Source of the DNA: an uncultured Lachnoclostridium sp.
GTDB lineage: Bacteria; Bacillota; Clostridia; Lachnospirales; Lachnospiraceae
Assembly (NCBI GenBank): GCA_944376715.1
Contig: CALWDO010000006.1
Span: 32,140 to 96,139, forward strand
Reading direction: 5' to 3'
Length of the DNA: 64,000 bases
Of this stretch, positions 1 to 64,000 are shown piece by piece (the first letter of the stretch is position 1; each line of letters begins with the position of its first letter). The position numbers and the translations under genes were made by a program. Under the pieces are notes generated by a model. That model worked only from the letters and a program-made list of their open reading frames with translations, made no database searches and was not told where the DNA came from.

Positions 1-663
1 CGGCGCATAGAACCAGGTTTTCACAGGATTGCCGTCCACCCGTTCGGTCAGCCAGTAACCCTTCCCGTAATGGTAGACATCCATATACTGGCCCGACAAC
101 ACAGTATGGGACATTTCCTGATAGCTGACAGAGCCAGTACTTTCTTCCTTTTTCATATCATATCCGTATTCATAATACGAATAAAATCTGTCCTCCTCCG
201 TCTCCGGGACTTTTCCAGCCTCGATCTGTTCGGCCGTTTCCAGGATCGGCGTAATATCTGAAGCCCCTCTGGCTCCCCAGAAATCCGGCGACTGCTCGCA
301 CATCGCCCATTCATATCTATAGGAATAGAGTCCGTTTCCGCCTGCATCCTTCGTGACCTTTTCCACCGGATATACCTGTTTGCCGCCTATGTACGCTCCG
401 TTAAAATCATAATAGTACTCGATCTGACGATACAGGTTTCCATTAGGATATTTCAGCAGGATCGTGTCTCTTCCGCCGTCCTCGTTAAAAGTAACCTCCG
501 CGTCTCCATAAAGTCCGCGGAAAGTTCCCCAGGTCCAGGTGACTTCACCCTTTCCCTGCGCCGAACTTCCGCCTGCTCTGCTTCCTGATCCCGTGCCTCC
601 GCATGCAGAGAGTGCCAACACCATAAGTATAAACGTAAAAAATATCATCGCTTTCTTTTTCAT
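1..663 (-). CDS. Putative lipoprotein, C-terminus off the left edge
   Basis: The frame is open from an ATG at 663 to the left edge, giving 221 codons with no stop, so the C-terminus is missing. The start follows an AGGGAGAAAAGGA ribosome site. The N-terminus is a lipoprotein signal: MKKK, a hydrophobic stretch and the lipobox LSAC at residues 18-21, which predicts a lipid-anchored protein on the outer face of the membrane. A Gly/Ser-rich linker follows. The rest is rich in Tyr, Trp and Glu, with repeated aromatic segments (WTWGTF, EYYYDF, YSYRYEW) suggestive of a beta-rich ectodomain. I recognise no family and assign no function. It reads away from the PBP gene and has its own upstream region. 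Confidence 0.75.
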   Translation of the reverse strand, partial: MKKKAMIFFTFILMVLALSACGGTGSGSRAGGSSAQGKGEVTWTWGTFRGLYGDAEVTFNEDGGRDTILLKYPNGNLYRQIEYYYDFNGAYIGGKQVYPVEKVTKDAGGNGLYSYRYEWAMCEQSPDFWGARGASDITPILETAEQIEAGKVPETEEDRFYSYYEYGYDMKKEESTGSVSYQEMSHTVLSGQYMDVYHYGKGYWLTERVDGNPVKTWFYAP

Positions 664-754
664 TCCTTTTCTCCCTTCAATAAGCTTGAATATTTGGGAC
701 TAAATATAAAGAGAGAAAAATAGAAAAGCAATAATGTAAACTTTAACAATATCA

Positions 755-797
755 TAAAAACAGAGCCGGTCACAGACAAAATCTGCAATCGGCTCCT
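755..797 (-). terminator. Rho-independent terminator after the class A PBP gene
   Basis: GAGCCG (763-768) pairs with CGGCTC (790-795), with a smaller nested CAGA/TCTG stem between them. On the minus strand the stem is followed by a run of five T (756-760). It lies 20 bp past the stop of the PBP gene and before the lipoprotein gene. Confidence 0.75.
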
Positions 798-815
798 GCC
801 TTATATTTCTATTAT

Positions 816-3521
816 TTATTCAGTTGTTCCAGCCGAAGGATCGCCTGTCCCTGCATTGGGATCCGCTCCCGCCGCATTGGGATCTGTTGTGGCCGCATTG
901 GGATCCGTCGTTCCTGCCGCCTGGTTTGCCGCTCCGGACATCTCGTATTCGCTGGGAACATAAACGCCTCCGGTGTGAACCGTACAGGTAGCCGCCTGCA
1001 GGTTTGAACTGATACCGTAAGCCGTATCCAGCGTTACCGCCTCCGCCACGCCTTCCTGCATCTGTGGCAGCAGTACTTTCACCTGCGGCACCCGGTTCGG
1101 ACACATGGTGGTAGCCAGAAGTCCGGTATCTACGCAGATACTTACCGTTACATGCTTATCGCATACTTCTGTGGGCTGAGTTCCTTCCGCGAAATATTCA
1201 TTGCGGACAATGCCGGACCTGCCGTCACTGTCGCACAGGCCTCCCACAGCCAGTTTCCCGGATTTTGTACAGATCACGCACTGGACAATGCCGGACGGCT
1301 TTTCAAAGTCTGTATTTTCCAGGTTCTCATGCACCCTGGTCATCACTGCGGACCAGAGGCTCTTATGGAAACTCCGTTCTGAGCTGTCCAGATAGTGTAC
1401 GTATCCCTGATTGTCATAACCTACCCAGATACCCGCCGTATAGTACGGAGTCATGCCTTCAAACCACACGTCACGGTTATCCGAGGTCGTACCGGACTTT
1501 CCTGCCGTTGTCATACCCTGGATCTTAGCCGCCGGGCTGGTTCCTCCGGCGCCGGTAACTACATCTTTCATGCTGTCAATCAGCAGCCATGCATTTTCCT
1601 CAGAGATCACCTGTGTAGTCTCCGGTTCATTATCCAGGATCACATTGCCGTCGTTGTCCACCACTTTGGTGTACATTCTCGGCTTGATATATTCTCCGCC
1701 GTTGGCTATCGCGGCATAAGCCGCCGTCAGTTCCAGATTGGATACGCCGTTTGTCAGACCGCCCAGCGCCAGCGACTGTGTATAGTCATTATTGGATCCT
1801 TCCAGTTCCAGGGAAGTGATGCCGAAACGAAGCAGATAATCAACCGCCACCGTCGGTGTCACATCCGTAATCGTCTTAACTGCCACCACATTGATGGAAC
1901 GGGTAATCGCTTCCCGGATCGTAGTCCAGCCGCGGTAGTTGCCGCTGACGTTTTTCACCAGACGCCCGATCTTGCCATTTTCCGTATAGGCAAACGGACC
2001 GTCATACTGTACGGTGCCCGGGCCATATCCCAGCTCCTCAAATGCCGGCGCGTATGCGGCCAGAATCTTAAAGGTAGATCCCGGCTGGCGCAGGGTATCC
2101 GACGCTCTGTTCAGCGTACGGCTGGCGCTCTTTTCACCCCGGCCGCCGATCATCGCCACTACATTGCCTGTACTCTGCTCTATAATCACCATGGACGCCT
2201 GAGGCTGGATTGTCATCTGGCAGCTCTCATATACAGTATCGCTGTCCGTGATGCCCAGCGTAGCCACATACTCGTCAATGGCGGCCTGTGCGGATTCCTC
2301 ATCGTCAAATAACAGGTCAAAGTCCGGATCCGTCTCCTGGAAATATTTCACCAGCATCTCCTGGCTGTAATTGGTGCACTCACCATTTTCGTCCACCACG
2401 CTCAACGCCCATTCCAGACCAATCTTGGAATCTTCCGGGAAGTTTTCCGGATCCGCAAATTCCTCATCCAAAATAGACTGAATATTAGGATCCTGCGTGG
2501 TATAAATCTTCAGGCCGCTGCTGTAAAGAGCATTGTACGCCTGTGTCTCCGTATAACCGGCCTTCTCCACCAGATCCTTGGTGACCTGATCCGTCACTTC
2601 ATCCACAAAGTAGGAATATACTGTACTTTCCGTACTTTGCTCCTCATTATGTTCTGCGATCCGGGAATATACGTCATCCGCCAGAGCGTCCTGATATTCG
2701 CTTTCCGAAATATATCCCTGATCATACATGTTCTGAAGCACCAGTTCCCGGCGATCCGCGTTGGCATCCGGGTTGGTGATCGGGTTATATCCCGACGGAT
2801 TTTTCGCAATGGCTGCCAGTACGGCGGCCTCTGAAACAGTCAGTTCGCTGACGGATTTCCCAAAATACCGGTTGGACGCCGCCTGGACGCCCAGGGAATT
2901 CTGTCCCAGATTAATCGTGTTCAGATAACTTTCCAGGATCTCATCCTTGGTCATAATCTTTTCCAGCTGAATCGCCAGATACTGTTCCTGGATCTTCCGC
3001 TCTACTTTATCCATGAAAGTGTCTTCAGACATAAAGTCGAACACATTGTTTTTCAAAAGCTGCTGGGTGATTGTACTGGCGCCTTCCATATCTTTAAAGC
3101 CTGATGCCAGCCCGCGGACGCCTGCCCGGATGATACCCCGGATATCGATTCCGTTATGCTCATAGAAACGCGCGTCCTCTATGGCGATAAACGCCTCCTG
3201 CACATGCTTGGGAATATTTGCGATCTTTACATAAGTACGGTTCGTACCTTCTGCGACCAGTTCCGCAGTCACATTGCCTTCCACATCATATACCGTGGAT
3301 TTGTATCCTCTGGGAATGACGCTGGCGCTTGTAATATCGGGGGCATTTTCGATCACGCCTTTCACAATCCCGATACCGCCGCATATCCCTGCGACTCCCA
3401 ATGCAATTACCAGCACCAGAAGCGTCTTCAGGAAGACCACGCCCAATTTTTTCTTCATCATTTTCTTTTTGGATTTCAGGGCTTTCTGCTTCCTGGAGGT
3501 GCTCTTTTTACTGTAATTCAT
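816..3521 (-). CDS. Class A penicillin-binding protein (PBP1A family, bifunctional transglycosylase/transpeptidase)
   Basis: It polymerises glycan strands from lipid II and cross-links them outside the membrane. A Lys-rich cytoplasmic tail and one membrane segment (about 27-55) precede a GT51 domain with catalytic Glu115 in EDARFYEH and the GASTITQQLLKN motif (147-158). The transpeptidase domain shows all three active-site motifs: STFK with Ser482, SIN at 542-544 and KSGTT at 675-679. The 901-aa length is usual for the family. The last 30 residues are a low-complexity DPNA repeat. It lies 3' of ctpA and the FtsEX/M23 genes with a 183-bp gap, so it may be co-transcribed or have its own promoter. 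It ends at a good terminator. Confidence 0.96.
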   Translation of the reverse strand: MNYSKKSTSRKQKALKSKKKMMKKKLGVVFLKTLLVLVIALGVAGICGGIGIVKGVIENAPDITSASVIPRGYKSTVYDVEGNVTAELVAEGTNRTYVKIANIPKHVQEAFIAIEDARFYEHNGIDIRGIIRAGVRGLASGFKDMEGASTITQQLLKNNVFDFMSEDTFMDKVERKIQEQYLAIQLEKIMTKDEILESYLNTINLGQNSLGVQAASNRYFGKSVSELTVSEAAVLAAIAKNPSGYNPITNPDANADRRELVLQNMYDQGYISESEYQDALADDVYSRIAEHNEEQSTESTVYSYFVDEVTDQVTKDLVEKAGYTETQAYNALYSSGLKIYTTQDPNIQSILDEEFADPENFPEDSKIGLEWALSVVDENGECTNYSQEMLVKYFQETDPDFDLLFDDEESAQAAIDEYVATLGITDSDTVYESCQMTIQPQASMVIIEQSTGNVVAMIGGRGEKSASRTLNRASDTLRQPGSTFKILAAYAPAFEELGYGPGTVQYDGPFAYTENGKIGRLVKNVSGNYRGWTTIREAITRSINVVAVKTITDVTPTVAVDYLLRFGITSLELEGSNNDYTQSLALGGLTNGVSNLELTAAYAAIANGGEYIKPRMYTKVVDNDGNVILDNEPETTQVISEENAWLLIDSMKDVVTGAGGTSPAAKIQGMTTAGKSGTTSDNRDVWFEGMTPYYTAGIWVGYDNQGYVHYLDSSERSFHKSLWSAVMTRVHENLENTDFEKPSGIVQCVICTKSGKLAVGGLCDSDGRSGIVRNEYFAEGTQPTEVCDKHVTVSICVDTGLLATTMCPNRVPQVKVLLPQMQEGVAEAVTLDTAYGISSNLQAATCTVHTGGVYVPSEYEMSGAANQAAGTTDPNAATTDPNAAGADPNAGTGDPSAGTTE
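853..915. repeat. Three 21-bp tandem repeats encoding a DPNA-rich PBP tail
   Basis: Three successive 21-bp units begin with GCATTGGGATC at 853, 874 and 895; a diverged fourth unit lies at 832-852. They encode seven-residue DPNA-type units at the C-terminus of the PBP. The in-frame unit length means copy number could vary without breaking the frame. Confidence 0.8.
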
Positions 3522-3704
3522 GCGTTAGCCTCCTTTATTCTGTCTATTATAACAAAGATGTCTCTGCAAATAAAGAAAAATTTTCCCGGCAACACAATAT
3601 GGCGTCATACGATGAGGATGCCCCGAATCAACGGTTTTACTCCGCAGAAAAGCATCGCATCCATCGCAGGACGCCACATCATTCCTTTTTCATCTCCCTT
3701 AAGT

Positions 3705-4880
3705 TCAGGAATCCCGCAGCACTTCCAGCGCTCGCTCCAGCTGGTTGTCAGTGCCCGCGTTTTCATCATATTCCAGAACAATATCCGGCGTAATGCCGAC
3801 TTCATGAATATTATTTCCGGCCGGCGTATAGTAGCGGGATACGGTTATTTTGACTGCTGAACCGTCTTCCAGCGAGAACAGGGACTGAACGATCCCTTTA
3901 CCGTAAGTCTGAGTCCCGATCAGCGTACCGACCCCATAGTCTTTTATGGCGCCGGCAAAGATCTCGGAAGCGCTGGCGCTGTTGCCGTTCACCAGAACAA
4001 CCATCTCGCCGTCGAAATAATGCTCCGCATCCGAGTATTCCGTCTGCCGTTCTCCATATTTATCCTCTGTGTAAACAATCGTTCCCTCCGGAAGCAGCTG
4101 GTCCAGAATATTGCAGGTTACGTCCACCAGGCCGCCGCCATTATTCCGAAGGTCAATGATCAGCTTCTCCATCCCCTGGGATTTCAAGTCTTCAAACGCC
4201 GCCATAAACTGATCGTCTGTCAGATCCTCAAACTCGGAGATGGCAATATATCCGATCCCCTCTTCCAGAAGTTCATAATCTACTGTGGGGATCTCAATAT
4301 TTCTCCTGGTCAGTGTCATCTCCAGGATCTCTCCGTCTCTGATGATACCGATATGGACCTCTGTATTCTCTTCACCCTTCAGATCTGTCACCACCAGGGT
4401 CAGATCCTGTCCGGTCACTTCTTCCCCTTCTACCTGATAGAGGATATCTCCGGGCTGCAACCCGGCTTCTTCCGCCGGCGTACCTTCAAAAGCCTGCACG
4501 ACGGAAATGATCCCCGTAGTGGCGTCCTGGGACAGCATGGCGCCGATTCCGCAATAACTTCCGTATGTGGTCTCCATAAAGCTCTCATATTCTTCCGGAG
4601 TATAATAGGAAGTATAAATATCGCCCAGCCCTGCCATCAGGCCCTTATAGATACCGTTTTCCACATCTTCGTCTTCATAGTCAAACAGATAATACTGGTC
4701 AATATATGCCTCCAGCTCCCGGATCTTGGCGTCGACCTTCGCCTCTTCGGACCCGGTCACCTGCTCCAGTCCCCGGAAATATGCGGCCGCACAGCCGCCC
4801 ACACTCAGAACCAGAACCGAGAAAAGGATACCGCATGCAAGCCCTTTTCCAAAAGAACTCCCTCTTTTACGCTCTTCCAT
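3705..4880 (-). CDS. Carboxy-terminal processing protease, S41 family (CtpA/CtpB-like)
   Basis: A membrane-anchored serine protease, 391 aa from the chosen start. The longest frame opens 10 codons earlier at 4910, but only the ATG at 4880 is preceded by a strong site (AAGGAAGGAGAGA), so I use it. One membrane segment (about 12-33) is followed by a PDZ domain around residues 120-190 and the S41 core. Ser303 (in SASASEI), Lys328 (in TYGKG) and Gln332 fit the spacing of the CtpB Ser/Lys/Gln triad. The family cleaves exported proteins near their C-termini. It sits directly behind the M23 hydrolase gene, suggesting a role in processing cell-wall or divisome factors. Confidence 0.93.
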   Translation of the reverse strand: MEERKRGSSFGKGLACGILFSVLVLSVGGCAAAYFRGLEQVTGSEEAKVDAKIRELEAYIDQYYLFDYEDEDVENGIYKGLMAGLGDIYTSYYTPEEYESFMETTYGSYCGIGAMLSQDATTGIISVVQAFEGTPAEEAGLQPGDILYQVEGEEVTGQDLTLVVTDLKGEENTEVHIGIIRDGEILEMTLTRRNIEIPTVDYELLEEGIGYIAISEFEDLTDDQFMAAFEDLKSQGMEKLIIDLRNNGGGLVDVTCNILDQLLPEGTIVYTEDKYGERQTEYSDAEHYFDGEMVVLVNGNSASASEIFAGAIKDYGVGTLIGTQTYGKGIVQSLFSLEDGSAVKITVSRYYTPAGNNIHEVGITPDIVLEYDENAGTDNQLERALEVLRDS

Positions 4881-4922
4881 TCGCTGTCTCTCCTTCCTTC
4901 TCTCTACCATTCTATGTATCGA

Positions 4923-6137
4923 TCATTGTACATAATTCAATGGATTCACATAACTTCCATTTACAATTACGCCAAAATGCAGATGGGGACCGGTGGAATA
5001 TCCTGTAGAACCCACGGCCGCAATGGTGTCGCCCTGGGATACCACATCCCCCGCCGAGACATAAAGCGCCGACGCGTGCATATATACAGTAGAAATTCCG
5101 TTTCCGTGAGAAACCACCACATAATTGCCGGCTGAACTGCTATAGGTGGCTGTAGTCACTCTTCCTCCCGCTGAAGCTACAATCGCGGAACCGCTGGATG
5201 CGCCGATATCAATACCTTTATGATAAGTAGACGCCCCCGCTACCGGAGCAGTTCTCGGTCCAAACGAGCTGGTGATCCGGTGGCTGGCCGGACAGGGCCA
5301 CAAAAAGCCGGACGCCCCTCCGTCGCCGTCATCCGCGCTGGCAGCGGCGGCGGCAGCGGCAGCGATCTGGTTCTCAATCTGTTCCAGCAATTTTTCCTGC
5401 TCTGCCAGCTGCTTTTCATATTCACTCTGTTCACCGGAAGCAGACTGGATCTGAGACTGGTAAGAAGCTATCTCCTGGGATTTGGCATTAATTGCGCTGT
5501 TTACCGCGCTCTTCTGCTCCTCTACTTCGTCCAGCATTTCTTCCTGCTCCGCCTTCTCCTGCTCCAGTTCTTCTTTCTGAGCCTCAATCTGCGCCTGCGT
5601 CTCTTTCAATTTTTCCATCATCTGACGGTCGTACTCTGTCATCTGCATGGCGTATTCTGCCCGGTTTATCATATCCGCCAGACTCTTTGATTCCAACAGC
5701 AGTACTAGAAACGATTCATTTCCCTGCTCATACGTATAACGTATGCGAAGTTTCATCATTTCATACTGATCCGCCGCTTCTGCCTCTGCTTCTTCCAGCT
5801 CTGCCGTTTTTACCTGGATCTCCTCTTCTTTATCCTCAATCTGGCCTTCCAGATTCTGGATCTGCACAGAAAGAGAATTCACCTGTCCGTCCAGCTGGGT
5901 AATATAGGTCTGCAGATCACTTTTGGAACTCTCCAAATCCTGGATTTTGCTCTCTACCGTATCGATACTGGATTTGATGGAATCAATCTTGTCTTCGGTG
6001 TCTTTCTTTTGCTGTTCCAGATCTTCCGTATCCGCCGCCTCGACGGCCAGAACATCCGTATGCGCAGCTGTCCATCCGAACAGGACCGCGCACAGAACCA
6101 GAAAAGACAGGCACCTGCGAAACAACCGTGCCCGCAT
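4923..6137 (-). CDS. Coiled-coil M23 peptidoglycan hydrolase, FtsEX partner (PcsB/EnvC-like)
   Basis: An exported cell-wall endopeptidase or its activator, 404 aa. A signal peptide (about 1-32) is followed by a long coiled coil (about 36-258), an Ala-rich linker (259-268) and a C-terminal LytM/M23 domain (about 280-404). The zinc-site residues are present: His306 and Asp310 in HKGID, and His385/His387 in HLH, so the enzyme looks active, unlike some EnvC homologues. Coiled-coil M23 proteins encoded beside ftsEX are held inactive and opened by the FtsX ectodomain. The gene starts 12 bp after ftsX, which supports that partnership. Confidence 0.93.
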   Translation of the reverse strand: MRARLFRRCLSFLVLCAVLFGWTAAHTDVLAVEAADTEDLEQQKKDTEDKIDSIKSSIDTVESKIQDLESSKSDLQTYITQLDGQVNSLSVQIQNLEGQIEDKEEEIQVKTAELEEAEAEAADQYEMMKLRIRYTYEQGNESFLVLLLESKSLADMINRAEYAMQMTEYDRQMMEKLKETQAQIEAQKEELEQEKAEQEEMLDEVEEQKSAVNSAINAKSQEIASYQSQIQSASGEQSEYEKQLAEQEKLLEQIENQIAAAAAAAASADDGDGGASGFLWPCPASHRITSSFGPRTAPVAGASTYHKGIDIGASSGSAIVASAGGRVTTATYSSSAGNYVVVSHGNGISTVYMHASALYVSAGDVVSQGDTIAAVGSTGYSTGPHLHFGVIVNGSYVNPLNYVQ

Positions 6138-6149
6138 AACACCCTCCGC

Positions 6150-7058
6150 TTATACTTTCAAATGCCGTCTCATAGTGAAAACACTGCCGAAAAGTCCGAT
6201 ACCCACGCCCAGAATCAAGCCCACAGGGATCAGCACCTGGAACAGCTCCCCTGCCGGCAGAAACTGCATAACGCCGGTTAAAATATTAAACTTGTCCGCG
6301 ATATATACCACCAGATGTCCATACAGGAAAAACAGAACGATAAGCGGCAGCGCGGCTCCCACAACCCCGATCACCATACCTTCGATCAAAAACGGCGCCT
6401 TGATGAAAGAATTTTTTGCGCCGATCAGACGCATGATGGCGATTTCTTCTTTTCTCACGGAAATACCGATCGCCACCGTATTGCTGATCAAAAATACAGC
6501 TACCGCCAGCAGCAGTCCGATCACCGCCACGGAAACATAACTTACCAGGCGGTTAAATCCGGTCAGCATATCCGCAATCATATCAGATTTATTTACTTTT
6601 CTTACAATATCAATGGATTCCAGATAATCCACCAGATTCTGCTGCATGGAAACATCCTTCATGTAGATTTCCAGATTGGCGCTGTTGGCCAGTGGATTGT
6701 CGTCTACAAAAGCTTCTGCTGCTTCCGGATCTCCCTCAAAATAGATCTCCTGATAACTCTTCCATGCCTCTTCTGCGGATACATACACTACCTTTGAGAC
6801 CTCGTCCCGGTCCAGGAGTTCTTCTCCCAGTTCCATGATCTGGTCTTCTGAAGTACCCTCGTTAAACAAAACAGTTACGGCAACGCCCTCTTCTGCTTCT
6901 TTCACAAAATGCTGGAAATTCTCTACAATACAGAAAAAAATACCAAACATAAAGATGCACGCGGCCATAGTCGCCACGGATGCCAGAGAAAAAAGCTTAT
7001 TTCGCCATATATTCAAAAATCCTTGTTTAAAGCAATACCCTATCGTACTCAGTCTCAT
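6150..7058 (-). CDS. ftsX: Cell division ABC transporter permease FtsX
   Basis: 302 aa with the FtsX layout: a first membrane helix near 20-45, a large extracellular loop (about 50-165), then three helices near 170-200, 225-250 and 265-295. The loop is the part known to contact coiled-coil peptidoglycan hydrolases such as the one encoded next. The gene overlaps ftsE by 4 bp (ATGA), showing translational coupling. With FtsE it forms a transporter-like complex that uses ATP to activate wall hydrolysis rather than to move a substrate. Confidence 0.95.
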   Translation of the reverse strand: MRLSTIGYCFKQGFLNIWRNKLFSLASVATMAACIFMFGIFFCIVENFQHFVKEAEEGVAVTVLFNEGTSEDQIMELGEELLDRDEVSKVVYVSAEEAWKSYQEIYFEGDPEAAEAFVDDNPLANSANLEIYMKDVSMQQNLVDYLESIDIVRKVNKSDMIADMLTGFNRLVSYVSVAVIGLLLAVAVFLISNTVAIGISVRKEEIAIMRLIGAKNSFIKAPFLIEGMVIGVVGAALPLIVLFFLYGHLVVYIADKFNILTGVMQFLPAGELFQVLIPVGLILGVGIGLFGSVFTMRRHLKV

Positions 7059-7735
7059 CCGATGTACCCACTTTCTTTAGCATCTTCCACAATGATCCCT
7101 TTCTGCATGCGGATCACCCGCTTCTTCAGAGTATTGACGATCGCCTGATCGTGCGTCACCACCAGCACAGTGGTCCCGCGGGCGTTGATCTCTTCCAGAA
7201 GTTTCATGATCTCTCTGGACGTCTTCGGATCCAGATTACCCGTCGGCTCGTCTGCCAGCAGAATATCCGGGCTGTTCACCAGAGCGCGGGCAAGAGCCAC
7301 CCTCTGCTGCTCGCCGCCCGAGAGCTGTCTGGGATACGATTTGTATTTTTCCGCCAGTCCCACCAACGAGAGCATCGCCGGCACATTTTTCTTGATCTCC
7401 CTGGTCGGCGTCACTACGACCCGCTGCGCAAACGCCACATTTTCATAGACATTGCGGTCTTTCAGCAGCCGGAAATCCTGGAACACGCATCCGATCTTCC
7501 TCCGGTATTTAGGAATCGCGCGTTTTTTCATTCTCCCCAGATTTACCCCGTTCACGCGGATTACTCCCGATGTGGGCTCCAGCTCCTTCAGCAGAAGCTT
7601 GATCAATGTGGATTTTCCGGAGCCGCTGTCTCCCACCACAAACACAAATTCCCCCCGCTCAATATGTAAATTAATCCCGTTAATGGCAGCGACGCCATTG
7701 GAATATTCTTTACTGACATTGTCCAGTACTATCAT
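7055..7735 (-). CDS. ftsE: Cell division ATP-binding protein FtsE
   Basis: 226 aa ABC ATPase. Walker A is GDSGSGKST (35-43), the Q-loop is near Gln86, the signature LSGGEQ is at 138-143, and Walker B ILLADEP (158-164) is followed by the D-loop. It partners the overlapping FtsX. The start is 21 bp after the stop of the CdaR-type regulator gene, so all five genes from 8842 down to 3705 could be one transcript. Confidence 0.96.
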   Translation of the reverse strand: MIVLDNVSKEYSNGVAAINGINLHIERGEFVFVVGDSGSGKSTLIKLLLKELEPTSGVIRVNGVNLGRMKKRAIPKYRRKIGCVFQDFRLLKDRNVYENVAFAQRVVVTPTREIKKNVPAMLSLVGLAEKYKSYPRQLSGGEQQRVALARALVNSPDILLADEPTGNLDPKTSREIMKLLEEINARGTTVLVVTHDQAIVNTLKKRVIRMQKGIIVEDAKESGYIG

Positions 7736-7756
7736 GGAACTTCTTCTTCCGCCTTT

Positions 7757-8842
7757 CTAATAATCCAGTGTCTCCATATACTTCATGTATTTCACTACCA
7801 TCAGCGCGATCTTGAACGTGATGGCGTCCTCAAATACGCGCAGATCCAGGCCTGTGGATTTCTGCAGTTTATCCAGACGGTAAACCAGAGTATTTCTATG
7901 GATATACAGCTGTCTGGAAGTCTCAGAAACATTCAGGCTGTTCTCAAAAAACTTATTGATCGTGGTAAGGGTCTCCTCGTCGAAGTCATCCGGCGATCTT
8001 CCGTCAAAGATCTCCCTGATAAACATCTTGCAGAGAGGAATAGGCAGCTGATAGATCAGTCTGCCGATGCCCAGATCGCTGTAGGCATTGATCGCGCGGT
8101 CGTCAAAAAAGATCTTGCCCACATCCAGCGCCATACGCGCTTCCTTATAGGAACTGGATACCTCCTTGATCTCATTCACAATCGTTCCCAGGGCCACGCG
8201 GATATCTTCGCCTTCCTGCTCTACGGCATCCTTCATATCCTTCGCCACTTTGTACATCTCTTCGTAACCTTCTCCGGGCGCCAGCTCCTTCACCACGATG
8301 ACATTCTTCTCATCTACCGCGGTGACAAAGTCTTTGGATTTGGGTCCCAGATACGCGCGGATCGTCTCCAGGGCCGCGTTTACCCGGTCCCGGTTGCTCT
8401 CTATAATAAATACCACGCGCCGTACTTCGGTCGCAATATGCAGTTTTTTGGCACGATTGTAAATATCTACCAGAAGAAGGTTGTCCAGGAGCAGATTCTT
8501 GATAAAGTTATCCTTATCAAAACGCTCTTTGTATGCGGTCAGAAGGCTGGAAAGTTGAAATGCCGCCAGTTTCCCCACCATGTATACATCGTCGCTGGAG
8601 CCTTTTGCCAAAAGAATATATTCCAGCTGATTTTCGTCAAACACCTTAAAAAACTGGTACCCATGCACCACCTGGCTGTCCGCCGGAGACGCGATAAAAG
8701 CCGCCACATCCGATGTGCAGTCTTCCGGCTGCTTTTCTGTGGACGCCAGCGCCTGTCCTTCCATATCCAGAACACAGAGGTCAATTCTGGTAATCTCTTT
8801 TAGTCCGTCAATCGTATTTTGGAGTATCTGGTTTGATATCAT
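7757..8842 (-). CDS. CdaR/PucR-type transcriptional regulator
   Basis: 361 aa with a clear AAGGAG ribosome site. The N-terminal half resembles a sugar-diacid or PucR-like sensory region. The C-terminus (about 300-361) is the PucR-type helix-turn-helix, with the segment NVSETSRQLYIHRNTLVYRL that marks the family. CdaR proteins usually control sugar acid metabolism, but no such genes are nearby. Its placement 21 bp upstream of ftsE instead suggests it is co-transcribed with the division genes. Ligand and targets are unknown. Confidence 0.85.
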   Translation of the reverse strand: MISNQILQNTIDGLKEITRIDLCVLDMEGQALASTEKQPEDCTSDVAAFIASPADSQVVHGYQFFKVFDENQLEYILLAKGSSDDVYMVGKLAAFQLSSLLTAYKERFDKDNFIKNLLLDNLLLVDIYNRAKKLHIATEVRRVVFIIESNRDRVNAALETIRAYLGPKSKDFVTAVDEKNVIVVKELAPGEGYEEMYKVAKDMKDAVEQEGEDIRVALGTIVNEIKEVSSSYKEARMALDVGKIFFDDRAINAYSDLGIGRLIYQLPIPLCKMFIREIFDGRSPDDFDEETLTTINKFFENSLNVSETSRQLYIHRNTLVYRLDKLQKSTGLDLRVFEDAITFKIALMVVKYMKYMETLDY

Positions 8843-9127
8843 GTTTTTTCTCCTTTACAAAATATTGTTTGTGCAAACTCCCAAAGAAAATATCGGCGAA
8901 AAACGGGCAATTTTCCGCAGATACAAAATACCTATGTTATATACTAATGCAAAATAGCAAAAAAAGAAAGAGGGTATTTCAGTTTTTTTATGCACAACCT
9001 CTCTCTTTCATTTATTTTTCTCTAATTTTTCCCTTATGCATTATTCATAAAAACCGGAACGCCGTTCATAAATCCGTCCCTGCCTTCATAGAGTATAACA
9101 AAGAATCTGCAACCAGGAGCCTTATCC
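8843..9127. other. AT-rich divergent intergenic region
   Basis: 285 bp between the CdaR-type regulator (minus) and a small membrane protein (plus). A weak minus-strand promoter may be TTGCAT (8947-8952), 16 bp, TATTTT (8925-8930). Two copies of TTATGCA lie near 8989 and 9034, and purine/pyrimidine tracts (GAAAGAGG against CCTCTCTC) could form an imperfect hairpin. No reading frame or known RNA was recognised. Confidence 0.4.
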
Positions 9128-9562
9128 ATGAGTGCCAAAACCAGAATATGGGTCTTCCATATGAAAGAACTGATCTATACAGCTGTCTTTATCGTTCTCG
9201 GAATCTTCCTGCTGCTGCTTATGATCTTCATGTTTTCCGGAAATCCGGAACAGGAAAACACAGCGGAGGTTCCAACCAAATACACGGCAGGCGTCTATAC
9301 GGCTTCCATGATCCTGGGCGGAAATTCCGTAGAAATCGCAGTCACTGTAGATGAGGATTACATTTCTTCCATCGAATTCCGGCAGCTGGACGAGACTGTT
9401 TCCGCCATGTATCCGCTCATGGAGCCGTCTCTGGAGTCGTTGTCTGAACAGATCTGCGCGTCCCAGTCCCTGGAAAACATTTCCTATTCAGAAGACAGCC
9501 AGTACACCTCCCTGATGCTTTTGAGCGCTATACAGACCGCCCTGTCCAAAGCTGAAAACTGA
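9128..9562 (+). CDS. Single-span membrane protein with a possible FMN-binding-like ectodomain
   Basis: 144 aa from an ATG nine bases after AGGAG. A short cytoplasmic N-terminus, one membrane helix (about 15-36) and an external domain are visible. The pattern YTAGVYTAS followed by VEIAVTVDEDYISSIEF recalls the start of FMN_bind (flavin-transferase substrate) domains, and the end, LLSAIQTALSKA, also fits. The S/T-G-A-T flavinylation motif is not obvious, so the similarity may be structural only. It stands alone on the plus strand and converges on the Nudix gene with a 6-bp gap. Confidence 0.65.
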   Translation: MSAKTRIWVFHMKELIYTAVFIVLGIFLLLLMIFMFSGNPEQENTAEVPTKYTAGVYTASMILGGNSVEIAVTVDEDYISSIEFRQLDETVSAMYPLMEPSLESLSEQICASQSLENISYSEDSQYTSLMLLSAIQTALSKAEN

Positions 9563-9568
9563 TGCCTG

Positions 9569-10219
9569 TCACTGTCGGATATAAATCCCCTGTGACTCAA
9601 TCCATTCGTCCAGTTCAGACAGGCAATCTTCGTTCCAGGTGGGGCTGAGTTCATGCGCCAGCGTTTTATCCGCATAATCCATAATTCTTTCGTACTCGCC
9701 GGGATGGACGCAGAACAGTTCTTTTCTGCTGTCCATCATTTTCCGGCACTCTTTCATGTCCATCCAGATCACGGACTCTACTTCATCCTTCTGCAGGCAA
9801 AGCGCTTCTATCGGGACGTCTTTTACCAACACATAGACGGCGCTGACTTCCCGGTCATAGACTTTCTTCCCGCGAAAAGTCTGGCGTACCGTCTCCTGGT
9901 TCAGGAAAAGCCTCTCCAATTCTTCCGGCTTTACTTCCAGTCCCAGTTCTTCCTTCAGCTCCCGTACCGCCGCCTCAGGAAAATCCTCCTCTGCGTCCAG
10001 ATGTCCGGCTGCGGATACGTCCAGGCATCCGGGGAAGATATCCTTTTCCTGGGACCTTTTTTGCAGCAGGACCTCCGGCCTGCCGGTCTCTTTATTACTG
10101 CGGATCACCCATACGTGAGCAGTTCCATGGATATCTCCATCCCGATGTACCAGTTCCCGTTCCTTCATCTCTCCGGTTCTGTTGCCGTCCCAGTCTCTGA
10201 TATCAAAATATTCGCTCAT
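9569..10219 (-). CDS. Nudix hydrolase (YfcD/Idi-like)
   Basis: 216 aa. The Nudix box is complete: Gly72, Glu78, Arg86-Glu87, Glu90-Glu91 and Gly93 in the G-x5-E-x7-REUxEExGU spacing. The N-terminus, with RDWDGN and HGTAHVWVIR, is typical of the subgroup annotated as YfcD or isopentenyl-diphosphate-isomerase-like, which hydrolyse diphosphates attached to other groups; the substrate is unknown. The start overlaps the end of the LspA-like gene by 4 bp, so the two are translated together. Confidence 0.88.
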   Translation of the reverse strand: MSEYFDIRDWDGNRTGEMKERELVHRDGDIHGTAHVWVIRSNKETGRPEVLLQKRSQEKDIFPGCLDVSAAGHLDAEEDFPEAAVRELKEELGLEVKPEELERLFLNQETVRQTFRGKKVYDREVSAVYVLVKDVPIEALCLQKDEVESVIWMDMKECRKMMDSRKELFCVHPGEYERIMDYADKTLAHELSPTWNEDCLSELDEWIESQGIYIRQ

Positions 10220-10680
10220 ACGCGCTCCTTCTGTCCGATGCTGATCATCAGTGCCCCTGCAAATATGAACAGATCCGCAAGATTGAAAACCAGTCTGCCA
10301 AATTTCCCGTTTGGCAGGCGGAAGCGCAGATAGTCCACTACATATCCTTTCTTGCAGCGTTCATACAGGTTGGACAGGGCGCCTCCCACCAGGAAGGCAA
10401 ATCCTGTCTTTTGTATATCTCTGTCCTCTTTCCAAAGCAGACGCAGAAAACAAGCCGCACATCCGACTGTTATCAGACCGCTTGTTCCCGCGATTGCGGG
10501 CATATGCCCTTCCATCTTTCCCCCCGCAGTTCCTTTGTTATGAAGCCGTTCCAGGCGAATCTTTCCGCCGCAGACATCTATCCCCTTTTCCATCTCCGGA
10601 TGCTGTTCAACCTCGCTCCTGACCGCCTGGCCGATCTGGAACAATCCCAGCGCAAGCTGGATAAACACCAATTTCTTCAT
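10216..10680 (-). CDS. Divergent signal peptidase II (LspA)-like membrane protein
   Basis: 154 aa. Signal peptidase II removes lipoprotein signal peptides within the membrane. The two catalytic Asp positions appear kept: Asp116 in GYVVDY and Asp136 in FNLAD. An N-x-G motif (HNKGTAGG) and GGALSNLYER are also present. It is divergent: the usual Asp of the NLxDR motif is Glu107, and the N-terminal region is short and polar. It may be a specialised paralogue rather than the housekeeping LspA. It follows clpX by 2 bp and overlaps the Nudix gene, so it belongs to a clpX operon. Confidence 0.72.
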   Translation of the reverse strand: MKKLVFIQLALGLFQIGQAVRSEVEQHPEMEKGIDVCGGKIRLERLHNKGTAGGKMEGHMPAIAGTSGLITVGCAACFLRLLWKEDRDIQKTGFAFLVGGALSNLYERCKKGYVVDYLRFRLPNGKFGRLVFNLADLFIFAGALMISIGQKERV

Positions 10681-10682
10681 TT

Positions 10683-12131
10683 TTACCCCTGCATTTCCAA
10701 TGCCGGAACGCCGCGCAGCGTGATCAGCGGGCCGCCCCTGTGTTCAATATAATCTCCGGTAATCGTCACCTGTCCGATATTATCGTCTTTCGGAATCTCA
10801 TACATAATATCCAGCATAAAATCTTCGATGATCGCCCGAAGCGCACGGGCTCCCGTATCTTTCTCCATGGCCTTTCTGGCGATCGCCCTCAGGGCATCAT
10901 CGGTAAACTCCAGTTTCACCTCGTCTAACGCCAGCAGTTTCTGATACTGCTTCAGGATCGCATTTTTCGGTTCCTTCAGTATCTGCACCATCATATCTTC
11001 ATCCAGGGCGTCCAGCGTGAATATAATCGGCAGTCTTCCGATAAACTCCGGGATCATACCAAAGTTGCGGATATCCTCCACGGTCACTTTCCGAAGCAGA
11101 TTTTTGTCGTTATCATATTTATCCTTCAGGTCCGCCCGGAATCCGATCGAAGACTGTTTATTCAAACGTTCCTTGATAATATTTTCCAGTTCCGGAAAAG
11201 CGCCGCCACAGATAAACAGGATATTTTTTGTATTGACTGTCTCCAGCGGCACCATAGCGTTTTTACTGTTGGCGCCCACCGGCACCTCCACGTCCGCCCC
11301 TTCCAAAAGCTTCAGAAGCCCCTGCTGCACAGACTCCCCGCTCACGTCTCTCTGGTTGGTGTTGCGCTTCTTGGCGATCTTGTCTATCTCGTCGATGAAC
11401 ACGATCCCGCGCTCCGCCTTTTCCACATCATTGTCCGCGGCTGCCAGCAGCTTGGAGAGTACGCTCTCGATATCGTCTCCGATGTATCCCGCTTCCGTCA
11501 GGGAAGTGGCGTCCGCGATGGCAAGCGGCACATCCAGCAATTTTGCCAGAGTCTTCACCAGATAGGTCTTTCCGCTTCCGGTGGGGCCGATCATCAGCAT
11601 GTTGGACTTCTCGATCTCGATTCCGTCCGCCTCCGGCCCTGCCGCCACTCGTTTATAATGATTGTATACCGCCACCGAGATTACCTTCTTGGCCTTTTCC
11701 TGACCGATGACATATTCATCCAGGCTGGCTTTGATCTTGTGCGGCGCAGGAATAGAATGAATATCAAACTTTTTCTGCGGTTCCTTTGCTTCCTCGGCTG
11801 CCGCTTTTTTCTTGACCTTCTGCCGCCTCGGAATCATATTCTGCAGATCAGACAGATTGATCATACTGATATTGGGCATCTTGGAAAAATCCATCTTGCT
11901 GTAATCAATATTGCCATTATTCATCATATCCATCGTGCGCTGCATACATTCCGCACAGATACTGATGTCTTTAGTCAGATGGATCATCTTCCCCGCTTTG
12001 CTCTCCGGCCTGTGGCATACAAAGCAGACGTCCTCATACTGGGTGTCTTTTTCATCTTCCTGTGTATGTTCCGCCGGTCCGTTTTCTTCTTTCGTTATCT
12101 CTTCATTTGTATTGAATTCTTTTTCATCCAT
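10683..12131 (-). CDS. clpX: ATP-dependent Clp protease ATP-binding subunit ClpX, long-linker form
   Basis: 482 aa from the ATG at 12131, which follows AAGGGG; the longer frame to 12191 has no such site. An N-terminal zinc-binding domain has Cys35, Cys38, Cys59 and Cys62. An unusually long Met/Lys-rich linker (about 70-125) follows. The AAA+ domain has Walker A GPTGSGKT (182-189), pore loop GYIG (215-218), Walker B IVFIDEID (243-250) and an IGF loop (329-331) of the kind that docks on ClpP. It unfolds tagged proteins for ClpP. It is longer than usual (about 420-430 aa) and neither clpP nor tig is adjacent, so it may be a second ClpX. Confidence 0.92.
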   Translation of the reverse strand: MDEKEFNTNEEITKEENGPAEHTQEDEKDTQYEDVCFVCHRPESKAGKMIHLTKDISICAECMQRTMDMMNNGNIDYSKMDFSKMPNISMINLSDLQNMIPRRQKVKKKAAAEEAKEPQKKFDIHSIPAPHKIKASLDEYVIGQEKAKKVISVAVYNHYKRVAAGPEADGIEIEKSNMLMIGPTGSGKTYLVKTLAKLLDVPLAIADATSLTEAGYIGDDIESVLSKLLAAADNDVEKAERGIVFIDEIDKIAKKRNTNQRDVSGESVQQGLLKLLEGADVEVPVGANSKNAMVPLETVNTKNILFICGGAFPELENIIKERLNKQSSIGFRADLKDKYDNDKNLLRKVTVEDIRNFGMIPEFIGRLPIIFTLDALDEDMMVQILKEPKNAILKQYQKLLALDEVKLEFTDDALRAIARKAMEKDTGARALRAIIEDFMLDIMYEIPKDDNIGQVTITGDYIEHRGGPLITLRGVPALEMQG

Positions 12132-12162
12132 AGATTGTAATTCCCCTTTTCTAACATAACAA

Positions 12163-12191
12163 ATTATAAAGCATCCCGCAAAGGGGGACAA
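12163..12191 (-). promoter_or_regulatory. Sigma-A-type promoter of clpX
   Basis: On the minus strand TTGTCC (12186-12191), a 17-bp spacer and TATAAT (12163-12168) lie about 30 bp ahead of the clpX start. The -10 box is consensus and the -35 is a fair match. Confidence 0.6.
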
Positions 12192-12216
12192 GTAAACTTT
12201 TTATGAATTATGCCAA

Positions 12217-12256
12217 AAGGCTGCCGCCAGTCCTTCTTCGGACCCGCGGCAGCCTT
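12217..12256. terminator. Strong hairpin between htrA and clpX
   Basis: An 11-bp perfect stem, AAGGCTGCCGC (12217-12227) with GCGGCAGCCTT (12246-12256), and a small inner GTCC/GGAC helix. It lies just after the htrA stop on the minus strand. The T-run after the stem is short, but the position and stability support termination of htrA transcripts. Confidence 0.7.
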
Positions 12257-12284
12257 AGTTTGCTGCTCCCTGTCACTGATTGCT

Positions 12285-13643
12285 TTATTCCGCTTCTACC
12301 GCTCCTGCCTCCTGTGCCGAGCTGAGTGTCACATCTACTGTGATCTCTTCATACTGCGTGCCGTTTCCTCTCTGTATGGTCAGGGAAACCGTTTCTCCGG
12401 CAGAGTAGTAACCCAGCAGATCAATCAACTGCTCACTTCCTGTAATCGTATTTCCGTCCAGTCCGGTAATAATATCGCCAGTCTGGATACCTGCCTTCTG
12501 CGCAGCCGCTCCGTCCGTTACCGTGCTGACATATACACCGGCAGGTATGTTATAACTCTTGGACGCCTGATCCGTCACATCCAGGCAGGTGATTCCCAGA
12601 TAACCCTTCTGATCTTCATTGACTCTGTCTCTGGTCTCCCGAAGCATCAGTTCATTGATGATAGATTCCACATCTGAGATCGGGATCGCATAACCCATAC
12701 CCTCTACATCTTCAGAGACAAATTTCACGGAGTTGATGCCGATCAGTTCGCCCTTGCTGTTCAGAAGCGCTCCGCCGCTGTTGCCCGGGTTGATCGCCGC
12801 ATCCGTCTGGATCATCATCTGGGTAGTGGAAGATCCGTCTTCATTGGTAGCTGTCACTTCACGGTTCAACGCACTGATAATACCGGAAGTTACAGACAGG
12901 CCAAAACCATATGCGTTTCCGATAGCCACTACCGGCTGGCCTACTTCCAAAGAAGTAGAATCACCGATGGTAGCGACTTTAATATTATTCAGCGTCTCTT
13001 CCGGGATATCGCTCAGCTGTACCGCTATCACCGCGATATCTTTGTCTTCGTTGCTGCCTTTTACGCTGGCGGAAATCACGTTTTCATCATCTGCCGCTTC
13101 ATTGTCCGAATTAAAGTACACGCTCAGTTCCTTTGCCCCGGAGATCACGTGATAGTTTGTCACAATCAACAGTTCCGTATCATTCTGACCAATGATAATA
13201 CCGGATCCGCTGGACTGACTTTCCTGCTGATAGGTTCCAAAGATCGTCTGAAACTCTGTAGTACCCACGTTGCTGATGGAAACCACCGATGAAATGCAGT
13301 TTGCCACAATATCTGACACATCATACACGTCGTTGGTCTGTGTAGATACTGTAGTCGGCGACACTGTAGTGGAAGCCTGCGCGCTCTCTGCAGTACCCGT
13401 CTCTCCCAGCAGCTGGTTCCCCGCGTAGCGGACTCCTGTAAACGCTGCTCCGGATACGCTGCCAAATACCAGCGCCAATACCAGACATTTGGCAACCGTC
13501 CTTCCGAACCCGCCTTTTTTCTTCGGTTTTTTCGGCTGGTTCATCGCCTCCGCGGAATTATAGTGTGTATAGCTGCTGCTTGTATCATAATAGCTGCCCG
13601 TCGCAAAGCTGTCATCTTTTCTCATATCATTATCTTCATACAT
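12285..13643 (-). CDS. htrA: HtrA/DegP-like serine protease with PDZ domain
   Basis: 452 aa, start set by AAAGGAG. A cytoplasmic N-terminal tail with Ser/Tyr-rich and Lys-rich parts (1-48), one membrane helix (about 50-68), a Thr/Ser-rich linker, a trypsin-like S1C domain (about 110-320) and one PDZ domain (about 345-435) are in the order usual for Gram-positive membrane HtrA. The triad is His165 (TNYHV), Asp202 (KDIAV) and Ser289 (GNSGG). It degrades or refolds damaged proteins at the outer membrane face. It is divergent from the DUF3048 lipoprotein gene across a region with a two-part direct repeat. Confidence 0.95.
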   Translation of the reverse strand: MYEDNDMRKDDSFATGSYYDTSSSYTHYNSAEAMNQPKKPKKKGGFGRTVAKCLVLALVFGSVSGAAFTGVRYAGNQLLGETGTAESAQASTTVSPTTVSTQTNDVYDVSDIVANCISSVVSISNVGTTEFQTIFGTYQQESQSSGSGIIIGQNDTELLIVTNYHVISGAKELSVYFNSDNEAADDENVISASVKGSNEDKDIAVIAVQLSDIPEETLNNIKVATIGDSTSLEVGQPVVAIGNAYGFGLSVTSGIISALNREVTATNEDGSSTTQMMIQTDAAINPGNSGGALLNSKGELIGINSVKFVSEDVEGMGYAIPISDVESIINELMLRETRDRVNEDQKGYLGITCLDVTDQASKSYNIPAGVYVSTVTDGAAAQKAGIQTGDIITGLDGNTITGSEQLIDLLGYYSAGETVSLTIQRGNGTQYEEITVDVTLSSAQEAGAVEAE

Positions 13644-13691
13644 GATGCTTTCTCCTTTCCATGTAAAACATTTCCTTTCTTTTGTGCTTTT

Positions 13692-13724
13692 AATATAGCA
13701 GTCATTTGTGATAGAATTGTGATA
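13692..13724 (-). promoter_or_regulatory. htrA promoter with a TTGTGATA direct repeat
   Basis: TTGTGATA occurs twice in the same direction (plus-strand 13706-13713 and 13717-13724) with an 11-bp period, one helical turn, as is typical of OmpR-family response-regulator sites. A minus-strand -10 candidate, TATATT, lies at 13692-13697, so the repeat covers the -35 position of htrA. Gram-positive htrA genes are often under such two-component control (CssRS, for example); no regulator gene is in the window. Confidence 0.5.
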
Positions 13725-13801
13725 AATACTTTAAAAAAAATTGAAATGGGTGTATACTGGGAAAACCGAGAACCATTTCAAAAAGAAAGGATCATAATTA
13801 C

Positions 13802-14905
13802 ATGAAGAGAAAAACTTTGGTACTGTTCCTGGCTGCGGTCATGGCATGTTCTGTCCTGGCCGGCTGCGGCAATTCATCGGAAGAAACTGCTCCCGCTGTC
13901 ACAGACGTGTCAGAGAGCGCGACAGAAGAACCGGAAGAGGAAGCAGCGGAGCCGGTGGAAGAAGAAGCTCCCGAAGGGATGTATAAAAGCGAGTTGACCG
14001 GAGAATGGATTGACGAATCTCTCCAGAGCCAGCGCCCGGTGGCAATTATGGTAGACAATGAGAAAACTGCCCTTCCTCATTACGGTTTGAATCAGGCAGA
14101 TATTGTGTACGAGATGATGAACAGCACAGCCAACGGCGAGATTACCCGTTTTATGTGTCTGGTAAAAGACTGGGGAAGCATCACACAGTTTGGAAGTATC
14201 CGAAGCGTACGTCCTACCAACTTCATGATCGCGCCTGAGTACAACGCGGTAGTAGTGCATGACGGTGGACCTTTCTACATAGATGCATTCCTGTCAAATC
14301 CGTGGGTGGAACATTTCAGCGGCGGATTTTCCCGTGTAAACAATGGCAAACCCAGAGAATTTACCGAGTATGTCATGACCGGAGATTTGGAAGACCGTTT
14401 TGAATCCACAGGCGTTTCTGAAGACTACGATGATTACTATCCGGGACCCCACTGGCAGTTTGCATCAGAATCCAGCCCCGTCGACCTTGGCACGGCGTCC
14501 GCTTCCATCGACTGCACGCTGGTGGATCTTCCGTTCCCGCACAATGAATCCCAGCTGGATTATGACGAAGCCAGCGGACTCTATCTGTACTCAGAATATG
14601 GTATGAAGCATACGGATCCGGCAAACGGAGACGCGCAGCTTTCCTTTACCAACGTCATTCTTCAGTGTGCGGAACATCATCAGTATGATGACAATGGATA
14701 CATGCAATTCAACATTCTGAACGAATCCGGAGAAGGCTACTATATCACCGGCGGAAAAGCAATCCCCGTCACCTGGTCTAAAGGCGCCGATACAGACCCG
14801 ACCAAGTTCTATGACGCGGACGGCAATGAAATCACCCTGAACGTGGGCAAGACTTATGTAGGTCTGGTATCCCAGAGCAGATGGGATGAACTGGTACTTA
14901 AATAA
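13802..14905 (+). CDS. DUF3048 (YerB-like) lipoprotein
   Basis: 367 aa. A lipoprotein signal with lipobox LAGC (Cys22) is followed by a Glu-rich acidic spacer (about 25-60) and the DUF3048 domain, recognised from RPVAIMVDN, QADIVYEM, GSIRSVRPTNF and the HDGGP segment. Homologues are B. subtilis YerB-type surface lipoproteins of unknown function. The ATG follows GAAAGGA. It is divergent from htrA with a shared 158-bp regulatory region, hinting at an envelope-stress link, and ends at a shared terminator. Confidence 0.9.
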   Translation: MKRKTLVLFLAAVMACSVLAGCGNSSEETAPAVTDVSESATEEPEEEAAEPVEEEAPEGMYKSELTGEWIDESLQSQRPVAIMVDNEKTALPHYGLNQADIVYEMMNSTANGEITRFMCLVKDWGSITQFGSIRSVRPTNFMIAPEYNAVVVHDGGPFYIDAFLSNPWVEHFSGGFSRVNNGKPREFTEYVMTGDLEDRFESTGVSEDYDDYYPGPHWQFASESSPVDLGTASASIDCTLVDLPFPHNESQLDYDEASGLYLYSEYGMKHTDPANGDAQLSFTNVILQCAEHHQYDDNGYMQFNILNESGEGYYITGGKAIPVTWSKGADTDPTKFYDADGNEITLNVGKTYVGLVSQSRWDELVLK

Positions 14906-14921
14906 AAACAAAGGCATAAAT

Positions 14922-14959
14922 ACAACAGGAGCCGCTTTTACAGCGGCTCCATTGTTGTC
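14922..14959. terminator. Bidirectional terminator between the DUF3048 gene and gltA
   Basis: A long stem, ACAACAGGAGCCGCT paired with AGCGGCTCCATTGTTGT with one bulged base, lies between two convergent genes. The minus-strand side is followed by a T-rich stretch, so it probably serves both. Confidence 0.75.
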
Positions 14960-14967
14960 TTACCGGA

Positions 14968-16314
14968 TTATTCATCCGGGAATTCTCTTTCTTTCATCAC
15001 GCTCTTATACGCGGGACGGATGATCTTGTTCATACCGATGATCTCCTCGATCCGGTGCGCGCTCCAACCCACGATTCTGGCGATAGCGAAGAGCGGCGTA
15101 TACAATTCTGTGGGAATCCCCAGCATCTCATATACAAATCCGCTGTAGAAGTCCACATTGGGGCTGACTCCTTTGTAGATACGGCGTTTCTCCGCGATCA
15201 GTTCCGGAGCCAGAAGCTCGATGTTATTGTAAAGCTCCATATCCTTCTCTCTGTGTTTCTCCACGGACAGCTGCTCCACAAAGCTCTTGAAGACACGCTC
15301 ACGGGGATCGGAGAGTGAATAAACCGCATGTCCCATACCATAGATCAGGCCCTTCCCGTCGAAGGCTTCTCCATCCAGAAGCTTGCCAAGATAAGCCGCC
15401 ACTTCTTCTTTGTCCGAATAATCATGTACATGGGAACGGATATCGTTCATCATTTCCATCACTTTGATATTAGCTCCGCCGTGTTTCGGTCCCTTCAGCG
15501 AAGACATAGCCGCGGCGATGGCGGAATATGTGTCAGAACCGGAAGAAGTGACCACTCTGGTCGTAAAGGTAGAGTTATTTCCTCCGCCATGTTCCATATG
15601 AAGCATCAATGCCACATCCAGTACTTTAGCTTCCAGATGCGTATATTTTTTGTCCGGTCTCAGCATCATCAGCAGATTCTCCGCCGTGGAAAGCTCCGCG
15701 CTGGGGCGGTGAATATACATACTTTCATCGTTTTCATAATGGTTGTATGCATGGTACCCGTACACAGCCAGCATCGGGAATACGCTGATCAGATTCAGGC
15801 ACTGACGGATCACGTTGTCCACCGATGTGGAATTAGCATTGGGATCATAGGACGCCAACGTCAAAATGCTGCGGGTCATAGAATTCATGATATCCTTGCT
15901 GGGCGCCTTCATAATCACATCCCTGGTAAAGTTTGTCGGCAGTTCCCTGCCGGATGCAATCATATCCGCAAAGTCCTTCTCCTCCTCCGGGCTGGGAAGT
16001 TCGCCAAACAGCAGCAGATAGGCAGTTTTTTCAAATCCAAAGGCGTCGTCAGGAATTCTCTTGATCAGCTCCGTTACATCATAACCCCGGTACCAGAGTT
16101 TACCGTCACAGGGGACTTTCTTCCCATCCACCATTTTAAACGAATCGATCCGGGAAATCGTCGTCAGTCCTGTCAGCACGCCGTTTCCGTTGATATCACG
16201 GAGGCCTCTGTTCACGCCGTATTCCCTGAACAGCTCGTCCGGTATCGTGTCATGTTCTACACACAGCTGCTGGTATTTTTCTGTGTGCTCCTTCCATTTC
16301 TCCTCATATCCCAT
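14968..16314 (-). CDS. gltA: Citrate synthase
   Basis: 448 aa, start preceded by AAAGGAG. It condenses oxaloacetate and acetyl-CoA. The citrate synthase core is recognised from MLHMEHGGGNNSTFT, LKGPKHGGAN and the active-site region GMGHAVYSLSDPR with its catalytic His; the Asp partner lies towards the C-terminus (PNVDFYSG). The length and the N-terminal extension match clostridial citrate/2-methylcitrate synthases that feed glutamate synthesis through 2-oxoglutarate. No other TCA genes adjoin, but glnN and gdhA in this window use the same nitrogen-assimilation branch. Confidence 0.95.
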   Translation of the reverse strand: MGYEEKWKEHTEKYQQLCVEHDTIPDELFREYGVNRGLRDINGNGVLTGLTTISRIDSFKMVDGKKVPCDGKLWYRGYDVTELIKRIPDDAFGFEKTAYLLLFGELPSPEEEKDFADMIASGRELPTNFTRDVIMKAPSKDIMNSMTRSILTLASYDPNANSTSVDNVIRQCLNLISVFPMLAVYGYHAYNHYENDESMYIHRPSAELSTAENLLMMLRPDKKYTHLEAKVLDVALMLHMEHGGGNNSTFTTRVVTSSGSDTYSAIAAAMSSLKGPKHGGANIKVMEMMNDIRSHVHDYSDKEEVAAYLGKLLDGEAFDGKGLIYGMGHAVYSLSDPRERVFKSFVEQLSVEKHREKDMELYNNIELLAPELIAEKRRIYKGVSPNVDFYSGFVYEMLGIPTELYTPLFAIARIVGWSAHRIEEIIGMNKIIRPAYKSVMKEREFPDE

Positions 16315-16444
16315 TCCAAGTCTCCTTTCCCTAGTAAAATATTACTTCTTAATATATTAGCACAATTCACCTATTTTTCCTATTGTTTTTTGTAAATATT
16401 TTATAAAATAGGAAAGTACCTGTCTTTTGCCGGGATCCATTTCT

Positions 16445-17941
16445 CTAAGACTCTGCGGCGGCAGCCTCCTGATTTGCCGCCGCTCCGTCTGTAGACTGAG
16501 TATCCGTCCCTTGCGCGGCTGCCGGATCCTGTTTCACCGTCTCCGTGCCCGGAAGATAATAACAGATCACCGGCGTGCCTTTTTCCACATAGCCATACAG
16601 TTCCTGCGCCACGGAAGGCGGCAGGTTGATGCAGCCGTGAGAACCATTCGTTTTATAAATATCCCCTCCGAAAGAACTTCTCCAGTTCGCATCGTGCATG
16701 CCTATATTTCCGTTGAAAGGCATCCAGTAAGATACAGGAGTCTCATAATTTTCTCCCGTTAACGTAGCGTTGCGCTGTTTATAAGTAATGCTGTATACTC
16801 CGTCCGGCGTATCGTATCCGCGGGACGCATTTCCCGATACAAAATCCGATTCCAGGATCAGCGATCCATCCTGATAGAAGAAAAGATGCTGGGCAGTCAG
16901 ATTAATCTCCACATAAGTATTTCCATAATCAGGCGTCCCGTAAGAAGCCGCCGTCTGATAATAGACCGGCGTGCGCTCCCCGCTCTCGCCGTTTTTAATC
17001 ATCTCCGCCAGTTCTACAGCCTCCTGTCCATAGTTCATCCACCAGCCGTAATCCCCGGTATTGATCGTGATCTCTTTTCCGTAACTGGTCATAAATGTTC
17101 TGGGGCGGAAGATCGTATCGTATTTTTTCCGAAGAGTCGCCACATACTCTTCTACTTTCTCCTGATCCAGTTCCACTTCAAACCCGTCCACATGCAGCCA
17201 GGTACTGATCGTGGCGCCGTCCAGCACTTCTTTGTTATCGCCAAAAGTATAGGTGATGGTCACATTCGCGTAATTCTGCAGTTTTTGCAAAGCAGCCAGG
17301 AGCTGTTCATTGTCTGAAGTAACCTGCGGCACATGGTAGCAGCCTTCCTGATCCAGATCCACCTGTTCTTCCAGGCTGTCCACCGCGGACCGGATCGCTT
17401 CCAGCGTCAGATCATAGTCCAGCTCATTTCCCTGCGTCTCTGCCACGATCTGGAAACCGTTCTCAGGTGTGTAGTCGGAAATATATGCATCGGTAGGCGC
17501 CGTGGCAAAATCATCCTGGAAGCCCCGAAGATCCCGGACCTGTTCTTCCAATGCCGCCTCGTCATAAGTTACCAGCCCGTCCATCTCATATTCCGCCTCG
17601 CCCGGAAGGAACCAGAGCCACTTATTCTGCTGCTTCAGGATGTTTTCCAGCGGTTCCGTGGACCCATATCCCAGAGAAATATCCTTTCCCTGAATATCTT
17701 CCTCCAAAGTTGTCCCGTCCGACTGGCGCTCAATGATTCTCAGGAAATAATCCTGCACCTGCTCCTCCAGCTCCTGAACGGTCATATTGGACACATCGAT
17801 CCGGTCTATCACCGTCCCCTTCAGAAAATGATTATGATAATAATACACGCCTCCTCCATAGACGGCCAGAACCGCCAGGAGCAGGATCAACAACAATATC
17901 CATAACACGGAAAATCTTTTTTTCTTACCTTTTCTAGCCAT
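16445..17941 (-). CDS. L,D-transpeptidase (YkuD) with N-terminal membrane anchor
   Basis: 498 aa from the ATG at 17941, which follows AGGAG; the frame extends to 18055 without a better start. A Lys/Arg-rich tail and membrane helix (about 10-32) precede two repeated wall-binding-like regions (about 40-340) and the YkuD domain (about 345-465), with His416 and catalytic Cys437 in SHGCIN. A Gln/Ala/Thr-rich tail ends the protein. It makes 3-3 peptidoglycan cross-links and is largely insensitive to most beta-lactams. The gene lies directly behind blaR1 and has a strong promoter that starts at the blaR1 stop codon. Confidence 0.92.
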   Translation of the reverse strand: MARKGKKKRFSVLWILLLILLLAVLAVYGGGVYYYHNHFLKGTVIDRIDVSNMTVQELEEQVQDYFLRIIERQSDGTTLEEDIQGKDISLGYGSTEPLENILKQQNKWLWFLPGEAEYEMDGLVTYDEAALEEQVRDLRGFQDDFATAPTDAYISDYTPENGFQIVAETQGNELDYDLTLEAIRSAVDSLEEQVDLDQEGCYHVPQVTSDNEQLLAALQKLQNYANVTITYTFGDNKEVLDGATISTWLHVDGFEVELDQEKVEEYVATLRKKYDTIFRPRTFMTSYGKEITINTGDYGWWMNYGQEAVELAEMIKNGESGERTPVYYQTAASYGTPDYGNTYVEINLTAQHLFFYQDGSLILESDFVSGNASRGYDTPDGVYSITYKQRNATLTGENYETPVSYWMPFNGNIGMHDANWRSSFGGDIYKTNGSHGCINLPPSVAQELYGYVEKGTPVICYYLPGTETVKQDPAAAQGTDTQSTDGAAANQEAAAAES

Positions 17942-18026
17942 GTTTTCTCCTGTCCTTTCTATAAATACTGATGGGGCCGCCGCAGGACAAATCCTGAGGC
18001 AGTCCCACCCAGGTACTGACTCTATC

Positions 18027-18055
18027 AGTATAAAGAATTTCCGTGCAAAATACAA
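18027..18055 (-). promoter_or_regulatory. Promoter of the L,D-transpeptidase gene
   Basis: On the minus strand TTGTAT (18050-18055), 17 bp, TATACT (18027-18032). The -35 box begins immediately after the blaR1 stop codon, so the L,D-transpeptidase can be transcribed independently of blaIR. Confidence 0.65.
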
Positions 18056-20425
18056 CTAAAGATTCTCAAAAGAGGCGCTTGCGGGCACCCAGATTCCTGC
18101 TTCTCCCCAGGGCTGTTCCATCCGGATGCTGACAGATCCCTGATCAGAAAAGATAATCTGCAGCGTTATTCGAGCAGGAGTTCCCGTGATCATCCCCGTC
18201 CTGCGGATTTCCACATCATCCGAAAGATTTAAAAGGCTGCGGGCCGCTTCCTCCGGATTGAAAAGCCGACTGTATACCTCCGACTCCGGGTTCTGCATCG
18301 CATTGTTATTCAGCGCTTCTCCCAGCCCGTTGGAGGTATAATCCATCCGGGTCGCGCTGATGATTCCATCCGGATATGCCTGGAAATATTCCGCCGCAGT
18401 GGAGATCTGATCCAGATACTGCAGTTCCTCTCCGATCGCCTGGTATGCGCCATTTACATAAACCAGGGAAAGGCTCTCCCGCCATACCTCCATATGCGGC
18501 GTGGAGTCCATGGCATAATAGAGGATCTCTATGCCGTTTTCATCCGCTTCCAGAATCCGGTAGTTCATAGCTCCTGTCTCTTTTGCCCACGGCCAGGGGC
18601 TGGAATCTCCAAAAGCTTCCGGCACATCCGCATACAGAAGACCGTCTTCTTCCATTTTCTCCTGTACAGACTGTGCCGACAAAGCCCGGATCGTCGTTCC
18701 GTCTCTTCTCGTAAACGCGTCCGGCCATCTCTGTGCAAAGGAGTTTGTTTCATCCTGCGACAGTTCTGTTACAGTCTGTTCATATTCTTCCAGACCATAT
18801 TTCTCTGTCAGTTCGTCCTCCGAACGGTCCGACAGCACCATGCGCACCAGTACCGCCCTGTCTATCCCGTCGAAATATTCATTCCACTCTTCCCGGGGAT
18901 TTTCCGTCAGATATTCGCATCCGTAAGACACCGTCACATCACCGGCGCTGCGGAATTCTGCCGCCAGGACATACTCTTTGTCCTTTTCTGTCCTGTGCAG
19001 CGCTCCATCATTCCAGAGCGCAGAATCAGCAAAACCCGTATTGCCCTCCAGCGGCGAAAAATAATAAGTTTCACGATCCGCTGCTTTTCCTTCTGTGATT
19101 TCCAGATAACTCCACAGCCCCCAGTCCCACTGCTGTCCGAACCGGACCGTCAGGTCCGCGTCTTCTCCTGCCGCTTTCAGTTCCTCCGGCCCCAGATACG
19201 ACACCTTATAGGATCCTTTCTTCTCTCCGTACTCATAAACCTCAAAATACAGCAGCAGTCCCGGCGTCTTTCCCGGGAGATCCATATGATAATCAGCCTC
19301 TAACGTATAGACAGCCGCTTTATCCGGATTTACTTCCACACGCATCTGCGCCGCGTCAGGCAGCGCGGTGCATCCGGCCAGCAGCGCACCGGTCAGAATA
19401 AGGAAAGAAGCTGCGAAAGGCACCGTCTTTGTGGACGGCGCGTCCACAAGAGCCTCCAGCCTGCGGCGCATCTTCCCATGACCGCCCCGCATGGCGGTGG
19501 CTCCGCATAGAGGCGATGGCCCTTTCTCCGCATATTCCAGAATTCTCAGCAGAGCCAGACCGTACGCTTTCTTCTCCTGCCCTTTACACCTCCTTACAAC
19601 GCCCTCGTCGCAGGCCAGTTCCGCGTCTTCCCGGGAACGGACTGCCCCTAACCACACCAAGGGATGCCACCAGTAGACAACGCAGAGCAGCACTCTCACA
19701 AATGACCAGATATGGTCTTTCTGACGATAATGCTCCGCCTCATGCCACAGCGCATAGCGGCGCACTTCTTCATCTTCCCATATGGCGCTGCTCATCAAAA
19801 TACACGGACGGAGAACTCCAAACAGGCAGGGCGTTCCCGGAATCTCCCCCACATATACCGGGAGTCTGCCGCCCTTCTTTATTTGACATCTGGTAGATGC
19901 CATTTTCTTTAATTTCCAATTGCTCCAGAATGCGTATGCTCCCAAAACCACGCTGCCGCACACCCATATGATTCCCGCCGCGAAAGTCCGGGACATTCCC
20001 TCCGGTATTCCGGCCTGCGGCTGCTGTAAGGCATTCGTCTCCTCTTCCTGCGCGGGCTGCGTTTCCCCGTCTGTCTGACCGTCCTCTTCCGGGGCCGCCG
20101 GAAGCGCCTCCCCTCCTGCGCCGGGGAGTTCCACATCCCGGCTCTCCTCTCCCGACGCGCTCCCCGCCGGAGTCCCACTGCCCTGTCCCGCAATGTCTCC
20201 TTCCCGAAATGTGTTCACCATATATTCAAACGCCGCATAGGGAAGACTCATCACGTTTCCTGTCGGAAGCTCCACCATACCAAAGGGAATCAGCAGGCGG
20301 ATCACCGGAAGGATCCACAGCACATATCTCGCTTTGGCAGAAAGCTGGTTCCTCCACTTCTTTTGAATCGCCAGCACCAACAGAACCAGCAGCCCGGCGC
20401 TGACAGCAAAATACCAGAATCTCAT
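18056..20425 (-). CDS. BlaR1/MecR1-type M56 metalloprotease sensor with an atypical ectodomain
   Basis: 789 aa, well above the roughly 590 aa of classical BlaR1. Several N-terminal membrane helices surround an M56 zinc-protease domain with HEAEH (His228, Glu229, His232) and third ligand Glu269 in DAELACDE. A membrane helix near 335-355, ending in a Cys, leads to a large external domain (about 355-789). That domain shows no SxxK/SxN/KTG set, so it is not a beta-lactamase-like penicillin sensor; the signal it senses is unknown. On signalling, such proteins cleave or trigger cleavage of the BlaI repressor. The start follows GAGGGGG, 12 bp after the blaI stop. Confidence 0.88.
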   Translation of the reverse strand: MRFWYFAVSAGLLVLLVLAIQKKWRNQLSAKARYVLWILPVIRLLIPFGMVELPTGNVMSLPYAAFEYMVNTFREGDIAGQGSGTPAGSASGEESRDVELPGAGGEALPAAPEEDGQTDGETQPAQEEETNALQQPQAGIPEGMSRTFAAGIIWVCGSVVLGAYAFWSNWKLKKMASTRCQIKKGGRLPVYVGEIPGTPCLFGVLRPCILMSSAIWEDEEVRRYALWHEAEHYRQKDHIWSFVRVLLCVVYWWHPLVWLGAVRSREDAELACDEGVVRRCKGQEKKAYGLALLRILEYAEKGPSPLCGATAMRGGHGKMRRRLEALVDAPSTKTVPFAASFLILTGALLAGCTALPDAAQMRVEVNPDKAAVYTLEADYHMDLPGKTPGLLLYFEVYEYGEKKGSYKVSYLGPEELKAAGEDADLTVRFGQQWDWGLWSYLEITEGKAADRETYYFSPLEGNTGFADSALWNDGALHRTEKDKEYVLAAEFRSAGDVTVSYGCEYLTENPREEWNEYFDGIDRAVLVRMVLSDRSEDELTEKYGLEEYEQTVTELSQDETNSFAQRWPDAFTRRDGTTIRALSAQSVQEKMEEDGLLYADVPEAFGDSSPWPWAKETGAMNYRILEADENGIEILYYAMDSTPHMEVWRESLSLVYVNGAYQAIGEELQYLDQISTAAEYFQAYPDGIISATRMDYTSNGLGEALNNNAMQNPESEVYSRLFNPEEAARSLLNLSDDVEIRRTGMITGTPARITLQIIFSDQGSVSIRMEQPWGEAGIWVPASASFENL

Positions 20426-20437
20426 ACGGCACCCCCT

Positions 20438-20812
20438 CTAATCCCCCAGACGGTCCAGGATCTTTTTCAGCTCTTCAATCTCCTCCTCCGATACCTTGCG
20501 CCCCTGTACGGCGTTGCTGACCATCAGCAGAAGATCCCCGTGATACACCCGTTCCATGATGGAATCCGTCTCCTCCCGGATCGTCTCTTCTCTGCTCCAT
20601 ACCGGAGAATAGGTCCGCACTTTCCCGCTTTCGTCTACAGAGACCGCTCCTTTTTCCAGCATCCGTTTCAGAAAAGATGTCACCGCATGGCGGCTCCAAC
20701 CTTTGACCGGCTCCAGAGCCTCGCAGATCTCCCGCAGCGAAGCCGGCGCGCGATCCCAGAGCACCTGCATAATGTACCATTCATTTTCGGATAAACCTGT
20801 AGGATATTTCAT
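20438..20812 (-). CDS. BlaI/MecI/CopY-family repressor
   Basis: 124 aa from the ATG at 20812, which follows GAGGGGG; an in-frame extension to 20869 lacks a site and would run through the promoter. The winged helix-turn-helix lies at about 1-70 (LSENEWYIMQVLW and a WSRHAVTSFLKRM recognition region), with a C-terminal dimerisation part. It is expected to repress its own operon with blaR1 until the sensor inactivates it. A perfect-armed palindrome sits just downstream of its -10 box. Confidence 0.93.
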   Translation of the reverse strand: MKYPTGLSENEWYIMQVLWDRAPASLREICEALEPVKGWSRHAVTSFLKRMLEKGAVSVDESGKVRTYSPVWSREETIREETDSIMERVYHGDLLLMVSNAVQGRKVSEEEIEELKKILDRLGD

Positions 20813-20837
20813 GTTATTCGTCCCCCTCTTTTGCATG

Positions 20838-20885
20838 TTAATCATTTGATTAATAATATTATACCACAAGATTTTGAAACCTCAA
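20838..20885 (-). promoter_or_regulatory. blaI promoter with palindromic operator
   Basis: On the minus strand TTGAGG (20880-20885), 16 bp, an extended -10 with TG, and TATAAT (20858-20863). Immediately downstream, TTAATCA-2-TGATTAA (20838-20853) is a palindrome with seven-base perfect arms covering the likely transcription start. This is the expected place for BlaI autorepression. Confidence 0.75.
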
Positions 20886-20910
20886 GAGTTTGTAACCATT
20901 TTATTAACAT

Positions 20911-20967
20911 AAAAACCGGCTGCTGTCGGATCCTGTTCAAAGCCAGGCCGGCAGCAGCCGGTTTTAA
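20911..20967 (-). terminator. Terminator after the XRE membrane regulator
   Basis: AACCGGCTGCTG (20914-20925) pairs perfectly with CAGCAGCCGGTT (20952-20963). On the minus strand it is followed by TTTTTAT. It ends transcription of the gene at 20982-21959. Confidence 0.85.
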
Positions 20968-20981
20968 CGTAATCTATTATG

Positions 20982-21959
20982 TTATTTTTTCTTCCAGATC
21001 CTCACAACCCCTGCCAGCGCTCCGTACAGGATGGCCGCCACCGGCCAGACGATCCAGGAAGTCTCCCAGGTCCAGGTCCACAGGCTGTATCCCACATACC
21101 CCGCCGTTACCAGACACCAGTAGACCGGGGCAATCTTATCCATGATCTTTCCTGTACGCTTGGCTTCCACGGTATAATCGCCTTCCTGAAGAAGCTGCCG
21201 GAAAGATCCCTGGATGATCCCGGCGCTGACAAACAGCCAGACGCCCGCCGCCACGCAGACCAGCAGGAAAATGAAGGATCCGATCTCGGCCATCTCAGTT
21301 CCCCACAATCCGTCTGTCAGCATCAGAGGAATAAATCCAAAGATACAAAGAGCGACCCCGCAGGCGATCTTCACCGTAAATACCGGAGCGTACGCTTCGC
21401 TCTTCTCCCTGACCATGCCTTCGATTCCGTAACTCAATTCAAAGACTTCTTTTTCCAGATATTCGTACTTCCCTATCTCTCTTCCAAAGATCAGGAACGA
21501 GACTACCGCCCCTGCTACGATCAGCAGCAGCGCCATCATACCGATGCCTGCCGCCAGATCTTCCGACATATCCAGCACGCCGTTTTCCGCCGCCCCGTTC
21601 AGAAACAAAAACAATACCGGAGAAAGGATGCAGGCTGCCACTCCTGACGCGATCTTCGCCGACGCGTCCCTGCGTACTTTCAGGAAATTCTGTGCTTCTT
21701 CCATCGTGACTTTGCGCGTCTTTTCTCCGTCCGGATTCCCCGATACAAAATCCTCTTCCGTCCGGTCGTCTTTCAGCAGGTAATCGGTACTCACTTCAAA
21801 AATCTCGCTCATCAGCAGGATCTTATCCAGATCCGGCACCGACATGGCGCTCTCCCATTTAGATACCGACTGCCGGGACACGTTCAGCTTCCCTGCCAGT
21901 TCCTCCTGGGACCATCCGTTTTTCTTCCTTAATTGCATAATCTTTTCTGCCAATATCAT
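20982..21959 (-). CDS. XRE-family helix-turn-helix protein with C-terminal membrane domain
   Basis: 325 aa, start after GAGGAGG. An N-terminal HTH_3 domain (about 5-60; WSQEELAGKLNVSRQSVSKWE) is followed by a polar linker and about six membrane helices (near 105-125, 135-160, 195-215, 225-250, 275-295 and 298-320). Such membrane-tethered Cro-like regulators are common in clostridia and often control a nearby operon; the signal is unknown. It has its own terminator and probably its own promoter. Confidence 0.88.
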   Translation of the reverse strand: MILAEKIMQLRKKNGWSQEELAGKLNVSRQSVSKWESAMSVPDLDKILLMSEIFEVSTDYLLKDDRTEEDFVSGNPDGEKTRKVTMEEAQNFLKVRRDASAKIASGVAACILSPVLFLFLNGAAENGVLDMSEDLAAGIGMMALLLIVAGAVVSFLIFGREIGKYEYLEKEVFELSYGIEGMVREKSEAYAPVFTVKIACGVALCIFGFIPLMLTDGLWGTEMAEIGSFIFLLVCVAAGVWLFVSAGIIQGSFRQLLQEGDYTVEAKRTGKIMDKIAPVYWCLVTAGYVGYSLWTWTWETSWIVWPVAAILYGALAGVVRIWKKK

Positions 21960-22073
21960 ATGAATCCTCCTCGCCGCTCTTTCAGGTTTCCATGCCCTTC
22001 ATGAGCTGTCTCTGTTGTACCTCAGCATAGCAGACAGCCCCCTGGCGCCGCAAGAAAGCGACCTTGGAAATCC

Positions 22074-22110
22074 GTCAACCGGCAGTTGCACTTTCTGCCG
22101 GCCGGTTGAC
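22074..22110. repeat. Inverted repeat after the CDF gene
   Basis: GTCAACCGG (22074-22082) pairs with CCGGTTGAC (22102-22110), with inner GGCAG/CTGCC pairing. It lies just past the stop of the CDF transporter gene. There is no T-run on either side, so it is at best an atypical terminator or mRNA 3' stabiliser. Confidence 0.5.
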
Positions 22111-22126
22111 ATGGGGCGGATTCCGG

Positions 22127-23293
22127 TCAAACGTAGCTTTGATCCACTTTAATTACACAGATATATGCCTGATTTTTCTCTTTTACTTTCTCCACCACAT
22201 AATTCAGCAGTTTATCCTGGTCCCCCTCATAATGAGGCGGTACCACCAGGTCGAACAGCACGTTCGTATGGGTATCTCCCGGCACCACGCGCAGATCATG
22301 GATACTCAGACGTTCATCATAGGCCTTCACCTGTTCGGTTATGTATTCCCGAAGTTCGCTGACTTCATTGTCTCCAGTCACAATCGGATCATAATGGATC
22401 ACCACCTGAAGATGATGCTGTTTCCAAAAGTCCCGTTCTATATTGTCGATCAGGTCATGCGCTTTCAAAGCGTCCATACCGGCGTCAAATTCAATATGCA
22501 GGGAAGCGAACTGATTTCCCGGTCCGTAATCATGCACCAGCAGATCATGCATACCCAGTACATTGGGATAACTCATCACCGTATCCTCGATCATCTTCAC
22601 CAGTTCCGGAGACGGGCTTTTCCCCAGAAGCGGATCCAGCGCGTCTTTCAACAGACCGTATCCGTTCCAGAGAATAAAGCCTGCCACCGCCACCGTCATC
22701 AGTCCGTCGATCCGCATGATCCCGGTGACTTCACACAATATGGCACCCACCAGTACCCCTGCCGTGGACAGACAGTCGTTGCGGGAATCCGCCGCCGTCG
22801 CCCTCAGAGTCTCCGAATCGATCATCTCTCCCATTTTCCTGTTGAATCCGCTCATCCAGAGTTTCAGCAGGATGGACGCCAGCATAATACATATGGAAAG
22901 CAGCCCGAATTCCGGCATATTCGGATGGATCACTTTAACAATTCCTTCTTTAGCCAGATTCAGGCCGATCGCCATGATCATCACGCATACTGCCATCCCC
23001 GCCAGGTATTCATACCGGGCATGACCAAACGGATGCTCTTCATCCGGTTTCTGTGCCCCCAGCCAGAACCCCAGCAGGCTGATCACACTGCTGCCGGCGT
23101 CGCTCAGATTGTTAAACGCGTCTGCCGCGATCGACATACTGCCCGAAATGGCTCCGGCAATAAATTTTCCTAAAAAGAGGAAGACGTTGCAGCAGATACC
23201 CACAATACCCGCCATGTTTCCGACTTTCGCCCTCCCTTCCGGAGTATTGGCGTCCGTCCCGCGCAAAAAGATTTTTGTCAATATGGATGTCAT
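22127..23293 (-). CDS. Cation diffusion facilitator (CDF) family metal exporter
   Basis: 388 aa. Six membrane helices are expected within about 25-215, followed by a cytoplasmic metal-binding domain (about 225-388). Metal-site motifs are visible: DAFNNLSDAGSS in helix 2, HPFGHARYEY between helices 2 and 3, and DSRNDCLSTAGV in helix 5. The pattern with Asp pairs is seen in Zn/Fe/Mn exporters; the metal cannot be decided. It likely uses the proton gradient to expel divalent metal. No metal regulator adjoins. Confidence 0.93.
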   Translation of the reverse strand: MTSILTKIFLRGTDANTPEGRAKVGNMAGIVGICCNVFLFLGKFIAGAISGSMSIAADAFNNLSDAGSSVISLLGFWLGAQKPDEEHPFGHARYEYLAGMAVCVMIMAIGLNLAKEGIVKVIHPNMPEFGLLSICIMLASILLKLWMSGFNRKMGEMIDSETLRATAADSRNDCLSTAGVLVGAILCEVTGIMRIDGLMTVAVAGFILWNGYGLLKDALDPLLGKSPSPELVKMIEDTVMSYPNVLGMHDLLVHDYGPGNQFASLHIEFDAGMDALKAHDLIDNIERDFWKQHHLQVVIHYDPIVTGDNEVSELREYITEQVKAYDERLSIHDLRVVPGDTHTNVLFDLVVPPHYEGDQDKLLNYVVEKVKEKNQAYICVIKVDQSYV

Positions 23294-23351
23294 AGTACAC
23301 CTCGATTTTCGCTTTTCTCTAAAGTATATCGCAGCCAGATGGCAAATACAA

Positions 23352-25064
23352 TCATAAATTCGGAATGCTTTTTTCTACGCACAGCTTTCCCCAGCCCACT
23401 GCCGTATTGGGATATTCCCGGAACGCCGGAAGGGGCTGCGCCCCTCGCTGCAGATAGGCCTTTACCTTCTCGCCATACAGATAAGGATCATTTCCATCTG
23501 TGATACCATGCTGCATCAAAAGCGCGGCCGCGCCGGTCACGAAAGGCGTCGCAAAAGAGGTCCCTGTCTGCCGTACATATCCGCCTCCCGGCGCCGCGGT
23601 CAAAATATTGGTGCCCGGCGCCACCAGAGAAGGTTTCCGGCCGTTCTCCCCTCTGCCGGAAAAATCCGCATACGCATCGGCCGACGCCCGGTACGCGCCG
23701 ACGGTGATCACTTTCTGCGCGGTGGAGGGGATCGTAAGAGTATTTGCCTCCACCGGATTCAGAAAGCGGGTATCCGCTCCCACCACCGAACTTCCCGGCA
23801 TCCACATCTGATACGTTCCCTCCACAATCCGGCGGGGTACCAGTCGGATACTCCAGATCCCGGAATCCACATATTCATTTTCAGGGATGAAGTCCAGATA
23901 GATTTCCTGGTTCACACTGTATGGACTGGGAGCTCCAAAGTAGACCAGTACCTCCGTATTTCCCATACGGTAGCGCTGCACCGGCGTTCCTTCATAAAAG
24001 GGTCCCACTGATATTCCATTCGGATGTACCAGATAAATATCAAATACATCCTCATAGTTTTTCCAGACTTGCAGGTTCATCACCAGTTCATAGGATCCCA
24101 CTGTAAATTCCACATTTTCCGTCCTGCCGTTCTGGAGCCTTCCGGATGTATGGCCGCCTCCCGCTCCTTCGTTGCCGCTGCCCACGCAGATTACGGACTT
24201 CCACAGGGCGCTTACATCATCAATGTATGTCTCCAGAAGGCTGCTTCCGGTATGGGAACCATAGGTGTTTCCAAAGCTGATGTTTACAGCCACCGGCATC
24301 CGGTACTCCTGCGCTTTCCGGATCACATAGTCCAGACCCTGCATCAGTTCCGTTGTCCTCGGAAATCCGTCTTCTCTGGGAGTCCCCAGTTTCACCGCTA
24401 ATATGTCGCTCTCATATGCCACTCCCTGATTTCCCGCCGCGATGGCAAGTACTCCGGTCCCATGTCCGCTAAGATCCCGGCTTTCCCGCAGTCCCTCCTC
24501 GCCCTGCGATACAGCTTCTCCATCTCCGGCCAGCACCGCGTCAATCTGTTCCCTGGTAAATTCACTTCCTATGTAATAGCCCTCCGGAGGATTTCCTGGT
24601 ATGCTCTGATCCCAGTATGCCAGGATCCGGCTGCTCCCATCCGGATTGCGGAACTCCTCATGTCTGTAATCCACACCGGAATCCAGCACGGCCACCAGGA
24701 TCCCCCGCCCGCTCAGAGAAAGCGGCGGCCGCTGCACCGGCGTCATGCAGGACGCCCTTTTCCCTTCTGTCCGCGCGAAAAACAGCCTTTTCGGTTTTTC
24801 AATATACTCTATCTCCGGACTTTGGGCCAGACTTTCAATTAATGACTCCGGAACCACCAGGATCGCATATTCATTAACCAGACGTGTCACACGTACGGCG
24901 TCCGGCACAGCGGCGTCCAGGTCTCCCGAATACTTCACGATCAGTTCCCAGGTCTTTTCCCGGGGATCGTACCCGGTCTCCAGCACCACGGATTTTCTCC
25001 GTTCCTCTTCCGTGGCCTCCAGCGCCAGATTCAGCTGATTCTCTATTTTCTGGTCATCCGTCAT
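23352..25064 (-). CDS. S8 subtilisin-like serine protease, CspA-like, without signal peptide
   Basis: 570 aa, start after AAGGGG. A prodomain-like region (1-110) precedes a subtilase core with Asp128 (LDSGVD), His201 (GHGTGV) and Ser504 (GTSFATPFV), so the triad is intact. A beta-rich insertion (about 330-430) matches the jelly-roll insert of Csp germination proteases. No signal peptide or wall anchor is seen, so it acts in the cytoplasm or spore. Related Csp proteins process cortex-lytic enzymes in clostridial spores. The nearby spore protein gene fits but does not prove a spore role, as this family is also expanded outside sporulation. Confidence 0.88.
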   Translation of the reverse strand: MTDDQKIENQLNLALEATEEERRKSVVLETGYDPREKTWELIVKYSGDLDAAVPDAVRVTRLVNEYAILVVPESLIESLAQSPEIEYIEKPKRLFFARTEGKRASCMTPVQRPPLSLSGRGILVAVLDSGVDYRHEEFRNPDGSSRILAYWDQSIPGNPPEGYYIGSEFTREQIDAVLAGDGEAVSQGEEGLRESRDLSGHGTGVLAIAAGNQGVAYESDILAVKLGTPREDGFPRTTELMQGLDYVIRKAQEYRMPVAVNISFGNTYGSHTGSSLLETYIDDVSALWKSVICVGSGNEGAGGGHTSGRLQNGRTENVEFTVGSYELVMNLQVWKNYEDVFDIYLVHPNGISVGPFYEGTPVQRYRMGNTEVLVYFGAPSPYSVNQEIYLDFIPENEYVDSGIWSIRLVPRRIVEGTYQMWMPGSSVVGADTRFLNPVEANTLTIPSTAQKVITVGAYRASADAYADFSGRGENGRKPSLVAPGTNILTAAPGGGYVRQTGTSFATPFVTGAAALLMQHGITDGNDPYLYGEKVKAYLQRGAQPLPAFREYPNTAVGWGKLCVEKSIPNL

Positions 25065-25189
25065 TTTAACACCCCTTTTCAGGCTATGCAGAGGAACAGT
25101 TTTTGTTTGTAAAAGAAACTTTAAGATTTATTTTTTAACAAATCTGTATTATAATGAAATCAACAAAAGAGAAACAACGGAGGCACCAT

Positions 25190-25819
25190 ATGGAACTTTC
25201 ATTTGGCGAACAGATCAAAATCCTTCTGAAAAGAAAAGGACTGACAATCAAAGAACTTGCAGATATGTATGAAGCGCAGACCGGCAAACCCATGTCCCGG
25301 CAAAATCTCACCCAGCGCCTGAAAAGAGATAATTTTCCGGAGCAGGATATGCACATCATCGCGGCGCTTCTGGGATATCAGGTGTCGATTCAACTGAATC
25401 CTGTGTCTATCCCCATGCCAGAATTTATACGCTCAGAATTTCCGGCCGCGTCGCCGGCTCCCATTCCTTCCGGAAGTATAGCTCCGGCTCCTCAGACTGT
25501 CCCTGTGCAGCCTGCCATGTCCGGCACAGCGCCTGCGGAAACTCCTTCTGAAGAATCGTCCGGGACTTCCAACAAGATCACTTTCCAGATCCCCGAGGCG
25601 TTCCGCAAAAGCAGGCCCCAGGGAGATATCAATCCGTTGACCGGCGAAGAGTATCTGACAAACACGGTCCGCCGTCACCCGGAGATGGAGGAATTTGTCC
25701 AGGTCTATGATCAGACCACCCATTCCTGGTCTGATGTAAGGGAAGATTATTTCTGGGAATTCCAGGATAAGAAAAAGCAGATGTTAGGCAAGGATTACCG
25801 CGCGCCGATCCTGATCTGA
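25190..25819 (+). CDS. Helix-turn-helix protein with proline-rich linker
   Basis: 209 aa. The ATG at 25190 follows CGGAGG; the upstream in-frame ATG at 25154 overlaps a TATAAT -10 box (25150-25155) and is unlikely. The N-terminus (about 1-65) looks like a Cro/XRE DNA-binding domain (FGEQIKILLKRKGLTIKELA), but the turn region carries a short insertion. A Pro/Ala/Ser linker (about 78-130) leads to a conserved-looking C-terminal segment that starts near 133 and contains INPLTGEEYLTNTVRRHPEM. I recognise no named family for the second half. It is divergent from the S8 protease gene, so it could regulate it. Confidence 0.75.
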   Translation: MELSFGEQIKILLKRKGLTIKELADMYEAQTGKPMSRQNLTQRLKRDNFPEQDMHIIAALLGYQVSIQLNPVSIPMPEFIRSEFPAASPAPIPSGSIAPAPQTVPVQPAMSGTAPAETPSEESSGTSNKITFQIPEAFRKSRPQGDINPLTGEEYLTNTVRRHPEMEEFVQVYDQTTHSWSDVREDYFWEFQDKKKQMLGKDYRAPILI

Positions 25820-25835
25820 CACTCGGCGCTGGGAA

Positions 25836-26042
25836 TCAGCCGGGATCTTTCTCTGATTTTTCCAGCGCTTTTTTTCTTCTGCTGATCATGCCGCCGATCT
25901 TTCCTGTCTCCTTGGAAGAAAGCGCTTTCCAGCCCCCTTCTCTTACCTTGTCCAGAAGTCCCAGCTCCTCCGCGATCTCATATTTTAACCGGTCGTGGGG
26001 CTCCAGTTTTTCAAACTCTACGGTACGTTTCATTTCCATCAT
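25836..26042 (-). CDS. Alpha/beta-type small acid-soluble spore protein
   Basis: 68 aa from the ATG at 26042, which follows AGGAGAG; GTG 26093 and ATG 26084 would add 14-17 residues unlike the family. The segments KYEIAEELGLLDKV and SSKETGKIGGMISRRKK are the two conserved parts of alpha/beta SASPs, which coat and protect spore DNA; the E|TGKIGG site is where the germination protease Gpr would cut. The Gly-Trp before the second segment marks the clostridial minor SASP subgroup. This is the clearest evidence that the organism forms endospores. Confidence 0.9.
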   Translation of the reverse strand: MMEMKRTVEFEKLEPHDRLKYEIAEELGLLDKVREGGWKALSSKETGKIGGMISRRKKALEKSEKDPG

Positions 26043-26161
26043 TTTACACTCTCCTATATCCGGAGTATTCCCGTTCCCTTTCATCTTATTCACCCCTTTC
26101 CAAATTCTCTTTACAGCCCTGGTTCCAACCTATATAATCTTTTCAAAAGGGAGGCGTCTCA

Positions 26162-26626
26162 ATGAAGCTCAAAAAAACAAAATTTGCCGTTGTTCTGAAT
26201 ATTCTGTGCCTGATCCAGCTTATCGGCATGATTTTATTCCTTCTTATCTGCTGGTCCCATATTCCGCAGCAGATCCCCATGCATTATGACCTGGCGGGAA
26301 ATATCACGCGATGGGGAAGCAGGAAAGAACTGATCCTCTTTCCTGTCCTGGCATGGATCACGTACCTGCCGGTCACGCTCGTGGAACAATTCCCGCAGAT
26401 CTGGAATACAGGCGTCCAGGTCACAGATCATAACCGGTCACGGGTATATACTGCCATCCTTCATATGACCAGCTCTCTGAAATTCCTCATCACCTGCCTG
26501 TTCACTTATTCCATCCTTCAGACGGCTCTGATGCTGGAGATTCCCTCCTGGTTTTTCTTCGCCGTCGGAGTGCTTCTGGCCGGCGACATCGGTTATTGGA
26601 TGTACCGGCTCTGGAAATGCAGATAA
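26162..26626 (+). CDS. DUF1648-containing small membrane protein
   Basis: 154 aa, start after GGGAGG. Four membrane helices are visible (near 9-30, 60-75, 100-120 and 125-145). The first external loop carries the DUF1648 signature: HIPQQIPMHYDLAGN followed by RWGSRKELI. DUF1648 occurs in SdpI-like immunity proteins and in stand-alone membrane proteins; function here is unknown. No toxin partner is visible nearby. Confidence 0.82.
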   Translation: MKLKKTKFAVVLNILCLIQLIGMILFLLICWSHIPQQIPMHYDLAGNITRWGSRKELILFPVLAWITYLPVTLVEQFPQIWNTGVQVTDHNRSRVYTAILHMTSSLKFLITCLFTYSILQTALMLEIPSWFFFAVGVLLAGDIGYWMYRLWKCR

Positions 26627-26731
26627 AGGTTGTAGTTTACATGGGAAACAGGCGAATTGCCTGAGATGCAGAATCTTATAAGAAAAGATTATCATGCGGG
26701 CAGGGAAAATGCAACTTGTATTTATTCTTCA

Positions 26732-26794
26732 TCCGGCAGAAATTGTGATTTTCCATGCTGAAGGAAACCAGTGCCAAGCAGTTTTTCTGCCGGA
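26732..26794. repeat. Long-arm inverted repeat in an intergenic region
   Basis: TCCGGCAGAAA (26732-26742) and TTTCTGCCGGA (26784-26794) are perfect 11-bp arms enclosing 41 nt that could fold further (CTGC/GCAG). The region 26627-26806 lies between a plus-strand and a minus-strand gene whose 3' ends face each other. It may be a bidirectional terminator or a structured RNA, but there is no clear T-run. Confidence 0.5.
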
Positions 26795-26806
26795 CAAAAA
26801 TTAAAA

Positions 26807-27460
26807 TTACATCGTTGGATCATAATAAATATTATACAAGTCATTTGCTGCAACAACACATCCCTCCCCAAAGTCTAATTCAAAATATAAGTGCCCCATT
26901 AAATTATCCCTGTGCAGCGGATCTGCAGAAATCAGCAGGGCGGTTTCTCCGTCATCCGGAGACCGGGTCACTAATAATTCTGTGTCCTCCATGGTCTCAC
27001 TTCCCGCAGGAGTAAAAAACATTTTCACAGTTGCCGGAGTACCTCCTGTCCATTGTAAAAGTATACTTTCTATTTTCGCGGAATTGTACCACAAAGCTTC
27101 AGAAAAAACCTCTTCTTGAGTTTTATCATAAAAATGAAGGCTTACCAGCGCCGGATCTGCCCCATCCATTCCCGCCGCCATGTTCAATATATAATTCCAG
27201 ACAAAAATCCCCCCAAAAAACAAAGCCAAAATCCATCCAAAGAGATATGAAGCAGGGTATTTTTTCGGCTTTCTCTCTGTTTCATCCAAATCAAATGATA
27301 AGATTTCACATAACGCCCTTTTATTGGAACCAGTCGGGACTGACAGATTCCCTTCCCACTTAGATACTGCCTGGCGGCTGACGCCAATCTGTTCAGCAAG
27401 TTCTTCCTGTGATAATTTTTTGGCTTCTCTTTCCTTTTTTATTCTTTCACCTAATGTCAT
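26807..27460 (-). CDS. XRE-family regulator with single membrane helix and external domain
   Basis: 217 aa from the ATG at 27460 (AAAAGGGG upstream); a TTG start seven codons earlier is less likely. An HTH_3 domain (about 1-58; LSQEELAEQIGVSRQAVSKWE) is followed by a basic linker, one membrane helix (about 72-92) and an external domain of about 120 aa of unknown fold. It looks like a one-component regulator that senses something outside the cell. Upstream lie two GCAAC/GTTGC inverted repeats, likely its own operators. Confidence 0.82.
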   Translation of the reverse strand: MTLGERIKKEREAKKLSQEELAEQIGVSRQAVSKWEGNLSVPTGSNKRALCEILSFDLDETERKPKKYPASYLFGWILALFFGGIFVWNYILNMAAGMDGADPALVSLHFYDKTQEEVFSEALWYNSAKIESILLQWTGGTPATVKMFFTPAGSETMEDTELLVTRSPDDGETALLISADPLHRDNLMGHLYFELDFGEGCVVAANDLYNIYYDPTM

Positions 27461-27498
27461 TTGTAGTTTCCCCTTTTCCAAATACTCTCTGTTTCTGA

Positions 27499-27559
27499 AT
27501 ATTATTTTATACGCAACCGCGGTTGCAAACCAGCATTTTTCCGCAACTTTTACAGTTGC
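27499..27559 (-). promoter_or_regulatory. Promoter and paired operators of the XRE membrane regulator
   Basis: A perfect 14-bp palindrome, GCAACCGCGGTTGC (27513-27526), and GCAAC-7-GTTGC (27543-27559) have centres 31.5 bp apart, three helical turns. On the minus strand TTGCAA (27523-27528), 18 bp, TAATAT (27499-27504) could be the promoter, which would put the palindrome between the boxes. Confidence 0.65.
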
Positions 27560-27670
27560 ACCGCCTCATTGGCAAGAAACTATTGTTGATCCTTTCAAAA
27601 CATGCTACATTAAACATAAAATATCAGGGTCAAAAATTTTTCATCCCTGTCATTTCGGAGGATAATATCT

Positions 27671-28873
27671 ATGTATCATACAATCGTAACTTTGAAAAAA
27701 GGAGAAGGCCGCACAGTCAAAGCCGGCGGCATGTGGATCTATGACAATGAGATCGCCAGTATCCTGGGCAATTTTGAGAATGGAGATCTGGTGACGGTCC
27801 ATGATTTCGACGGCTATTTTATGGGATACGGCTTCCTCAATATGAACTCCAAGATCCGCGTAAGGATGATGTCCCGCAGAAAAGACCAGGTTATCGACGA
27901 GGCTTTTCTGGAACGGCGGGTACGAAACGCCTGGGAATACCGAAAAACCGTATGCGATACTTCCTGCTGCCGTGTCATATTCGGAGAGGCCGACTTCCTG
28001 CCGGGACTGGTGGTGGACAAATTTTCTGATGTGCTGGTGGTAGAATCCCTGGCCCTTGGCATCGACCGCATGAAGCTTCAGATCCTGGACATCCTGAAAC
28101 GTGTCCTGGCGGAAGACGGTATCGTCATCCGGGGCGTCTATGAACGCAGCGACGCCAAAGTAAGGGAACAGGAAGGGATGAAACGGCAGAAGGGATTTAT
28201 CGGCGATCCTTTTGATACGAAAGTAGAGATTCAGGAAAACGGCGTCCGCTATCTGGTCAATGTGGAAGACGGCCAGAAAACCGGTTTCTTCCTGGACCAG
28301 AAATACAACCGGCTGGCAGTGCAGAGACTCTGCAAAGGGAAAAAGGTACTGGACTGCTTCACACACACCGGTTCATTCGCGCTGAACGCAGCTGTCGCAG
28401 GCGCCTCAAGCGTGCTGGGTGTAGACGCCTCCGAGCTGGGCTGTGAACAGGCCCGTGAAAACGCCCGCCTGAATCAGGTGGAAGACCGCGTGACCTTCCG
28501 GTGCGCGGACGTCTTTGAACTGCTTCCGGAACTGGAACGAAAGGGCGAGACCTACGATGTGGTGATCCTGGATCCGCCTGCCTTCACGAAATCCCGCAAT
28601 TCCATCAAAAATGCGGTCAAAGGCTACCGGGAGATTAACCTGCGGGGCATGAAACTGGTGCGTGACGGCGGTTATCTGGCAACCTGCTCCTGCTCTCATT
28701 TCATGGATCAGGAATTGTTCGCCAAGACGCTTCGGGAAGCTGCCCACGGCGCGCACCGGCGGCTTCGCCAGGTAGAGTTCCGCACCCAGGCCTGCGACCA
28801 CCCGATCCTGTGGGCCGCGGACCAGTCGTATTATCTGAAATTTTATATTTTCCAGGTGGTAGAGGAGATGTAG
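27671..28873 (+). CDS. rlmI: RlmI-like class I rRNA (cytosine-C5) methyltransferase
   Basis: 400 aa, start after TTTCGGAGGA. An N-terminal PUA-type RNA-binding domain (about 1-75) is followed by a Rossmann methyltransferase domain. The SAM-binding motif is LDCFTHTGSFAL (about 224-235), and the motif IV region is ILDPPAFTKS, followed by CSCSHFM, which supplies the likely catalytic Cys. E. coli RlmI methylates 23S rRNA C1962; the target here is inferred by family. It is monocistronic. Confidence 0.9.
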   Translation: MYHTIVTLKKGEGRTVKAGGMWIYDNEIASILGNFENGDLVTVHDFDGYFMGYGFLNMNSKIRVRMMSRRKDQVIDEAFLERRVRNAWEYRKTVCDTSCCRVIFGEADFLPGLVVDKFSDVLVVESLALGIDRMKLQILDILKRVLAEDGIVIRGVYERSDAKVREQEGMKRQKGFIGDPFDTKVEIQENGVRYLVNVEDGQKTGFFLDQKYNRLAVQRLCKGKKVLDCFTHTGSFALNAAVAGASSVLGVDASELGCEQARENARLNQVEDRVTFRCADVFELLPELERKGETYDVVILDPPAFTKSRNSIKNAVKGYREINLRGMKLVRDGGYLATCSCSHFMDQELFAKTLREAAHGAHRRLRQVEFRTQACDHPILWAADQSYYLKFYIFQVVEEM

Positions 28874-28885
28874 GCAGAAAAGCAA

Positions 28886-28915
28886 TTGCCGAGCCAAGAT
28901 TTACCATGGTAAAAT
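28886..28915 (+). promoter_or_regulatory. Promoter of the zinc-ribbon triplet with internal palindrome
   Basis: TTGCCG (28886-28891), 18 bp, TAAAAT (28910-28915). A perfect 12-bp palindrome, TTACCATGGTAA (28901-28912), overlaps the end of the spacer and the -10 box and could be a repressor site. Confidence 0.5.
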
Positions 28916-28974
28916 AATTCTATTAAACCACGCGGCCAGACCAGGCGCCGCACAGATACGGAGGAATACATAAC

Positions 28975-29727
28975 ATGATCTGCCCTTACTGCGGATTTGA
29001 ATATGCGGACGACCTGCTCCGCTGCCCCCACTGCGGAGCAGAAAATGTCCGGGAAGCCCGGGAACAGCAGCAGGAAACGCTTCACTCTCTGGAAGAGGAG
29101 CGCGAAGATATCCGGCATGAGCCGGAGCGGATTCTGAGAAAGACCAACCGGGCTGCCGCCAGGATCGGCGTCCGCATCTTCATCGGAGTCATCATAGCCG
29201 CCGTCCTGATCGTAGCCGGAAGTTTCATATGGAGGCTCTGGACCCGTCGCACCCTGGCCCGCAATGTGGAAAGGCTGGACGCCTGCCTGGCCGAAGGCGA
29301 TTACGAAGGCCTGTCCGCGCTTCTTGACCGCATTGACTCCTATGATTCCGCCTACGATCCATACTATCCGGTATCGTATGCCTACCAGGATCTCTCCTAT
29401 GTGCAGGATGATCTGAAATGGTTCCGTACAGATCTGGAAAGCGGCCTGGAAGACTCTTATCTGCTGCAAAGTCTCTCTTTCGCTCTGAACGACGCTATGA
29501 ATGCGCTGATACGGGCCGAAAACGGAATCCAGGACGATCTGTATCTGGGCAACGAAGACGCCCTGCAGGACATCTATGATCAGGCCTGCGAACTGCTGAC
29601 CGGAACCTTAAAAGTCACGGAAGAAGAGATCGGGCAGATGTCGGAATTTTATGGAGATCAAGATTCTCTCTACGATGAATCGCTCTTTATTCCCTATGCC
29701 GCATTAGTCCTGGAACGATTGGAGTAG
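28975..29727 (+). CDS. Zinc-ribbon membrane protein, triplet member 1
   Basis: 250 aa, start after ACGGAGGA. The N-terminus is a zinc ribbon (Cys3, Cys6, Cys17, Cys20). A charged helix (about 25-60), a membrane helix (about 66-87) and an external or lumenal domain follow. That domain begins with a motif shared with the next two genes: L-x-E-G-x-Y-x-x-L, then a Tyr/Asp-rich stretch. Near the end LLTGTLKVTEEEI matches LLGMLKLTEDDI of member 2. I know no named family. The gene starts a three-gene plus-strand operon that converges on an Hsp70/J-TPR operon, so a role in protein quality control at the membrane is a guess from context only. Confidence 0.78.
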   Translation: MICPYCGFEYADDLLRCPHCGAENVREAREQQQETLHSLEEEREDIRHEPERILRKTNRAAARIGVRIFIGVIIAAVLIVAGSFIWRLWTRRTLARNVERLDACLAEGDYEGLSALLDRIDSYDSAYDPYYPVSYAYQDLSYVQDDLKWFRTDLESGLEDSYLLQSLSFALNDAMNALIRAENGIQDDLYLGNEDALQDIYDQACELLTGTLKVTEEEIGQMSEFYGDQDSLYDESLFIPYAALVLERLE

Positions 29728-29730
29728 CTT

Positions 29731-30504
29731 ATGAAATGTCCTTACTGCGGCGGAGAAGTCTCCGTCAATGATGTCCGGTGTCCTTACTGCGGAAACCTGA
29801 ATCCGGAAGGAGCCGCTTTTCAGGGAGAAGTACACAGACGCCGGAAACTGAATGAATACCTCAGGCAAAAGATGCGGGACCAGCTTCGGCTTCCCCTCGC
29901 ACAGAGGATCATGAATCTGGCCATTGTGATTCTGGCGCTTCTGTGGATTCTGATTACCGTCCTTGGCATGATCTGGTACCTGGTCCGGGATCCCCGGACT
30001 CTGGGGCTGGGCCGTCCTGACGATTATGAGTCTCAGATAGAAGCCCTCTATAATGAGGGCCGCTACGGTGAACTGTACGCATATATGGACCGTTACGGCC
30101 TGAATGGACAGGATTATCCCCAGTACATGCAGATGGCGCTGTATTACTACACTTACACAGACTTCGTTCAGTACAGCATGAACTGTACACAGGCGCTGGA
30201 AGAAGGATCTGTCCCGGGTGATTTCTATCTGAAATACGCCATCGACAGCGCGGCAGAACTGATGCAGCCGCATATTCCCGCCTATCCGGACACTTATCCG
30301 GTCAATCAGGAAAATCTGAGTGTCTATCAGGAAGAAGCGCGGACTTTTCTTCTGGGTATGCTGAAACTGACCGAGGACGATATCCAGGTACTCTATCCGG
30401 AGGAAGACGGCAGCGGATATGTCTCTTTTACAGATATTGAACAACTCATGGAACTGGCAAAAGAGCGTCTAAAAGAGGAGGGCTACCATGAATCAGAAGC
30501 GTAA
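29731..30504 (+). CDS. Zinc-ribbon membrane protein, triplet member 2
   Basis: 257 aa, beginning 3 bp after member 1. Zinc ribbon Cys3, Cys6, Cys17 and Cys20, a basic helix (about 34-58), a membrane helix (about 62-84) and an external domain. Shared with members 1 and 3 is LYNEGRYGELYAYMDR followed by a Tyr-rich helix; shared with member 1 is LLGMLKLTEDDI. The C-terminus overlaps the start of member 3 by 17 bp. The tight spacing and common domain indicate tandem duplication of one ancestral gene and joint function. Confidence 0.78.
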   Translation: MKCPYCGGEVSVNDVRCPYCGNLNPEGAAFQGEVHRRRKLNEYLRQKMRDQLRLPLAQRIMNLAIVILALLWILITVLGMIWYLVRDPRTLGLGRPDDYESQIEALYNEGRYGELYAYMDRYGLNGQDYPQYMQMALYYYTYTDFVQYSMNCTQALEEGSVPGDFYLKYAIDSAAELMQPHIPAYPDTYPVNQENLSVYQEEARTFLLGMLKLTEDDIQVLYPEEDGSGYVSFTDIEQLMELAKERLKEEGYHESEA

Positions 30505-30913
30505 TGCGCATCATCGCCGCTTTTTCATTAAAGGACTGATTATCCTTCTTCTGCTTGGCATGAACTATATCATGTTTTCTTTTTTCTTTTCCTCCGTTGT
30601 GGAAGATATTACTTATGACAATGAGAGTTACCGGGACGCCCGCCTGCTGGAACTGACCAGCGAAGGAGAGTATGCAGACCTGTACGAAGAGCTGAATCTC
30701 TACGACCTGTATGAAGATAAATATGACGATTACTGGGATGTGACCGACGCCTGGCATCTGTACTGCCGGTTCCTCGCCGCCAGGGAAGCCGGCTTTCCTG
30801 CGGAAGAGGAGACCCTCCGCTCCCGTCTGTTGGAATTGCCGGCCGACCAGGAGAACAGAACTGCGCAGACAGCGGTCGAACGGATCCAGGAACTGGTGCG
30901 GGAAGGCGCCTGA
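30488..30913 (+). CDS. Membrane protein, triplet member 3 (no zinc ribbon)
   Basis: 141 aa, starting inside the end of member 2 with GAGGAG just ahead. It lacks the zinc ribbon: a basic N-terminus (HHRR) is followed by a membrane helix (about 13-33) and the shared domain, recognised from LTSEGEYADLYEELNLYDLYE and the following Asp/Tyr/Trp-rich helix. It is a shorter relative of members 1 and 2 that lost or never had the ribbon. Its stop is 5 bp from the stop of the convergent methyltransferase gene. Function unknown. Confidence 0.75.
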   Translation: MNQKRNAHHRRFFIKGLIILLLLGMNYIMFSFFFSSVVEDITYDNESYRDARLLELTSEGEYADLYEELNLYDLYEDKYDDYWDVTDAWHLYCRFLAAREAGFPAEEETLRSRLLELPADQENRTAQTAVERIQELVREGA

Positions 30914-30918
30914 TTCCC

Positions 30919-32067
30919 TCAGGTATCTTCTCCCCTCAGCAGCCTATCCAGCGTAGGCCGGAATCCAAACTGTTCCTTCAGCGCGTCCACTTCCTGAAGC
31001 ATCGCGCGGCGCGTCTTTTCCGGTATATTGGAGCGCACGGCACGGATCAGAATATTTTTCGGCGTGTGGGACAGATCCACGAATTCCAGAAGCTGCGTCC
31101 GGTAGCCGCTGGCTGTCAGCAGATTTCCACGGATGGCGTCCGTCATCAGGGCCGCCGTCCGTTCTTTTATGATCCCGTAACGGGTCAGTATGGGAAGATT
31201 TCCGCCCTGCATCTGGCCGTTCAGCTCGTGCTGGCAGCATGGAACCGAAAAGATCAGCCGCGCGTTCCAGCGGACCGCATTGTACAGCGCGTAATCCGTC
31301 GCCGTATCGCAGGCGTGGAGGGAGACCACCATATCCACCGGATACGGGCACTCATATCCGTTGATATCTCCCAGTTCAAAGCGCAGATGTTCATAACCGT
31401 ACTTCTCCGCCGCCTGATTGCAGCGCTCTATCACATCCGCCTTCAGATCCAGACCGATAATTCTCACATCCAGCCGCCGGACCTGCGTCAGGTAATAATA
31501 CAGGATAAATGTCAGATAAGATTTCCCGCAGCCAAAATCGATCACCGTCAATATCCGGTCCTTTGGAAGAGTCCCGATCTCGTCGTCGATCAGCTCCACA
31601 AAGCGGTTGATCTGACGGTATTTGTCATACATGGACCGGACGATCTTTCCTTCTGACGTAAAGATTCCCATATCCACCAGAGGAGGGATCGTCTGCCCTT
31701 CTTCCAGGATATAGTTTTTCTTGCGGTTATGGCCCGTCTTCTCCTTTGGGGCCTGCGCCGTCTTCTTTTTCGTATAGGATGCTTTTCCGCCCTTGGAGAC
31801 ACGGACCGCATGTTCCCGTTCTCCGTCCCAGGCATTCAACTGACGGTACCCCTGCCGCATGGCTCCTTCCAGAAACTCTTTCAGTTCCTCCTCCGACATA
31901 TTCTCGTGAAATACCTGTTTCTCGGTATATTTCTCGGCCTGCCAGCCCTCTCCCAGACGGTTGATCACGATCCGCCGGAACTGCTCGTCCTTGCGGTACG
32001 GATTGCTCAGGATCATTTTATAAGGCTCCGAGGCCAGCACCGTCTCCAACATCTGTTGTAAATCCAT
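30919..32067 (-). CDS. SAM-dependent methyltransferase (Methyltransf_32-like)
   Basis: 382 aa from the ATG at 32067, which follows GGGAG and lies 4 bp after the Hsp70 gene; the longer frame would overlap that gene. The C-terminal half is a Rossmann methyltransferase: VIDFGCGKSYLTF (SAM motif I), IGLDLKADVI (motif II) and VSLHACDTATDYAL with a later PCCQHEL, a set typical of Methyltransf_32/METTL25-like proteins. The N-terminal 140 residues are specific, with a basic Lys-rich part before the core. The substrate is unknown. Its place as last gene of the J-TPR/Hsp70 operon suggests it modifies a client or the translation machinery. Confidence 0.8.
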   Translation of the reverse strand: MDLQQMLETVLASEPYKMILSNPYRKDEQFRRIVINRLGEGWQAEKYTEKQVFHENMSEEELKEFLEGAMRQGYRQLNAWDGEREHAVRVSKGGKASYTKKKTAQAPKEKTGHNRKKNYILEEGQTIPPLVDMGIFTSEGKIVRSMYDKYRQINRFVELIDDEIGTLPKDRILTVIDFGCGKSYLTFILYYYLTQVRRLDVRIIGLDLKADVIERCNQAAEKYGYEHLRFELGDINGYECPYPVDMVVSLHACDTATDYALYNAVRWNARLIFSVPCCQHELNGQMQGGNLPILTRYGIIKERTAALMTDAIRGNLLTASGYRTQLLEFVDLSHTPKNILIRAVRSNIPEKTRRAMLQEVDALKEQFGFRPTLDRLLRGEDT

Positions 32068-32071
32068 CTTT

Positions 32072-33766
32072 CTACTCCCACTCATCCAGTTTTTCCAGGA
32101 ATTCCATATATTCTCTCTTTGCTTCCGCAATACGTTCCGGGTCGTAGGTATCCAGAGCATGCTCAAATTCCCGAAGCATCCGTCCGACCTGCTCTCTTTT
32201 CACGCCCAGACTCTCTTCGTAGATCCTCTCGCCTCTCAGCAGAAGGACTTTATTCTCCTCCTTATCCCGGGGATGAATCTTCAGATAAGAGAGCGTCTTC
32301 AGTCGATCTTCAATCTCTTCCTCGCTCATGTCCAGATTCTGCCCTTTAAACACCTGGCGTACTTTCTTCCCGCTGGAAACGGATTTTACTTCCACTTCCA
32401 GGATCGAGTTAATATCATAGGTATAGGTCACGTCCACAGCCTCCTGCCCGGCTTTCCCGGCGGGAACTTCGATGAACAGTTCTCCAAGAGACAGGTTATT
32501 GACGGCGAAGCGGCTCTCTCCCTGTAAGATATGTACCCGGATCTTGGTCTGATTATCCCTCACTGTATACAGGCGTTCCGTACGGCTGGCCGGGATCACC
32601 GTGTTTCTTTCGATAATCGGGAGAAATACCCCGTCCTCATACTGATGATCGCCGTATTCCTGGACTACTTCCGTACCCAGGGTGAAGGGACAGACGTCGG
32701 TCAGGATCACCTCCCGGATACCGTCCCGGCGTTCTTTCATCGCCGCCTGGATCGCCGCTCCCAGCGCCACCGCTTCATCCGGGTTGATCTTGGTATCCGG
32801 AATCATATGGAACAGCTTTCCGGCAAATCTGCGGATCACCGGAGATTTGGTGGCTCCGCCCACCAGCACCACCTGATCGATATCCGAAAGACGGATATGG
32901 GCGTCCTTCAGGCTCCGCTTCACAGGCTGGCGGATCCTGTCCAGCAGTTCCTCACAGGCATCCTCGTAGTCGGGAAGCTCAACCGGGAATACATACTCTT
33001 GCCCCTCTATATTGCACCTCATCTCCGAAGTCCGGTTTTCTCCGAAGCCGATCTTGCACAGCTCCGCCTGGCGCCGGATATGCTGCTGGGTCTTTCCGCT
33101 CAGTGTAAAGCGGTTCAGCTGCGGATGGGCGTCGTAAAACATCTTCTCCAGCACTTCCGTGAAGTCTTCTCCTCCCAGGAAATTGTCTCCCGCCACCGCG
33201 TGGACCTCCAGGATCGTATCGTACAGTTCCAGGATAGATACGTCGAAAGTACCTCCTCCCAGGTCAAAGACCAGGAACCGCGCATGATCCTTTTTCTGCC
33301 AGAGTCCATAGGCGATAGCGGCAGCCGTCGGCTCGCTGATGATCCTCTCGACTTTCAGCCCGGCCAGTTCTCCCGCGCGCTTGGTGGCCCGCCTCCTGGC
33401 GTCGTTAAAATACGCCGGGACGCTGATCACCGCCTCCGTCACCGGTTCCCCCAGAAATGCCTCCGCATCCTCTTTCAGATAACGCAGGACGAAAGAAGAC
33501 AGTTCTTCTGCCGTAAACTCCTTGTCTCTTAATCGAAATTTCTTCCCGCTTCCCATGCTGCGCTTGAACAGAGACGCTCCGCTGTCCGGGCTCAGCAAGA
33601 TCTGTTCCGCCGCGGATTCTCCCACATAGACCTGTCCGTCTTCTCCGATGCTGACCACCGAAGGGGTCAGACGCTTTCCGATCCGGTTCGGGATCACACG
33701 GGGTCCTTCTTCTGTATAATAAGCCACCAGGCTGTTGGTGGTTCCAAGATCAATTCCTACTATCAT
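32072..33766 (-). CDS. Hsp70-family chaperone, HscC-like
   Basis: 564 aa, shorter than DnaK (about 610-640) and close to HscC. The nucleotide-binding domain (about 1-360) shows GIDLGTTNS (phosphate 1), DLGGGTFDVS (phosphate 2) and VVLVGGATKSPVIRR. A substrate-binding domain (about 365-490) and a short helical lid follow; the C-terminal EEVD-like tail of DnaK is absent. No grpE or dnaJ adjoins. Instead the gene starts 6 bp after a large J-like/TPR protein, which is the likely partner. In E. coli HscC also works with dedicated J proteins (DjlB, DjlC) rather than DnaJ. Confidence 0.9.
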   Translation of the reverse strand: MIVGIDLGTTNSLVAYYTEEGPRVIPNRIGKRLTPSVVSIGEDGQVYVGESAAEQILLSPDSGASLFKRSMGSGKKFRLRDKEFTAEELSSFVLRYLKEDAEAFLGEPVTEAVISVPAYFNDARRRATKRAGELAGLKVERIISEPTAAAIAYGLWQKKDHARFLVFDLGGGTFDVSILELYDTILEVHAVAGDNFLGGEDFTEVLEKMFYDAHPQLNRFTLSGKTQQHIRRQAELCKIGFGENRTSEMRCNIEGQEYVFPVELPDYEDACEELLDRIRQPVKRSLKDAHIRLSDIDQVVLVGGATKSPVIRRFAGKLFHMIPDTKINPDEAVALGAAIQAAMKERRDGIREVILTDVCPFTLGTEVVQEYGDHQYEDGVFLPIIERNTVIPASRTERLYTVRDNQTKIRVHILQGESRFAVNNLSLGELFIEVPAGKAGQEAVDVTYTYDINSILEVEVKSVSSGKKVRQVFKGQNLDMSEEEIEDRLKTLSYLKIHPRDKEENKVLLLRGERIYEESLGVKREQVGRMLREFEHALDTYDPERIAEAKREYMEFLEKLDEWE

Positions 33767-33772
33767 ATACTG

Positions 33773-36700
33773 TCAAATCTCCCCTCGAATTCTTTGGACG
33801 GTACTTTTGAGTTCCAGGTCGTTGGGACAGATCTTAAGAGCCTTCTCCCCGCAGGCAAGCGCTTCGCTCCAGTTTTCTTCTCCCATCCGGAAGATCATCT
33901 CTCCGATCAGGCCCTCGTAGCACTCCGGCTCCCTGCAGTATTTACAGCGCAGTCCCTCCCGTGTCTGTTCAAAATATGCAAGGGCCTTCTCTGTCTCTCC
34001 CATATACAGATAGCACTCGCCGACTTTGCTGAGCCTCTGGGGACGTTCCGCCGGATAGGACACATAGATCTTTTCGGAAATATATCCCCGCAGCATCAGA
34101 TCGAGCGCCAGTCTGGCGCATCTTGCCGCCTCGCCCCATCGTTTTTCCAGATACTGGATCCTTGCCTGCAGCATCAGATTTTGGATACGCTGGTCGTCCC
34201 CGGCGCTCCATACGGAACGTCCGTCCATCTCCTCCGCTTTTTTCAGCAGCCGCATGGCGCCGTCGTTGTCGCCGAAATGATGGAACAGCCGGTCCGCGCA
34301 TTCCGTATGTCTCCGGTAGATCCGCCTCGTTCCGCACTGCAGCGATTTCTTATAGTAATATTTCGCCTGCAGCATTTTCCCTTTCGCCACACAGATATCT
34401 CCAAGACGCAGCAGATGCTCTTTTTCTTCCGGAAACTTCTTATATGCCTCTTCGGCTTCTTCATATCTGCCCATATAACGGTACAGATTTCCCATATCTT
34501 CATAGAAAGACAGTTCGTCCGGGAACCATTCCAGGTCCTTCCGATAGCATTCGATCGCTTTCCCATAGTCGCGGAGAATCTCATAGCAGTCCGCCATATT
34601 GCTGTAGGGCATGATCTTTTTCTCTCCGGTCTTGTTCAGGCATTCCAGTGACTTTTCATACATTTCAATGCTTTTCTCGAACTGTTTTAAATGCTTGTAG
34701 CAGTAACCCAGGTTGTTGTAGGAAGCCCAGTCGTCAGGATTATAAGTCAGCGCCTTTTCAAAATCGGCGATGGCTTCGTCGAGCCTCATGGCTTCCATAT
34801 ACATCAGGCCCCTGTGCACCAGCGTATAGCATCCTTCCCAGTTCTCCACTTCCTGGTCCATGTACCGGACTGCCCGTTCAAAATCATCCGGGTTCGCAAA
34901 TCTGCGGTACCGCCGCATATAGATATCTGCCACTTTCTCATTCACGTCCCGGAACCCCGGATCCATATCCGCCGCTTTCCGGAAATGTTCCAGCGCCTTA
35001 TCCTCATAACCCGTATCTTCATGGCAGCATCCGACTCCGTAATACCACGCCGCGGTATCACCATACTCTTCTTTCGCCTGATCGTAGGAGAGAAGCGCCG
35101 CCCGCGGCTTTTCTGCGCTGCGCAGAATCTCCGCCCGCACCATGAAATACTGCAGCCGGGACGGATTGCCAAGGACGGCCCCCTGAAGATAATTCAAGGC
35201 GTCATCCAGCTCGTTGTCGTCCCATTTCAGCAGCGCCATCTCATATTTCAGTTCCGATATATCTTCCAGATCCGTTTTTTCTCTGTCCACGGCCTTCTCT
35301 AAAAATAACAGATCTGCAAAGATCTTCTTCCGGTCTTCGGAGTTATTCGCCAGATTGCGAAGCGCCTTCAGGCGGTACAGTTTCATCTGGTCGCTTGGCT
35401 CCACCTGATTTTCTTCCGCGCGCTTCACCACATCCAGGGCGTCCTCATACTGGTGGCAGAAGAAAAATACCTTCTCCGCCAGCAAGTACGGTTTGTAATA
35501 TCCCGGATAGATCTCCACCGCCCGATAGTAGTCATCCACCACCTGCTGTCCGTTCTGCAGGCGGAAATACGCCTCCTGCCGGTTCACATAGGCAGGATAG
35601 TAATTTTTCTCCATGGACAGAATCTGTCCGCATACATCAACGGCCTTTTCACAGGCGTCCATGGCGAGGAAGACTTCCGCCAGAGAGTTCATGCAGCTCA
35701 GTTTTTCCGATAAGACAGTGAGCTCAGGGATCCCTTTCTCCAGAAGTCCGGCCGCTTCTTCATATGCTCCGGTCTGATAGCGGCTCCATCCCAGCATCAG
35801 ATAGGCGGAACCCTTCCGGCGCAGACGCTTCGCCGCCTCCTCGGTCCCGTCGTCCTCCGTCGCCAGAATCAGGCGGAGCCATATTTCCAGCTCCGGTACC
35901 GCTTCCTGAAAACGGGACATGGCCGCCAGTACCCTTCCTTTCAGGTTGTGATAGCTGTACAGCAGGTTTTCAGCGGGCGTCGTCCCGAAAGGCGCGGAAA
36001 TATTCTCCGGAATATTTTCATAGCAGGACATCCCGTTCAAGATCTCCAAAGCTTTTTCAAACTCCCGGTTCTGGAAATAGCACCAGGCGATTTCCAGCTC
36101 CGTCTCTCTGCGTTCATCTCCTTCCGGAAGCCTGCGCGCCTTATCCTCATATCCGGCGATCAGATAACGGTTGGCCTCCGCCAGATATTCAGATAAACGC
36201 TCGTCGTTATTCTCTTCCATCAGATCCAGCGCCGCTTCTTTCGCCTTCTGCGCGTCGCGCCCGTTCTCCAGCCAATACCGGACCATACCGCAGCGGGCCT
36301 CGTAATTCTCCGGAGCTTTCTGCCAGCAGGCAAAGGCTTTCTCATGATCTCCGTATGCCCACTGCACATTTCCGGCCTGCGTCATGATATACTGGGAATC
36401 AGGCCAGGACTCTGCCAGTTCTTCCGCCTCCGCAAGGAGCGCGTCCTTCTGCAGCTTGTTCGCTTCTTCCGTCATCTCCGGGGCGTCCAGGGCAATCTTA
36501 TATAACGCCGACCGGATCCGCAGACGTTCCGCGCTCTCCCAGGGATAGAAGACGCCGTACGCACTGATCTCTTCCGCCTTCTGCGCCGCCTTTTTCCAGT
36601 CTCCCTGGTCGCAGATATTCCGGAGTTCCTGATATGCCCGGATATAACCGTCCACATCCACAGTCCCCGCATCGGCGTCCTCCCTGAGGCGCATCTGGTC

Positions 36701-37207
36701 AAAGTCAATATAATAATCGTGCTCCGTATAAAATTTTACATAATTCAGGAAATCCTCCGGATAGTGCTCCTTGAGTTCTTCCGTGTCTTCTGCAATCTGG
36801 AATTCCTGATCCAGCCTTTTCCATACGGCACGGGGCAGGAAGAAATGAGAAAGCAAATACCCCAGCATGGCGTCGCGGGCTTCCAGCGACGTATCCAGGT
36901 CTTGACAGACCGGATCCTTTAAGACTTCCTCCCAGGTCTCCGGATCTTTCCGGCTCCTGAAATCCCGGTAGACGGCGTCCACCCGGCCGATCCAGAGTTC
37001 CACAGGCGTCTTCTCCTGTTCTTCTTCCTGATCTTTATCCCGCAGAAGTCTCTGCGCTTCCTCATAGGCTTCACGGAGACGGCGGAATCCCTCCTGGTCA
37101 TCCTCCGGATTCACCGATCTTAGTTTTTCGTGATACGCGTTTCTTAACGTATCCTCGTCCGTCAGTTCCTTCAATCCCAGTATCTGCAGCATCAATGTCC
37201 GTTCCAT
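33773..37207 (-). CDS. Large TPR protein with an N-terminal degenerate J-like domain
   Basis: 1144 aa from the ATG at 37207, which follows GGAGGG; the frame to 37270 has no site. The first 55 residues resemble a J domain: LQILGLKEL, a helix with AYHEKLRSV, then NPED where HPD is expected, and the helix FRRLREAYEEAQRLL. The rest is helical repeats, with canonical TPR units from about 730 on (for example WASYNNLGYCYKHLKQFEKSI). It has no signal peptide or membrane helix. It probably tethers clients or complexes to the Hsp70 encoded 6 bp downstream. The loss of the HPD His, which normally triggers Hsp70 ATPase, raises the question of how it works. Confidence 0.85.
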   Translation of the reverse strand: MERTLMLQILGLKELTDEDTLRNAYHEKLRSVNPEDDQEGFRRLREAYEEAQRLLRDKDQEEEQEKTPVELWIGRVDAVYRDFRSRKDPETWEEVLKDPVCQDLDTSLEARDAMLGYLLSHFFLPRAVWKRLDQEFQIAEDTEELKEHYPEDFLNYVKFYTEHDYYIDFDQMRLREDADAGTVDVDGYIRAYQELRNICDQGDWKKAAQKAEEISAYGVFYPWESAERLRIRSALYKIALDAPEMTEEANKLQKDALLAEAEELAESWPDSQYIMTQAGNVQWAYGDHEKAFACWQKAPENYEARCGMVRYWLENGRDAQKAKEAALDLMEENNDERLSEYLAEANRYLIAGYEDKARRLPEGDERRETELEIAWCYFQNREFEKALEILNGMSCYENIPENISAPFGTTPAENLLYSYHNLKGRVLAAMSRFQEAVPELEIWLRLILATEDDGTEEAAKRLRRKGSAYLMLGWSRYQTGAYEEAAGLLEKGIPELTVLSEKLSCMNSLAEVFLAMDACEKAVDVCGQILSMEKNYYPAYVNRQEAYFRLQNGQQVVDDYYRAVEIYPGYYKPYLLAEKVFFFCHQYEDALDVVKRAEENQVEPSDQMKLYRLKALRNLANNSEDRKKIFADLLFLEKAVDREKTDLEDISELKYEMALLKWDDNELDDALNYLQGAVLGNPSRLQYFMVRAEILRSAEKPRAALLSYDQAKEEYGDTAAWYYGVGCCHEDTGYEDKALEHFRKAADMDPGFRDVNEKVADIYMRRYRRFANPDDFERAVRYMDQEVENWEGCYTLVHRGLMYMEAMRLDEAIADFEKALTYNPDDWASYNNLGYCYKHLKQFEKSIEMYEKSLECLNKTGEKKIMPYSNMADCYEILRDYGKAIECYRKDLEWFPDELSFYEDMGNLYRYMGRYEEAEEAYKKFPEEKEHLLRLGDICVAKGKMLQAKYYYKKSLQCGTRRIYRRHTECADRLFHHFGDNDGAMRLLKKAEEMDGRSVWSAGDDQRIQNLMLQARIQYLEKRWGEAARCARLALDLMLRGYISEKIYVSYPAERPQRLSKVGECYLYMGETEKALAYFEQTREGLRCKYCREPECYEGLIGEMIFRMGEENWSEALACGEKALKICPNDLELKSTVQRIRGEI

Positions 37208-37241
37208 CCTGCACCCTCCATTTTGGCTGTCGTTTTCTACC

Positions 37242-37270
37242 ATTATAAAAAATACCGGACCAGAATACAA
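37242..37270 (-). promoter_or_regulatory. Promoter of the J-TPR/Hsp70/methyltransferase operon
   Basis: On the minus strand TTGTAT (37265-37270), 17 bp, TATAAT (37242-37247), 35 bp before the ATG. No CIRCE-like inverted repeat (TTAGCACTC-type) is seen, so HrcA control is not indicated. Confidence 0.7.
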
Positions 37271-37278
37271 TCCTACTA

Positions 37279-37307
37279 TTGTACTTTTGAAAAGGATATT
37301 GTATCTT
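37279..37307 (+). promoter_or_regulatory. Promoter of glnN
   Basis: TTGTAC (37279-37284), 17 bp, TATCTT (37302-37307). It is back to back with the minus-strand promoter of the J-TPR operon, only 8 bp separating the two -35 boxes. Confidence 0.5.
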
Positions 37308-37353
37308 TAAATTATCACAAAGTTCCCAACAGGAAAGGAAGAAATATCAATCT

Positions 37354-39465
37354 ATGGAAAACAATCATACCATCATGGATATCTTTGGAACCAATGTATT
37401 TAACGACAAAGCCATGCGCCAGTATCTTCCCAAGAGCATCTATCATGAGCTCCGGAAGACCATCGACGGCCGCAAGGAACTGGATCCTGCTGTGGCGGAT
37501 ATCGTGGCCTCCGCCATACGAAAATGGGCTATCGAAAAAGGCGCCACCCATTATACGCACTGGTTCCAGCCGCTGACCGGCTTTACCGCCGAGAAACATG
37601 ACTCTTTCATCACTCCTCCCCGGGCGGACGGCTCTGTCCTGGAAGAATTCTCCGGCAAGGACCTGATCAAGGGAGAGCCGGACGCGTCTTCTTTCCCGTC
37701 AGGAGGTCTTCGGACTACCTTCGAGGCCAGAGGCTATACCACATGGGACTGCACTTCCCCGGTATTCATCCGGGAAGACGCAGCCGGTCCCATCCTGTGC
37801 ATCCCGACGGCTTTCTGTTCCTTTACCGGAGAAGCTCTGGACCAGAAGACGCCCCTTCTGCGTTCCATGGAAGCGATCCAGGAGCAGACGCTCCGTCTGA
37901 TCCGTCTGTTCGGCAACACCACCTCCAAAAAGGTGACGCCGTCCATCGGGGCAGAACAGGAATACTTCCTGATCGACCGTGAAAAATATCTGGAACGCAA
38001 AGATCTGATCTATACCGGGCGTACCCTGTTCGGCGCCATGCCTCCCAAGGGTCAGGAACTGGACGACCACTACTTCGGTACCATCCGTCAGAGGATCGCG
38101 GCTTATATGAAGCAGGTCAATGAAGAACTCTGGAAGATGGGCGTACCCGCCAAAACACAGCACAACGAAGTAGCTCCTGCCCAGCATGAGCTGGCTCCCA
38201 TCTACGCAGAGGCCAACGTGGCCACCGACCATAACCAGATCATGATGCAGACGCTGAAAAGAGTCGCCGCGCAGCAGGGACTGGTCTGTCTGCTCCATGA
38301 GAAACCTTTCGCCGGCGTCAATGGTTCCGGCAAGCACAACAACTGGTCCCTGACCACCGACGACGGCATCAATCTGCTGGATCCGGGCAAACGTCCCCAT
38401 GAGAACAGACAGTTCCTGCTGATCCTGGCATGCATTCTGAAGGCAGTAGACACTCACGCGGATCTGTTGAGAGAATCCGCCGCGAACGTGGGAAACGATC
38501 ACCGTCTGGGCGCGCACGAAGCGCCGCCGGCCATCGTGTCTGTCTTCCTGGGCGAGCAGCTGGACGAGATTCTGGACCAGCTCATGAGCACCGGAAGCGC
38601 TACGCACAGCTTAAAAGGCGGAAAACTGCACACCGGCGTGCGGACACTGCCGGACCTGACCAAGGACGCCACAGACCGCAACCGGACCTCGCCGTTCGCG
38701 TTCACCAACAATAAATTTGAATTCCGTATGGTGGGTTCCCGGGATTCCATCGCGCCTTCCACCGTTGTCATCAATACCATCGTGGCAGAAGCGTTTGCAG
38801 ACGCCTGCGACGTGCTGGAAAACGCGGAGGATTTCGACACGGCGCTGCAGGATCTGATGCTGCAGTATATCTCTGAGCACCGCAAGATCATCTTCGGCGG
38901 CAACGGCTATTCAGAAGAATGGGTAGCGGAAGCAGAACGCCGCGGACTGCCCAACCTGAAATCCATGGTGGACGCGATCCCTGCTCTGGTGACGGAGAAA
39001 TCCATCCGCATGTTTGAACGTTTCGGCGTTTTCAGCGAATCAGAGCTCCTTTCCCGCGCCGAGATTAAGTATGAAACTTACAACAAAGCGCTCAATATTG
39101 AAGCTTTAACTATGATCGATATGGCGGTCAAGCAGATCCTTCCCGCTGTAATAAAATACACGGGTACTCTGTCTCAGATCATTGAATCCCTGCGCGCCAT
39201 CGGCGCCAACGCGGATGTTCAGACAGAACTCTTAAACGCCATCTCATCTCTTCTGAACGAGGCCAACGGCGCTGTCAAGATCCTGCGTGAAGTCACCACG
39301 GAAGCAGGAACCATTGAAAGCAACGAGAAACGGGCCCACTTCTATCACGACTATGTGCTTCCCGCCATGGAGGCCCTCCGCCGTCCGGTAGACAAGATGG
39401 AGATGCTGGTAGACAAAGAGGCATGGCCGATGCCGTCCTATGGCGACCTGATGTTTGAAGTATAA
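37354..39465 (+). CDS. glnN: Type III glutamine synthetase
   Basis: 703 aa. It makes glutamine from glutamate, ammonia and ATP. The length and the N-terminal [18 protein letters not shown] segment are specific to the GSIII family. Catalytic-core landmarks include [10 protein letters not shown], the AP-H-E region [23 protein letters not shown] and the late EFRMVGS. GSIII enzymes form double hexameric rings and are common in Bacteroidetes and clostridia. No adenylylation or GlnR site was recognised. With gltA and gdhA in this window it belongs to ammonia assimilation. It ends at a strong bidirectional terminator. Confidence 0.97.
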
Positions 39466-39470
39466 GACAG

Positions 39471-39520
39471 AAAAAGTGCCGCGAGATCATCGTTTCTATG
39501 ATGATTCAGCGGCACTTTTT
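39471..39520. terminator. Bidirectional terminator after glnN
   Basis: AAAAAGTGCCGC (39471-39482) and GCGGCACTTTTT (39509-39520) form a perfect 12-bp stem with T-runs on both strands and a smaller inner hairpin. It serves glnN on the plus strand and the decayed oxidoreductase on the minus strand. Confidence 0.9.
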
Positions 39521-39523
39521 AAC

Positions 39524-39816
39524 CTACTGGATAGATTTTCCTAATTCATACGCTTTTTGTATCTCCGGCTTCCCTTCGATATCTCCCACGTCGCCGTTCC
39601 CGCCGGCCAGGACGCTTCCCAGATTCTTCCATCTCAGATGCTCCATCAGATGATTGTAGTAGAGAAGCACATCGTCGAACCCATTTCCTTCTGCGGCCAT
39701 GAGCAGCGCGCAGGCACGGTCGTGGCCTCTTAACAGATTGCCGTCTCCTTCTTCCAGCGCGGAAGTATTCCCTTTTCTGCGGGGGCTTCGTTCAGTATGA
39801 CAATTTTCTTTCCCAT
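39524..39816 (-). pseudogene. Broken flavodoxin-fold NAD(P)H oxidoreductase
   Basis: A relic of a gene like its upstream neighbour. An ATG at 39816 opens MGKKIVILN, then the frame breaks. In the next frame the expected continuation, SPRRKGNTSAL, is intact. The two frames join if one G is restored in the codon for the conserved Gly (AAC-GGA-AGC expected; AACGAAGC found), so a single-base deletion is the likely lesion. After about residue 30 the text jumps to the C-terminal part of the family (CALLMAA, then LAGGNGDVGDIEG), so some 70-80 central residues are also deleted. Not expected to make a working enzyme. Confidence 0.75.
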
Positions 39817-39836
39817 TCTGAGTCTTCCCCTTCCTA

Positions 39837-40382
39837 TCAGATCTTATCTGCCAGTGCGGCCGCCTGCGCGCAGCCGTCTGTCTTCTCAATATCGCCCACA
39901 TTCAGGACTCCGGGAACAAGTACTTCACCTACCATTTTCCATTTATTTAGCGCGGCGGTGCGCTCCATGGGAATACGGACCCCGTCCAGCACCGACATAT
40001 CATCTTCTTCACAGCAGGCGATCAGGGCGCATTCCTTACCCGCGATATCTTTTCCTCCTACTACCAGCGAATACAGACGGTCAATCACCCCCTTGATCTG
40101 GGACGGGATGGAATACCAGTATACCGGCATGGTGAATACCACTGCGTCCGCTTCCAGCACTGCCGGCGCAATGGTGTTAAAATCATCGTCGAAGGAACAG
40201 GCTTTTCCGGTCTTGTAACAGGTCTCGCAGGCATGGCAGCCTCCGATCTTCATCATCGCCGCGTCAAATCTGGTCACAGTATGTCCCTTTTCCTCTGCCG
40301 CGCGGATAAACGCGTCCGTCATGGCAAAACTGTTTCCTTTCTTCCTCGGGCTTCCGGTGATCACAACAATTTTTTTACTCAT
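39837..40382 (-). CDS. Flavodoxin-family NAD(P)H-dependent oxidoreductase
   Basis: 181 aa, start after AAGGAGG. The flavin phosphate-binding loop TGSPRKKGNS is at about 8-17, a Cys-rich segment (CHACETCYKTGKAC) lies near 49-62, and PVYWYSIPSQIKGVIDRL is the second flavin-binding region. This combination marks the NADPH-dependent FMN reductase/iron-sulfur flavoprotein group; whether the Cys bind a cluster is uncertain. It precedes the decayed paralogue by 20 bp and follows a MATE exporter, suggesting a detoxification cluster under the divergent HxlR regulator. Confidence 0.9.
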   Translation of the reverse strand: MSKKIVVITGSPRKKGNSFAMTDAFIRAAEEKGHTVTRFDAAMMKIGGCHACETCYKTGKACSFDDDFNTIAPAVLEADAVVFTMPVYWYSIPSQIKGVIDRLYSLVVGGKDIAGKECALIACCEEDDMSVLDGVRIPMERTAALNKWKMVGEVLVPGVLNVGDIEKTDGCAQAAALADKI

Positions 40383-40405
40383 TATCAATTCCTCCTTGTA
40401 TTTTT

Positions 40406-41815
40406 CTATCTATGATCTGTCCTCCTGTACCCCAGCTCTTTCTTCAGTCTGGGATTTACCGCGCAGAAGAACAGGATCAAACTGAACGATGCGCCAACCG
40501 CGTCTGAGATAGATCCGGCATAAAAAACAAAACGGATATCCCAGATAACGGGCAAGACAAAAATACATGCTATATATACCAGTTTCCGGAATAAAGACAG
40601 CGGAAGCGCGTAACGCACTTTTCCCATAGCCGTCAGACCGTCCACCAGCGCATACTGCACCGCCACTCCGGGCAGCGCCAGCGTATACATGCGGATACTG
40701 GCGGAAGCCTCCGCGCTCAGGCTGCCGTCCCGCAAAAACAGTCCGGCAAACACCTGCGGGAACAACTGTACGCCAATCTCCAGGATCCCGATGTAAACAG
40801 CGCACAGGACAAACACGCCAATAAATGTGCGGCGTATCTTTTCATAATGACCCGCGCCATAATGATAACTGTAAATCGTCCCGCATCCGGACGTGATCCC
40901 CTGTGCCGGGCAAAAAACAATGGTCATAAAACTCTGTACCACCGTGGCGCATGTAATGAGCTGGTCACCCCGGACGTCTCCGCCGTATCTCCGGAGCGCC
41001 ACATTCAGCAGGATAATGATCAGATTGTCTAAAAGAGTAATCAGAAAAGACATGGATCCGATCGCCACGATCCTCCGGGAAAGATTCCATTGTAATTTGC
41101 AGATTTTTAACCGGATCGGCATTTTCCGGCTGCACAGCTGAAACAAAACATATGCCGCCATGGCGCATTGCGATATTACGGTAGCCGCGGCCGCCCCGGC
41201 AACCCCCATGCCGCATCCAAAGATCAGCAGCGGATCCAGGACCACATTGGCCGCGGCTCCGATCACCACCGCCAGCATCCCCTGTTTCGCAAAACCCTGT
41301 GCCAGAAGGAACTGATTCAGTCCAACGCCGCATAAAGACGCGGCGGTCCCGCAGATATAGATGGTAAAATACACTTCCGCGTAAGGATACATGGCGTCGC
41401 TGCACCCCAGCATATACAGGACCGGCCTTCGAGCCGCCAGCAAAACTGCCGTGACGATCACAGAGATCCCAAGGAGAAGCAGCAGCGCGTTGCCGAGGAT
41501 TTCTCCGGCCCGTTTCCTGTTCTTTTGTCCCAGGCTGATGCTCATACAAGACGCCCCGCCGATGCCTATCATATATGCAAATGCCGTAACCGCAGTTAAA
41601 GCAGGCGCGCATATTCCTATGCCCGCCAGCGCAATTCCTCCTGTCTCCGGGATCCTTCCCACGAAAACGCGGTCAACAATGCTGTACAATATATTAAAAA
41701 ATTGACCGAACATGGCCGGAATCCCCAGTCTGACCACCAGACTGGAAACGGAGCTTTTGTCCAGCAGTTCCTCTGTCGAATAATATCCTGTAGTTTGACT
41801 TTTTCTTTCGCTCAT
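40406..41815 (-). CDS. MATE-family multidrug efflux transporter
   Basis: 469 aa with twelve predicted membrane helices in two related halves. MATE landmarks include RLGIPAMFGQFFNILYSIVD near residues 29-48 and the second-half equivalent around 240-270. It exports cationic drugs or metabolites using Na+ or H+. The start at 41815 lacks a strong ribosome site. It lies upstream of the flavodoxin-type oxidoreductase genes (22-bp gap) and is divergent from hxlR, with an inverted repeat between them. Confidence 0.92.
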   Translation of the reverse strand: MSERKSQTTGYYSTEELLDKSSVSSLVVRLGIPAMFGQFFNILYSIVDRVFVGRIPETGGIALAGIGICAPALTAVTAFAYMIGIGGASCMSISLGQKNRKRAGEILGNALLLLLGISVIVTAVLLAARRPVLYMLGCSDAMYPYAEVYFTIYICGTAASLCGVGLNQFLLAQGFAKQGMLAVVIGAAANVVLDPLLIFGCGMGVAGAAAATVISQCAMAAYVLFQLCSRKMPIRLKICKLQWNLSRRIVAIGSMSFLITLLDNLIIILLNVALRRYGGDVRGDQLITCATVVQSFMTIVFCPAQGITSGCGTIYSYHYGAGHYEKIRRTFIGVFVLCAVYIGILEIGVQLFPQVFAGLFLRDGSLSAEASASIRMYTLALPGVAVQYALVDGLTAMGKVRYALPLSLFRKLVYIACIFVLPVIWDIRFVFYAGSISDAVGASFSLILFFCAVNPRLKKELGYRRTDHR

Positions 41816-41847
41816 ATTACAATTTTAACAAGAACTGCAAAAAACAC

Positions 41848-41874
41848 AAGTACGCACATTCAGGTGCGATACTT
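41848..41874. promoter_or_regulatory. Candidate HxlR operator
   Basis: AAGTACGCAC and GTGCGATACTT form an imperfect inverted repeat (41848-41874) in the 78-bp gap between the divergent MATE and hxlR genes, ahead of the hxlR ribosome site. The position fits autoregulation and joint control of the exporter. Confidence 0.5.
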
Positions 41875-41893
41875 ACCTGAAGGAGAGTGTAAA

Positions 41894-42226
41894 ATGGGAG
41901 CACGATGCATCGCCGACGAAAGTCTCAGCGCCACCGGATTCAGTTATACCTTATCTTTGATCAACGGGAAATATAAGATGACGATCCTCTATACATTAAT
42001 GGAGTTCGGAGTTGTAAGATTCAATGAAATGAAAAAATATATCGGAGAGATTTCCTATAAAACGCTCAGTTCCACTTTGAAAGAGCTGGAGGCGGACCGG
42101 CTGGTCCACCGGGAGGAATATCCGCAGATTCCTCCCAAGGTAGAATACAGCCTGACAGAAAGGGGAAAGTCTCTGATCCCCATTCTGGACGCCATGTGCG
42201 AATGGGGCGACAGAAACAGATTATAA
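41894..42226 (+). CDS. HxlR-family transcriptional regulator
   Basis: 110 aa from the ATG at 41894 (AAGGAGAG upstream); the longer frame to 41702 runs through the MATE gene. A winged helix with the HxlR core: LINGKYKMTILYTL, RFNEMKKYIGEISYKTLSSTLKELEADRLV and PKVEYSLTERGKSLIPIL. HxlR proteins sense reactive electrophiles, quinones or formaldehyde, often through an N-terminal Cys; Cys5 is present. Target genes are probably the divergent exporter and oxidoreductase. The stop overlaps the treC 3' end by 6 bp. Confidence 0.92.
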   Translation: MGARCIADESLSATGFSYTLSLINGKYKMTILYTLMEFGVVRFNEMKKYIGEISYKTLSSTLKELEADRLVHREEYPQIPPKVEYSLTERGKSLIPILDAMCEWGDRNRL

Positions 42227-43870
42227 CGATTTGTAAAGTACGACCGCCTCATAAGGACGAAGTTCTGCCTTCGTTCCGCTTAGCCGGGAATCTTCATAAT
42301 TTCCAAGCAGCCGCGTATAACCGTCCAGGCCGCGTCCCGCATCCCAGGTCACTTCTTTGCCGTAGAAATTGCTGATCACCAGCAGTTCCTGGTCTTTCCA
42401 GGTCCGGCGGTACGCCATGACAGACGGATGTTTTTCATCCAGCGGTTCCAGATCTCCATATGCCACCACGTCGTAATCTTTGCGCAGCCGGATCAATTTC
42501 TGATAATAACGGAAGATGGAATCGTCATCCTGCATCTCGGATTCCGCGTTGATCCGTACATGGTTGGGATTCACGCTGATCCACGGCTCCGCATCTGAAA
42601 ATCCGGCATACTTGCCGCCGTCCCACTGCATGGGAGTCCGGCTGTTATCCCTGGAATGTATCTTAAGGATCTCATATACCGCAGATTCCGGCAGCCCTTT
42701 TTCCTGAAGGATCCGGAAATGGTTCAGGCTTTCCACATCCTTGTACTGGGAGATCTGGTCAAAATGCGGGTTGGTCATGCCCAGTTCCTCTCCCTGATAG
42801 ATATACGGCGTTCCTCTCAGACAGTGGATCACCGTTCCCAGCATCTTCGCGGATTCCTTCCAGTATCTGCCCTCGTCGCCAAAGCGGGACACTACTCTTG
42901 GCTGGTCATGATTGCACCAGAATACCGCGTTCCATGCGTGATGTTCCGTCATATGGGTCTGCCAGTCGAACAGAATGTGTTTCAGTTTCTGGAAATCATA
43001 AGGTACGATCACCCATTTTTCATTTCCCACAAAATCCACTTTCAGATGATGGAAGCTGAACACCATGGACAGTTCCTTGCCGTCCTCCGACGCGTACCGG
43101 TAACAATTCTCCATGGATGTGCTGGACATCTCGCCCACCGTGATGATTTCCGCGTCCGTGCCGAACGTGGCCGCATTCAGTTCCTGAAGATATTCGTGGA
43201 TTCTGGGGCCGTCTGTGTAGAACCTGCGTCCGTCCCCTTCATAATCATCTTCATATTTATCCTTGCTGATCAGATTTACCACGTCAAAACGGAATCCTTT
43301 CACGCCTTTTCCCATCCAGAAGCGGATCACTTTCTGAAGTTCCTGACGCACCTCCGGGTTGTCCCAGTTCAGGTCCGGCTGGGAAACATCAAATAAATGC
43401 AGATAATATTCATCAAACTTTTCTACATATTTCCAGGCGTTCCCGCCAAACTTGCTCTCCCAGTTAGTAGGAGGCTCGCCGTTGGCCTTGCCCTTTTTAA
43501 AAATATAGAAGTTTTTATATTTCGGATCTCCTGCCAGGGCTTTCTGAAACCACTCATGACGGTCTGAAGTATGGTTAAATACCATATCCAGCATGAGACG
43601 GATCCCGCGCTTCTTTGCTTCTCTGGACAGTTCCTCAAAGTCTTCCATCGTTCCGTATCTGGGATCGATGCTATAATAATCTTCCACATCGTAGCCGTTA
43701 TCGTTCTGAGGAGACACAAAGAACGGCGTCATCCAGATGTAATCCACACCAAGTTCTTTTAAATAATCCAGTTTGCCGGTTACTCCCTTTAAATCTCCGA
43801 ACCCGTCTCCATTGCTGTCACAGAAAGATTTCGGGTAAATCTGGTATACTACGCTCTTCTTAAAATCCAT
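42221..43870 (-). CDS. treC: Trehalose-6-phosphate hydrolase (GH13)
   Basis: 549 aa. Splits imported trehalose 6-phosphate into glucose and glucose 6-phosphate. The GH13 TIM barrel shows the four conserved regions: DMVFNHTS (95-102), GFRFDVVN with nucleophile Asp196, TVGEMS with acid/base Glu247, and WCNHDQPR with Asp322. Sequence alone does not exclude oligo-1,6-glucosidase, but the adjacent PTS permease and TreR-type regulator make phosphotrehalase the best call. It begins 18 bp after treP, in the same operon. Confidence 0.92.
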   Translation of the reverse strand: MDFKKSVVYQIYPKSFCDSNGDGFGDLKGVTGKLDYLKELGVDYIWMTPFFVSPQNDNGYDVEDYYSIDPRYGTMEDFEELSREAKKRGIRLMLDMVFNHTSDRHEWFQKALAGDPKYKNFYIFKKGKANGEPPTNWESKFGGNAWKYVEKFDEYYLHLFDVSQPDLNWDNPEVRQELQKVIRFWMGKGVKGFRFDVVNLISKDKYEDDYEGDGRRFYTDGPRIHEYLQELNAATFGTDAEIITVGEMSSTSMENCYRYASEDGKELSMVFSFHHLKVDFVGNEKWVIVPYDFQKLKHILFDWQTHMTEHHAWNAVFWCNHDQPRVVSRFGDEGRYWKESAKMLGTVIHCLRGTPYIYQGEELGMTNPHFDQISQYKDVESLNHFRILQEKGLPESAVYEILKIHSRDNSRTPMQWDGGKYAGFSDAEPWISVNPNHVRINAESEMQDDDSIFRYYQKLIRLRKDYDVVAYGDLEPLDEKHPSVMAYRRTWKDQELLVISNFYGKEVTWDAGRGLDGYTRLLGNYEDSRLSGTKAELRPYEAVVLYKSL

Positions 43871-43888
43871 GCTGTCTTTCTCCTTTCA

Positions 43889-45853
43889 CTATTCAAAACG
43901 AATAACCGTCGTCTCACCCGCTACCGCGTCCATACCGGTCAGATACTCTATATTTCCGGCATTTCCCTGCTCAGTAATAATGAACATGGTCACAGTGGGA
44001 TGGCCTGCCGCGCGGATCTTGTCTTTATCAAAGCGGATCAGCGGCTGTCCGGCACGCACCTGGTCTCCTTCTTTCACGAGAAGTTCAAAACCGTCGCCGT
44101 TCATATCCACGGTATCTACGCCCACATGGATCAGCAGCTCTGCTCCGTTGGGGAAGACCAGTCCGCAGGCGTGGCGGCTGTCTTCCATCACCACGCTCAC
44201 CTTCGCGTCCGCCGGGGCTACAACTGTGTCATTTTCCGGTTCAATAGCCACTCCGTCCCCCATGATATGCTGGGAGAATACATCATCCGGCACTTCGTCC
44301 AGCGGAATCACTTTTCCGGTCAGCCCTGCCTTCAGTTCCTTTACTTCTGAAACCTCTGCTTCTTCACCGGCTTCTTCACGCACCTTTTCTTCCGCCTGCT
44401 CTTCCATCCTGGCTTCCTCTTCCTCGCCGTACAGTTCTTCTCCGGACAGTCTCTTCCTGCCGACGATCAGAGTCAGGACAAAGGGAATCACAATCGCCGC
44501 CGCCATGGCCATCAGGAAATACAGGTAGAACTGCGGTTTGATGGAAAGGATACCGGGCAGACCGCCTACGCCGATGCTGGTGGCTTCCACGCCGAATCCT
44601 ACAGAGATCACTGCGGCTGCCGCAGAACCGATCATACCGCAGACCAGCGGAAATACATATTTCAGGTTGACGCCGAACAGAGCCGGTTCGGTGACCCCTA
44701 AGTAGCAGGAGATACATGCCGGTACGTTCACCTGCTGCGCTCTTTCATTCTTTTTCTGAAGCATGCTCATGGCAAGCACACTGGAACCCTGGGCGATGTT
44801 GCTCAGCGCGATCATGGGCCACAGGATCGTTCCGCCTGTCTGGGTTACAAGCTGTGTGTCAATCGCGTTGGTCATATGGTGCAGGCCGGTCATAACGATC
44901 GGCGCATAGACCAGGCCGAAGACCGCCGCGAACACATAACGGATATTAGAGGTCAGTCCGGCATAGACTACAGACGCGATGGCGTTGCCAATCGTCCAGC
45001 CGATGGGCCCCACTACCATATGAGCGATAAATACTGCCGGAACCAGGGAGCAGAACGGCACGACGATCATGCTCACCACCGCCGGGCAGATCTTACGGAA
45101 AAATTTTTCCAGATAAACCAGGACAAATCCCGCCATCATGGCCGCGATCACCTGTCCCTGGTAACCGATCATCTGCACTTTGGCAAACCCGAAATCCCAT
45201 ACCGGGATCTCCGACGCCGGGGTAGACGCCACAGAAAAACCGTTCAGCAGCTGGGATGATACCAGAGTCAGTCCAAGGATGATACCCAGGATCTGCGTCG
45301 TTCCCATCTTCTTTGTAATCGACCACACGATGCCTACCGGCAGCAGATGGAAGATCGCCTCGCCGATCAGCCAGAGAAAGCTGTCGATCCCCGCCCAGAA
45401 TTGGGAGATGTCCACCAGCGTCTTTGTTCCGTTCTCAAAAAAAGCAATGCTGTCGATCACATTCCGGAAGCCCAGGATCAGACCGCCGCAGATCAGGGCC
45501 GGGATGATCGGCGCAAAGATCTCGCCCAGATTGCTCATGGCTTTCTGTGCCCAGTTCTGATTTCCTTTGGCCGCCTGCTTCGCAGCCTCTTTACTCACGC
45601 CTTCCACGCCCGCATAAGCTGTGAATTCATTATAAAATGTGGATACGTCGTTGCCGATGATAACCTGGTACTGCCCGGCCTGGGTAAATGTGCCCTTTAC
45701 ACATTTGATTTTTTCGATTTCTTTCGTTTTTGCCTTCTTTTCATCTGCAAGGACAAATCGCATCCTCGTCATGCAATGGGACACTGCGGAAATGTTTTCC
45801 TTGCCCCCGATCAGTTCCAGAAGCTCTTTCACTTCCTCTGTATACTTTGCCAT
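43889..45853 (-). CDS. treP: Trehalose-type PTS permease, fused EIIB-EIIC-EIIA
   Basis: 654 aa, start after ACAGGAGGGG. EIIB (about 1-85) carries phospho-Cys27 in SHCMTRMRF. EIIC (about 105-465) is a ten-helix sugar channel of the glucose/sucrose class. A charged linker leads to EIIA (about 505-654), with phospho-His576 in ELLIHVGVDTV. It imports and phosphorylates trehalose; specificity is inferred from neighbours. Having its own EIIA makes it independent of a separate glucose EIIA. Three palindromic operators precede it. Confidence 0.92.
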   Translation of the reverse strand: MAKYTEEVKELLELIGGKENISAVSHCMTRMRFVLADEKKAKTKEIEKIKCVKGTFTQAGQYQVIIGNDVSTFYNEFTAYAGVEGVSKEAAKQAAKGNQNWAQKAMSNLGEIFAPIIPALICGGLILGFRNVIDSIAFFENGTKTLVDISQFWAGIDSFLWLIGEAIFHLLPVGIVWSITKKMGTTQILGIILGLTLVSSQLLNGFSVASTPASEIPVWDFGFAKVQMIGYQGQVIAAMMAGFVLVYLEKFFRKICPAVVSMIVVPFCSLVPAVFIAHMVVGPIGWTIGNAIASVVYAGLTSNIRYVFAAVFGLVYAPIVMTGLHHMTNAIDTQLVTQTGGTILWPMIALSNIAQGSSVLAMSMLQKKNERAQQVNVPACISCYLGVTEPALFGVNLKYVFPLVCGMIGSAAAAVISVGFGVEATSIGVGGLPGILSIKPQFYLYFLMAMAAAIVIPFVLTLIVGRKRLSGEELYGEEEEARMEEQAEEKVREEAGEEAEVSEVKELKAGLTGKVIPLDEVPDDVFSQHIMGDGVAIEPENDTVVAPADAKVSVVMEDSRHACGLVFPNGAELLIHVGVDTVDMNGDGFELLVKEGDQVRAGQPLIRFDKDKIRAAGHPTVTMFIITEQGNAGNIEYLTGMDAVAGETTVIRFE

Positions 45854-45884
45854 GATTCCCCTCCTGTTTTGTGTTTCACGTTAC

Positions 45885-45970
45885 ACTTGTTTGAACAAGT
45901 CGAATATAGCATACTTGTTTAAACAAGTCAATACCCTTTTTCCGGTTTTTTCAAACTTGTTTAAACAAGT
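45885..45970. promoter_or_regulatory. Three TreR-type operators and the treP promoter
   Basis: The 16-bp palindrome ACTTGTTTAAACAAGT occurs at 45913-45928 and 45955-45970, and with one change (ACTTGTTTGAACAAGT) at 45885-45900. On the minus strand TTGACT (45926-45931), 17 bp, TATATT (45903-45908) forms the treP promoter. The middle operator fills the spacer between the boxes and the first lies just downstream of the -10. The third is nearer the divergent regulator promoter. Confidence 0.85.
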
Positions 45971-45982
45971 CTATATTTTTTC

Positions 45983-46009
45983 TTGACTTTCTCCATAATA
46001 GTCTATAAT
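45983..46009 (+). promoter_or_regulatory. treR promoter
   Basis: TTGACT (45983-45988) and TATAAT (46004-46009) with a 15-bp spacer, or TAATAT two bases on with 17 bp. It lies 12 bp downstream of the third operator, so the regulator is probably autoregulated. Confidence 0.6.
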
Positions 46010-46113
46010 ATGGTACCAGGATCCGACAGAATTGATCCAAAAAATGATAGAATCCGGTGTCCGGACCGGATCCCGAAACATAAACAGACAGCATGGAAGG
46101 AGCAGCACGGCCT

Positions 46114-46848
46114 ATGCCCAGAAGCAAATACGAATCTATCTACAAAGACTTAAAAGAAAAAATCGAAGAGGGAGAATACCCCTATCAGGAGCTGCTGCCT
46201 TCTGAACATCAGCTGATCCAGACCTATGACTGTTCCAGAAACACAGTCCGCCGCGCCCTGTCCAATCTGGTTGCCGACGGTTATATACAGACGCTCCCCG
46301 GCAAGGGAGTCCGCAACATCTATCAGGCAGTGGAGCAGGCCTCGTACACCCTGGGAAGCATTGAGTCTTTCCGGGAGTCCTCTCTGCGCAACCGCCGCAG
46401 CGGCAGCACCCGGGTGCTGCAGTTCATGGAACTGACAGCTGACCGGAAAATCGCGTCACGCACCGGTTTCCCGGAAGGCGCAGAACTCTACTATGTGCAG
46501 AGGCTCCACTACCTGGATCTGAAACCGCTGATCATCAATCACAATTATTTTCTGAAAAGCGCCGTTCCCGGCCTGACCAGGGAGATCGCGGAGGGATCTA
46601 TCTACAACTATCTGGAGAATACGCTGCATATGACGATCGTCAACAGCAAAAGGACCGTTACGGTGGAAAAGATCACCCAGATCGACGAAAAATATCTGGA
46701 ACTGAACGTGGACGACTACAACTGCCTGGCGGTTATCACCAGCCAGACTTACAACAGTGACGGGGTCATGTTCGAATATACCCAGTCCCGCCACCGTCCC
46801 GATTACTTTCGTTTCCAGGATAACGCAGTAAGGAGAAAATCTTCATGA
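46114..46848 (+). CDS. treR: GntR-family trehalose operon repressor
   Basis: 244 aa from the ATG at 46114, preceded by AAGGAG with 11-nt spacing; the upstream in-frame ATG at 46093 has no site. An N-terminal GntR winged helix (about 1-70; LPSEHQLIQTYDCSRNTVRRAL) and a UTRA effector domain (about 80-240) are present. By family it binds trehalose 6-phosphate and releases the operators between it and treP. Its end overlaps the DUF1275 gene by 4 bp. Confidence 0.92.
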   Translation: MPRSKYESIYKDLKEKIEEGEYPYQELLPSEHQLIQTYDCSRNTVRRALSNLVADGYIQTLPGKGVRNIYQAVEQASYTLGSIESFRESSLRNRRSGSTRVLQFMELTADRKIASRTGFPEGAELYYVQRLHYLDLKPLIINHNYFLKSAVPGLTREIAEGSIYNYLENTLHMTIVNSKRTVTVEKITQIDEKYLELNVDDYNCLAVITSQTYNSDGVMFEYTQSRHRPDYFRFQDNAVRRKSS

Positions 46849-47504
46849 ATACCAAAGATATGACACAGACTGCCGCCCACCACGCCATGGCTGTAGTGGG
46901 CGGCTTTTTCGGGGTTTATGCCCTGATGACGCGCAGCGACACCTTCGGCTCCTCCGAGACATCCAATCTTATTTTTTTGACCATAGACGGACTTGGCGCT
47001 TCCTTTCCGGATTTTCTGATCCGGCTGGGAGCCACGCTCTGTTATATTGCCGGGATCGTCTTCGCCACCCTGATGCCCAAATATCTGAAAAGGACAGATC
47101 TTCGTTACCTGTCTCTCCTGATCGACTTCGCGGCATGCCTGCTGCTGGCGCAGATTCCCGGCGACGTGAATCCCGTACTGGCGCTTTACCCCATGTTCTT
47201 CGCCACGGCGGTACAATGGCTGTCCTATACCCAGGCAGCCGGGTACAACAGCGCCACGATTTTCTCCACAAACAACCTGCGCCAGTGCTTTGCCGGGCTG
47301 ACGGAATATCTCTACAGCCGGGAAGAAAAGCATCTGGCGCGGTTCCTGTTCTATGGCGGCACGCTGCTGTGTTTTCACGCAGGCGTTGTCTACTGCTGGT
47401 TCTGTATGAAACTCTGGGGCATCAAAAGCATCTACGCGTGCCTGCTGCCCCTTGCCGTCGGTTTTATCATGACGCTTCGGGATTCAGGTTCTTCACATTC
47501 ATAA
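46845..47504 (+). CDS. DUF1275 (YoaK-like) membrane protein
   Basis: 219 aa with about six membrane helices. The pattern AMAVVGGFFGVYALMTR near the start, NLIFL and the TGNxR-like stretch STNNLRQCF fit DUF1275/YoaK. The function is unknown; many are regulated with stress or metabolism genes. The ATGA overlap with treR shows coupling, so it may take part in the trehalose response. Its last 38 bp overlap the 3' end of the convergent activase gene. Confidence 0.85.
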   Translation: MNTKDMTQTAAHHAMAVVGGFFGVYALMTRSDTFGSSETSNLIFLTIDGLGASFPDFLIRLGATLCYIAGIVFATLMPKYLKRTDLRYLSLLIDFAACLLLAQIPGDVNPVLALYPMFFATAVQWLSYTQAAGYNSATIFSTNNLRQCFAGLTEYLYSREEKHLARFLFYGGTLLCFHAGVVYCWFCMKLWGIKSIYACLLPLAVGFIMTLRDSGSSHS

Positions 47505-50500
47505 TCAACATCTGCAGCCGGTTCTCGATATTTGCGAAACTTACGTCCGGATCGTAGTCCAGAGGCAGGATCTGCGCATCCGGATACATTGCCTTTAATT
47601 TCTTGGCGATACCTCTCCCCACAATATGGTTCGGCAGGCATCCGAAAGGCTGCAGGATCACAAACGCCCGGCATCCCTGTTCCGCGTAGTGAATGATCTC
47701 CGCCGGGATCAGGACTCCTTCCCCGGTATCAAAAGTATGCTGGATGATAGAGTCGCTGGCCTTTACCAGTTCCGGCAGCCGGCAGGGCGGCGTATAAAGC
47801 GGATGCGCTGACGCGATTTTATCAGTGGCATCATGCGCCGCCTCGAATACCTCGTCCGCGATCCGGTACCATCCCTTCTGCAGAATCGGCGCGTTCAGAC
47901 GGTATTCGCGGATCTGCATGTCTTTGGTAAAATACGTCTTCCGGATCACGTCCGTCATATGCGCTTCAATGATCTCAAAGCCATTCCGTTCCAGATAATT
48001 CTCGATGTCATGGTTGGCGCCCGGATGGAAATTCAGCAGATACTCCCCGACAATCAGTACCCTCGGCCGTTCCTGGCTTCTGTCATACTTCACTTCTTTC
48101 ATCAGTTCAATGGCTTTCCGGAAGCCTTTCTTCGCTCCGGAGACGCCCCCGGATTCCAGTCCTTCCACCAGCGCGTCCATACCCTTTTCAAACGCTTCAT
48201 CCGCAGCTCCCGGCTGCAGTTCGTACGGCCGGATCTTCCGCAGCAGTGCTTCCAATGCGTCGATCATCGGAAGGGCAAAAGCGATCCGGACAGATGTGAT
48301 CAGATTCATTTTGAAGCCTGGATGGATGTCATGGGGATCCTGGTCATCGTTAGTCAGGATCGGCACACAGGAAAATCCCGCGTCGTCCAGCGCCTTGCGC
48401 AGCAGACGGCTGTAATGAGTCAGGCGGCAGTCTCCCATATATTTGCCCATGCCGATCGCCACATGGTCCAGATCATACTTCCCGCTCTTCAGCGCCGACA
48501 GTGCTTCTCCGATCACCATCTGGGCCGGGAAGCAGATGTCGTTGTGTACATACTGCTTGCCATAGCGGATTGCCTCCTCACGTCCCAGTTCCAGCGATTC
48601 CGTCCTGAGCCCCTGCCCGGCAAAAGCAGCGGCCATAATACGGCTGAACGCATGGGAAGTGTTGGGGATCAGCACCACGCGCTGTCTGCGGTCTTTGGCC
48701 GTGAATTTCACCGGATACGGTTCCGGCAGCGCCCGGAGTTCCATCTTTTCCTCTGAATTTCTCCGCAGAGAAAGAGTCTCCAGGAAAGAACGCACCCGGA
48801 TCCGGAGAGGTCCCTGGATGTCGCTCTCGTCCAGCTTCAGAACCAAAGGCGTCTTCCCTGAGATTTCTTTCATCAGACGGATGATCTCGTCAGACAGATA
48901 AGCGTCATGTCCGCATCCAAAACTGACGATCTGCACATATTCCAGCTCTTTATGGCCAGCGGCATAGATCGCTCCCGCCAGCATCCGGGCATGGAAGTTG
49001 TTCACGATCTCCACGGTGCTTTTGCTCAGGTCTACGTCTTCCAAATCCGGAAGAGAGTCCACTGTCACCACCGGGATTCCCTGAGAAACAAACATTTCGG
49101 GAAGATCGTGGTTGACCAGGGCATCGTTCTGATATGGGCGGGAAGCCAATACCACCGCAAAAGATCCCTCCGCTTTCACTCGGTCCATGACCTCTTTCCC
49201 GGCCTGTTTCAGCTGCTCATGGAACGAACGCATGGCCCGGTCGCCCTCCTCGAGCGCTCTGCGCGTCTCATCCGCGGGAATCCGGAAAGTCTTCTCCATG
49301 TATTCCGTCATCTGTTTCTCCCGGTCTTTCTCCGTATACCAGTGGAACAGCGGCGTGTCGAACGGAATATTCCAGCGTTCTTCCGGATTGTCCGAATTGC
49401 GGATCACGAACGGATATCCTTTCACCACCGCGCACATGGACTGGCTGGTATCCACCATATTCTCTGACGGCACCGTGGTAATCGACGGCATAAAGATCCG
49501 GTCCACGCCCTTCTTCGCCAGATTTCTCAGATGTCCGTGCACCAGCTTGGCCGGGAAACATACCGTATCGGAGGTAACCGCCGACAGTCCGCTCTCGTAG
49601 ATCGTCCTCGTGCTTGGCGAAGACAGCTGCACCTGGAAGCCCAGGCTGCGCAGAAATGTTGTCCAGAACGGCGCCGTATCCCAGAACGACAGCACGCGGG
49701 GAATTCCGATCTTCACTCCTCTGTCGGGCGCCGCATTTTCCACGGGATATTCCTGGAATAAAAGCTTTTCCCTCAACCTGAACAGATTGGCCGTCTTTTC
49801 TCTCTCTTTCTGGCGCTCCTTTACCTGCGCCATCACAGACGCGTCCTTCGGATCTCCCAGTACCTCGCCGCGCTCGCAGCGGTTGTTGGTCACCCAAGCC
49901 TTTCCATTGGAAAAGCGCAGTACCGTACGTTTACAATGGTTGCCGCAGAACGGGCAAGTGGATTCTTCCGCCCTGGAATAAGTAAAATCTTCCATGGCGT
50001 CCAGGCCGATAAAAGTGCTGACCGGCTCCTGTCCCTGGGCGATCTGTCGCTCCCGGTTCTCCTTTGTCAGAATGGCCGCTCCGATGGCGCCCATCATGCC
50101 CGGATAAGGCGCTCTCGTCACATTTTTCCCCAGGTACTGCTCCAGAGCCCGAAGCACCGCGTCATTGCGGAAAGTTCCTCCCTGTACCACGATCCGCTCT
50201 CCCAGAGAATCCAGGTTCGACACACGGATTACCTTGGTAAACACGTTCTCGATAATAGACCGGCACAGGCCTGCCATGATATCCTCCGGCTGCCTTCCGC
50301 TCCTCTGTGCCGTGACGATGCTGCTGTTCATAAATACCGTACACCGGCTTCCCAACGCCGCCGGACTCTCCGCGGAGAATGCGGTCTGGGCGATCACTTC
50401 CACCGGAATATGCAGGGACGCCGCAAAATTCTCCAGGAAAGAACCGCAGCCGGAAGAGCAGGCCTCATTAACCACAATATTGGTGATCACGCCCCTGTCC

Positions 50501-51849
50501 AGCCAGATCGCCTTCATATCCTGTCCGCCGATATCCAGAAGGAAAGTGGCGTCCGGCACATATTTCGCAGACGCCCTTGCGTGCGCCACGGTTTCCACCA
50601 CATGATATTCCGCAGAAAATGCTTTTTCAAACAACAGTTCCCCGTATCCGGTCGTGCCTGCCGCCAGGATGGTAAGCTCCGCCCCGGCTTTTTTCCAGCG
50701 GTCTCTCATGGCCAGCAGCGCTTTTCTCGCCACCTCGAGCGGTTCTCCCGCGTTGGAAGCATAGAAAGAATCCAGGATATTCTCCTCTTCATCCATCAGG
50801 ACAAATTTCGTCGTGGTACTTCCGGAGTCAATACCCAGATAAGCCCGTACTTTCTGCCCCGGCTGCGGATGCCAGGTATCTTTCGGAATAGCATGGCGGC
50901 GCATGAATTCTTTTTTTTCTTCCTCATTTTCAAAAAAGACCGCCGTCCTGCCCGCGGTCGGCGCGTGGCTTTTCTTACGGATCTCTTCCAGACTGGCCAA
51001 AAGAGCATCCACATCCGCTTCCGCAGATCTTTCCGCAAAAAGTTCCTGCAGGGACAGAGCCGCCCCGTAAGCTACCATGATCTCCGGATGCTCCGGCACC
51101 AGCACTTCTTCATCCGGAAGCTCCAGACGCTCGGAAAACACCCGGATCAACTGCGGATTGAAGGTCATAGGACCGCCCTCGAAAAGCACCGGGCCTTTGA
51201 TATCCAGGCCCTGGGCCAGACCGCCTATGGTCTGCTTCGCGACCGCATGGAAAGAGGACAGCGCCAGGTTCGCCTTGGACACTCCCTGGTTCAGCAGCGG
51301 CTGAATATCCGTCTTGGCATATACGCCGCAGCGTCCGGAGATATCATATACCGATTCTCCCTGCTCCGCCGTATGGTTCAGCTGTTCTACCGGAATCCGC
51401 AGGATCGCCGCCACCTCGTCCAGAAAAGCGCCCGTACCTCCTGCACAGCTTCCGTTCATTCTCATGTCCGCCACATCCAGCCTGCCGGTCTTGTCATCCT
51501 TACGGAAAAACAGTACCTTGGCGTCCTGGCCGCCCAGCTCGATGGCCGTGCGCACCTCCTTGTACAGTTTCCGGATCGCAATCGAATTGGCGACCACTTC
51601 CTGCACATAAGACAGGCCCAGCCGGTCCGCCAGCTTCTTCGCTCCGGAACCGGTCAGCGCCATGCGGAGTTCCGCCGCCGGGAAACGCTCTTTCAGGCGT
51701 TTCAGGCAGTCGATCACGCTCTGCACCTGCTGCGCGCTGTGTCTCCGGTAATCGGAATATGTAATCTCATCTGTGTCCTGATTCACGGCCACGATTTTCG
51801 TCGTGGTTGAACCGATGTCGATCCCAATCTGAAGTCTCTCTCTTTCCAA
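47467..51849 (-). CDS. Giant 2-hydroxyacyl-CoA dehydratase activase-type protein
   Basis: 1460 aa. Two tandem BadF/HgdC-type ASKHA ATPase domains lie at about 5-265 (GIDIGSTTTK, GSCAGGTGAFLDE) and 325-595 (GIDSGSTTTK, LDIGGQDMKA, CSSGCGSFLE). Cys of the second (NEACSSGCG) and first (GSCAGGTG) domains are the usual [4Fe-4S] ligands. A DUF2229-type region starts near 630 (CPFCGNHC), and a dehydratase-like D-component lies beyond it. Activases transfer one electron at low potential to 2-hydroxyacyl-CoA dehydratases. The fused form is widespread in clostridia and its true substrate is unsettled; no separate dehydratase gene is nearby. Confidence 0.9.
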   Translation of the reverse strand: MERERLQIGIDIGSTTTKIVAVNQDTDEITYSDYRRHSAQQVQSVIDCLKRLKERFPAAELRMALTGSGAKKLADRLGLSYVQEVVANSIAIRKLYKEVRTAIELGGQDAKVLFFRKDDKTGRLDVADMRMNGSCAGGTGAFLDEVAAILRIPVEQLNHTAEQGESVYDISGRCGVYAKTDIQPLLNQGVSKANLALSSFHAVAKQTIGGLAQGLDIKGPVLFEGGPMTFNPQLIRVFSERLELPDEEVLVPEHPEIMVAYGAALSLQELFAERSAEADVDALLASLEEIRKKSHAPTAGRTAVFFENEEEKKEFMRRHAIPKDTWHPQPGQKVRAYLGIDSGSTTTKFVLMDEEENILDSFYASNAGEPLEVARKALLAMRDRWKKAGAELTILAAGTTGYGELLFEKAFSAEYHVVETVAHARASAKYVPDATFLLDIGGQDMKAIWLDRGVITNIVVNEACSSGCGSFLENFAASLHIPVEVIAQTAFSAESPAALGSRCTVFMNSSIVTAQRSGRQPEDIMAGLCRSIIENVFTKVIRVSNLDSLGERIVVQGGTFRNDAVLRALEQYLGKNVTRAPYPGMMGAIGAAILTKENRERQIAQGQEPVSTFIGLDAMEDFTYSRAEESTCPFCGNHCKRTVLRFSNGKAWVTNNRCERGEVLGDPKDASVMAQVKERQKEREKTANLFRLREKLLFQEYPVENAAPDRGVKIGIPRVLSFWDTAPFWTTFLRSLGFQVQLSSPSTRTIYESGLSAVTSDTVCFPAKLVHGHLRNLAKKGVDRIFMPSITTVPSENMVDTSQSMCAVVKGYPFVIRNSDNPEERWNIPFDTPLFHWYTEKDREKQMTEYMEKTFRIPADETRRALEEGDRAMRSFHEQLKQAGKEVMDRVKAEGSFAVVLASRPYQNDALVNHDLPEMFVSQGIPVVTVDSLPDLEDVDLSKSTVEIVNNFHARMLAGAIYAAGHKELEYVQIVSFGCGHDAYLSDEIIRLMKEISGKTPLVLKLDESDIQGPLRIRVRSFLETLSLRRNSEEKMELRALPEPYPVKFTAKDRRQRVVLIPNTSHAFSRIMAAAFAGQGLRTESLELGREEAIRYGKQYVHNDICFPAQMVIGEALSALKSGKYDLDHVAIGMGKYMGDCRLTHYSRLLRKALDDAGFSCVPILTNDDQDPHDIHPGFKMNLITSVRIAFALPMIDALEALLRKIRPYELQPGAADEAFEKGMDALVEGLESGGVSGAKKGFRKAIELMKEVKYDRSQERPRVLIVGEYLLNFHPGANHDIENYLERNGFEIIEAHMTDVIRKTYFTKDMQIREYRLNAPILQKGWYRIADEVFEAAHDATDKIASAHPLYTPPCRLPELVKASDSIIQHTFDTGEGVLIPAEIIHYAEQGCRAFVILQPFGCLPNHIVGRGIAKKLKAMYPDAQILPLDYDPDVSFANIENRLQMLIMNVKNLNPEAS

Positions 51850-51876
51850 AACCTTATCCTCCGTATCTTGCTGTAT

Positions 51877-52305
51877 TCATCTGTCAAATGATTTACAGAG
51901 TTTTAAAAGCAGGGTATAAAAGACGGCACGCTCCTCATCGGCCAGGCCGGCGAGAAGATGCTCCTCCGCCATCTTCACATGCCTCACCGCCATATGGCAG
52001 CAATGTATGCCATTGTCGGTAATCTGCACCATCTTGACCCGGCGGTCCGCCGGATCTCCAAAACACTCCACCAGGCCCTTTCTCTCCAGACGCGATACAA
52101 TGCCCAGCGCCGTGGACTGCGCCACGTGAAGCTTTCTCTCCAGTTCCTTCAGAGGCATCCGGCTTTCCGACGTGCGGTTCAGTATCACCAGCGTTCCCAC
52201 CTGGGCCATAGTCAGATCCTCCGACCTGAGCTGATTGTTAATCTGTTTTTCCAGTTCATCGTGAATCTGCTTGATAAATACTCCATACATCTCACATTCT
52301 GCCAT
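51877..52305 (-). CDS. MarR-family transcriptional regulator
   Basis: 142 aa from the ATG at 52305 (AAGGAGGT upstream). MarR winged helix: LTMAQVGTLVILNRT, MPLKELERKLHVAQSTALGIVSRLERKGLV and the wing DPADRRVKMVQIT. It lies 27 bp upstream of the activase gene on the same strand, so it may control it. Perfect 8-bp inverted arms flank its own promoter. Confidence 0.92.
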   Translation of the reverse strand: MAECEMYGVFIKQIHDELEKQINNQLRSEDLTMAQVGTLVILNRTSESRMPLKELERKLHVAQSTALGIVSRLERKGLVECFGDPADRRVKMVQITDNGIHCCHMAVRHVKMAEEHLLAGLADEERAVFYTLLLKLCKSFDR

Positions 52306-52317
52306 GTCCGTACCTCC

Positions 52318-52361
52318 TTGAACGTAAGTAGGAGTATAACATGTTTTGACGTTCAAATCAA
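52318..52361 (-). promoter_or_regulatory. marR promoter with operator arms
   Basis: On the minus strand TTGATT (52356-52361), 17 bp, TATACT (52333-52338). TTGAACGT and ACGTTCAA, perfect 8-bp inverted arms at 52349-52356 and 52318-52325, lie in the spacer and downstream of the -10 box. They are 23 bp apart, so a dimer of dimers or two half-operators may be bound. Confidence 0.6.
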
Positions 52362-52427
52362 TACCTTGCTATCAATCAAAGTTTTCTTATTTCCTTGTCA
52401 TCGTCCTGTGAGAATGAAAATGGGCAA

Positions 52428-52457
52428 GGAAAAGGCTGTGACAGGTATCACAGCCAG
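52428..52457 (-). terminator. Terminator after the DUF6483 gene
   Basis: GGCTGTGA (52434-52441) pairs perfectly with TCACAGCC (52448-52455) with a 6-nt loop; on the minus strand TTTT follows. It lies about 30 bp past the DUF6483 stop. Confidence 0.75.
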
Positions 52458-52483
52458 GGTTGTTATATATCTAAACTAATTAC

Positions 52484-52876
52484 CTATATCTCTTTCATCA
52501 AATAAAGCAGATCTCCGTATCCGGAATTTTCAAATAATTGCCGGAATCCGAAAATCACTTCTTCCATAGAATAGCAGTTATCCTCCAGAAACTTATCGTC
52601 TTTCTCCCCTAAATACTGGTAAAAAAGAGCTGCCGCCATCACATCTTCCTTATCTGTGTAATCAATATTCTCCAGAAGCATATTTTCCGCTTCATTAATC
52701 TGTCCCGCATCAATCATGCCTAAAAAATTTCCCAGTGGTTTTCCCGACACCTCATACTTGTTCTCTTTTTCCGGCTCAACCGAAACATACTCTTTCCCAA
52801 ACAGCAGAGAAAACAGCACCCTTACCATTTCTTTAATTAACCGCATAATATAATCTTTTTCGTCAACAAGTCCCAT
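52484..52876 (-). CDS. DUF6483 family protein
   Basis: 130 aa from the ATG at 52876. The opening DYIMRLIKEMVRVLFSLLFGK is characteristic of small clostridial proteins grouped as DUF6483; the rest is helical and acidic and includes one TPR-like helix pair (AENMLLENIDYTDKEDV). No signal peptide or membrane helix is present. Function unknown. A degenerate copy of its last 40 bp lies upstream at 53549-53590, showing that a second copy once stood there. Confidence 0.75.
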   Translation of the reverse strand: MGLVDEKDYIMRLIKEMVRVLFSLLFGKEYVSVEPEKENKYEVSGKPLGNFLGMIDAGQINEAENMLLENIDYTDKEDVMAAALFYQYLGEKDDKFLEDNCYSMEEVIFGFRQLFENSGYGDLLYLMKEI

Positions 52877-52888
52877 GATTTCCACCTT

Positions 52889-53535
52889 CTATATATTTAA
52901 TTTAACATGCATATAAACAAAATCTTTTATGAGCCGTGCCGCCTCTTCCGCATTGGAAGCGATCGCAGGATGTCCTCCGTTTGGAAAGATATGCACCTGT
53001 GCATTCTCAATCAGCACTGCCATTTCTTCGTATTCTTCTTCCATATTACTCCGGCACATCTGGTCTTCCCTGCTGCCCATAAATAAAACCGGAACCTTCA
53101 GGCTCTCCAGAGGTCTATGAAACAACGGTCACCTTTCTTCCGCACACTGCATCAGCGCCTTTGTATCAAGATCTACTATCTTTTCCCAGTCCGCACCCTG
53201 ACACCATTCATAGAACTGCCTCGCCTGAGGATCGACTTTCGCCATCTCTCTCTCAGCCAGCAGGTTTCCGGAAAAATGATCATTGAGCGTCCGCCCGTCA
53301 AAGCTGTCTGCCGTTACCGTGCAAAAGAGATCCGGACGCTCCAACGCAGCGTTGACAGCCGCCCATGCGCCTCCGCTGGTTCCGCAAAGGCTGACCTGAA
53401 ATTTTCCGCATACAACGGCATAAGCAGTTCAAACATCTTAGAAGATGCTGTATTGCCATGCAAAAAAATCAGCGTCTCTCCACTTCCATATTCTGTATAA
53501 AATACAGATTTCCCCTCATATTGAAAAAATGCCAT
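52889..53535 (-). pseudogene. Decayed alpha/beta hydrolase
   Basis: Three pieces of one alpha/beta hydrolase. The N-terminal piece (from ATG 53535) has GSGETLIFLHGNTASSKMF with the HG oxyanion motif. After PLYAENF the frame is lost and the next frame resumes at VSLCGTSGGAWAAVNAALER, the nucleophile elbow, missing about 50 expected residues. The second piece then runs to an in-frame TGA at 53129-53131 and the protein continues in the same frame with PLFHRPLESLKVPVLFMGS and the His region NGGHPAIASNAEEAA. So one deletion with frameshift plus one nonsense codon inactivate it. Confidence 0.8.
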
Positions 53536-53548
53536 TATTCCCTACCTT

Positions 53549-53590
53549 CTATATCCCTTTCATCATATAAAGCAGATCACATATCCGCTT
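53549..53590 (-). pseudogene. Relic of the 3' end of a second DUF6483 gene
   Basis: The minus strand here reads GGATATGTGATCTGCTTTAT and onward, about 87% identical by eye over 39 bp to the last codons and stop of the intact DUF6483 gene (52484 onward), with one base deleted. The bases that follow (ATAGAAGGTAGGGAATAATG) also resemble the leader of that gene. Confidence 0.6.
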
Positions 53591-53600
53591 TTTCCATAGT

Positions 53601-53846
53601 CTACTCATCCAGCTTGTCCCCACAATGAGGACAGAATGCAGCTCCGCCGGCATGACCTAAAAATCGTCCGCAGTGTGGACAGCGGTTAAAAACAGCCAGA
53701 AAAATAATCGCCGCGAGCATCACAAAAATTGCAACGTAAATCAACCAAACAATCTTCAGCCAGCAGCCCAGTAAAATAAGAAAAATGCCCAGTATGGGGG
53801 AAATACTGCCTACAATGCGTACATGTTTTAATTGTATCTTTTTCAT
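53601..53846 (-). CDS. Small membrane protein with C-terminal zinc ribbon
   Basis: 81 aa, start after AGGAGGAAA. Two membrane helices (about 10-28 and 32-52) are followed by a zinc ribbon with the pattern CPHCG-x12-CPHCG (near 55-76). This inverts the domain order of the triplet at 28.9-30.9 kb, where the ribbon is N-terminal. Function unknown. It is one of a run of small minus-strand genes. Confidence 0.75.
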   Translation of the reverse strand: MKKIQLKHVRIVGSISPILGIFLILLGCWLKIVWLIYVAIFVMLAAIIFLAVFNRCPHCGRFLGHAGGAAFCPHCGDKLDE

Positions 53847-53901
53847 TTCCGAGTTTCCTCCTGAGTTTATCGCATCTGATAATAGAGATTAGCCAGCGCA
53901 T

Positions 53902-54147
53902 TTATCCTCGTAATAAAAAGTATAGATTCAGGCAAATCATAATAGCTGCAATTCCAATAAAGATGGAATAAATCATCCTGCTTCCGTTTGTGTTTGTGTG
54001 CTTAATACAAAATGCGAGATAAGCAATCCATACAATATAAGCAACGAACAATAATCCGCTTCTATAGAAAATCAATGACAGAAAGAATAACAAATTGACT
54101 ATCTTCATTCCTTTTTCAGAAAAAAGAATCTCTCTCATTTTCTTCAT
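53902..54147 (-). CDS. Small hydrophobic membrane protein
   Basis: 81 aa with three predicted membrane helices (about 14-30, 33-48 and 58-78). The start has a fair site (GGGGTAGG). No family recognised. Its leader (54154-54194) resembles the leader of the methyltransferase gene at 55556. Confidence 0.6.
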   Translation of the reverse strand: MKKMREILFSEKGMKIVNLLFFLSLIFYRSGLLFVAYIVWIAYLAFCIKHTNTNGSRMIYSIFIGIAAIMICLNLYFLLRG

Positions 54148-54153
54148 GATGCC

Positions 54154-54194
54154 TACCCCGAAAATTCCTGTTTTTACGCTCCTTTTAACTCCCC
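54154..54194 (-). repeat. Recurrent leader, copy 1
   Basis: The minus strand reads GGGGAGTT, then GAGCG, A-rich bases, GGAATTTTCGGGG, immediately before the ribosome site of the small membrane protein. It is an imperfect match to the leader at 55563-55603 over about 40 nt. Confidence 0.45.
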
Positions 54195-54210
54195 GGCAAA
54201 TGGGAAGTCA

Positions 54211-54738
54211 CTAATCTTCTAACGCAAAATCATCTTCGTTTACAAGGCCACGAATAAAGTCCTCAAAACTATCTGCTAAAGGAGTGATTTCGTAATCCCA
54301 TTCTTGATCGATATGCACTACTTTAGGTTCCCCTTGTTGGCCGCACGCCCGGTAATCTAAAAAAATCATATCATGTCCGGCACTTGGGCAGTCACAAATG
54401 GCTACTCCGATATCAGGATACTCCCATTCTTCAATCATAAATTGACTCCCAAACTCTCCACATAATGAATATGTCTTCTCTCTTCCAATACCAAAAATTC
54501 CTGTAATAGCTACATGGTCACCTGCCCAACTGGTAGGTTTATCCGTAGGGAAACAAGTATTGACGGGAATACCTCCGTTATGCTGCTTCATCAGCCAGAT
54601 ATAAGAAGCTGGCAGCTTGTAGCCTAATTCTTGCTCAACGCTGGCTATCAGTTCATCAGAAGGCGTTTCACTGACATATTCTTTCAGCGCATATGCACTG
54701 TCTTCCCAAAAATTCGTAAAATCAAATCCTTCAAACAA
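54211..54738 (-). CDS. SMI1/KNR4 (SUKH) family protein
   Basis: 175 aa from the TTG at 54738, which is 9 nt after GGAGGT; the GTG at 54747 is in frame but touches that site. SUKH-1 landmarks are the N-terminal amphipathic helix, LGYKLPASYIWLMKQHNGG and the C-terminal ITPLADSFEDFI. SUKH proteins are mostly immunity proteins against secreted polymorphic toxins, though others are housekeeping. No toxin or secretion gene is nearby, so it may be an orphan immunity gene. Confidence 0.85.
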   Translation of the reverse strand: MFEGFDFTNFWEDSAYALKEYVSETPSDELIASVEQELGYKLPASYIWLMKQHNGGIPVNTCFPTDKPTSWAGDHVAITGIFGIGREKTYSLCGEFGSQFMIEEWEYPDIGVAICDCPSAGHDMIFLDYRACGQQGEPKVVHIDQEWDYEITPLADSFEDFIRGLVNEDDFALED

Positions 54739-54767
54739 TCTTCGCACACCTCCAAATTATAATCTAC

Positions 54768-55556
54768 TTACTTCCGAGCCTGTAATTCAACGAGTGCTGC
54801 ATAATGCTTTATATCAAATTCTTCCGGCGCTATTTCGGAAAGCATTTTTAGGTGTTCAGATTCCCATTCTTTTAGCTCTTCTTTAGAAAGAGATGCGCCT
54901 ACACCACGACAGGCCTTCATACGTCCATTCCATGTATCTCTGGAGAAATGCACATTCAAGAGATATTCTTCATGGTAAACCATATCAAATTTCGACTCAT
55001 AGCAATCCGGGATTTGAATTGGATGGATTCTTTCTCCCGCGCCGCTCCATTTTGGACTATACTTCAAAACAAGCTCTTCGCTTTTTCCTGCTATTTTATC
55101 CTCATAAGGGCGCCACGCCATATACCAAACCAATAATTTACCATTAGGCTTTAACATTCGATACAAATTGGGCATAACTTTTTTGTGGTCAAAATACCAG
55201 AAACATTGGCACGCTGTAATGACATCAAAGGATTCTGCCGGGAAATCTATGTTTTCCGCCGCTTTCACATAGTAATCAATATCCATCCCTTCAGATAACT
55301 TTTGTGCTTGCTGGATTTGTTCTTCCGAAATATCTGTGCCAACCCACTTCGCCCCGTAAGAATACAAGTTTCTTGGCAAGACACCGGTTCCTGTACCAAG
55401 GTCTAAAACCATTTGTCCGTCTTTACACAATCCCAGATCAAGAATTTTCTGGTAAAATTCTTGTGGATAAATATCTCGATATTTTGCATATTCCGAAGAC
55501 ACTCTTCCCCAATCAAAACCTTTTCCACCGTCTATTGTTTTATTTTTGATAATCAA
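54768..55556 (-). CDS. Class I SAM-dependent methyltransferase
   Basis: 262 aa from the TTG at 55556, 7 nt after GGAGGT; the GTG at 55565 overlaps that site. The N-terminal segment GFDWGRVSSEYAKYRDIYP, motif I VLDLGTGTGVLPRNL (about 50-64) and DISEEQIQQAQ place it with UbiE/Methyltransf_11-type small-molecule methyltransferases. The substrate is unknown. Its leader is the best copy of the recurrent element. Confidence 0.88.
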   Translation of the reverse strand: MIIKNKTIDGGKGFDWGRVSSEYAKYRDIYPQEFYQKILDLGLCKDGQMVLDLGTGTGVLPRNLYSYGAKWVGTDISEEQIQQAQKLSEGMDIDYYVKAAENIDFPAESFDVITACQCFWYFDHKKVMPNLYRMLKPNGKLLVWYMAWRPYEDKIAGKSEELVLKYSPKWSGAGERIHPIQIPDCYESKFDMVYHEEYLLNVHFSRDTWNGRMKACRGVGASLSKEELKEWESEHLKMLSEIAPEEFDIKHYAALVELQARK

Positions 55557-55562
55557 GACAAG

Positions 55563-55603
55563 CACCTCCGCAAATTCCGATTTGTCGCTCTGCTCAACTC
55601 CCC
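55563..55603 (-). repeat. Recurrent leader, copy 2
   Basis: On the minus strand GGGGAGTTGAGCAGAGCGAC continues into AAATCGGAATTTGCGGAGGT, which includes the ribosome site of the methyltransferase gene. The core GAGCGA-x-AAATCGGAATTTG is shared with 56991-57014, and the 5' part with 54154-54194. CAAAT/ATTTG could form a small hairpin. Confidence 0.6.
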
Positions 55604-55623
55604 AATAAATGAAAATAATCCGC

Positions 55624-56289
55624 TCATCCCAGCTGCGCCTTTAATTCTTGCAGCATAGCTCTGGAACTTTTTCTTGCTCCGGGATGGTTCATGCGGATCA
55701 TTCTGCAATTACAGTCTGAGAGAAGCGAAGCCGCCGGCCACCAGGTACCGCAGGCAACTACTGTCTTTGGTTTCAAAATATCAACTTCTTTTTGTATGAG
55801 CTTTTTTGCAACGTCGGTATTTGCCAGCTTATAATATTCTTTGCCGATCTTATTTTTGCCCCTCACCTTATTTATATTTGTAAAGGCAATCGTGCCCAGC
55901 GCATCGACGGCTTCTTCTTTCAGATACGCAAGAGAATCTATGGGTACTTCAGGGTTCTGCAGAAGAAGTGCCCAACGGCCGATGTTGTACCACATATTCG
56001 GATGTTTTGAAATATGTCCCCGTCCTTGAATGCCATTCCGGGAAATATTACACAGCCATTCGCGGAACAGGCAGCCATCCGCGTAGTCTTTATCGTCCCA
56101 CCCGTTTGTCTCACGGCCTATAAATAAAACTCCGTTCTCTGGATCATAACGGCGAACATCAATAATACCGAACTCATTCATCCTGCACGGGGCCGCCTCC
56201 TCAAACACATCAGACCATGCGGAAAGGAAAGCCGGCGTATACTCGTCATATAAGGCCTTTAGTTTTGCATTGATCAGGGCATTCTTCAT
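55624..56289 (-). CDS. Uracil-DNA glycosylase-like superfamily protein
   Basis: 221 aa from the ATG at 56289 (GGAGA upstream), overlapping the preceding gene by 4 bp. The order of motifs fits the UDG-like fold: GVLFIGRETNGW in place of the water-activating GxEPG loop, AFTNINKVRGK near the middle, KPKTVVACG, and RMNHPGAR in place of the HPS-type loop. Catalytic residues of true UDGs are not clearly kept, so it may bind or process a different base or nucleotide. Function unknown; several prokaryotic defence-linked proteins belong to this fold, but nothing here proves such a role. Confidence 0.6.
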   Translation of the reverse strand: MKNALINAKLKALYDEYTPAFLSAWSDVFEEAAPCRMNEFGIIDVRRYDPENGVLFIGRETNGWDDKDYADGCLFREWLCNISRNGIQGRGHISKHPNMWYNIGRWALLLQNPEVPIDSLAYLKEEAVDALGTIAFTNINKVRGKNKIGKEYYKLANTDVAKKLIQKEVDILKPKTVVACGTWWPAASLLSDCNCRMIRMNHPGARKSSRAMLQELKAQLG

Positions 56290-56597
56290 TTTTTCTCCAT
56301 TTTCCATTTTTTATAATAATAAACAGCTTGAAGAATAAATATGGCACTTAATATCACTCCGACAATACATGTAAGTAAATATGATTTGTATGTAATGTGG
56401 AGATAACATATCACTGCTGCTAAAAACGGCAGCATCCAGAAAGTTCTGATAAATTTTCTTCTATAACTTAGATTCCAAAAACAAAACGCAAAGCCCTCGT
56501 CTATTTTTTCCCCATTCTCCAGTAATTTTTCCAGGAGCAATGAAATAATCAATGAGACGATAATTAAAATCAAGAAAAATATCAATAAATAGCGCAT
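56286..56597 (-). CDS. Small membrane protein coupled to the UDG-like gene
   Basis: 103 aa, start after GGGAGG. Three predicted helices (about 3-22, 51-68 and 73-93) with a basic middle loop (SYRRKF) and a Lys-rich tail. The ATGA overlap with the UDG-like gene shows coupling, so the two may work together. No family recognised. Confidence 0.65.
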   Translation of the reverse strand: MRYLLIFFLILIIVSLIISLLLEKLLENGEKIDEGFAFCFWNLSYRRKFIRTFWMLPFLAAVICYLHITYKSYLLTCIVGVILSAIFILQAVYYYKKWKMEKK

Positions 56598-56683
56598 AAT
56601 ACCTCCCTGTCAGCTTTAATAAATTTATTATATATTGCTGAGGGAATCCTGCAATCTCAATAATGTAAAAACAAAGTAAATTA

Positions 56684-56977
56684 TCAAAGCAAATTCATTA
56701 TGCTGGCAATCCTATTATCTCTAAATCCTCCAAAAGCGAAGATACAGTAAATCAATGCCGCTGCTATTACAAACTTAATAATTATTCCGACACAAGTTTT
56801 GGTTTTATATATAAACGGGGCTGCTCCGATGGAGCCAACAGCAACACCACAAAGGACTATTCGCTGAAAATACTCTAAATATATCGGGCTGCCGCTCACC
56901 ACTGAGGAATTAGAGATAACAAAAAGGACTACACCAAGTAGATATAATAAAATGCCCAGCAAATTTCTCTTTTTCAT
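56684..56977 (-). CDS. Small membrane protein
   Basis: 97 aa with three predicted helices (about 6-24, 37-55 and 65-85). GGAGGG lies 11 nt ahead of the ATG, within a copy of the recurrent leader. No family recognised. The 86-bp gap to the next gene is AT-rich and holds no clear terminator. Confidence 0.6.
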   Translation of the reverse strand: MKKRNLLGILLYLLGVVLFVISNSSVVSGSPIYLEYFQRIVLCGVAVGSIGAAPFIYKTKTCVGIIIKFVIAAALIYCIFAFGGFRDNRIASIMNLL

Positions 56978-56990
56978 ACAGCCACACTCC

Positions 56991-57014
56991 CTCCAAATTC
57001 CGATTTCTCGCTCC
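56991..57014 (-). repeat. Recurrent leader, copy 3
   Basis: The minus strand reads GGAGCGAGAAATCGGAATTT then GGAG. It matches the core of copy 2 with one substitution and a 2-nt deletion, and again ends at the ribosome site of the next gene. Confidence 0.6.
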
Positions 57015-57031
57015 GTTTCTTGTCATCTCCG

Positions 57032-57556
57032 TCATAACGGATAATTTTGTCTTAATTCATAAGAAGGATGGTATAAGCCTGTCGGTTCATAAAATTCATC
57101 GCCAATATAGCGAAAACCCAATTTGAGCAAAACTTTTGAAGATGCCACATTGTTGGGATTGTGTCCCGCAAAAAGCGCTTCTGCTTTCAAAACCGAAAAC
57201 GCATAGTCTATTACAGCTGTAGCCGCCTCGGTCGCATAGCTTTTTCCCCAGAATTGCGGACGCAAATGAAACCCTATTTCATATTTTCCCCCGCGGTATG
57301 GTCTCAGCCCGCAGCAGCCGATCAAATCTCCTGAGGAAAGTTCAAAAACAGGCCAGTATTGTACATGATATTTTGTTTCATTATAGATCTCTTTTTCTAA
57401 CCGGGCGGAAATATCATCCGCATCAAACCTGCCGCTGGCACAGATAAATCTTGTAACGTCAGGATCGCCCCATAATAACTCTGCTAATAGAATATCTCCT
57501 TTCTGCCACTTGGAAAAACCTATCCGGTTTATCGTTAAGAAAAAATCCCTATCCAT
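57032..57556 (-). CDS. GNAT N-acetyltransferase (RimJ/RimL-like)
   Basis: 174 aa, start after GGGGAGAG. GNAT_3-type domain: SGDLIGCCGLR (beta 4), IGFHLRPQFWGKSYATEA with the acetyl-CoA pyrophosphate loop near 100-110, and NPNNVASSKVLLKLGF with the Asn of the active site. It could acetylate a ribosomal protein N-terminus or a small amine. Its start codon lies inside the end of a 57-codon frame upstream (57549-57722), so translation may be coupled. Confidence 0.9.
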   Translation of the reverse strand: MDRDFFLTINRIGFSKWQKGDILLAELLWGDPDVTRFICASGRFDADDISARLEKEIYNETKYHVQYWPVFELSSGDLIGCCGLRPYRGGKYEIGFHLRPQFWGKSYATEAATAVIDYAFSVLKAEALFAGHNPNNVASSKVLLKLGFRYIGDEFYEPTGLYHPSYELRQNYPL

Positions 57557-57722
57557 TCTTGCTCTCCCCGATGCTGAAACTTCCGGGATATTGTCCCATT
57601 ACCAGTTCAAAAAACTCTGTATCAGCATCTGATATGATATCTATGACCATCTCCGTGCCATAATGTTCACTCCAGATATCGCATAAATCATTTCTTACAT
57701 GGATTGCAAAATACTTTGTCAT
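57549..57722 (-). CDS. Possible 57-aa protein upstream of and overlapping the GNAT gene
   Basis: The minus strand reads MTKYFAIHVRNDLCDIW and on to KNG-stop, overlapping the GNAT start by 8 bp (57549-57556). The amino-acid text looks protein-like (balanced, acidic, with aromatic residues), but the ribosome site is weak (ATAAG only) and no family is recognised. It could be a real small gene or the tail of a decayed one. Confidence 0.4.
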   Translation of the reverse strand: MTKYFAIHVRNDLCDIWSEHYGTEMVIDIISDADTEFFELVMGQYPGSFSIGESKNG

Positions 57723-57738
57723 CTTATTATATATACTC

Positions 57739-57921
57739 TTATCCGCGGGGGGCTTCTGTCAATAATTTCCCAAGCAGTTCTTCTGTCACGGAACCTTTGA
57801 CAGACACTTCATATCTATCGGCAACAGCAGTTCCATATAAAGAGGCTTCCCCAATCTCGGCAGCCTCTTCCCGCCAACAACGGATTTCAAATGCGTCACC
57901 AGCTTTCACAAAATGTTCCAT
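57739..57921 (-). CDS. Possible 60-aa protein
   Basis: The minus strand reads MEHFVKAGDAFEIRCWREEA and ends at LLTEAPRG-stop. The text looks like the start of a compact beta-rich domain (alternating charged and hydrophobic residues). The start has only GGAAAA far upstream. No family recognised. It lies 16 bp before the 57-aa frame; both may be fragments of one degraded gene. Confidence 0.45.
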   Translation of the reverse strand: MEHFVKAGDAFEIRCWREEAAEIGEASLYGTAVADRYEVSVKGSVTEELLGKLLTEAPRG

Positions 57922-57945
57922 TTATAATTTATTCTATATTTTCCA

Positions 57946-59154
57946 TCAGCTCAGAAGCCATTTCAACACATTTATTTTCTGAATCCCCTCATAGTTCATC
58001 TCTCCGAACACTTCATCCAAGGTAAGCAGATACTTGGGGTAGTTGTCCTTGATCTGGCGGAGCGGTCCTAATTCACGTGCCAGGACCTGATCGTCCAGGG
58101 TTGTCTGCGCCACCTGGTAGTAAGCAGGCATTCCATCCCGGATTGCGATAAAATCCACTTCTCCGTCTGCACCGCACTGTCCCACATAGACTTCCGCATA
58201 CCTTCGCTTAAGTTCCAGGTACACAACATTTTCCAGAATATGTCCGATATCGGAATCCCGGCTCCGCACTAACATATTCCGCATCGCCACATCACAGACG
58301 TAATATTTGTTCATAGAGGCCAACAGTTTTTTCCCTTTGATGTTGTAACGCCTCGCCTCATAAAACAAAAGGCTGTCCGTCAGTCCCCGGATATAACGGT
58401 CCACCGTCTTGGGGTCGATTTTCATCCTCCTAGAAGTCATAGTCCCTGCAATCGTCGCCGGAGAAGTCCGATTACCAATGTTGTGCATCATAAATCGTGT
58501 GATTGCTTCCAGCATATTGACATCCGCAACCCGAAGACGCTTGACAATATCGTTAAGCAGAATGGTATTATAGATACCGCTCATATATTCCCTGGCTTCC
58601 CGTTCCCCGTAGCCGTAACGCAGCACATAGGGGAAGGAGCCTGAACGGAGATAACGCTCAAACTTTTCGCCAAGGGACGCAGAATCCTCATCCAGCCCGG
58701 TACAATATTCTTTAAATGAAAGGGGCATCATGGAAAGTTCCACATAACGTCCCGTCAGGAGAGTCGCCAACTCACCGGACAGAAGATATCCATTAGAGCC
58801 GGTGAGATACAGATCACAGTTTTCCCTCAGGAACAAGCTGTCTACTGTTTTTTCATAATTCTGAACATGCTGAATTTCATCTAAAAAAATGTAATTCATC
58901 CGGTCAGGAAGCAGCCGGTCCCTGATATAACGGTACAGATTTTTATAATCTGTCAGATCCTCAAATTCCAGATCTTCAAAATTCACAGCGTGAATCTGCT
59001 CTTTCTCCACTCCGTTTTGAAGCAAATAGTCCTGATAAATAGAAAACAATGTGGATTTTCCGCAGCGGCGAACACCTGTAACAACTTTTATGATCTGTTG
59101 ATCTTTCCACCGAATAAGCCAGTCCAGATAATTTTTCCGCTCTAATCGTTTCAT
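57946..59154 (-). CDS. AAA ATPase with DUF4143 domain
   Basis: 402 aa from the ATG at 59154 (AGGAGG upstream). Walker A is GVRRCGKSTLF (about 27-37), Walker B IFLDEIQHV (about 88-96), the sensor is YLTGSNGYLL, and a C-terminal DUF4143 domain (about 190-360) carries a DGEVDFIAI-like nuclease-fold motif. These proteins are common, often strain-variable, and of unknown role; some are paired with toxins or mobile regions. It is the last gene of the accessory strip and has its own promoter. Confidence 0.9.
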   Translation of the reverse strand: MKRLERKNYLDWLIRWKDQQIIKVVTGVRRCGKSTLFSIYQDYLLQNGVEKEQIHAVNFEDLEFEDLTDYKNLYRYIRDRLLPDRMNYIFLDEIQHVQNYEKTVDSLFLRENCDLYLTGSNGYLLSGELATLLTGRYVELSMMPLSFKEYCTGLDEDSASLGEKFERYLRSGSFPYVLRYGYGEREAREYMSGIYNTILLNDIVKRLRVADVNMLEAITRFMMHNIGNRTSPATIAGTMTSRRMKIDPKTVDRYIRGLTDSLLFYEARRYNIKGKKLLASMNKYYVCDVAMRNMLVRSRDSDIGHILENVVYLELKRRYAEVYVGQCGADGEVDFIAIRDGMPAYYQVAQTTLDDQVLARELGPLRQIKDNYPKYLLTLDEVFGEMNYEGIQKINVLKWLLS

Positions 59155-59176
59155 CGGAAAACCTCCTCTCAGAATT

Positions 59177-59230
59177 AGTATACCCCATGTCCGCACTAAA
59201 TACAACAAAAATGGATTTTATTCCATTTTT
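59177..59230 (-). promoter_or_regulatory. Promoter of the DUF4143 ATPase with upstream palindrome
   Basis: On the minus strand TTGTAT (59200-59205), 17 bp, TATACT (59177-59182). Directly upstream, AAAAATGGA and TCCATTTTT (59207-59230) form a perfect inverted repeat with a 6-bp centre that may be an operator. Confidence 0.65.
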
Positions 59231-59284
59231 GCATCTATTTTATATCTTTCAGGACTAAATTCCATTTCTCCGATTTGTGGATAA

Positions 59285-59328
59285 AAAACTTCCGTCCAAT
59301 TCCTGTTACAGAATCAGGCGGAAGTTTT
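59285..59328 (-). terminator. Terminator after the DUF3592 gene
   Basis: AAAACTTCCG (59285-59294) pairs with CGGAAGTTTT (59319-59328); on the minus strand the stem runs into TTTTTT. It lies 14 bp past the stop. Confidence 0.85.
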
Positions 59329-59342
59329 GTACGCACCCGAAA

Positions 59343-60278
59343 TCATAAAGCAAGCTGCACGGCCATCACGACCAGACTCGCCCCGAATACCAGAAGGGAG
59401 ACGACAAACAGCAGGCTGAAGACCAGCGGCAGAAGGCCGAAAATCATGCCGGATAAGTCCGATCCCGACAAACCCAGACAGTATCTGCCGGAACGCCGGT
59501 CACGGTACAAGGGATAGTTTTTTCCGATCTTATATTTTTTCCTGGGCATTTCATCCAGGGAGACCCACCGGGCTTCCCCTTCCGCCCCCGGCACCGCAAA
59601 CATGGGAAAATAACTGCTGCTGTCAGAGGTGCTCTGGCACACGCTGCCCACATACCTGCCCTCCACCTGTTCAAAAGAACCGGTTATGTATTTCAGCAGC
59701 CGCCAGGCCGGGGCAAGGACCGGTTTGAACATATGCGGCAGAAAATACCGAAGGCACAGGCATCCTGCCGCAAAGCAGGCACTCCCAAACGTCACATACA
59801 GGATCTCGCCCGCCATATTCGGCGATTCCACTGTAAACTCTTCAAGCAAAGACAGAAACCTTTCGCCCTGCGTAAGGAAAAGCACCGTATAAAACAGACA
59901 GACCGGAGCCAGCATGAATGCAAAGACCCAGTATGGACGCAGCTCCTTCTGCAGGATCCAGGCGCCTGTGTTGCGGTTGAAACGGATCGGTATCTTTTGG
60001 CCTATGTAACCAGGCGCGTCCATGATCCCATCATATTTTTTCGTCCGCTCACAGACCAGGCCCTCGCACATAAACTGGAACTTCACCTCCGTATAGGAGG
60101 AAGCGTCCGAAATGACGCCCGCGCTCTCCCTTGTTTCCTGATACTTGATATCCGTCACTACGGCGTTGGTCCTGACCGTACCATACCACTCCTTCGCACG
60201 CCGGAACCCGCTGACGCCCAGACACAGAAAAACGGCAAATAAAAGAAATGAAATCAAAACAACCCAGAAAACCGTCAT
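59343..60278 (-). CDS. DUF3592-type membrane protein
   Basis: 311 aa from the ATG at 60278 (AGGGAGA upstream); the longer frame to 60392 is not supported. A first helix (about 3-22) is followed by the DUF3592-like segment (RTNAVVTDIKY, then IGQKIPIRFN), two helices near 115-135 and 155-175, a second soluble part (about 190-265) and a last helix pair near 275-310. DUF3592 proteins are membrane proteins of unknown function. Monocistronic with its own terminator. Confidence 0.75.
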   Translation of the reverse strand: MTVFWVVLISFLLFAVFLCLGVSGFRRAKEWYGTVRTNAVVTDIKYQETRESAGVISDASSYTEVKFQFMCEGLVCERTKKYDGIMDAPGYIGQKIPIRFNRNTGAWILQKELRPYWVFAFMLAPVCLFYTVLFLTQGERFLSLLEEFTVESPNMAGEILYVTFGSACFAAGCLCLRYFLPHMFKPVLAPAWRLLKYITGSFEQVEGRYVGSVCQSTSDSSSYFPMFAVPGAEGEARWVSLDEMPRKKYKIGKNYPLYRDRRSGRYCLGLSGSDLSGMIFGLLPLVFSLLFVVSLLVFGASLVVMAVQLAL

Positions 60279-60403
60279 CGCTCTTCTCCCTGTATAGAAT
60301 CTGGTATCATTGTACCATATGTGTTTTCCCGCGCTATCTTTTCCATGTAAAATCTGGGTAAAGTTTATAAAAATGACAGACCTGTTTCTCAATCACCTGA
60401 AAG

Positions 60404-60446
60404 CAAAAAGAAAGCCCCGGAAACCAGCCGTTCCCAGGACTTTCTC
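60404..60446 (-). terminator. Terminator after gdhA
   Basis: A 16-bp stem with G-U wobbles, AGAAAGCCCCGGAAAC (60409-60424) against GTTCCCAGGACTTTCT (60430-60445), followed on the minus strand by TTTTT. Confidence 0.85.
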
Positions 60447-60467
60447 ATTATGATTCAAAGAAATCTC

Positions 60468-61820
<1,353 letters not shown>

Positions 61821-61850
61821 TTATTTTGTGTTTACGGATTTCAGCTTTTT

Positions 61851-61892
61851 ATTTTAGTACGAATTTCCCGGATATGCAATATTTTTTGCATA
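61851..61892 (-). promoter_or_regulatory. gdhA promoter with inverted repeat
   Basis: On the minus strand TTGCAT (61874-61879), 17 bp, TAAAAT (61851-61856). TATGCAA and TTGCATA (61873-61879 and 61886-61892) form perfect 7-bp arms that include the -35 box, a plausible repressor site. Confidence 0.65.
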
Positions 61893-61954
61893 AATACCCA
61901 AACTTCTTAAATTTTTTGGTACCGCGTGCAAATTCAGGAAATATATTGTCTCTT

Positions 61955-64000
61955 TTATACAACCGCACAGAGCGTTTCACCGCTCCGGATATCGTAATAC
62001 AGCATGAGCCCGCTTCCCGAAAAATCATAAATATTCACCATATGTGACAGCTCCGCAAACTGTTCCGGCAGCGGGAGTGTTTTCGCATACTTCCGGAAAA
62101 ACTCTTTTCGCAGCGCTTCATCCTCTCTGGTCACATGAAACAGAGCCGTGTAAAAGATCTCCGCCTCCACCAGATCCTGAAACATATGACTTCCGAAAGA
62201 CAGTTCCGGCGCATACAGGGAGCCTTCTTCATCCATCTCCACAATCGCGCAGAAATGCGAGATCCCGGAAAATTTCACCGGGACTCCCAGTTCCGGAGAA
62301 GACGTCCCAATGCGTCCCGGCGCCATAAGCAGAATATTTTTCCCGCTGTCCCGGAAACTCAGATTTATGTCTGTCAGCATGGCCGCCACCGTAGCTTTGC
62401 GCGGATACGGATACGCATAGTAGGCCGCCGGATCGATATAAATCACCTGGTCAATCCGCTTTTTCTGCGGGATTCCCATGGATGCATGGCAGACGCGGAA
62501 CAGCGTCTGCTCTTCAGCCGCCGGCGGGATCTCTACCCGTGTCCGTTCGGAAAAAGTCTGCAGCGGGCGGCACTGGAGCAGGCAGATCACATACTCCTTC
62601 TTCTCATTGGAGTTGACGGTGAACTCAATATCCACCGGATAAGAGTACTCCTTCTGAAGCACCGCCAGGATCCTTCCCATGTCGGAGATGAACTGCGGGT
62701 CCTTCACATATCCCCGGCAGGTACCAAAACACACATCCCGCCGTCTGCCCTGGTCATAAAGACGGCGCTCCACTTCATAATCATGTTCCAGCACCAGATT
62801 ATGGTACCAGTACGGGGTGCACGCCATGACTTCTTCCAGCGGCACTTCCGTCAGGCTGTTTTTCTCCAGATCGATCACATCCACTCTTCGCTGGGAGAAC
62901 CGTACCTTTTCATCCATTGTGGTCAGATAGGTATGCTCCGGCTGGTCGATGTGAATGATCCTGGGATAATCCCGGTCCGTCCGGTCCACGGCACGGGTGC
63001 CCAGTCCCAGCACCATCCGGAGCATCCCCTTTTCCGGATCCATGTTCTGGCTCCATCCATAAGTGTCGTAAGAATACCCGACTCCTGCCGCCGACGGGAA
63101 CAGATATTTCCCGTGCAAAGATCCGGACACGCGCTGTACCAGAATCGCCATCTGCTCTTCCACACCGTCCAGCCCCCGGGTCTCCCTGTATTCCAGCGCA
63201 GACGGATCCACCGTGCTGGCATATACGATGCGCACCGCTTCCTCCAGTTTTTTCAGACGTTCTTCCCCGCTTCCCTGATTCGCGCAGAAAACCGACTCAT
63301 ATTTCCCGGCAAACGCATTTCCAAACCCATCCTCCAGGATGCTGCTGGACCGCACAATGATCGGCGCCTGGCCAAAATACTCCAGCATCCGCCGGAACTG
63401 TTCCCGGATATTTTCCGGAAACACGCCTTTCATGATGCCCTCGGACAGCTGGTCGCTCAGACGGTAATAGCCGTCCTCGTCCTTCTGCGCGATGTGCAGG
63501 TCCCACAGGCCATTGTAAACCAGGTAGGTATAAAACACATGATCCCCGATGAAGAAGGAATCATGGGGCTCCAGACGCTCCGCAAGATCCGGCAGACATT
63601 TTTCCACAATGCTCCGCGCCAGCAGCATACCGCAGGATTTCCCGCCGATTTTCCCCGTGCCGATCATCCGTTTTTTTACCCGGAGATAATCTTCCAGCCG
63701 GTAAAATTTCTCAAACATCCGGCCGATCTGTTCGTCCTTCGTCATCATCATGCCGCAGAGCCGCCGGTAGGTCTCCGGATGATCCATCTCGCCGCGCTCT
63801 CTGGAACATTTCTGAAAATACCGCTCCCAGCTGTCCAGATTCTGGTCTTCCTCATTCAGGTACCGGCTGACCGCCGCATAATACCTGCTCATCCCTACAG
63901 CGTCGGTCAGTGTCCGAAACTCCCCGGTCTGCCGGTCCGCCCTGTGGGGCAGGAACATCGTCGCAGAATACCGGTTCCATACTTTGACCGGGTGTAAATA
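61955..64000 (-). CDS. PEP/pyruvate-binding domain protein, N-terminus off the right edge
   Basis: The frame is open from the stop at 61955 through the right edge: an internal Met lies at 63958, and the 14 codons between it and the edge contain no stop, so the true start is outside. At least 681 aa are present. The central part is a PPDK_N-type PEP/pyruvate-binding (ATP-grasp-like) domain: GKIGGKSCGMLLAR, APIIVRSSSILEDGFGNAFAGKYESV and ILVQRVSGS, as in phosphoenolpyruvate synthase. The swivelling phospho-His domain and the PEP-utilising C-domain are not seen. Such stand-alone proteins are common in clostridia; the substrate is unknown. Confidence 0.85.
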   Translation of the reverse strand, partial: YLHPVKVWNRYSATMFLPHRADRQTGEFRTLTDAVGMSRYYAAVSRYLNEEDQNLDSWERYFQKCSRERGEMDHPETYRRLCGMMMTKDEQIGRMFEKFYRLEDYLRVKKRMIGTGKIGGKSCGMLLARSIVEKCLPDLAERLEPHDSFFIGDHVFYTYLVYNGLWDLHIAQKDEDGYYRLSDQLSEGIMKGVFPENIREQFRRMLEYFGQAPIIVRSSSILEDGFGNAFAGKYESVFCANQGSGEERLKKLEEAVRIVYASTVDPSALEYRETRGLDGVEEQMAILVQRVSGSLHGKYLFPSAAGVGYSYDTYGWSQNMDPEKGMLRMVLGLGTRAVDRTDRDYPRIIHIDQPEHTYLTTMDEKVRFSQRRVDVIDLEKNSLTEVPLEEVMACTPYWYHNLVLEHDYEVERRLYDQGRRRDVCFGTCRGYVKDPQFISDMGRILAVLQKEYSYPVDIEFTVNSNEKKEYVICLLQCRPLQTFSERTRVEIPPAAEEQTLFRVCHASMGIPQKKRIDQVIYIDPAAYYAYPYPRKATVAAMLTDINLSFRDSGKNILLMAPGRIGTSSPELGVPVKFSGISHFCAIVEMDEEGSLYAPELSFGSHMFQDLVEAEIFYTALFHVTREDEALRKEFFRKYAKTLPLPEQFAELSHMVNIYDFSGSGLMLYYDIRSGETLCAVV

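Follow-up and report, generated by a model that had tools for sequence, protein, structure and literature searches.

Two genes of the locus probably encode a dedicated HscC-type chaperone, in which an Hsp70 works with a soluble TPR client adaptor, is fired through an NPE-bearing J-domain and is independent of GrpE; this reading is drawn from sequence and predicted structure. J-proteins are held to share one unvarying trigger, the HPD motif. Here, in a 64-kb stretch of DNA from a gut bacterium of the Lachnospiraceae (hereafter the window), a specialised Hsp70 is accompanied by a giant helper whose HPD became NPE and was then kept. Among named relatives, the closest found was Lachnoclostridium sp. 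An196 (L103), with 98% Hsp70 identity.

The locus holds six genes in two facing groups. On the reverse strand, the J-TPR co-chaperone (1144 aa from its ATG; 33773..37207), recognised by many TPR matches, a J profile and a structural model, precedes an HscC-type Hsp70 of 564 aa (32072..33766), recognised by an HSP70 match (E 8.3e-126), HscC hallmarks and its position in a tree. A Methyltransf_32-type methyltransferase follows (30919..32067; Methyltransf_32 E 1.2e-42). On the forward strand lies an operon of three membrane proteins: protein A (28975..29727), protein B (29731..30504) and a third protein with one transmembrane (TM) helix (30488..30913). In the window, the J-TPR and Hsp70 genes are 6 bp apart, the Hsp70 and methyltransferase genes 4 bp, and 5 bp separate the methyltransferase stop codon from that of the facing triplet operon. 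The initial annotation had given this arrangement, with zinc ribbons in two triplet members and all three related. Its spacing agrees with the coordinates to the base; A and B each carry the paired CxxC of a zinc ribbon and the third protein has none, yet a profile of A and B detects it (E 3.1e-8), so that the description as three related proteins holds.

The initial annotation had also reported that no dnaJ, grpE or heat-shock operator is present. This is right for the window and wrong for the genome, which has grpE, dnaK and dnaJ together on another contig (C3), as well as five J-domain genes above the Pfam cut-off outside the window, each with HPD. A search of the 64-kb window allowing up to three mismatches found no CIRCE site, and promoter and terminator scans gave scores no better than shuffles; a heat-shock operon was rejected.

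The conserved unit is two genes, J-TPR and Hsp70. Among 120 genomes of the family, the Hsp70 is present at a minimum of 55% identity in 28, and the J-TPR protein is present in exactly those 28. The J-TPR gene lies on the strand of the Hsp70 gene in 106 of 107 fetched loci (tblastn), a figure that measures linkage given the Hsp70, since all 107 loci were fetched via that protein; short contigs are among them, and in places one genome is represented by two loci (for example, L043 and L116). The single exception, L171, is a 3-kb contig with a weak J-TPR match. Spacing is close in most of the 102 called pairs: the genes overlap in 23 (by 4 bp in 20) and are separated by 0–10 bp in 17, 11–50 bp in 30, 51–150 bp in 26 and further in 6. 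The evidence for a dedicated Hsp70/J-TPR chaperone is strong. The original proposal had gone further, joining a cytoplasmic client, its modification and a membrane receptor through one dedicated chaperone; the pairing of the two genes and the J-domain bear out its chaperone part, and the links to the methyltransferase and the triplet did not hold, as set out below.

Some genomes carry additional J-TPR genes. In the close relative L104 (3069-10001), two tandem J-TPR genes, at 61% and 66% identity to the window protein, precede the Hsp70, apparently by duplication. Loci L079–L082 each show an extra copy: the stretch fetched has a J-TPR gene and no Hsp70, and the genome has the pair as well. The motif is NPE in two and HPE in one of L080–L082, and the called ORF of L079 begins inside the J-domain. 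In L207, a J-TPR protein is present with no true Hsp70 within the 16 kb fetched.

The methyltransferase is a neighbour of the Hsp70 only in the window and in L103–L109, which are the closest named relatives (84–98% Hsp70 identity); tblastn did not find it in the other 100 of the 107 loci. It occurs in 72 of the 120 family genomes regardless of the chaperone, and its presence in 19 of the 28 chaperone genomes compares with 16.8 expected (p 0.23). The triplet, counted at 80 bits or more, occurs in 20 of the 120 genomes. Seven of the 28 chaperone genomes have it against 4.7 expected (p 0.14), so that the check put forward in the initial annotation, co-occurrence of Hsp70 and triplet, did not bear out its proposal. 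Nor do the two stay together on the chromosome: the triplet lies near the J-TPR/Hsp70 pair only in the window and in 2 of the 107 loci, namely L103, in which the whole gene order is kept, and L057 (genome G002). Every ORF of the 107 loci was searched with a profile, and no triplet beyond those near these two pairs came to light; a partial ribbon-like ORF ~9 kb beyond the Hsp70 in L143 (43 bits) was left out of the count.

In L057 (8881-10852), the J-TPR gene is separated from the Hsp70 gene by the triplet, all on one strand, and a 10-TM protein accompanies the triplet; no other case of this kind was seen. This arrangement is the single piece of evidence that links triplet and chaperone, and one case cannot carry the idea. 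That chaperone, methyltransferase and zinc-ribbon membrane triplet cooperate as a real six-gene system is suggested by their tight spacing, by the same-strand row of L057 and by the whole order kept in L103. It is contradicted by the rarity of the arrangement (besides the window, 2 of 107 loci have the triplet near the pair and 7 of 107 have the methyltransferase there), by the lack of significant co-occurrence and by the triplets that lie away from the pair in the other genomes fetched. We rejected the six-gene system on the missing linkage and co-occurrence, and consider it very unlikely. The methyltransferase and the triplet are neighbours, not subunits, the methyltransferase being a lineage-specific neighbour.

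The triplet itself is a common compact operon of Lachnospiraceae (window 28975-30913; L083–L102), composed of two proteins with a ribbon, TM helix and outer domain and a third without a ribbon. Some genomes have more than one copy, and in many Lachnospiraceae it lies away from this Hsp70.

The Hsp70 is of the HscC type, as first annotated, by its sequence hallmarks and by its place in the HscC clade. Its length of 564 aa lies inside the HscC-type range of 550–580 aa. Compared with E. coli DnaK, HscA and HscC, it is without the DnaK 76–101 segment; it also lacks the D211 loop and the GrpE signature, where 6 residues are missing. The 76–101 deletion is not exclusive to HscC and is described also for many non-proteobacterial DnaKs (PMC8215388). 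Features reported for HscC include a 4–8 aa insertion in L1,2 and a ~9-aa deletion in lid helix B (PMC8215388); the insertion of ~9 aa and the gap of 11 aa found here are slightly over the published range. In a tree of 43 entries, one of which (L207) is not an Hsp70 and was ignored, the HscC group holding both the window Hsp70 and E. coli HscC has a support of 0.967. Within it, the window group clusters with HscC-like Hsp70s from other families of the Bacillota (support 0.998), and the node uniting E. coli HscC with the window group is weak (0.49).

The missing GrpE signature suggests that this Hsp70 is probably GrpE-independent and insulated from the DnaK system of the same cell. The full DnaK system and the five HPD J genes of the genome would instead suit a DnaK paralogue that uses ordinary J-proteins and GrpE, the TPR protein beside it being incidental. 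Such a paralogue would be at odds with the absent GrpE signature, the HscC clade and the near-absolute linkage to the J-TPR gene, and we consider this the least probable of the readings weighed here.

The J-TPR protein begins with a Djl-type J-domain (residues 1–58; 37034..37207, reverse strand), followed by a conserved middle domain (residues ~68–230) and a TPR solenoid that runs to the C-terminus. Its match to the Pfam DnaJ family (PF00226, E 0.0066) is below the Pfam cut-off. The J profile scored 87 bits with DjlB, 82 with DjlC and 27 with DnaJ; residues 1–58 line up with E. coli DnaJ in the same register (Y25, P34), and their best alignment is with DjlB and DjlC. A PDB profile search with the J-domain matched the DnaJ of 5nro (E 2.4e-6). 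AlphaFold2 predicted J helices at residues 3–10, 18–29 and 38–58 and then a helical solenoid (mean pLDDT 92.5, pTM 0.66), and predicted the J helices again for an N-terminal piece (mean pLDDT 93.8, pTM 0.75). Foldseek matched the N-terminal model to J-domains at probabilities of 0.85–0.87, with one more at 0.33; the E-values of 2.5–3.8 exceed 1, so the assignment of the fold depends chiefly on sequence and helices and less on the fold search. The top 50 matches of the whole model included helical repeat (TPR and similar) proteins. Profile matches and predicted J helices together support the J-like domain proposed for the TPR protein in the initial annotation.

Taken alone, the middle domain scored 2.3 bits with DjlB, and homology between the two is not claimed. 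An alignment of 60 proteins has 7 invariant positions, 4 of them in the J-domain, and 25 nearly invariant ones, of which the J-domain holds 12. Against seven relatives, pN is lower than pS in all three parts (J, middle and TPR); when close relatives are compared, constraint on the J-domain does not exceed that on the TPR part (L103: pN 0.17 versus 0.095). Hydropathy revealed no TM helix in the J-TPR protein. Near the C-terminus, a CxxCxxxxC motif (residues 1088–1096; 33920..33946, reverse strand) is a feature of the clade: CxxCx4C or a close variant is found in 101 of 106 J-TPR proteins and is absent from four HPE outgroup proteins (L206–L209). As a guess, this motif might bind metal or sense redox state, which is loosely in line with the Cd2+ sensitivity reported for E. 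coli hscC mutants (PMC8215388).

Residues 33–35 of the J-domain read NPE in place of HPD (37103..37111, reverse strand). Among 106 J-TPR proteins, all from loci fetched via the Hsp70 and read with a looser pattern (a stricter one gave 103 with 3 misses), Asn33 is present in 103, Pro34 in 106 and Glu35 in 105; position 33 is otherwise His in two proteins and unreadable in one. Both Asn codons are used at position 33 (77 AAT, 25 AAC). In the DnaJ–DnaK complex, H33 is described as bonding to the L391 backbone, and D35 as contacting R167 and Q378 (PMC8215388). These contact residues are kept in the group's Hsp70s (R167 in 105 of 105, Q378 in 102 and L391 in 104), as are P419 and D393 (105 of 105 each). 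D211 is deleted and D477 is replaced by T in all 105, so that part of the DnaK–J electrostatics is gone.

From these residues, we infer that NPE stimulates the Hsp70 ATPase; E. coli DjlC is reported to stimulate that of HscC (PMC8215388). The J-TPR protein would hold clients in its helical solenoid, and its DjlB/DjlC-type J-domain would dock on the linker side of the adjacent Hsp70, as the kept contact residues suggest. Asn33 could stand in for His33 and donate the hydrogen bond to the Leu391 backbone, as an Asn side chain is able to do, while Glu35 could replace Asp35 opposite Arg167/Gln378, as Glu can reach the same arginine. Docking would then trigger ATP hydrolysis and client capture, in an Hsp70 cycle that would proceed without GrpE and apart from DnaK. 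NPE may even be a functional trigger re-coded by selection, an orthogonal key to which only its own HscC-type Hsp70 responds, with the pair thereby insulated from DnaK and from the cell's HPD J-proteins; we hold this view tentatively. Whether other changes to HPD reflect accident or selection has been called enigmatic (PMC13254874). The retention of NPE across many Lachnospiraceae beside one dedicated Hsp70 argues against accident.

The published mutants point the other way. Replacement of H by Q or of D by N in the motif is reported to abolish stimulation in every system tested (PMC8215388, PMC13254874), and a 2026 review describes HPE as the only replacement that seems tolerated (PMC13254874); NPE may therefore be inactive. 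In MD of DnaK–DnaJ, H33A still binds and the stimulating state is lost (PMC13012618). As a dead trigger, NPE would make the J-TPR protein a type IV, Pam16-like factor that binds or positions the Hsp70 but leaves it unstimulated, or that competes with an active J-protein. Proteins of this type are known, Pam16 among them (PMC13254874), and one of the genome's five HPD J-proteins could be the active partner. A second, DnaJ-like gene, which a dead trigger would favour, is however found in only 4 of the 107 loci (L047, L144, L145 and L155). The motif is uniform, not degraded, R167, Q378, L391 and P419 of the Hsp70 are kept, and in the nearest outgroup HPE J-proteins are likewise paired with HscC. 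On this evidence, we regard a dead trigger as the main rival reading, though a less likely one. The second J gene of L047 (5720-6328) is an ordinary J-domain gene of 202 aa, two genes from the pair; L144, L145 and L155 have a similar ORF ~8 kb off.

A possible counterpart of the motif in the Hsp70 was considered and dropped. Of the group's 105 Hsp70s, 103 have S at position 170; N is found there in 10 of 13 other HscC-type Hsp70s, nine of these with an HPE partner. Four pairs break the pattern (L067, N with NPE; L068, A with NPE; L065 and L169, S with HPE), and the residue follows the clade, so that the change from N170 to S could be phylogeny only.

Loss of the motif His was also seen elsewhere in the Bacillota. 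A further 18 loci were found with the J profile of the NPE group, and therefore lean towards its likeness. Twelve of their J-proteins are without the His (six PPE, three PPD, and one each of NPE, APE and TPE) and six have HPD. Eleven of the 12 His-less proteins adjoin a divergent Hsp70 (322–436 bits to E. coli DnaK, lowest 321); L222 has no Hsp70 within its 7-kb contig. Four of the six HPD proteins stand by a DnaK (690–720 bits), L227 by a cut-off Hsp70 piece resembling DnaK and L219 by none. In this sample, the His thus seems to have been lost repeatedly in J-proteins that have a divergent Hsp70 of their own. The divergent Hsp70s of the six loci first examined kept R167 in six and Q378 in five, and a GrpE gene of their own was present in four of four His-less loci tested. 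These operons (L218, L220–L226, L229–L231 and L233), which come from other families of the Bacillota, represent a second class of dedicated chaperone operon; two of their J-proteins end in a SEC-C motif.

An altered trigger beside a dedicated Hsp70 provides a two-protein system for testing accident against selection in vitro. If NPE is active, the two proteins would be an orthogonal Hsp70–J pair, and the collected loci would offer many natural pairs for mapping the Hsp70 residues that read the motif.

The closest described relative is E. coli hscC with djlB/djlC, which makes the initial statement that no system with this gene set had been described partly wrong. Both systems share the Hsp70 hallmarks and clade, a Djl-type J-domain with a short loop before helix III, and clustered genes. 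The E. coli DjlB and DjlC proteins, however, have 475 and 483 aa, a C-terminal TM helix and HPE, whereas the window partner is a predicted soluble TPR solenoid of 1144 aa with NPE and a C-terminal Cys motif; by its sequence, it thus lacks two DjlB/DjlC traits, the HPE motif and the membrane anchor. Among eukaryotic J-TPR proteins, DNAJC7 is a general Hsp70 partner with an HPD motif. It likewise combines a J-domain with a TPR client arm, but its J-domain is described as lying near the C-terminus (PMC13254874).

Other Bacillota pairs (L071–L078, L206 and L208–L210) resemble that of the window in that an HscC-like Hsp70 adjoins a Djl-like J-protein, except in L073, where no J gene was seen beside the Hsp70 in the fetched stretch. 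They differ in the motif, which is HPE in 8 of 11 partners, and in that several partners have TM helices. The outgroup J-proteins of L206–L210 all have HPE. Loci L071–L078 carry second HscC-like Hsp70s of Lachnospiraceae (~40% identity) beside a Djl-like J-protein; five of these partners have TM helices, and their motifs are HPE (L071, L072, L074 and L077), HPS (L075), HLE (L076) and RPE (L078).

We know of no type IV J-domain protein with an Hsp70 gene of its own beside it. Type IV proteins, such as Pam16 and DNAJB13, share with the window protein a clear J-domain in which HPD is replaced; those described are eukaryotic, and their replacements are DKE or DKS and HPL, respectively (PMC13254874). 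Among the matches listed in a search of the open-licence literature, covering titles and the starts of abstracts, none concerned an NPE J-domain or a J-TPR/HscC pair. What is new here is the NPE motif and the predicted soluble TPR partner, on an Hsp70 of the known HscC kind.
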